Part shown: piece after piece, positions 1 through 20,550 of the stretch
How positions within the stretch are numbered: the stretch's first letter is position 1
How the letters are laid out: each line of letters starts with the position of its first letter
Virus record (IMG/VR): IMGVR_UViG_3300006802_000773
Span: 1-20,550 of that record
Strand: one strand, 5' to 3'
Source of the DNA: a virus
DNA: 20,550 bases
Program-made: the position numbers and the translations under genes
The notes under the pieces: generated by a model
What the model was told of the DNA's origin: nothing
The model's input: only the letters and a program-made list of their open reading frames with translations
Databases searched by the model: none

Positions 1-2
1 AC

Positions 3-1853
3 ATATTATCTAACGATTCGATATCAGAATGTAGAGAAATTGTATTATGGCAAATAAACTATTCTCAAACTTTAAGTACGGCTGACGGCGGCTGGGCATT
101 GAATCCGCTAGATGAAAATAATACACAAGAATATCCTGATAATACGCTTATAGATAACACAATATTAATTTGCGAAATACCTGTTGAAGGCTGCATCGAT
201 CCTTTTGCATCTAATTATAATCCTGACGCTGAGGTAGATGATGGGTCATGCGAATACCTTTTCCCCGATGCTGACCCCAATGCAAACTTCAATGATGTAA
301 TATGTAATGGGGAAGAAGCTGAATCATTATATAACGTCTTTGTTTACAATCCAGGTAGTGATACTCTTTTTTATTATTGTGTAGAAATTCCTGAAATAGG
401 GTTTGATGAATGTTATAATGGGTATCAATCAGGAAATTTATGGATTGAACCTGGCGCCGGCCAGTTTATAGGAACCTTTAATATTCCTTCTGATATAACT
501 CAATTTACTATTATAGTATACAATGCTGAAGGTGAACAGGATGACGATAACTCAAATAACACACAAATAGTTAATGTAACTCCACCTAATGAAACTATTT
601 GTATAGACCCTATTGAACTAGATTTATTAGGAGAAGAAATATGGTCTATAGGAGGAACATGTACTGATCCTTATTTTAATCAATCATTTGTAGTTGAAAA
701 TACTGGAGAAGCAGTTGTTGATAGTTTCCTATTCGATATATTTGTAACAACCTGGGACAATCAGTTTGTAAGTTCCTTATCTCAAACATTTTACCCTTCA
801 TTAGAACCGGGAGAACAATATACTATTAATAATCTTCCTAATATTTTTACTGGAGATTTAAACTATGTCTTTGTTTCAGTATCGTGGTATGATGAAACTG
901 GAGAATTAGTAGTAGATACTCAATCTTTTAATGTTATTATATACTGCTGGGGTTGTACAGATCCTGAAGCCAATAATTACATAGATAGTCCTTATGTATT
1001 CGATGAAATCCAAGACTACTGGACAAATGACTTCCCTAATATTACTCCTCCTACGCCAGACCAAATAGAGTGTACATATGATATTTATGGCTGCACCGAC
1101 CCATTAGCGTTGAATTACGAGCCAGATGCCAATATTGATGACGGAAGCTGCGAGTATAATGTTTTTGGATGTACCGATCCTGCAGCTAACAATTACAATG
1201 CAGATGCTACTATCGATGACGGAAGCTGTGAATATGATATCTACGGTTGTACAGATTCAGATGCAATTAATTATGACTCAAATGCTACCATAGATGATGG
1301 TAGCTGTATGTTTCCAGGTTGCACAGACCCGGACGCTGATAATTACGATCCTACAGCTAACGTCGACGATGGTAGTTGCGTCTATTATATCTACGGTTGC
1401 ACAGATTCTGCAGCTATAAATTATAATCCTGATGCGAACGTAGATGACGGTAATTGTATATATAATATTTACGGTTGTAGAGATTCCAATGCCATTAATT
1501 ATAATCCTATTGCATCGACTGATGACGGTAGTTGTATATACGATCCATGCGATGGGCCGTTAGGTGCTATATATTTTGCACCTAATACGTTTACGCCTAA
1601 TAACGATGGGATAAATGATGGATGGGCGGTTATATCAGACCCATCATGTTGGCTTCGATGGAATGTTTATATTTTCAACCGATGGGGTCAATTAGTCTGG
1701 GAATCGACGACGCCTGGAGAAGTTTGGCCTGGTAGTACATTTAGTGGCGGTTATTACGTAGCTGATGGTATCTACTTTTATAAAGTAAAAGGTATTGGAT
1801 ATAATCCTGCTAATACATTTGAAACAACGGGTCATGTAACAGTCTTTAGATAA
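3..1853 (+). CDS. Repeat-rich surface protein with C-terminal T9SS type B sorting domain (5'-truncated)
   Basis: The frame is open to the left edge of the window, so this is only the 3' part of the gene; no start is visible. The product begins with one Cys-flanked acidic repeat (GC-DP-NY-DDGSCEY pattern) near position 190. Two beta-rich segments follow (about 270-950) that look like CARDB/Ig-like sandwiches. After a degenerate repeat at about 951 come six tandem repeats of about 23-26 residues (1089-1541), each with GCTD, NY and DDGSC. The Asp-rich DDG parts suggest calcium binding. The last 90 residues carry FTPNNDGIND, IFNRWGQLVW, a DGIYFYKVK-type strand and a terminal GHVTVFR. This matches the CHU_C/gliding-motility type B sorting domain that sends proteins through the type IX secretion system of Bacteroidota. 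Its place beside phage genes suggests a virion adhesin/fibre or a protein secreted by the infected host. The family call is firm; the role is inferred. Confidence 0.85.
   Translation: MLSNDSISECREIVLWQINYSQTLSTADGGWALNPLDENNTQEYPDNTLIDNTILICEIPVEGCIDPFASNYNPDAEVDDGSCEYLFPDADPNANFNDVICNGEEAESLYNVFVYNPGSDTLFYYCVEIPEIGFDECYNGYQSGNLWIEPGAGQFIGTFNIPSDITQFTIIVYNAEGEQDDDNSNNTQIVNVTPPNETICIDPIELDLLGEEIWSIGGTCTDPYFNQSFVVENTGEAVVDSFLFDIFVTTWDNQFVSSLSQTFYPSLEPGEQYTINNLPNIFTGDLNYVFVSVSWYDETGELVVDTQSFNVIIYCWGCTDPEANNYIDSPYVFDEIQDYWTNDFPNITPPTPDQIECTYDIYGCTDPLALNYEPDANIDDGSCEYNVFGCTDPAANNYNADATIDDGSCEYDIYGCTDSDAINYDSNATIDDGSCMFPGCTDPDADNYDPTANVDDGSCVYYIYGCTDSAAINYNPDANVDDGNCIYNIYGCRDSNAINYNPIASTDDGSCIYDPCDGPLGAIYFAPNTFTPNNDGINDGWAVISDPSCWLRWNVYIFNRWGQLVWESTTPGEVWPGSTFSGGYYVADGIYFYKVKGIGYNPANTFETTGHVTVFR
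1089..1541 (+). repeat. Six tandem coding repeats (GCTD/NY/DDGSC units)
   Basis: Six in-frame repeats, mostly 78 nt apart (one shorter, where the linker is only Met-Phe-Pro), each coding for GCTD or GCRD, then NY, then DDGSC or DDGNC. The DNA copies differ at many third-codon positions while the protein is kept, which points to selection on the protein rather than recent copying. One degenerate copy lies just upstream (about 951) and one isolated copy near 190. Confidence 0.9.
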
Positions 1854-1870
1854 AAAAAGTTTCCAAAGAA

Positions 1871-1902
1871 TTTGGATTCGAATATCTTTATCCTTATCTT
1901 TA
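1871..1902 (+). promoter_or_regulatory. Bacteroidota-type promoter P1
   Basis: TTTG (1871-1874), then exactly 20 nt, then TATCTTTA (1895-1902). This fits the Bacteroidota housekeeping pattern (TTTG near -33, TAnnTTTG near -7) except for the final base. The sequences around both boxes are nearly identical to the promoter at 7410-7441: both share TTTGGATTCG, and both share CTTATCTTTA followed by one base and GTATAA. It would start a transcript near 1908 for the small-gene block. A TCCAAA-GAA-TTTGGA hairpin overlaps the -33 box. Confidence 0.65.
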
Positions 1903-1925
1903 AGTATAATTAAAAGATAAAGGTT

Positions 1926-2087
1926 ATGTTAAAGACTTTTGGAAACATTGAAGTTGAATTGAGCGGTTCTTTGCTCAATATACGAAACAATGGCGAGCTT
2001 GTTAAGTCCGAGCTTTGCAAAGCGGATGATGCCGTTTACAAATTCAAGACAATGTGCAAGCGTGTTGAAGAATATCTCGCTGCGTAA
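1926..2087 (+). CDS. Small protein of unknown function (53 aa)
   Basis: ATG at 1926 follows an AAAGG ribosome site and lies about 18 nt after the expected start of transcription from the promoter at 1871-1902. The product starts MLKTFGNIEVELSGSLL and is soluble, mixed charge, with two Cys residues. The stop overlaps the next start by one base (TAATG), so the two genes are probably translationally coupled. No family is recognised. The reading frame is supported by the promoter, the ribosome site and the coupling. Confidence 0.65.
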   Translation: MLKTFGNIEVELSGSLLNIRNNGELVKSELCKADDAVYKFKTMCKRVEEYLAA

Positions 2088-2380
2088 TGATCGAGTTTAA
2101 AGGTAGCTATGCACCGGCAATTGTATCAGTAGGATCTGGTACATATCTATGCCCCGGATGGATTCCAGTTCCGCCTAATACAACGCGCGCTGATATCAAA
2201 TGGATTCGGCCGGAGCCTCCAAAAATCAAATCATATAATGTTACTAGTAGCAATGGTAAGTCATCATATACAGTAACTAACATCAATGACCGTTGGAGTT
2301 GTAACTGTACCGGATTTAAGTTTCATAAACGTTGTAAACATATAACACATGCCCAGGAAGAAAAAATTAGTTGTAGGTGA
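2087..2380 (+). CDS. SWIM-type zinc-finger protein (97 aa)
   Basis: The C-terminal part has Cys72-x-Cys74, eight residues, then Cys83-x-His85. This is the CxCx(n)CxH signature of the SWIM zinc finger, a DNA/protein-binding module found in transposases, helicases and small prokaryotic proteins. A Ser/Thr-rich strand (YTVTNINDRW) precedes it, as usual for SWIM domains. The N-terminal half (VGSGTYLCPGWIPVPP, then RPEPPKIKSY) is Pro-rich and has no recognised fold. The start overlaps the stop of the previous gene by one base, and the 3' end overlaps the next gene by 32 bases. A role in nucleic-acid binding during takeover of the cell is plausible but inferred. Confidence 0.75.
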   Translation: MIEFKGSYAPAIVSVGSGTYLCPGWIPVPPNTTRADIKWIRPEPPKIKSYNVTSSNGKSSYTVTNINDRWSCNCTGFKFHKRCKHITHAQEEKISCR

Positions 2381-2675
2381 TAAAGCCGCAGTACGTTTTT
2401 TAGGTGGTATTGAAGAATGTACTGTTATCGAAGTAATGAAAGATAAGTCGTATAAAATGCGCATGCGTACCGGTACTATCATTCCTAACTGCTTTTGGAA
2501 GCAGGATGCGCATAAAAAAGCAGCCTGGTACATTGAAGAGTACCTAGGCAAAGATATAGGCGTAAAGTCTCCGGAGATTCATAGTACCAAGGAGCACACT
2601 ACGGATAAAAAACAGCTTAAAGATGAAATCAAAAAGCAACAAGACTTTATACGAGGCAAGCATAAAAAAGGCTAA
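2349..2675 (+). CDS. Hypothetical basic protein, possibly SH3-like (108 aa)
   Basis: The gene starts inside the end of the SWIM gene. The product opens with the basic stretch MPRKKKLVVGDKA, followed by about 40 residues of short beta strands (AVRFLGGIEECTVIEVM, then YKMRMRTGTIIPNCFW) that resemble an SH3-like or KOW-like barrel. The C-terminal third is Lys-rich and helical. No family is recognised. The barrel suggestion rests only on the strand pattern. It overlaps the next gene by 53 bases, which fits the compressed layout of this block. Confidence 0.6.
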   Translation: MPRKKKLVVGDKAAVRFLGGIEECTVIEVMKDKSYKMRMRTGTIIPNCFWKQDAHKKAAWYIEEYLGKDIGVKSPEIHSTKEHTTDKKQLKDEIKKQQDFIRGKHKKG

Positions 2676-2880
2676 ACCATTCCCGTTTATTCATATTTAT
2701 AAATGCTTGATTGAAAGTCGACGAGGCCAATGTTGGGTAAAGTATCCTATGCATTGTGATTATCCAGAACCTAGGTGTCGTCAAAATTTAATGGAGTTAA
2801 GAAATCGTTTCAGACTGGCATATGGCCAGTTTCGTTTAGTTAAAATAAAAGTTTTAAAATCAAAAGTTAACAATGGCTAA
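2623..2880 (+). CDS. Hypothetical basic protein (85 aa)
   Basis: The product is rich in Arg/Lys and has four Cys residues (KCLIESRRGQCW and CDYPEPRCRQ), which could bind a metal, but no named family is recognised. ATG at 2623 lies 53 bases inside the previous gene. A later TTG at 2707 would remove the overlap and sits just after a CATATTTATA box (2692-2701), so the true start is uncertain. The conserved-looking Cys/Arg region is downstream of both candidates. The end overlaps the ATG at 2873. Confidence 0.55.
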   Translation: MKSKSNKTLYEASIKKAKPFPFIHIYKCLIESRRGQCWVKYPMHCDYPEPRCRQNLMELRNRFRLAYGQFRLVKIKVLKSKVNNG

Positions 2881-3010
2881 AAAAATGTCTATCTCAGGGT
2901 ATTCTGCTAGAACCCCAAAAAAGCGTCCAGGCGTGCACGCTAAAACAAAAAGTAGTAAGAATAAACAATCTAAAAATTATAAAAAAGCATATCGCGGTCA
3001 GGGGAGGTAA
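2873..3010 (+). CDS. Very small basic protein (45 aa)
   Basis: ATG at 2873 overlaps the end of the previous gene by eight bases and the frame runs to TAA at 3008-3010. The product is strongly basic (PKKRPGVHAKTKSSKNK, then a KKAYRGQGR end). From general knowledge, very similar short Lys/Arg-rich proteins with a KRPGVH-K-K-SK pattern and a GQGR end occur in other marine T4-like phages. Function is unknown; the charge would suit nucleic-acid binding. Confidence 0.7.
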   Translation: MAKKMSISGYSARTPKKRPGVHAKTKSSKNKQSKNYKKAYRGQGR

Positions 3011-3014
3011 GACT

Positions 3015-3194
3015 ATGAATCGCGAAGATCGTTTCCTATTCGTATATAACGAAATTGAGTCACGTCAATTGCGTGAGCAGTTTAATGCACAGGTCAATAA
3101 GATGCGTACCCAATCTAAACATCGTTTTAAAGATATGTTAGAAATTTGGGAATATGCGTATGAAAAACTCACCCATAATCAAGATTATCGATAA
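3015..3194 (+). CDS. Small helical protein of unknown function (59 aa)
   Basis: ATG at 3015 follows the previous stop by four bases; the GGGGAGG at the end of the previous gene serves as a strong ribosome site. The product (MNREDRFLFVYNEIESRQ start) is charged and predicted helical throughout, with no Cys and no signal peptide. No family is recognised. The tight spacing and ribosome site support it being expressed. Confidence 0.65.
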   Translation: MNREDRFLFVYNEIESRQLREQFNAQVNKMRTQSKHRFKDMLEIWEYAYEKLTHNQDYR

Positions 3195-3207
3195 TATTTA
3201 TATATGA

Positions 3208-3423
3208 ATGATTATTTTAGAAAATATAGAAACGGGTGATATCTTCGAAGGCGATGACATCGAATACTTTGTTGATGATGATACTCTGATAGGTGAAGTG
3301 TATCTCGATGGAGAGCTTATTTATCAAGACGTGGATATTATTGACGAAGAACAGTTAGAACTATCTTTTAACAGATGTTTCATACAAACGAACGTTGACC
3401 CATTAGATCATTATTTTATCTAA
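3208..3423 (+). CDS. Small acidic protein of unknown function (71 aa)
   Basis: The product is extremely acidic (runs such as EGDDIEYFVDDD and DVDIIDEEQLE) and beta-rich, a composition seen in phage DNA mimics and in small regulatory proteins, but no family is recognised. The ATG lies only seven nt after an AATATTTA box (3193-3200) with no Shine-Dalgarno sequence between, so if that box is a promoter the message would be close to leaderless. A competing ATG at 3204 opens an 11-codon frame and is unlikely to be the gene. Confidence 0.6.
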   Translation: MIILENIETGDIFEGDDIEYFVDDDTLIGEVYLDGELIYQDVDIIDEEQLELSFNRCFIQTNVDPLDHYFI

Positions 3424-3429
3424 CATTAG

Positions 3430-3447
3430 ATATTTATAACAAAGGAG
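3430..3447 (+). promoter_or_regulatory. Composite element: ATATTTAT box plus Shine-Dalgarno (copy 1)
   Basis: ATATTTAT (3430-3437), three bases, then AAAGGAG (3441-3447), six bases before the ATG at 3454. No TTTG lies at the expected -33 position. The same box, gap and ribosome site recur at four other starts in this window, which suggests a late-type promoter fused to the ribosome site. Confidence 0.5.
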
Positions 3448-3453
3448 CATGTT

Positions 3454-3639
3454 ATGACATCACAAGAATTATTTACAAATATGGAAGCTCATTGGAATGA
3501 GTTTGTAGACAATCATACTAAGTATGTTGAGAAAGGAAATAAGGCAGCTGCAACTAGAGCACGTAAATCTATAGGTGAACTCAAAAAGTTAGTTACAGAG
3601 TACAGAAAAGAATCAGTTGCTGAAAGCAAAAGATCGTAA
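3454..3639 (+). CDS. Hc1/histone H1-like DNA-binding protein (61 aa)
   Basis: The central stretch YVEKGNKAAATRARKSIGEL followed by KKLVTEYRKE closely resembles the core of the Hc1-like histone family of Bacteroidota and Chlamydiae, whose members typically read FYxKxNKAAGTRxRKxxQxLK. Such proteins are small, Lys-rich, helical and bind and compact DNA. This one lacks the long Lys/Pro tail seen in some members. It has a strong AAAGGAG ribosome site and its own ATATTTAT box. Likely roles are packaging, chromatin remodelling or condensing host DNA. The family resemblance is seen in the sequence; the role is inferred. Confidence 0.65.
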   Translation: MTSQELFTNMEAHWNEFVDNHTKYVEKGNKAAATRARKSIGELKKLVTEYRKESVAESKRS

Positions 3640-3641
3640 TT

Positions 3642-4037
3642 ATGAAAACCGACTTAGAAAACAGACTTAAAGATATTATTCGAGAAGAAGTACGTACCAT
3701 TGTACGAGAAGAGAGTGGTAAGTATGGACGTATTTTAGATATCGAAAATTTTGATCCAGTAGATCCAGAAGTATATGTCACCGGGTTCGGGACAATGACT
3801 CGTTCCGTATTACGGAATGACATTGCCAAACGATTACTTGGCTTAGCAAAAACAGCAAAACAAGCGGCGGCCGGCGATACAGGATCTTTTGATAAATTTA
3901 AAGTCTTAGAATCTGAGTTAGGCGAACGATCACAAATTATGCAACTGATTAAAGCTGAAGTAGAAATTGCAGAACAGTTAGAAGCATTACGTACCCAAGG
4001 CGGGCGTAGAACAACACCAATTCCAAAGCAATTTTAA
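3642..4037 (+). CDS. Hypothetical helical protein with N-terminal IIREEVRT segment (131 aa)
   Basis: ATG follows the previous stop by two bases. Residues 9-25 form a charged amphipathic helix (LKDIIREEVRTIVREE) that is nearly repeated at the N-terminus of the protein at 14960, down to 17 identical bases of DNA. The middle (about residues 30-50) has beta character, and the C-terminal half (KRLLGLAKTAKQAA, then AEVEIAEQLEALRT) is helical or coiled-coil. It ends with a basic/Pro tail. No family is recognised. The shared helix suggests a common partner, perhaps in the virion or its scaffold. Confidence 0.65.
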   Translation: MKTDLENRLKDIIREEVRTIVREESGKYGRILDIENFDPVDPEVYVTGFGTMTRSVLRNDIAKRLLGLAKTAKQAAAGDTGSFDKFKVLESELGERSQIMQLIKAEVEIAEQLEALRTQGGRRTTPIPKQF

Positions 4038-4038
4038 A

Positions 4039-4070
4039 TTTGGAATTATAAAAAATCGTTATTATATTTA
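4039..4070 (+). promoter_or_regulatory. Bacteroidota-type promoter P2
   Basis: TTTG (4039-4042), 20 nt, TATATTTA (4063-4070). It lies in the short gap after 4037 and would start a transcript near 4076, a few bases upstream of the ATG at 4083. Same spacing as the other candidate promoters in the window. Confidence 0.55.
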
Positions 4071-4082
4071 AAACAAAAAGTT

Positions 4083-4295
4083 ATGAGTTATTATCTAGTA
4101 AAGGTAAAGGTCGCTACAGATACTCCTAAAGGAGTTAAATGGCAAACAGAAACATATTTAGCAAACGCCGCTACAGTAACGCATGCAGAGGCAATGGTTA
4201 ATGAAGATTTTCAACATAGTGGAATTGACTTCGAAGTTAAGTCGATATCAGCTAGTCCTATTATGAAAGTTATCGAGTCTCAAAACAAAGGATAA
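4083..4295 (+). CDS. DUF4494-like protein (70 aa)
   Basis: The layout matches what I know of DUF4494 proteins, which are common in Bacteroidota: an opening YYLVKVKV strand, a second strand ending in WQTETYLANA, a helix with TVTHAEAMV, and a final strand around DFEVKSISAS. The function of that family is unknown. The gene follows promoter P2 directly, and its stop overlaps the next start by one base (TAATG), so it is the first gene of a coupled pair. The family call is by eye and moderate. Confidence 0.6.
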   Translation: MSYYLVKVKVATDTPKGVKWQTETYLANAATVTHAEAMVNEDFQHSGIDFEVKSISASPIMKVIESQNKG

Positions 4296-4669
4296 TGAGT
4301 AAATATGTACAAGGCGACCATGTTGTTATTTTCAACGAAGGCCGATATGAAGTAGCATTGGTTACAAATATCCGTAAGAAAAAAAATGCAATCGTAGGAT
4401 ACGATCTCCGAACAGAACGTGGGTCAGGCTTACCAATTGTGACAGTAAGTAAGTCTAGAACTAATACATTTATCGATCCACAAATGACTCATATGTGGCA
4501 TGCTAATGGCGGATTTACACATATGTATGTTGATAAGAGTTTAGGGCATACGCGTGCAAACTATGGTTCAGATGTTCAATTACGTATTGATGGTGACGAT
4601 GGAAAGGTTGGTCATTTTGAAAAATATAATGATTTAATCTTCCCAACGATTGGTGCCAGATCATACTAA
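4295..4669 (+). CDS. Hypothetical protein (124 aa)
   Basis: Starts at the TAATG overlap with the upstream gene. The product begins MSKYVQGDHVVIFNEGRYEV with a beta-strand, turn, beta-strand pattern like an SH3/KOW barrel (residues 1-35), followed by a basic KKKN turn. It then has a His/Met-rich middle (MTHMWHANGGFTHMY) and an Asp-rich loop (RIDGDDGKVG). No signal or membrane segment is seen. No family is recognised; the frame is well supported by coupling to both neighbours. Confidence 0.65.
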   Translation: MSKYVQGDHVVIFNEGRYEVALVTNIRKKKNAIVGYDLRTERGSGLPIVTVSKSRTNTFIDPQMTHMWHANGGFTHMYVDKSLGHTRANYGSDVQLRIDGDDGKVGHFEKYNDLIFPTIGARSY

Positions 4670-4672
4670 GTC

Positions 4673-4969
4673 ATGAACAAATTTAAACGTAAAGTACTTA
4701 AACAACACCCTACCGCAAGAATCGAGTTTACTGATGCAGGACTTCAAGTTACAGCAAACGGTAACATCTTAGCAGAAGAATATTTTCTGCCAGAAACTAA
4801 TGATGAAGATACTGCATGGGAGTATGCAGCCATGGCATGTAGGGTAACGCAGAACTTTAATCGTACACATCCAATGAGAATGGACTTATCTTCATTAGAA
4901 GAAAAGATTAATAGAATTAATAGACGTAAACGTAAAGCAAATGTTCGATCGAATAAGAAAAAAAATTAA
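4673..4969 (+). CDS. Hypothetical protein (98 aa)
   Basis: ATG lies three bases after the previous stop. The first 60 residues show beta strands and a helix (ARIEFTDAGLQVTANG, then DTAWEYAAMACRVTQNFN). The C-terminal 25 residues are highly basic (INRINRRKRKANVRSNKKKN), suggesting binding to nucleic acid or another polyanion. The last 29 bases overlap the methyltransferase gene in another frame. No family is recognised. Confidence 0.6.
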   Translation: MNKFKRKVLKQHPTARIEFTDAGLQVTANGNILAEEYFLPETNDEDTAWEYAAMACRVTQNFNRTHPMRMDLSSLEEKINRINRRKRKANVRSNKKKN

Positions 4970-5651
4970 AAAACAAAATACTGAAATGCAAGATATTATT
5001 TCAGATGAATTACAAGAAGTCGAATTAACCGAGCCGGAACAAGCTGAGCTCGAGACGACGATACAATCTGACCCGGATTATTTACAGTATGCTCCGGAGG
5101 CAGTAGGATATGCTACTCGAGAACAGCAGTTTAATATGTATAAAGCAATTGCAACGCATATTGATGATCCGACTCGTAGTATATTAGATTTCGGTGCAGG
5201 TAGAGGAGACTTTGGCCGATGGTTATGTTCAAACTATGAACTTACAACGAATGACATTCAGTATAAAGGTATAGAACTAAATCAACCTTTGGTAGATGCA
5301 TGTACTGCACTAAATGACAATATCAATGTCACTACGGCGGATTGGCTTAACTTAGATGATAGTGTAAAAGCAGAATGGTGTGTTAATATCAATTCAAATA
5401 ATATGCGTTATGATGCAGATATTACGAAATCTGATATGGACTATCTTCAGAGTACTATTTCTAAGATGTATGACACTGCAGAATTAGGAGTCGTAATTTC
5501 GTTAACATCGGATGTAACAAATACACAAGATGGCTTGATAAATTGGAACGCCGGTGATATATTTAATTGGGCACAAAATACATTTGGACGTGTTGCGTTA
5601 GACCATACAATGTCCGATGACATGTTCATTTTAATCATTTATAAATTTTAA
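4941..5651 (+). CDS. Class I SAM-dependent methyltransferase
   Basis: Residues 81-95 read ILDFGAGRGDFGRWL, the glycine-rich motif I loop that binds S-adenosylmethionine. Residues 108-120 (YKGIELNQPLVDA) end strand 2, with Glu112 placed to hold the ribose hydroxyls. A conserved NINSNNMRYD stretch sits where motif IV would be, but no DPPY/NPPY motif of amino-methyltransferases is seen, so the substrate (DNA, RNA, protein or small molecule) cannot be named. The first 40 residues are an acidic helical extension. The first ATG (4941) overlaps the upstream gene; a second ATG at 4986 would shorten that extension by 15 residues. Likely made early to modify phage or host molecules; this is inferred. 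Confidence 0.75.
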   Translation: MFDRIRKKIKKQNTEMQDIISDELQEVELTEPEQAELETTIQSDPDYLQYAPEAVGYATREQQFNMYKAIATHIDDPTRSILDFGAGRGDFGRWLCSNYELTTNDIQYKGIELNQPLVDACTALNDNINVTTADWLNLDDSVKAEWCVNINSNNMRYDADITKSDMDYLQSTISKMYDTAELGVVISLTSDVTNTQDGLINWNAGDIFNWAQNTFGRVALDHTMSDDMFILIIYKF

Positions 5652-5655
5652 AACT

Positions 5656-5931
5656 ATGAGTATAAACAATAGACATTCTGTTGATCAGCAAAAGGTTCGT
5701 CGTTATGGACGTCATTACGGTTCAATTGATTTTGAATGTAATCAATCAATCGACGCAAATTTGTTTCAAAAATCACCGGAGCGTCCGGTCATTGGAACAT
5801 TTATGATTGATAATAAATCATTTGATCTTACATGGGACGAATTGGAACTTATCGAAGAAACGATGAAGACAGCACGTGAGACGACCATGAAGCGTTATCG
5901 TTTAGGAATGATGGGGAGATTGAGCAGATAA
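5656..5931 (+). CDS. Hypothetical protein (91 aa)
   Basis: ATG four bases after the methyltransferase stop. The N-terminal 25 residues are basic (QQKVRRYGRHYGS). The middle is mixed, and the C-terminal 40 residues form charged helices (WDELELIEETMKTAR, then KRYRLGMMGRLSR). No family is recognised. The stop overlaps the next start by one base (TAATG), implying coupled translation. Confidence 0.6.
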   Translation: MSINNRHSVDQQKVRRYGRHYGSIDFECNQSIDANLFQKSPERPVIGTFMIDNKSFDLTWDELELIEETMKTARETTMKRYRLGMMGRLSR

Positions 5932-6161
5932 TGGGGTTTCATCGTCGCAGTATTAACGTTGATCTAATTAGATCAGAATATTTGCGGCTAGGTTATGAAG
6001 GAATCGATAGACTTTTTAAGAAAGGAAGATATGATGTATTATCATTAAGTGATGCAAAGTCAGTTAAAATTCATGATATCTTCCTTTCTTACTTTGATTC
6101 TGAGCTAGATAAATGCAAGCATATTCATAAGATTCTATTTGATGAGATTAACGAAATCTAA
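5931..6161 (+). CDS. Hypothetical protein (76 aa)
   Basis: Coupled to the upstream gene by a TAATG overlap. The product starts MGFHRRSINVDLIRSEYL, is helical and charged, and has one Cys and several His residues near the C-terminus (DKCKHIHKI). No family is recognised. It is the last gene before a short non-coding leader at 6161-6230. Confidence 0.6.
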   Translation: MGFHRRSINVDLIRSEYLRLGYEGIDRLFKKGRYDVLSLSDAKSVKIHDIFLSYFDSELDKCKHIHKILFDEINEI

Positions 6162-6179
6162 TATTTATTTTAAAGAGGG
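6161..6179 (+). promoter_or_regulatory. Composite element: ATATTTAT box plus Shine-Dalgarno (copy 2)
   Basis: ATATTTAT (6161-6168), three bases, AAAGAGGG (6172-6179). The next ATG is at 6188, which opens only a 12-codon frame, while the real gene begins at 6231. The TAAAGAG here can also pair with CTCTTTA near 6202-6208, and GGGT with ACCC inside it, so the leader could fold and hide its own ribosome site. Confidence 0.45.
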
Positions 6180-6187
6180 TATTATCC

Positions 6188-6226
6188 ATGACCCAGTCAC
6201 TCTCTTTACTATTAGATAATCTATAG
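6188..6226 (+). CDS. Possible leader peptide (12 aa)
   Basis: A short frame, MTQSLSLLLDNL, with a good ribosome site (AAAGAGGG) nine bases upstream, ending four bases before the ATG of the next gene. That downstream gene has no ribosome site of its own, so translation of this peptide could feed ribosomes into it. The coding region is too short to show selection; it may simply be part of a structured leader. Confidence 0.3.
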   Translation: MTQSLSLLLDNL

Positions 6227-6230
6227 TATT

Positions 6231-6623
6231 ATGAAGTTAAGTGACCTACAATTACATGAGGATGAATTTGATGTATTCATCGGACTTCCGCCGTCGTTAA
6301 AAATAGCTTTTATTGAAGATATACACCGTAACGGCGAAGTTGAAATTGAAAAATACTTGCAAGGAATGTATGATCGGCAAGATCTAATGTTTCAATTTCA
6401 AGAAGTAGTTGTTGATGATGAATATATGAGCGTGATACAATATGGTGATGTGTTACGACTAAATGCATCTAGCCTTAAGCTTCTAAAAACATTCGTTAAA
6501 AAGCTTTGGATGGATGGTCTTATTTTATCTCGAATACACGAAACAAAAACAATTTGGGATACGAGGAGATATTTACGTGTCTATAAATTGCTATCACAAG
6601 TATCACCTATCTGCGAAAATTAA
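6231..6623 (+). CDS. Hypothetical protein (130 aa)
   Basis: The product is helical and charged (MKLSDLQLHEDEFDVFIGLP start; LRLNASSLKLLKTFVKKLW in the middle; RRYLRVYKLLSQVSP near the end). The part around residues 75-125 could be a winged-helix-like fold, but this is only a pattern impression and no family is recognised. It has no clear ribosome site, and lies four bases after a possible leader peptide whose site may serve it. The following gap (6624-6746) contains the hsp20 promoter. Confidence 0.6.
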   Translation: MKLSDLQLHEDEFDVFIGLPPSLKIAFIEDIHRNGEVEIEKYLQGMYDRQDLMFQFQEVVVDDEYMSVIQYGDVLRLNASSLKLLKTFVKKLWMDGLILSRIHETKTIWDTRRYLRVYKLLSQVSPICEN

Positions 6624-6638
6624 AAAAGTTTAAAATAA

Positions 6639-6670
6639 CTTGGCATTTAACGTTAAAGTTATTATATTTA
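6639..6670 (+). promoter_or_regulatory. Promoter P3 for hsp20
   Basis: CTTG (6639-6642), 20 nt, TATATTTA (6663-6670). It also fits a sigma-70 layout (TTGGCA, 17 nt, TATATT). The expected transcript start near 6676 leaves a leader of about 70 nt before hsp20, the longest leader among the promoters here apart from that of the phosphatase gene. Confidence 0.5.
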
Positions 6671-6690
6671 TATCTGAAAAGGGTTGATAC

Positions 6691-6702
6691 TGCGGGTCGG
6701 CC
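6691..6702 (+). repeat. GC-rich segment complementary to 7160-7171 (left arm)
   Basis: TGCGGGTCGGCC in the hsp20 leader can pair over 12 positions (one G-U) with GGCCGGCCCGCA just after the hsp20 stop. Both are isolated GC-rich islands in AT-rich spacers, so the match stands out from background. Confidence 0.5.
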
Positions 6703-6746
6703 ATTTTTTAAAAATTATTGTTTAACCATCTAAGGAGGTAAAAATT

Positions 6747-7148
6747 ATGAGTAGATATCCACTACAATCATTCGATCTCTTGTTTAGAGATATGTTTAAT
6801 GCAAATTCAGATTTTGCATCAGCTTTTCAAACCAAAGTTCATCACCCAGTAGATATTCGAGAGACCGAGGAAGGTCTTTTGATTGAAATTGCAGTCGTAG
6901 GAGCTGAGCGTGATGATATTGAGCTTTTGGCTCAAGGCGATACTATTAGGGTCGCATATCGCAAAGATAATCGTGAAGAAGACGATTATATCCAACGTGG
7001 GATTGCAAAACGCAATTTCGATTTAGGCTGGCGCTTGGCTAGTAAGTTTGTCGTTGAGCAGACGACAGCAACTCTTGATAAAGGGCTGTTGACTATCCAT
7101 GTTCCATTTGTTAAAGAAGAAAAACCAGTTAAGGTTACGATTAAGTAA
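6747..7148 (+). CDS. Small heat-shock protein, Hsp20/alpha-crystallin family
   Basis: The 133-residue product has the usual short N-terminal arm (PLQSFDLLFRDMFN) and then an alpha-crystallin domain (about residues 32-133): VDIRETEEGLLIEIAVVGAE, a repeated strand pattern, FDLGWRL, and the signature ATLDKGLLTIHVPF (A-x-x-x-x-G-L-L-T-I-x-V-P). It ends in a VKVTIK strand rather than a clear I-x-I tail. Hsp20 proteins are ATP-independent holdases, and they are widespread in T4-like phages of marine bacteria, where they are thought to help virion or scaffold folding. A strong AAGGAGG ribosome site lies ten bases upstream. It has its own promoter and is flanked by complementary GC-rich arms. Confidence 0.9.
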   Translation: MSRYPLQSFDLLFRDMFNANSDFASAFQTKVHHPVDIRETEEGLLIEIAVVGAERDDIELLAQGDTIRVAYRKDNREEDDYIQRGIAKRNFDLGWRLASKFVVEQTTATLDKGLLTIHVPFVKEEKPVKVTIK

Positions 7149-7159
7149 TTAGTTACGTA

Positions 7160-7171
7160 GGCCGGCCCGCA
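7160..7171 (+). repeat. GC-rich segment complementary to 6691-6702 (right arm)
   Basis: GGCCGGCCCGCA, 12 bases after the hsp20 stop, complementary to the leader segment. It contains the 8-base palindrome GGCCGGCC. No T-run follows, so it does not look like a simple intrinsic terminator. Confidence 0.5.
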
Positions 7172-7213
7172 AATCAGCCTCTTATACCTATTTTAAGAAC
7201 GATTAACAACGCT

Positions 7214-7408
7214 TTGAAGCAATACCAGTATATAGATTACCAGAACCAACTCTTTATTGTGGAACGTGTTATACGTAGAAGCCATTTTAAAAAAGAATTG
7301 GATAGTGTATTGTTAAAGAAATGGACACATTGTGATACGATATTACAAAAAGATGACCATTTCTATTTTTGCAATTTAGTGCCTGATGCGGAAATAATTT
7401 CCGAATAA
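7214..7408 (+). CDS. Hypothetical protein (64 aa, TTG start)
   Basis: The frame has no ATG near its 5' end; TTG at 7214 gives MKQYQYIDYQNQLFIVERVI. The frame stays open further upstream, so an ATT or other start cannot be excluded, and no clear ribosome site is seen. The product is a mix of strands and basic helix, with WTHCDTI and FYFCNLV each holding one Cys. No family is recognised. The stop is just upstream of promoter P4. Confidence 0.45.
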   Translation: MKQYQYIDYQNQLFIVERVIRRSHFKKELDSVLLKKWTHCDTILQKDDHFYFCNLVPDAEIISE

Positions 7409-7409
7409 A

Positions 7410-7441
7410 TTTGGATTCGTACTTTTTTTCTCTTATCTTTA
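7410..7441 (+). promoter_or_regulatory. Bacteroidota-type promoter P4
   Basis: TTTG (7410-7413), 20 nt, TATCTTTA (7434-7441), nearly a copy of promoter P1 at 1871-1902 including the flanking GGATTCG and GTATAA. It would start a transcript near 7447, just before the structured region at 7461-7566, and so drive the phosphatase gene. Confidence 0.65.
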
Positions 7442-7460
7442 GGTATAAGAAATTAAGAAG

Positions 7461-7566
7461 AAGTAAGAGCGAGTGAGTACGCTGTTAGGTTGGCATCAAG
7501 AAAAAGGGTTTGTAGTAAGGCCAGCATACCAGAAACCCCGAAACACCCATAAGCTCGCTCTTACTT
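7461..7566 (+). ncRNA. Candidate structured leader RNA closed by a 13-bp stem
   Basis: AAGTAAGAGCGAG (7461-7473) pairs perfectly with CTCGCTCTTACTT (7554-7566). Inside, GGGTTT (7506-7511) pairs with AAACCC (7533-7538). The loop of that hairpin contains GCCAGC (7520-7525), which can pair with GTTGGC (7489-7494); an alternative is GTACGCTG (7477-7484) with CAGCATAC (7522-7529), 7 of 8. Either inner pairing would make a pseudoknot. The 168-nt gap (7409-7576) has no gene, and the element starts about 14 nt after the expected transcript start. It is not a tRNA, and no known riboswitch or ribozyme core was recognised. The 3' arm ends ten bases before the phosphatase ATG with no T-run, so it acts as a leader rather than a terminator if it is functional. 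Confidence 0.5.
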
Positions 7567-7576
7567 TAAATAATAA

Positions 7577-8047
7577 ATGACGATGAAAAATAAAGTTGTA
7601 ATCTTCGATCTCGATGGCACATTGGCATTGATCGACGATCGTCGCAAATTAGCGACAAAGCCAGATGGCAAAATGGATTGGGATAAATTTTTCGATCCTG
7701 CGAATATTGATTTAGATTTGCCTAACGATCCAGTAATTCAAATGGCACAATCGCTTAAAGATTCTGGTAAAACTATTGTCATCTTTTCCGGAAGGAGTAA
7801 GGCGACCAAGGATGCTACTCGAAATTGGCTGAATCGCCACAATGTACCATTTGATATTCTTAAGATGCGTCCGACCGGGCACCCATGGGCATTTATGCCA
7901 GATGATAAACTTAAGCAAGGATGGCTTGATGATTTGTTTACCGATAAGTCAGATATTCTTTGTGTATTTGATGACCGACAAAAGGTAGTAGATATGTGGC
8001 GAGCAAATGACATTACTTGTATGCAAGTTGCACCAGGACAATTTTGA
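7577..8047 (+). CDS. HAD-family 3'-phosphatase (PseT/PNKP phosphatase-like)
   Basis: HAD motifs are complete: motif I FDLDGTLA (Asp11 nucleophile, Asp13), motif II IFSGRS (Ser71), Lys113 in the expected basic position, and motif III FDDR (Asp132/Asp133). The stretch VFDDRQKVVDMWRANDITCM plus the QVAPGQF end closely resembles the C-terminal phosphatase domain of T4 polynucleotide kinase, which removes 3'-phosphates from nucleic acid ends. There is no kinase P-loop, so this is the phosphatase alone (156 aa). A second ATG at 7583 is equally good as a start. It sits behind a promoter and a structured leader and directly before the UV endonuclease gene, which suggests a repair role. A nucleotide phosphatase of the same fold is the main alternative. 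Confidence 0.8.
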   Translation: MTMKNKVVIFDLDGTLALIDDRRKLATKPDGKMDWDKFFDPANIDLDLPNDPVIQMAQSLKDSGKTIVIFSGRSKATKDATRNWLNRHNVPFDILKMRPTGHPWAFMPDDKLKQGWLDDLFTDKSDILCVFDDRQKVVDMWRANDITCMQVAPGQF

Positions 8048-8073
8048 TTTTTGAGAAATAGTTATTATCTTTA
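8043..8073 (+). promoter_or_regulatory. Promoter P5 for uvsE
   Basis: TTTG (8043-8046), 19 nt, TATCTTTA (8066-8073). The ATG is at 8077, only three bases after the box, so transcription from here would start at or next to the start codon. The TTTG lies within the end of the phosphatase gene. Confidence 0.5.
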
Positions 8074-8076
8074 TAT

Positions 8077-9129
8077 ATGAGTGATTTAGTACAAGTCGGT
8101 TATGCATGTGTTAACATGACATTAACAAGCCGGCCCAAAAAGTTAGGCGGCCGTGTTACAACGTCTCGCGGTTGTCGCAAAGCGACATGGTATCCTACGC
8201 GTGATTTGCATAAGTTAGGTGAGCTAGCATTAGCCAATGCCAACGACTTGCTTATGTATCTCCGATGGAACGAAGAAAACAATATTCGCTTGTTTCGGCT
8301 AGGTTCTGAGCTTGTTCCATGGCACGACCAATTCGAGCTACATGAGCTACCGCAGTATGACGAGTTAGCAGATACGTTACGTATTGCCGGCGACTATGCC
8401 AAGCAGCATGGCCATCGTATTACGACACATCCCGGTCCGTTCCACGTATTAGGTTCGCCTACTCAAGCGGTCGCGGACAAGACTATCATCGGCCTCGAGC
8501 GCCATTCTGAGATATTCGATCTTATGGGGTTTGACCCGTCACCGCATAACAAGATCAATATTCATATCGGCGGCGCTTATGGTGACCATGAGACTACGGC
8601 CAAGCGATGGATTGCCAATTGGCAACGCCTATCCGATGCATGCAAGGCCCGACTTGTTATCGAGAATGACGACAAACCCAGTATGTACAGCGTTGTGCAG
8701 TTGTACGAGTTATTCCATCGAGAGATTGGTATTCCAATTACGTTTGACTATTTTCACCATACATTCCATACTGGTGGTTTATCCGAACGCGAAGCGTTAG
8801 AGTTAGCCGGCTCGACTTGGCCGGACGATGTCGTGCAGTGTACTCACTATTCCGAATCACGACGTGATGAGCAGACATTAGCTTTGCAACGTGTATGTGA
8901 GTCCCATGGCATTAGCATTGACGATATGCCCAATTGGCCGACATTTGCCAAGATGCATGAGCAGTTTCAGAAGATCAAGGCTCAAGCGCATTCCGATTAC
9001 ATTACCAAGCCTATCGACAGCTACGGCAATCGCATCGACGTCGTTGTCGAAGCCAAAGCCAAAGAGTTAGCCGTTTTACGGTATAAGAATGATGTAATTA
9101 AAGAAAATTCTAGATTGTTAGTTTCTTAA
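8077..9129 (+). CDS. uvsE: UV-damage endonuclease (UvsE/UVDE family)
   Basis: UVDE is a TIM-barrel enzyme that nicks DNA 5' to UV photoproducts. The family marks are in order: VGYACVN (7-13), RLFRLGSELVPW (71-82), ITTHPG (His118), NIHIGG (His163), VIENDD (Glu196), ITFDYFHH (Asp224, His227/228) and CTHYSES (His257). The VGYACVN start fixes the ATG. The residue two before His257 is Cys255, where many UVDEs have a Lys (reported as modified in the Thermus enzyme). About 350 aa is slightly longer than usual because of a C-terminal Lys/Glu-rich helix. Sampled stretches are about 50% G+C, against roughly 32-35% around it, with stronger use of C/G-ending codons, which suggests later acquisition. A phage copy would repair sunlight damage to phage DNA. 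Confidence 0.88.
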   Translation: MSDLVQVGYACVNMTLTSRPKKLGGRVTTSRGCRKATWYPTRDLHKLGELALANANDLLMYLRWNEENNIRLFRLGSELVPWHDQFELHELPQYDELADTLRIAGDYAKQHGHRITTHPGPFHVLGSPTQAVADKTIIGLERHSEIFDLMGFDPSPHNKINIHIGGAYGDHETTAKRWIANWQRLSDACKARLVIENDDKPSMYSVVQLYELFHREIGIPITFDYFHHTFHTGGLSEREALELAGSTWPDDVVQCTHYSESRRDEQTLALQRVCESHGISIDDMPNWPTFAKMHEQFQKIKAQAHSDYITKPIDSYGNRIDVVVEAKAKELAVLRYKNDVIKENSRLLVS

Positions 9130-9144
9130 TATTTATACAAAAGG
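9129..9144 (+). promoter_or_regulatory. Composite element: ATATTTAT box plus Shine-Dalgarno (copy 3)
   Basis: ATATTTAT (9129-9136), three bases, AAAGG (9140-9144), eight bases before the ATG at 9153. It overlaps the last base of the uvsE stop. No TTTG at -33. Confidence 0.5.
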
Positions 9145-9152
9145 TTTTACTT

Positions 9153-9326
9153 ATGAAAGATAGAGAAAATGTATTACGACTTTTAGATGAAGTCGACAAT
9201 ATGGTTATGATTTTTGACTCAGCAGTCGAACGGAAATTACCAATTGATCCGGCGGAGGCTCGTAACCGATTTCGGCAAATGCGTCATAAATTACAAATTA
9301 TAACAGATAGAGTCACCGCTTCATAA
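9153..9326 (+). CDS. Small helical protein of unknown function (57 aa)
   Basis: ATG eight bases after AAAGG. The product (MKDRENVLRLLDEVDNMVM start; AEARNRFRQMRHKLQII near the end) reads as two charged amphipathic helices joined by a PIDP turn, a helical-hairpin layout. No family is recognised. It has its own composite promoter/ribosome element, and base composition returns to the AT-rich norm here. Confidence 0.65.
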   Translation: MKDRENVLRLLDEVDNMVMIFDSAVERKLPIDPAEARNRFRQMRHKLQIITDRVTAS

Positions 9327-9331
9327 AATGA

Positions 9332-10429
9332 ATGAAAAACAGAATATTACCGTTTATAATTGCACTTAGCGCACTTTCGGTGTCTGCATCGGCAGCATTT
9401 TATTCTGTTACAGGACTTAGTAAGTTATTCGCCGGCGCTAGTTTAGAAGTGTTAATAATGGCTAGTTCTTTGGAAATTTCCAAATTAGTCATTGCATCAT
9501 TGCTATACCAGTACTGGAATCGTATAAATAAATTATTACGTGCGTATTTAGCTGCTGCATGTATCATTTTAATTCTTATTACTTCAATTGGAATATACGG
9601 ATTCCTATCTGCAGCATATCAAGAAACAGCTGCGTTAGCTGGAAACCTAGATGCTCAAATTGAGTTAATAGAAACTAAACGCGATAATGTTAAAGGCCAG
9701 TTAGCTGTATATACGGAAGAGAAAACGAGTGTGACTACAGCTATATCAGAATTGCGACAGGGGCTATCAAATAACGTTATACAGTATAAAGATGATGAAG
9801 GAAATATTATTACTACAACATCATCATCGACTAGACGAGCATTAGAAAATCAATTAGATCAAGCAATAGAACGTCAAACGGTTATCAACTCTAAGATTGA
9901 TATTTTAAATACTCAGCTATTTGATTATGAAACGGAGATAGTCGAGACACGTAATGGCAATGACATCGCTAATGAGTTAGGACCATTAAAATACTTATCA
10001 GGCCTGACGGGTGCACCAATGGATAAGATTATTAACATACTTTTATTAATAATAATTTTTGTTTTTGATCCTTTGGCTATATCTTTAGTAGTGGCTGCAA
10101 ACTTTGCATTTGATCAGAATAAAGGACATATAGTAATGAAAGATACAGAATCAAATAACAAAGAACTAGACCATTTACAAGATACTGCGGATGTTATATC
10201 CGGCGGGTTAACGTACGATAAAGATAAATCGTTTGCTAAATTTATCAAACAGCAAGAAGCTAGAGAAGAAGAATGGGACGAGGAACATGCTCATGACATG
10301 GCCCTGAATAATGCAATTGGAAGTCTTAGTGATGACGATAGAGAATGGTTAGAAAATCAAATTGCAAAAGAAACGGAATTAAAAAAAAATAAAAAGCCAT
10401 CAAATCCAAGAAATTCATATTGGACATAA
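9332..10429 (+). CDS. Multi-pass membrane protein with long coiled coil (365 aa)
   Basis: Hydrophobic segments lie at about residues 5-25, 35-58, 68-93 and 233-260. Between the third and fourth is a long charged coiled coil (about 97-215: NLDAQIELIETKRDNVKGQL, LENQLDQAIERQTVINSKI). Four membrane passes put the coiled coil on the same side as the loop between helices 3 and 4, with both ends on the other side; the acidic/basic tail (residues 265-365) is probably cytoplasmic, which would put the coiled coil in the periplasm. No enzyme motif or lysis family (holin, spanin, Imm/Sp) is recognised. Candidate roles are superinfection exclusion, envelope remodelling or a step in lysis; none can be chosen from sequence alone. 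Confidence 0.7.
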   Translation: MKNRILPFIIALSALSVSASAAFYSVTGLSKLFAGASLEVLIMASSLEISKLVIASLLYQYWNRINKLLRAYLAAACIILILITSIGIYGFLSAAYQETAALAGNLDAQIELIETKRDNVKGQLAVYTEEKTSVTTAISELRQGLSNNVIQYKDDEGNIITTTSSSTRRALENQLDQAIERQTVINSKIDILNTQLFDYETEIVETRNGNDIANELGPLKYLSGLTGAPMDKIINILLLIIIFVFDPLAISLVVAANFAFDQNKGHIVMKDTESNNKELDHLQDTADVISGGLTYDKDKSFAKFIKQQEAREEEWDEEHAHDMALNNAIGSLSDDDREWLENQIAKETELKKNKKPSNPRNSYWT

Positions 10430-10441
10430 ACTAATGTAGTT

Positions 10442-10963
10442 ATGAAAAAAATTAAATATAGTTTTAAAACACGTACGCAGAATGGAAAACGGCTTATGAT
10501 TTGCCGTAATAGCATCGAAGATAAGAATCATTGGTCATGGGAACAGTTTAAAAATAAACCTAGGTGTACCAATTGGTCTGAAGTAGGTAGTGATGCGGTT
10601 GCAGTTCTTTGTAGTAGCTGTACACAAAAAACAGTTGAACCACCAAAACAACCGCGTGGGTATGTTTCTAAAGGTCGCCCGCGCGGATGGCAATTTATGA
10701 AAGAGTTTGTCGATCCTCAGGGCAACGTTTTTCATAAAGGTGTAGAACAACCACAGCTTAAAGGTACATTAGAACCTACAAAAATTGAGCCAGCTGAGAA
10801 AACAAAGCTTTCAAAACGAGAAAAGGAAGAGCTTAAAGATCAAATTTTACAACAGATTGCATTTACGCGTGGTGAAATAAAAAAGGCTAAATGGAAAAAG
10901 GACGTTAAGGCTGGCCATGTAGAGATGCGACGGCTTCAACGAAAGTTGAAAAAACTTAACTAA
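10442..10963 (+). CDS. Basic Cys-containing protein, possible zinc binder (173 aa)
   Basis: The N-terminal 60 residues hold Cys21, Cys42, Cys57 and Cys60 (the last two as CSSC), a plausible four-Cys metal site. A conserved-looking middle (KGRPRGWQFMKEFVDPQGNV, then FHKGVEQPQLKGTLEPT) resembles short proteins I know from other marine T4-like phages. The C-terminal third is a Lys/Glu-rich helix ending KLKKLN. Function is unknown; a role in binding nucleic acid or ribosomes is only a guess from charge and Cys content. It ends just before promoter P6, whose TTTG begins four bases after the stop. Confidence 0.65.
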   Translation: MKKIKYSFKTRTQNGKRLMICRNSIEDKNHWSWEQFKNKPRCTNWSEVGSDAVAVLCSSCTQKTVEPPKQPRGYVSKGRPRGWQFMKEFVDPQGNVFHKGVEQPQLKGTLEPTKIEPAEKTKLSKREKEELKDQILQQIAFTRGEIKKAKWKKDVKAGHVEMRRLQRKLKKLN

Positions 10964-10966
10964 TAC

Positions 10967-10998
10967 TTTGTCTTATTAAGAAGAAGTTTATATATTTA
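10967..10998 (+). promoter_or_regulatory. Promoter P6 for the ClpP block
   Basis: TTTG (10967-10970), 20 nt, TATATTTA (10991-10998). The ATG of the ClpP-like gene is at 11003, only four bases after the box, so a transcript from here would be nearly leaderless. The 39-nt gap holds nothing else. Confidence 0.55.
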
Positions 10999-11002
10999 GG
11001 TT

Positions 11003-11599
11003 ATGAGTATATACGGAGATAATATATCGCAGCGCGATAATTCTAGTCAATCGATAGAGACTGTATCATTGAATGATCGTCTACAGTATTTGATCGACTT
11101 CGATGATAATGTCATTTTTATTAATGGTGAAATTGATAGCAATACATTATCTCAATTTATACTTAAAGTCCGTGCATTGGTAAAAGAAAATAATACAGAA
11201 TCAATCAATGTAATTATCAATTCACCTGGCGGAGATTTATTCGAAGCATTTGGTATTATTGATTTTATGGAATCGGCGAGTATAAAATTTAACACAATAT
11301 GTCGCGGTGTTGCATGGTCAGCAGCTGCATTAATTCTTTTATCGGGTACTGGTGTACGTGTCGCTAGTAAACGATCATCTATTATGCTGCATGAACCGTT
11401 ATCTAGTAACGATTATACGAATATTTCTAACATTGCAGTACAAGCTGCATTTCATGAAAAATCGTTAAATAACATGTATGAGTTACTAGCTGCTAGAAGT
11501 AATAAAGATAAAGAGTGGTGGATGACAAAGCTACGTACAGATATGTGGTTATCTCCCATGGAAGCCGTTGAATTAGATATTATTAATCAAGTTAATTAA
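11003..11599 (+). CDS. ClpP-like serine protease
   Basis: The 198-residue product follows the ClpP fold: FINGEID start of the domain, NSPGGD (oxyanion glycines at 76-77), GVAWSAAA with nucleophile Ser106, SIMLHEP with His130, and RTDMWLSPMEAVELDIIN with Asp180. The spacing matches the Ser-His-Asp triad of E. coli ClpP, so the enzyme should be active. The usual AAS motif around Ser is AWS, as in divergent phage members. ClpP subunits form rings that degrade proteins with an AAA+ partner; phage versions can also mature the prohead. No capsid gene is next to it here, so host-protein turnover or capsid processing are both possible. One base separates it from the HD gene. Confidence 0.85.
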   Translation: MSIYGDNISQRDNSSQSIETVSLNDRLQYLIDFDDNVIFINGEIDSNTLSQFILKVRALVKENNTESINVIINSPGGDLFEAFGIIDFMESASIKFNTICRGVAWSAAALILLSGTGVRVASKRSSIMLHEPLSSNDYTNISNIAVQAAFHEKSLNNMYELLAARSNKDKEWWMTKLRTDMWLSPMEAVELDIINQVN

Positions 11600-11600
11600 C

Positions 11601-12338
11601 ATGAGTTTAACATTAGATCAAATTGCAGAAAATTGGAAAACGTATCGAGAACGAGTCGAATCATGGTTTCCAGAGCGCGCGACCGCGCTAAATAAAATGT
11701 ATGACTTCTTTGAAGATCGTATGATGACAATGCCAGCTTCGAGCGTAGATCATTACCATAATGCATTCGAAGGCGGTTATGTAGATCATGTATTACGTGT
11801 AATGGATTGTGCAGATAAGTTGTATACTTCATGGGGAGAGATGGGTGCTAGTTTAGATGGCTTCACAAAAGAAGAACTTATGTTTGCAGCAATGCATCAT
11901 GATTTAGGTAAAGCTGGATTTCCTAATGATGGCGGCGAAGTATACATTTTTAACGACTCGGAATGGCATCGTAAAAACCAAGGTAAGATGTACAAGTATA
12001 ATCCTAACAACCCATTTTCAATGGTACCCGATTTAGGACTATGGGTACTTCAAAACTTTAAAGTACCAGTGACATGGAATGAGTATCAAGCAATTCGTAT
12101 TCATGATGGCTTGTATGATGATGCTAATAAGCCTTATTATATTTCTAGAAGTGCTGATAGCAAGTTACGCACCAATTTGCCTGTCATCTTACATCATGCT
12201 GATATGATGGCTGCTCGAATTGAATACGAGCAGTGGCGTGATAATGCTCCGGCCAAATCTACTACTAAGAAGAAGGCTAGTGGACCAAAGCCTTCGATAA
12301 ACGCAAACAAATTGTTTGAAGATTTATTTGGAGAATAA
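11601..12338 (+). CDS. HD-domain phosphohydrolase
   Basis: Residues about 59-200 show the metal-binding pattern of HD hydrolases: GGYVDHVLRV (His63), AAMHHDLGK (the HD pair), IRIHDG and LHHADMMAARIEYE. Such enzymes cleave phosphate from nucleotides or cyclic or signalling nucleotides. The substrate is not readable, but a 5'-nucleotidase or (p)ppGpp-like role would suit a phage managing the nucleotide pool. The C-terminal 40 residues are a Lys-rich linker (AKSTTKKKASGPK) followed by INANKLFEDLFGE, which looks like a docking tail. It lies one base after the ClpP stop and one base before the next gene. Confidence 0.8.
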   Translation: MSLTLDQIAENWKTYRERVESWFPERATALNKMYDFFEDRMMTMPASSVDHYHNAFEGGYVDHVLRVMDCADKLYTSWGEMGASLDGFTKEELMFAAMHHDLGKAGFPNDGGEVYIFNDSEWHRKNQGKMYKYNPNNPFSMVPDLGLWVLQNFKVPVTWNEYQAIRIHDGLYDDANKPYYISRSADSKLRTNLPVILHHADMMAARIEYEQWRDNAPAKSTTKKKASGPKPSINANKLFEDLFGE

Positions 12339-12339
12339 C

Positions 12340-12624
12340 ATGGAATATGCAGTTATAACTATAGCTATTGTATTAGTAGCCTCTATAATTGGTAACGTAG
12401 TTGCAATACGTAGACAAGAAAAATTGGAAGACTATATACGCGAATTGGAAGAGTCTAATACAGAGTTTTACAATTTCTTTAAGGAACTAAAAACTAAAAT
12501 GTCTGAATCTAATTCTAGAATTAGAGCTATCGACCACCGCGGTTCCTTTGAAGCCGATGACGAAATTGGTTTTGTTTTTAAAGAAATTCGAGATATAGTT
12601 GAGTTACTCAATAGGAGTTTTTAA
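12340..12624 (+). CDS. Small membrane-anchored coiled-coil protein (94 aa)
   Basis: The best start is ATG 12340, just after the HD stop, rather than the ATG 24 bases further up inside the HD gene. Residues 4-27 form one membrane segment (VITIAIVLVASIIGNVV) followed by a basic RRQEK, giving an N-out, C-in anchor. A coiled coil follows (LEDYIRELEESNTEFYNFF), then a conserved-looking RGSFEADDEIGFVFKEI stretch. Small proteins with this ending occur in other marine T4-like phages; function unknown. The stop overlaps the sigma gene start by one base. Confidence 0.7.
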   Translation: MEYAVITIAIVLVASIIGNVVAIRRQEKLEDYIRELEESNTEFYNFFKELKTKMSESNSRIRAIDHRGSFEADDEIGFVFKEIRDIVELLNRSF

Positions 12625-13379
12625 TGATATCGGCAGAGGCGTTTTATAAATGGCTAGAACAATACGAACCAGTAGATCCTAATTCTAAGCGAGGGCGAAA
12701 ACCGTCAAAGAAGCAGTACTTTACAGTTGTTACGGAGAATGCAATTATTGCATATAATAATGAAGATGATCAAAATGCTCGAAACAAATTATATAGAGAA
12801 CATATTCATTATCCTTTTGATAAATTAGTAGAAAATATATATCATACATTTAAATTTAGTTATTTTGATATTCCATATGAAGATGTTAAATGCGAGGTAG
12901 TTGCATTTCTTAATGAGAAGATACACAAATATAAAGCAGGTAAGGGAAAAGCCTTTTCTTACTTTTCTATTATTGCTAAAAACTATCTTATAATTCAAAA
13001 CAACCAAAACTATGCCAAGCTTAAGGCGCGCGCGGAAGTTGATGAGATTGACAACTCGCGAGATTTAGACATCGAACGTTCATTAAACGATCAACAATCT
13101 CAGTTACGTGATTTTACCAATCTTTGGTGCGATTGGTATGATGTAAATCTTACATCTATATTTACAAATAGTAGAGATATTGCAGTAGCCGATGCGATAC
13201 TTGAGTTATTTCGCATGCGCGAAAATATTGAAGATTTTAATAAAAAGGCATTATACATTCTTATAAGAGAACGGACCGGGCTTAAAACTCAAAACATTAC
13301 TAAAGTAATAAATGTAATGCGTAAAGATTTCATGAAAATGTTTTCTGTTTATCGCAAGACCGGCCAAATTCTAGCCTGA
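12624..13379 (+). CDS. 55: Late-transcription sigma factor, T4 gp55-like
   Basis: Residues about 60-130 resemble sigma region 2: FDKLVENIYHTFKF, then YEDVKCEVVAFLNEKIHKY, then GKGKAFSYFSIIAKNYLIIQ, the stretch typical of gp55-like factors of T4-like phages. A basic N-terminus (SKRGRKPSKK) precedes it, and a helix-turn-helix-like part (LIRERTGLKTQNITKVINVM) lies near the C-terminus. At 251 aa it is longer than T4 gp55 (185 aa). In T4, gp55 directs the host polymerase to late promoters that have only a -10 box; this makes it the natural reader of the -33-less ATATTTAT elements in this window, which is inferred. It is coupled to the upstream gene by TAATG and is followed by one such element. Confidence 0.75.
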   Translation: MISAEAFYKWLEQYEPVDPNSKRGRKPSKKQYFTVVTENAIIAYNNEDDQNARNKLYREHIHYPFDKLVENIYHTFKFSYFDIPYEDVKCEVVAFLNEKIHKYKAGKGKAFSYFSIIAKNYLIIQNNQNYAKLKARAEVDEIDNSRDLDIERSLNDQQSQLRDFTNLWCDWYDVNLTSIFTNSRDIAVADAILELFRMRENIEDFNKKALYILIRERTGLKTQNITKVINVMRKDFMKMFSVYRKTGQILA

Positions 13380-13392
13380 AATAGATATATAC

Positions 13393-13409
13393 ATATTTAT
13401 TTTAAAGGG
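13393..13409 (+). promoter_or_regulatory. Composite element: ATATTTAT box plus Shine-Dalgarno (copy 4)
   Basis: ATATTTAT (13393-13400), three bases, AAAGGG (13404-13409), four bases before the ATG at 13414. It opens the structural gene block. No TTTG at -33. Confidence 0.55.
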
Positions 13410-13413
13410 CAGT

Positions 13414-13812
13414 ATGGATCCTAATGATTTTGAACTTTTCAAGGGTACGACGTTTTCGGACCTAATGAAAGATGTCTATCATAACTCTAAAAAGAAATCT
13501 AGACAAATAGATGGACTAATTCAAGAATTGCAGCCTCTAGTTAAAAACATAAGCGATGCTACTCTATTAGTTCCTATGATAAAAGACTATATCGAAGTAT
13601 CCGTTAAAAACGATGATGCATTAGTTAAGTTAGCTGGCATTGTACAGCGGTTAATGTCTGCCGGAACAAAAGAAGAAGGTGGAGAATTCGGATTGTCAGA
13701 TGAAGAACGTTCTAGATTATTACAAGAAGCAGAAGACGAAGTTAAGTCATTAAAAACTGAACAGAGTGATATAAACAAGGATATTGATGACGTACGCTCA
13801 AGTGATAGATGA
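13414..13812 (+). CDS. Helical protein at start of baseplate block (132 aa)
   Basis: The product is all-helical and acidic: FELFKGTTFSDLMKDVYHN, then IDGLIQELQPLVKNISDAT, then IKDYIEVSVKNDDALVKLAG, ending in a charged coiled coil. From general knowledge, similar proteins sit beside the gp5-like gene in marine T4-like phages, but they have no named function. Its place after a late-type element and 26 bases overlapping the hub gene suggests a structural or baseplate-assembly role. The position is seen; the role is inferred. Confidence 0.65.
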   Translation: MDPNDFELFKGTTFSDLMKDVYHNSKKKSRQIDGLIQELQPLVKNISDATLLVPMIKDYIEVSVKNDDALVKLAGIVQRLMSAGTKEEGGEFGLSDEERSRLLQEAEDEVKSLKTEQSDINKDIDDVRSSDR

Positions 13813-14935
13813 AGGTAACGGCGGTCCGTACAATAACCGACCAATTACTGATCAGAATGGTGTACAAAGAGAACGGCTTCCAGGCGAAATTTTAGTTCGT
13901 ACTCAAAATAACCGGACGCAGGCTGTTAGTGAAACATATGTTTTACCTTTACTAGATTATATTACACGTGTTCCCTTGCACGGCGAAATAGTCCAGCTTC
14001 ATATGTTACCATCGGGGACTGCTGAAAACAAATATAATGATAATCGATTTTATTATACAACTACATTAAACTTACACGGTTCGCGTAATATAAATCAGCT
14101 ACCATGGATCATGAACACAGTAGCCAAAGGCTCGACGTTAGATTCGTTTATATCACCAGAAGGCAACAAAGTACCGGAACAAAGTTCGTTTGCAGAAAAA
14201 TCTGTTAATACATTACAGCCATATGAAGGAGATCTAATTATCAATGATCGATTTGGTTCTTCAATACGTTTTTCATCTGGTGTAGATACTAATTCACGTG
14301 CATCAAACGGTTCGTTATTGTATAATACATTACCGCCATGGGATGGACCTGTCAATGAACCTTTGATGATACTTACTGCAGGTAACAATCAAGAATCAAA
14401 CGTCGAAAATTTTCAAAGCGATGCATCATCTATTATTTTATCAACGTCGCAAAAGCTAGAATTAGATACTTCACAGCAAAATATAGGCCGCGGTGTACTA
14501 TCAACACGTAGTTATTCAGAACCGCAAATTATTTTAAATAGCGACCGTATTACTATTAATAGCAAGGTCGACGAAGTAATTATTTCAGGTAAAAGTACCG
14601 TATCTATTGCAACACCGGGATGGGCATCGGATATGGATAAATTTTTTACTATGGTTGAAGATATACAAAATGAATTGAAAAGCTTACATTCGCAAGTTAA
14701 TGCCCTAACGACTCAAGTCAATACTTTGTCAGTAGCAACTACTACATTTGGATCTGCGCAAGCATCGGTTGCTGCGGGGCTTGTGATACTTGCTCCATTA
14801 GCGCCGGCACCCGGAGCTTTAGCCGGTGCATCTGGTGCTGTTGTCGGCCAAACAACATCTATTTTAACAAAACTTGGCACTATTAAAGCAAATCTATCTA
14901 AGATCGATTCTACAATTGCAAGTCTAAAGCAATAA
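13787..14935 (+). CDS. Baseplate hub/spike protein, gp5-like (no lysozyme domain)
   Basis: ATG 13787 (MTYAQVIDEGNGG) is preferred over TTG 13784. Residues about 20-100 look like the N-terminal OB-fold of gp5/gpV-type spike proteins (LPGEILVRTQN, then VLPLLDYITRVPLHGEIVQL). The line PYEGDLIINDRFGSSIRFSS marks the second part. Residues 200-270 have short beta repeats (IILSTSQKLELDTSQ, IILNSDRITINSK, VIISGKSTVSIATP) like the spike beta-helix region. No lysozyme domain is present, unlike T4 gp5. The C-terminus has a coiled coil (NELKSLHSQVNALTTQVNTL) and an Ala/Gly/Pro-rich hydrophobic stretch (about 320-355), then another helix. It would form the central tail tip that pierces the host envelope. 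It overlaps the upstream gene by 26 bases. Confidence 0.75.
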   Translation: MTYAQVIDEGNGGPYNNRPITDQNGVQRERLPGEILVRTQNNRTQAVSETYVLPLLDYITRVPLHGEIVQLHMLPSGTAENKYNDNRFYYTTTLNLHGSRNINQLPWIMNTVAKGSTLDSFISPEGNKVPEQSSFAEKSVNTLQPYEGDLIINDRFGSSIRFSSGVDTNSRASNGSLLYNTLPPWDGPVNEPLMILTAGNNQESNVENFQSDASSIILSTSQKLELDTSQQNIGRGVLSTRSYSEPQIILNSDRITINSKVDEVIISGKSTVSIATPGWASDMDKFFTMVEDIQNELKSLHSQVNALTTQVNTLSVATTTFGSAQASVAAGLVILAPLAPAPGALAGASGAVVGQTTSILTKLGTIKANLSKIDSTIASLKQ

Positions 14936-14936
14936 C

Positions 14937-14953
14937 ATATTTATTATAAAGGA
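14937..14953 (+). promoter_or_regulatory. Composite element: ATATTTAT box plus Shine-Dalgarno (copy 5)
   Basis: ATATTTAT (14937-14944), three bases, AAAGGA (14948-14953), six bases before the ATG at 14960. Lies in the 24-nt gap after the hub gene. No TTTG at the right distance. Confidence 0.5.
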
Positions 14954-14959
14954 TATTTT

Positions 14960-15388
14960 ATGAACTCTAAAGTATTTCTAAAAGCGTTACGAACAATAAT
15001 CCGAGAAGAAGTACGTACTGCCATTCGTCATGAGTTAAACGAACGTACGGAACCAAAAAAATCTCACAATGAAGTTATGGACCACGGCATGCGTATGCAT
15101 AAACAAGCAACGCAGTCTCAAAAGCAGTACGTAAAAAATCCAATGTTAAATGACATCTTAAATGAAACATCCGCAATGTCATCAGATGAATGGTCTACTA
15201 TGAATTTTAGATCTGAAATGGCACAAGCGTTTGGAATGCAATCTGCCGAGCCTGTCGCTGTACAGGATGTATCTGGCAATGCTATTTCTACAGATTCATT
15301 AAAATCTAAGGAAGGCGGTGAAGCCGTCGTTAACGCTCTTACGCGCGACTATTCTTCGTTAATGAAGGCAATGGATAAAAAGAAATAA
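14960..15388 (+). CDS. Hypothetical structural-block protein with N-terminal IIREEVRT helix (142 aa)
   Basis: Residues 10-28 (LRTIIREEVRTAIRHELNE) repeat the N-terminal helix of the protein at 3642, with 17 identical bases (15002-15018 and 3681-3697). The rest is polar: a Met/His/Gln-rich middle (GMRMHKQATQSQKQYVKNP), then LNDILNETSAM, then a Ser/Gly region. No family is recognised. It sits between hub and wedge genes with its own composite element, so a baseplate or assembly role is likely but unproved. Confidence 0.65.
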   Translation: MNSKVFLKALRTIIREEVRTAIRHELNERTEPKKSHNEVMDHGMRMHKQATQSQKQYVKNPMLNDILNETSAMSSDEWSTMNFRSEMAQAFGMQSAEPVAVQDVSGNAISTDSLKSKEGGEAVVNALTRDYSSLMKAMDKKK

Positions 15389-15391
15389 TAA

Positions 15392-15934
15392 ATGGCACGT
15401 AGTGTTTATAGATATGAACCAATCAATGAGACGCCAGATAAAGGTGTAGGTATACTCTTACCTTTAAATAGACCAGTTACCGGACGACTAAAAGAAGAGA
15501 CATCGTATGATGCTGCTGGAACAAATGGTAAAGGCGTATTTGTACAATCGTATACAACAGAGGAACAGTCTATAAGTAATTTACGTAATTTATTACATAC
15601 CCTTAAGGGTGAACGTTTCATGCAACCTAATTTTGGGACTAGAATTCGTGAGTTTTTATTTCGTCAGTCGTATGAATCCTTAGCATCCGACTTATCAGAA
15701 TCTATCACTAATGATATTAATACATGGATTCCGTATATTATACTCGACGCTGTCGATGTGGTTACCAATGAACATAGAATAGATATCAGAATACGTTTTC
15801 GTACAACACGTAACGGTGCTAATTTAATCATTAATGTGTTGGCTCAAGAAAATGCAATTATAGTATCAGAACCAATTCAAGATACATATTCGCCGGCATC
15901 GAGTAGATTGGTACAGGTATATGGAGGACTTTAA
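15392..15934 (+). CDS. 25: Baseplate wedge protein, gp25-like (GPW/gp25 family)
   Basis: The core ISNLRNLLHTLKGERFMQPN followed by FGTRIREFLFRQSYE is the GPW/gp25 signature (T-x-x-G-E-R, then F-G and L-F). It is followed by a helix and strands ending in an IIVSEPIQ stretch. gp25 joins the sheath's first ring to the baseplate wedge and is conserved in all contractile injection systems. The product is 180 aa against 132 in T4; about 50 residues are added at the N-terminus (polar, VYRYEPINETPDKGVG). The stop overlaps the gp6-like start by one base, matching their joint assembly. Confidence 0.85.
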   Translation: MARSVYRYEPINETPDKGVGILLPLNRPVTGRLKEETSYDAAGTNGKGVFVQSYTTEEQSISNLRNLLHTLKGERFMQPNFGTRIREFLFRQSYESLASDLSESITNDINTWIPYIILDAVDVVTNEHRIDIRIRFRTTRNGANLIINVLAQENAIIVSEPIQDTYSPASSRLVQVYGGL

Positions 15935-17811
15935 TGACATTAGTTAAAAAAGATGTAAAATATCTTAATAAAGATTTTGCGCAGTTTAGACAAAATTTAA
16001 TAAACTTCGCACGTACGTATTATCCCAATACCTACAATGATTTTAATGAATCGTCGCCTGGTATGATGTTTATGGAAATGGCATCATATGTCGGCGATGT
16101 ATTGTCATTTTACACTGATACTTCTTATAGAGAGTCATTACTTAATAGCGCTAAAGAAGATGCTAATGTATTGCAGTTATCCCAAATGTTGGGATATAAG
16201 CCAAAATTAAATTCACCCGCGTTAGTCGATTTAGATGTGTATCAACTTGTGCCGGCACTTGGTTCTGGAGCATCTGCACGTCCAGATGAAAGATATACGT
16301 TATCAATCCAACCTGGAATGACAGTGACCGGTAATGATAATGTCACATTTCGTACATTATCGACCGTAGACTTTTCATCATCAAGTTCTATAGATCCATT
16401 AGATATTTCTGTATATGAGATTGATAGTAATGGTAATGTACAATACTACTTATACAAAAAATCCGTTCCGGCAATATCTGGCGAGGTTAAGACGGCTACA
16501 TTTACATTCGGTGATCCTAAAATATATGATAAAATTGCATTAACAGATACTAATGTATTAGATATAATCAGTGTTACTAGCGACGAAGGCTCGACATGGC
16601 ATCAAGTCGATTATTTAGCGCAAGACACTATATTCGAAGATATCGAGAACATTCCATTTAATGATTCAACCCTATCTTCATTTAGAAGTGCTGTGCCGTA
16701 TATTTTAAAATTACGACGTACACCTAGAAGGTTTGTAACTAGACTTAGAGAAGACTTACGTACCGAAATACAATTTGGTGCTGGTATAAGTTCCGATGCT
16801 GATGAAGAATTAATTCCTAATCCTAAGAACATTGGTAGCGGCTTAGAGTATTTAAATCGAACTACAAACAATAACATAGATCCATCGAACTTTTTATATA
16901 CTAGTACATATGGATTGGCTCCAAATAATGAGACACTAACTGTTACATATTCGGTAGGTGGCGGCACAAAAGAGAATGTAAGTGTTAATTCATTGACAAC
17001 AATTTTATCTGTACCATATAATACTGCAACAGAAATTTACGGCGTTGATTTGACTGATACAAAAGCATCTCTGGCTGTAAACAATCCTGTACCGGCACGT
17101 GGCGGAAAAGCTAAAGATGATATCGAAAATATACGTCAATCTGCCATAGCAGCATTTGCTGCTCAAAATAGAGCTATTACACGTGAAGATTATATTTCTA
17201 GATGTTATGCAATGCCTTCAAAATACGGATCAATTGCAAAGGCATATATTGTCAGTGATACCCAAATTAATACATCAGATAATGAATATCCACGCGAGAC
17301 TATATCTAATCCATTAGCTCTAAATTTATATACGTTAGGTTATGACGCCGCCGGTAACTTTACACCGCTTAATACTGCAGTAAAACAAAATTTACGTACA
17401 TACTTATCTAATTATAGAATGTTAACGGATGCAATTAATATTAAAACTGCATATGTGATTAATATTGGCGTAGAGTTTGAAATTATACCTAGGCCTAATG
17501 CCAATAGTAATGAAGTGTTAATACGTTGTATAAATAGGCTTAAGACGTTGTTAAATAATGAACGTATGCAGATTAACGGTAGTTTAAACATATCTAATTT
17601 AATGACGGAACTTGATAAAATTGATGGTGTTCAAAGTGTACCTAAATTAGATATAATAAATTTATATGATGCTAATAAAGGTTATAACAATAATGTATAT
17701 AGCATTAATGGTGCTACTAAAAATGGTATTGTATATCCGAGTTTAGATCCTTGCATTTTTGAAGTTAAGTATCCCGATTCTGATATTAAAGGAAGAATAG
17801 TAAAGGCATAA
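15934..17811 (+). CDS. 6: Baseplate wedge protein, gp6-like (baseplate J family)
   Basis: The 625-residue product opens DVKYLNKDFAQFRQNLINFA followed by RTYYPNTYNDFNESSPGMMF, the hallmark N-terminus of gp6-like proteins in marine T4-like phages. A MEMASYVGDVLSFYTDTSYR helix follows, with ESLLNSA leading into AQLGY-like LGYKP. The middle is beta-rich, then the baseplate-J core around residues 380-420 (KDDIENIRQSAIAAFAAQNR, AITREDYISRC), and a C-terminal domain (TELDKIDGVQSVPKL). T4 gp6 (660 aa) forms the wedge's inner ring and triggers sheath contraction. It is translationally coupled to gp25 upstream and lies one base before the next gene. Confidence 0.88.
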   Translation: MTLVKKDVKYLNKDFAQFRQNLINFARTYYPNTYNDFNESSPGMMFMEMASYVGDVLSFYTDTSYRESLLNSAKEDANVLQLSQMLGYKPKLNSPALVDLDVYQLVPALGSGASARPDERYTLSIQPGMTVTGNDNVTFRTLSTVDFSSSSSIDPLDISVYEIDSNGNVQYYLYKKSVPAISGEVKTATFTFGDPKIYDKIALTDTNVLDIISVTSDEGSTWHQVDYLAQDTIFEDIENIPFNDSTLSSFRSAVPYILKLRRTPRRFVTRLREDLRTEIQFGAGISSDADEELIPNPKNIGSGLEYLNRTTNNNIDPSNFLYTSTYGLAPNNETLTVTYSVGGGTKENVSVNSLTTILSVPYNTATEIYGVDLTDTKASLAVNNPVPARGGKAKDDIENIRQSAIAAFAAQNRAITREDYISRCYAMPSKYGSIAKAYIVSDTQINTSDNEYPRETISNPLALNLYTLGYDAAGNFTPLNTAVKQNLRTYLSNYRMLTDAINIKTAYVINIGVEFEIIPRPNANSNEVLIRCINRLKTLLNNERMQINGSLNISNLMTELDKIDGVQSVPKLDIINLYDANKGYNNNVYSINGATKNGIVYPSLDPCIFEVKYPDSDIKGRIVKA

Positions 17812-17812
17812 T

Positions 17813-18982
17813 ATGTATAAACTTTATTACATAGAACGTGATACGACTATATATGAAAAATATCCAGAACGTAATACTGGATTAGATTCTATACTTGAAT
17901 TAACAAAGATTGCATGTGGTTCTCGCGATGATATGGGCAATGTGTTAAGTAACACATATAATTCACGTGTATTGTTAGATTTAGGAAATAATGTAACGAC
18001 GTTACGTACCGATATTAACAATGGTACTATACCTGCATTTGCATCTCATCCATTATCGTCATCTGCATATTTAACATTACGATTGGCTAATGCAAATTCT
18101 GTACCGGCAAATTTTTCGATTGAAGCATATCCAATTTCGGAATCTTGGACAATGGGCACTGGTACATTTGATTCTGACCCAGAATCACGTGTAGGTGTAT
18201 CATGGTACTATCGTAATGGGACTGATGTCAGCTTACCATCTGCTTGGAATACTGGGTCTGCTCAATCAGCCGGCCAAGAAAGTGTTACTAATTTAAATGG
18301 CGGCGGCACATGGCTAACTAGTTCTGCAGATAATAGCATAAGTTATCGAGCTAGTCAATCATTTAGTAATGCGGAAACTATAGATGTCCGTTTAAATATC
18401 ACTCCGATAATGAATGCATGGATATCTAATGATATTTTAAATCATGGTTTAATTATCAAATGGCCAACGGCTGTTGAAATATCTGGCGACTTAGCTGGTA
18501 GCTTAAAATTCTTTGGTCGAGAATCAAATACGATCTACGTACCTAGACTTGAAGTAGCTTATGACAATTCTATCTTATCTGGAACGGGTTCGTTTACTGA
18601 AATAAACAGCGATATATATGTTCCGTACTTTACAAATTTGCGATCTGCATATCATGAATCTGAGAAAGCTAAGCTACGTATTCAGACGCGACCAGAATTC
18701 CCGACACGTGCATATCAAACGTCTTCAGTATATTTAGATAATTATAGATTGCCGACATCATCGTATTGGAGTGTTTTAGATTCTGTTACTGACGAAACTA
18801 TCATTCCGTTTGATACGGGTTCTACGCGCATATCATGTGATTCGTCCGGTAACTATATTAATATAGATTTTAATTCGTTCTTAACGGAACGGTATTATAA
18901 GTTAGTACTACGTGTTGAGCGCGAAGGTGGTGAAGATGTACAAATTCATGATAACAAATATTACTTTAGAGTAGATAGATGA
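17813..18982 (+). CDS. Baseplate/tail protein with DNRLRE/CBM-like sandwich (389 aa)
   Basis: Residues 1-115 (IERDTTIYEKYPERNTGLDS, then a SRVLLDLG strand, then AYLTLRLANA and IEAYPISESWTMGTGTF) resemble the DNRLRE/CBM96-type beta-sandwich, a fold found in secreted and cell-surface polysaccharide-binding proteins. Asn/Gly/Ser-rich strands follow. The C-terminal part (RIQTRPEFPTRAYQTSSVYL and YKLVLRVEREGGED) forms another beta domain. Coupling to gp6 places it in the baseplate. A wedge protein that contacts fibres or touches host glycans is a fair inference; the T4 counterpart is not clear. Confidence 0.6.
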   Translation: MYKLYYIERDTTIYEKYPERNTGLDSILELTKIACGSRDDMGNVLSNTYNSRVLLDLGNNVTTLRTDINNGTIPAFASHPLSSSAYLTLRLANANSVPANFSIEAYPISESWTMGTGTFDSDPESRVGVSWYYRNGTDVSLPSAWNTGSAQSAGQESVTNLNGGGTWLTSSADNSISYRASQSFSNAETIDVRLNITPIMNAWISNDILNHGLIIKWPTAVEISGDLAGSLKFFGRESNTIYVPRLEVAYDNSILSGTGSFTEINSDIYVPYFTNLRSAYHESEKAKLRIQTRPEFPTRAYQTSSVYLDNYRLPTSSYWSVLDSVTDETIIPFDTGSTRISCDSSGNYINIDFNSFLTERYYKLVLRVEREGGEDVQIHDNKYYFRVDR

Positions 18983-20550
18983 TGGCAACAAACCGATTTA
19001 CAGCAGCTAATAAACCAGAACATACATCCCCTACTCTAGATAGCCTTTTACTTGAGATAATGCGTGATGAGTTTCCTGATGACCCCAATTTTAAAGCCGG
19101 TATTCTGACTGAAGAACTTGACCCTAATCAAGAACTTATCGATCAAGTTACATTACCTGAATTCGAACCTACTTCACGTAACTCGAGACAAGTATTACAA
19201 GTATCGCCATCTGTTGTACAACATACGAATTATCAACTTACAAAATCAATTCCGACTATTGACGAAGACATATTAGATGATTTGTTGGACGAAGAATGGA
19301 ATTTCTTTTTAGATGAAGAAGTACAATATGAACCGGGCGTATCTGGATTATTTCTAATCCATCCAGACCAAATTAAAGAACCAGTAGATTATCATGATGC
19401 ATATATTCAAGCTGGGCCACAAAACCTTGGTTCATTTGATTCTGTGAATGATATTTTCTGCGTATATTTTATTCGTGATAATGTTGCATATCCTATACCT
19501 AATTACAAAACGTTAGAGGTCATGTTAGTAGAGCGTAGATTGACGTACCGCGATATAACAATAGCTGATAATACTCAACTACAGCAGTTCGATTTATCTA
19601 TGGATGGTAAAACTACTATTATAGATGAAGTAGTATCGCCGGAAGCGGAATTTGCAGCCCGTAGTTTATTTGATAGAAGTGCAGAATGGAATTTCCGTAT
19701 TAGATATGAAAGTGGATATAGACCATTATCGCCGTTCACGCGTGACCCAGGTGAATATATCGATCCTGTATCAAAAGGGTATTTTAATGCAGTTTATAGT
19801 AAGCAGACGTATCAGGAATCGTTAAGAGCTAGATTTGAAGGTAAAATGGTGATTTTATCATGGCCGCCGGCATCATTGACGGACGAAGAATTTAATTCAG
19901 AAGTTATACAAAACGACAATAACCAATTAAACGATTTAGTCAACGGCGTACGTATTATGACGAACGGTTATTGGAAACAGGTTACGGATGGCGAAGTATT
20001 TCGGTCATATGCATATGTAAATGATTTAGATGTGAGCGGGTATCAAGACCCTAACGGCAGATATGGCCGCGCCGGATATATTAACTTGTTAATACAAAAT
20101 GGTGGCATAACTGTATTGTCGGGTGAAGATGTTGTAGATGCTAGAGAAGGCTTAGATCCAGTATGGAATGAATTTGCACATATCATTGAAGCAGACCGAA
20201 TGGATATAGATGAGTTTAAAACTTATATTGATACGTACAGCAACAATCCATTTGATATTGAATATTTACTGCCATATGAACCACGTGGCAGTGTTAAATA
20301 CTATGACCAAGATACATTAAATATTTTACGTGAGCAGTCCATAGAACAAAGTTTAATAAATAATTTAGTTGATACGATTAATATTAGATATGAGGAAATT
20401 GCAAGTATCGTAGCTAATGCAACCGTTATGCTAAACAGTACACAAAACTCTGCAATAACTGTTCTAGATCAGATTGAAAATGATATAACTCGAATAGGCG
20501 ATGCAAGTGATAGATGGCAATTTATCAAGTTTAAAAATAACGGCAACATA
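18982..20550 (+). CDS. Large tail/baseplate structural protein (3'-truncated)
   Basis: The frame runs open from ATG 18982 (a second in-frame ATG lies at 18979) to the window edge, giving at least 523 residues. The ATG overlaps the upstream stop (ATGATG). The N-terminus (MATNRFTAANKPEHTSPTLD, then SLLLEIMRDEFPDDPNF) resembles those of wedge proteins in marine T4-like phages. The middle is beta-rich, with WNFRIRYESGYRPLSPFTRD and MVILSWPPAS; the end visible here is helical (ASIVANATVMLNSTQN). Its place directly after gp6 would suit a gp7-like wedge protein, but sequence alone does not show this. Confidence 0.6.
   Translation, partial: MATNRFTAANKPEHTSPTLDSLLLEIMRDEFPDDPNFKAGILTEELDPNQELIDQVTLPEFEPTSRNSRQVLQVSPSVVQHTNYQLTKSIPTIDEDILDDLLDEEWNFFLDEEVQYEPGVSGLFLIHPDQIKEPVDYHDAYIQAGPQNLGSFDSVNDIFCVYFIRDNVAYPIPNYKTLEVMLVERRLTYRDITIADNTQLQQFDLSMDGKTTIIDEVVSPEAEFAARSLFDRSAEWNFRIRYESGYRPLSPFTRDPGEYIDPVSKGYFNAVYSKQTYQESLRARFEGKMVILSWPPASLTDEEFNSEVIQNDNNQLNDLVNGVRIMTNGYWKQVTDGEVFRSYAYVNDLDVSGYQDPNGRYGRAGYINLLIQNGGITVLSGEDVVDAREGLDPVWNEFAHIIEADRMDIDEFKTYIDTYSNNPFDIEYLLPYEPRGSVKYYDQDTLNILREQSIEQSLINNLVDTINIRYEEIASIVANATVMLNSTQNSAITVLDQIENDITRIGDASDRWQFIKFKNNGNI

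Follow-up and report, generated by a model that had tools for sequence, protein, structure and literature searches.

Two stable RNAs of the bacteriophage T4 tRNA cluster, RNA C and RNA D (species 1 and 2), have no known function. GOLLD and ROOL are large phage or prophage RNAs found near tRNAs, and the type III antitoxin RNA ToxI is encoded as tandem repeats next to its toxin gene, with phage pseudo-ToxI serving as a decoy. Theta (HDV-like) ribozymes are gut-phage RNAs that set a precedent in phage tRNA loci, with cleavage sites no more than 5 nt from a tRNA 3′ end (PMC10879173). Here, we report a family of phage RNAs, one copy of which occupies positions 7461 to 7566 of a 20,550-nucleotide virus record (IMGVR_UViG_3300006802_000773, positions 1 to 20,550; hereafter, the window).

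Like theta ribozymes, the family RNA is phage-borne, often beside tRNAs, compact, and pseudoknotted; unlike them, it keeps no fixed offset to tRNA ends and has no Rfam match. Theta and HDV-like ribozymes form a nested double pseudoknot in which a P3 hairpin lies between P2 and P1; this arrangement was not found here, where CAG abuts AACCC and leaves no room for the hairpin. T4 RNA C and RNA D are likewise small RNAs on the tRNA strand of a phage tRNA cluster (the family occurs on the same strand inside tRNA arrays, though the window itself has no tRNA); they were rejected as homologs, as R1/R2 had no match in the whole T4 genome (NC_000866) and there is no core motif in common. ToxI and pseudo-ToxI are also phage-made H-type pseudoknots, and a trans-acting decoy role is conceivable for the family RNA. 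Unlike ToxI, however, it is much larger, has an internal loop and extra arms, and occurs as one copy per locus among diverse neighbors, with neither tandem repeats nor a conserved adjacent gene such as a toxin. GOLLD and ROOL share the association with phages and nearby tRNAs but are several times longer, and no Rfam family matches the RNA described here. One of its three architectures (form c) combines a tRNA-like body with a pseudoknot, as do tmRNA and the Y RNA-like YrlA, but that body is Leu-like, and no tRNA body is present in forms a or b. No tmRNA was detected (ARAGORN, Rfam) in the window, in the other loci scanned, or among the Rfam matches, and YrlA (Rfam) gave weak subthreshold matches on ordinary tRNAs only.

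At gathering thresholds, an Rfam 15 covariance search returned no match in the window, in keeping with the preliminary description of this DNA, which had recognized no known class. No family was assigned at gathering or permissive thresholds to the window, six short loci, L375, or Vibrio phage KVP40. Permissive Rfam scans of the window element, of permuted copies, and of the KVP40 copy gave chance matches only, and Rfam ribozyme families matched neither natural permutation; the sole exception was the tRNA model, which finds the form-c body (39.8 bits in L384). The open-access papers searched contained no description of the RNA. A large microbiome survey of candidate RNAs (PMC8040213) could include an unnamed overlapping candidate, and the HRIMA ribozyme-associated candidates described in PMC10085705 are a lead. 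With no Rfam 15 family and no description in the papers searched, we regard the predicted RNA as a new class, the novelty referring to the class and not to its function.

The window RNA

The window encodes baseplate proteins, UvdE, ClpP, and HSP20, and no tRNA was found in its 20.5 kb. The RNA and its immediate neighbors are laid out as follows.

7410–7441 (+): putative Bacteroidota-type promoter, TTTG (7410–7413), 20 nt, and TATCTTTA (7434–7441), read from the sequence
7461–7473 (+): P1 5′ strand (closing stem), AAGTAAGAGCGAG, perfect 13-bp complement of 7554–7566
7474–7481 (+): junction, UGAGUACG; most relatives have UAGUGAAG there (alignment A1)
7482–7484 (+): P3 outer 5′ strand, CUG, partner 7530–7532; CUC/GAG in L219, L222, and L223 and CAG/CUG in KVP40
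7485–7488 (+): P3 internal loop, UUAG side, opposite AUAC (usually AAAC)
7489–7494 (+): pseudoknot (P3 inner) 5′ strand, GUUGGC, partner 7520–7525; 111 distinct covarying helices among 156 elements
7495–7505 (+): linker AUCAA and conserved GAAAAA; optional P4 hairpin site, where permuted forms have their open ends
7506–7511 (+): P2 5′ strand, GGGUUU; sixth pair free in searches and covarying (UA/AU/CG/GC); AGCAUU/AAUGCU in KVP40
7512–7517 (+): near-invariant loop RUAGUA, here GUAGUA; fixed in search patterns, GUAGUA again in KVP40, ACAGUA in RaK2 and phi10:1
7520–7525 (+): pseudoknot 3′ strand, GCCAGC, partner GUUGGC (7489–7494)
7530–7532 (+): P3 outer 3′ strand, CAG; runs directly into P2b, putative coaxial stack
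7533–7538 (+): P2 3′ strand, AAACCC, forming a 6-bp hairpin with 7506–7511
7540–7548 (+): conserved strand GAAACACCC; GAAAnACCC in relatives, some with a hairpin inserted between GA and AA
7554–7566 (+): P1 3′ strand, CTCGCTCTTACTT, 13 Watson-Crick pairs with 7461–7473
7577–8047 (+): PNKP-type HAD 3′-phosphatase gene (PF25109, E = 2.5e-30; polynucleotide kinase PHROGs), a neighbor outside the RNA system

The segment at 7461–7566 (+) folds at −32.5 kcal/mol, against −21.3 ± 2.9 kcal/mol for shuffled sequences (z = −3.8; 0 of 200 shuffles as low). Its P1 arms, separated by 80 nt, are only modestly unusual alone (about 0.1 such repeats expected per window of Markov sequence), and the fold stands far above chance because its homologs covary (alignment A1), not by virtue of the P1 stem itself. 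In A1 (19 sequences), 93.9% of cells were paired (73% when shuffled; 56% or less in slid versions), changes on both sides of a pair were found in 74 cells (22 when shuffled), and P1 and the pseudoknot each had both-sided changes at 5 of 5 scored pairs. The preliminary description had drawn the 13-bp helix around 80 nt, the P2 hairpin (7506–7511/7533–7538, GGGUUU/AAACCC), and a loop pairing of 7520–7525 with 7489–7494; the coordinates of both helices hold, and the loop pairing can form. The CUG/CAG helix is an additional extension of that pseudoknot. Judged by comparison with relatives, 7461–7566 is a structured RNA in which both the predicted closing stem and the predicted pseudoknot are genuine.

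A switch between mutually exclusive pairings had also been suggested, and this was rejected. The rival helix (7477–7484/7522–7529) was paired in 59.5% of cells versus 60.5% in shuffles, with a covariation score of 0.119 versus 0.120, so it is neither conserved nor covarying, whereas the conserved P2 and pseudoknot are compatible and coexist as one H-type pseudoknot.

Family extent, consensus fold, and architectures

Pattern TAGTAANGCCANCANACCAG was clean enough for a collection scan, whereas a 14-mer scan gave mostly chance matches. Two patterns yielded at least 217 stretches of viral contigs, and the first alone found at least 120 in viral contigs versus 15 in 84,980 bacterial and archaeal genomes; the RNA is enriched in phages. 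Requiring P2 and a partner for P3 left 156 elements with 111 distinct pseudoknot helices, and the full set comprises at least 176 elements, in 139 groups without DNA similarity. BLAST with the core found unannotated copies in isolated phages, mostly within tRNA clusters: Pectobacterium phage PM2 (T4-like), DU_PP_V and My1 (T5-like), a T5-like Proteus phage, and Rhizobium, Vibrio (~190 kb), and Xanthomonas (XaC1) phages. Later searches added Listeria phages A511 and P100, Providencia phage PSTRCR_127, a Zobellviridae phage, Vibrio phages qdvp001 and KVP40, Cellulophaga phages phi19:1, phi19:3, and phi10:1, Klebsiella phage RaK2, and Erwinia phages (phi19:3, phi10:1, and RaK2 were confirmed). 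The isolated carriers span Straboviridae, Demerecviridae, Herelleviridae, Zobellviridae, Pachyviridae, Assiduviridae, and jumbo phages. Covariance model (CM) searches gave one match per locus (92 in 92 of 98 loci; 72 in 72 of 80 loci), and R2 gave exactly one match in each of 10 of 15 named phages. No CM match was found in T4, SPO1, Aeh1, FelixO1, phiKZ, or crAss001, plasmids held no credible match, and a scan with a KVP40-like pattern returned none.

By comparative analysis, the predicted fold is shown to be an H-type pseudoknot, classical in the natural order of form b. Stem 1 is P2 (GGGUUN/NAACCC), and loop 1, in that order, comprises RUAGUA and about 2 further nt. P3 forms stem 2 and is made of CUG/CAG, an internal loop (UUAG/AAAC or a short variant), and mostly 5 to 12 variable pairs. 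On the continuous strand, 0 nt separate the two stems, with the AACCC of P2 contiguous with P3, and loop 3 consists of GAnAnACCC, the P1 arm, and the return strand. Because GGTT/AACC and TAGTA were fixed in the collection patterns, the apparent invariance of both is partly imposed. No such constraint was placed on the sixth P2 pair, the pseudoknot, P1, or the lengths of the spacers. That sixth pair was U-A in 77 elements, A-U in 64, C-G in 13, and G-C in 2. At the outer P3 pair, both G-C and C-G occur, complementarity of the outer CUG/CAG having been a selection requirement in the large sets; the CUC/GAG of L219, L222, and L223, which are BLAST matches chosen without that requirement, is independent of the selection. 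The KVP40 copy, a match to R2, has AGCAUU/AAUGCU as P2 and the outer CUG/CAG swapped to CAG/CUG.

Three architectures were assigned by a script rule (form a, 42 elements; form b, 110; form c, 22). Form a, which includes the window, is open at P1, and P1 is called a real helix there because 55% of the 40 copies tested exceeded the 95th percentile of mismatched controls. Form b is circularly permuted, so that CUGUUAGG-P3a comes after the ACCC strand, P1 is a closed hairpin, and both ends of the RNA lie at the linker; the permuted alignment (A2) was 97.1% paired, with 99 both-sided cells versus 29 shuffled. Since the closing P4 stem exceeded the 95th percentile of mismatched controls in only 18% of permuted copies, many of these lack paired ends of their own. 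In form c (22 by the rule; 28 loci inspected, in 16 to 20 unrelated groups), the permuted core takes the anticodon-arm position of a tRNA-Leu-like body, with acceptor AGUCAGG/CCUGACU, D-arm GCG/CGC, T-arm CAGG-UUCGAAU-CCUG, and A73. Its alignment (A5) had 99.8% of cells paired, and both-sided compensation was seen in the acceptor and T stems alike (C-G to G-C, G-C to A-U). A divergent tRNA-embedded copy, with acceptor, T-stem, and pseudoknot sequences of its own, lies at 490–680 of L439, which is from a contig assigned by binning to an unclassified bacterium (MAG SAT3048). The predicted fold is thus shown to be kept through change of helix sequence, circular permutation, and transplantation of the core into a tRNA-Leu-like body.

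Two larger insertions were noted, one common to the permuted copies L333, L356, and L374 (GACAGACCACGAGGUAAUUCUCUAGGAGUGCUG, in loop 3 downstream of P2b) and another to L331, L285, and L241 (GCUCUUGUACAAGC...GGUAGGCUAC); these may define subfamilies.

Linkage to tRNA genes

A tRNA gene was found within 1 kb of 72 of 176 elements (41%), against a background of 22% for random positions in these loci. All 327 tRNAs within 1.5 kb of an element were co-oriented with it; as nearby tRNAs are clustered, the independent unit is the 72 elements. Twenty elements have tRNAs within 300 nt on both sides, many of them within 6 nt, and the KVP40 copy fills the 103-nt gap between tRNA-His and tRNA-Cys. The other 59% have no tRNA within 1 kb in the stretch examined, many of the contigs being fragments. 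Terminator-like sites follow 4 of 152 elements (2.6%) versus 1.7% of random stretches, so they are not enriched.

In two copies, an intrinsic-terminator-like hairpin and U tract come directly after the pseudoknot (phi10:1, L486 1510–1625, by reading; and L432, after 9251), as would be expected for a free-standing small RNA gene.

Proposed role and competing explanations

We put at about 0.5 the probability that the family RNA works in trans as a free-standing small RNA of phages, a reading that draws on its covariation, its breadth, the single copy per record, the tRNA linkage, the lack of a tie to downstream genes, and the enrichment in phages. It would be an independent gene product, co-expressed with tRNAs or made from a borrowed promoter (in the window, that of the phosphatase gene), and tRNA-processing enzymes or the P1 stem may define its ends. 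The invariant loops GAAAAA, RUAGUA, and GAnAnACCC could form a binding surface, and the stable RNA would use this single-stranded invariant core to bind a conserved host component in trans, most likely one of translation or RNA metabolism. Takeover of the host, or evasion of tRNA- or RNA-targeting defenses, are ends that it might serve. Against action in trans, the window copy is a gene leader, which also fits action in cis; terminators are not enriched, 59% of copies have no tRNA within 1 kb, and only 18% of permuted copies have the P4 closing stem. An invariant unpaired core and tolerance of permutation would be equally expected of a ribozyme.

RNA families this broad have proved to act as ribozymes, as riboswitches, or as key RNAs of ribonucleoproteins. 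We raise tentatively, as a possibility that falls short of an even chance, that this is a new functional RNA class with a chemistry of its own or a conserved host target (a new ribozyme class or an RNA that engages the translation apparatus), carried as a portable, circularly permutable module by phages of at least three bacterial phyla and, in some lineages, taking the place of the anticodon arm in a tRNA-Leu-like body that could be aminoacylatable. Form c would then amount to a tRNA scaffold of natural origin or to a tmRNA-like molecule lacking an mRNA part. A conserved RNA of about 100 nt is unannotated in the well-studied phages KVP40, A511/P100, and RaK2 and the Cellulophaga phages, as well as in hundreds of environmental phages, and the old question of small stable RNAs in phage tRNA clusters becomes testable in laboratory phages.

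The main rival, which we consider rather unlikely, holds that the RNA represents a new class of self-cleaving (self-processing) ribozymes. It would cut leaders and the precursors of phage tRNAs, in the manner of the theta ribozymes that lie next to phage tRNAs and provide the precedent in phage tRNA loci (PMC10879173). Natural circular permutation, a compact pseudoknotted core of 75 to 100 nt, and many invariant unpaired bases are typical of self-cleaving ribozymes, as are peripheral hairpins that are optional, a spread independent of context, and a location close to tRNAs. However, processing of a whole tRNA array would need several copies and there is one per genome or locus, and the spacing to tRNA 3′ ends is variable, whereas theta sites lie within 5 nt. 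The acceptor and T stems of form c are kept by compensation, which indicates selection for an intact body, and neither natural permutation matches an Rfam ribozyme.

We think it improbable that, as its position had implied, the RNA is a cis-acting leader (a riboswitch, 5′ stabilizer, or translational control element) of its downstream gene, which in the window encodes the PNKP-type phosphatase. The window copy does lie between a putative promoter and the gene, and some relatives also directly precede start codons. The strong promoter of the preliminary description is plausible only as a Bacteroidota type, the TTTG-N20-TATCTTTA at 7410–7441 resembling what we take to be the consensus of that phylum; a sigma-70 scan found nothing there, and the region is nearly identical in L001. 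The RNA was correctly described as ending ten bases before the phosphatase start, P1 stopping 10 nt short of the ATG at 7577, and the start homologous to that of the L001 gene is probably the second ATG (7583).

Relatives of the window phosphatase are encoded in 74 loci (L001 to L074). The closest, L001 (87% protein identity), shares the upstream sequence and the TTATCTTTA motif, after which the gene follows directly and the RNA is absent; an R1/R2 search of the rest of its 23-kb record found no copy. Loss of the stem with retention of the gene, which had been named in advance as grounds for refutation, is what L001 presents, and it therefore refutes the cis link to the phosphatase but not the RNA. 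Seven other phosphatase loci (L035 to L037, L043, and L046 to L048) have a clear homolog of the RNA core (84% identity over 69 nt) with a closing stem wholly different yet paired (GGAAAGGGT/GCCCTTTCC). In these loci, the RNA lies within a tRNA array, apart from the phosphatase gene. Of the 75 sequences that have this gene (the window and L001 to L074), only 10 gave R1/R2 matches. Nor was there a steady association with any other gene or pathway, as the open reading frames downstream of 121 elements fell into 103 clusters of unrelated genes. Many copies lie between tRNAs or within tRNA-like bodies, and no conserved or covarying alternative pairing was found (59.5% paired). A link of the RNA to the phosphatase gene was rejected.

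Very improbable is a selfish mobile RNA cassette, a minimal insertion spread via homing endonucleases or tRNA-locus recombination and of little use to the phage. The clean presence or absence at one promoter-gene junction (against L001), the scattered locations, and the homing or HNH endonuclease genes near several copies would fit this reading. Against it, the RNA occurs once per genome, is strictly co-oriented with tRNAs, and has a strongly conserved core; its stems, the tRNA-like ones included, show compensation, and there are neither repeated termini nor a generally linked mobility gene.

Elsewhere in the window, the phosphatase gene adjoins that of the UV endonuclease UvdE (7577–9129), a possible nucleic acid repair pair. 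The longest inverted repeat (6017–6091; 24 nt, 92% complementary, 27-nt spacer) lies inside the open reading frame at 5931–6161. A phage-encoded 584-aa protein (99–1853) has GCTDPxAxNY..DDGSC repeats and a C-terminal T9SS type B sorting domain (TIGR04131, 41.6 bits, above the cutoff), as if it were phage-made cargo for a host type IX secretion system. The gene content, including this sorting domain, suggests that the window derives from a flavobacterial myovirus.
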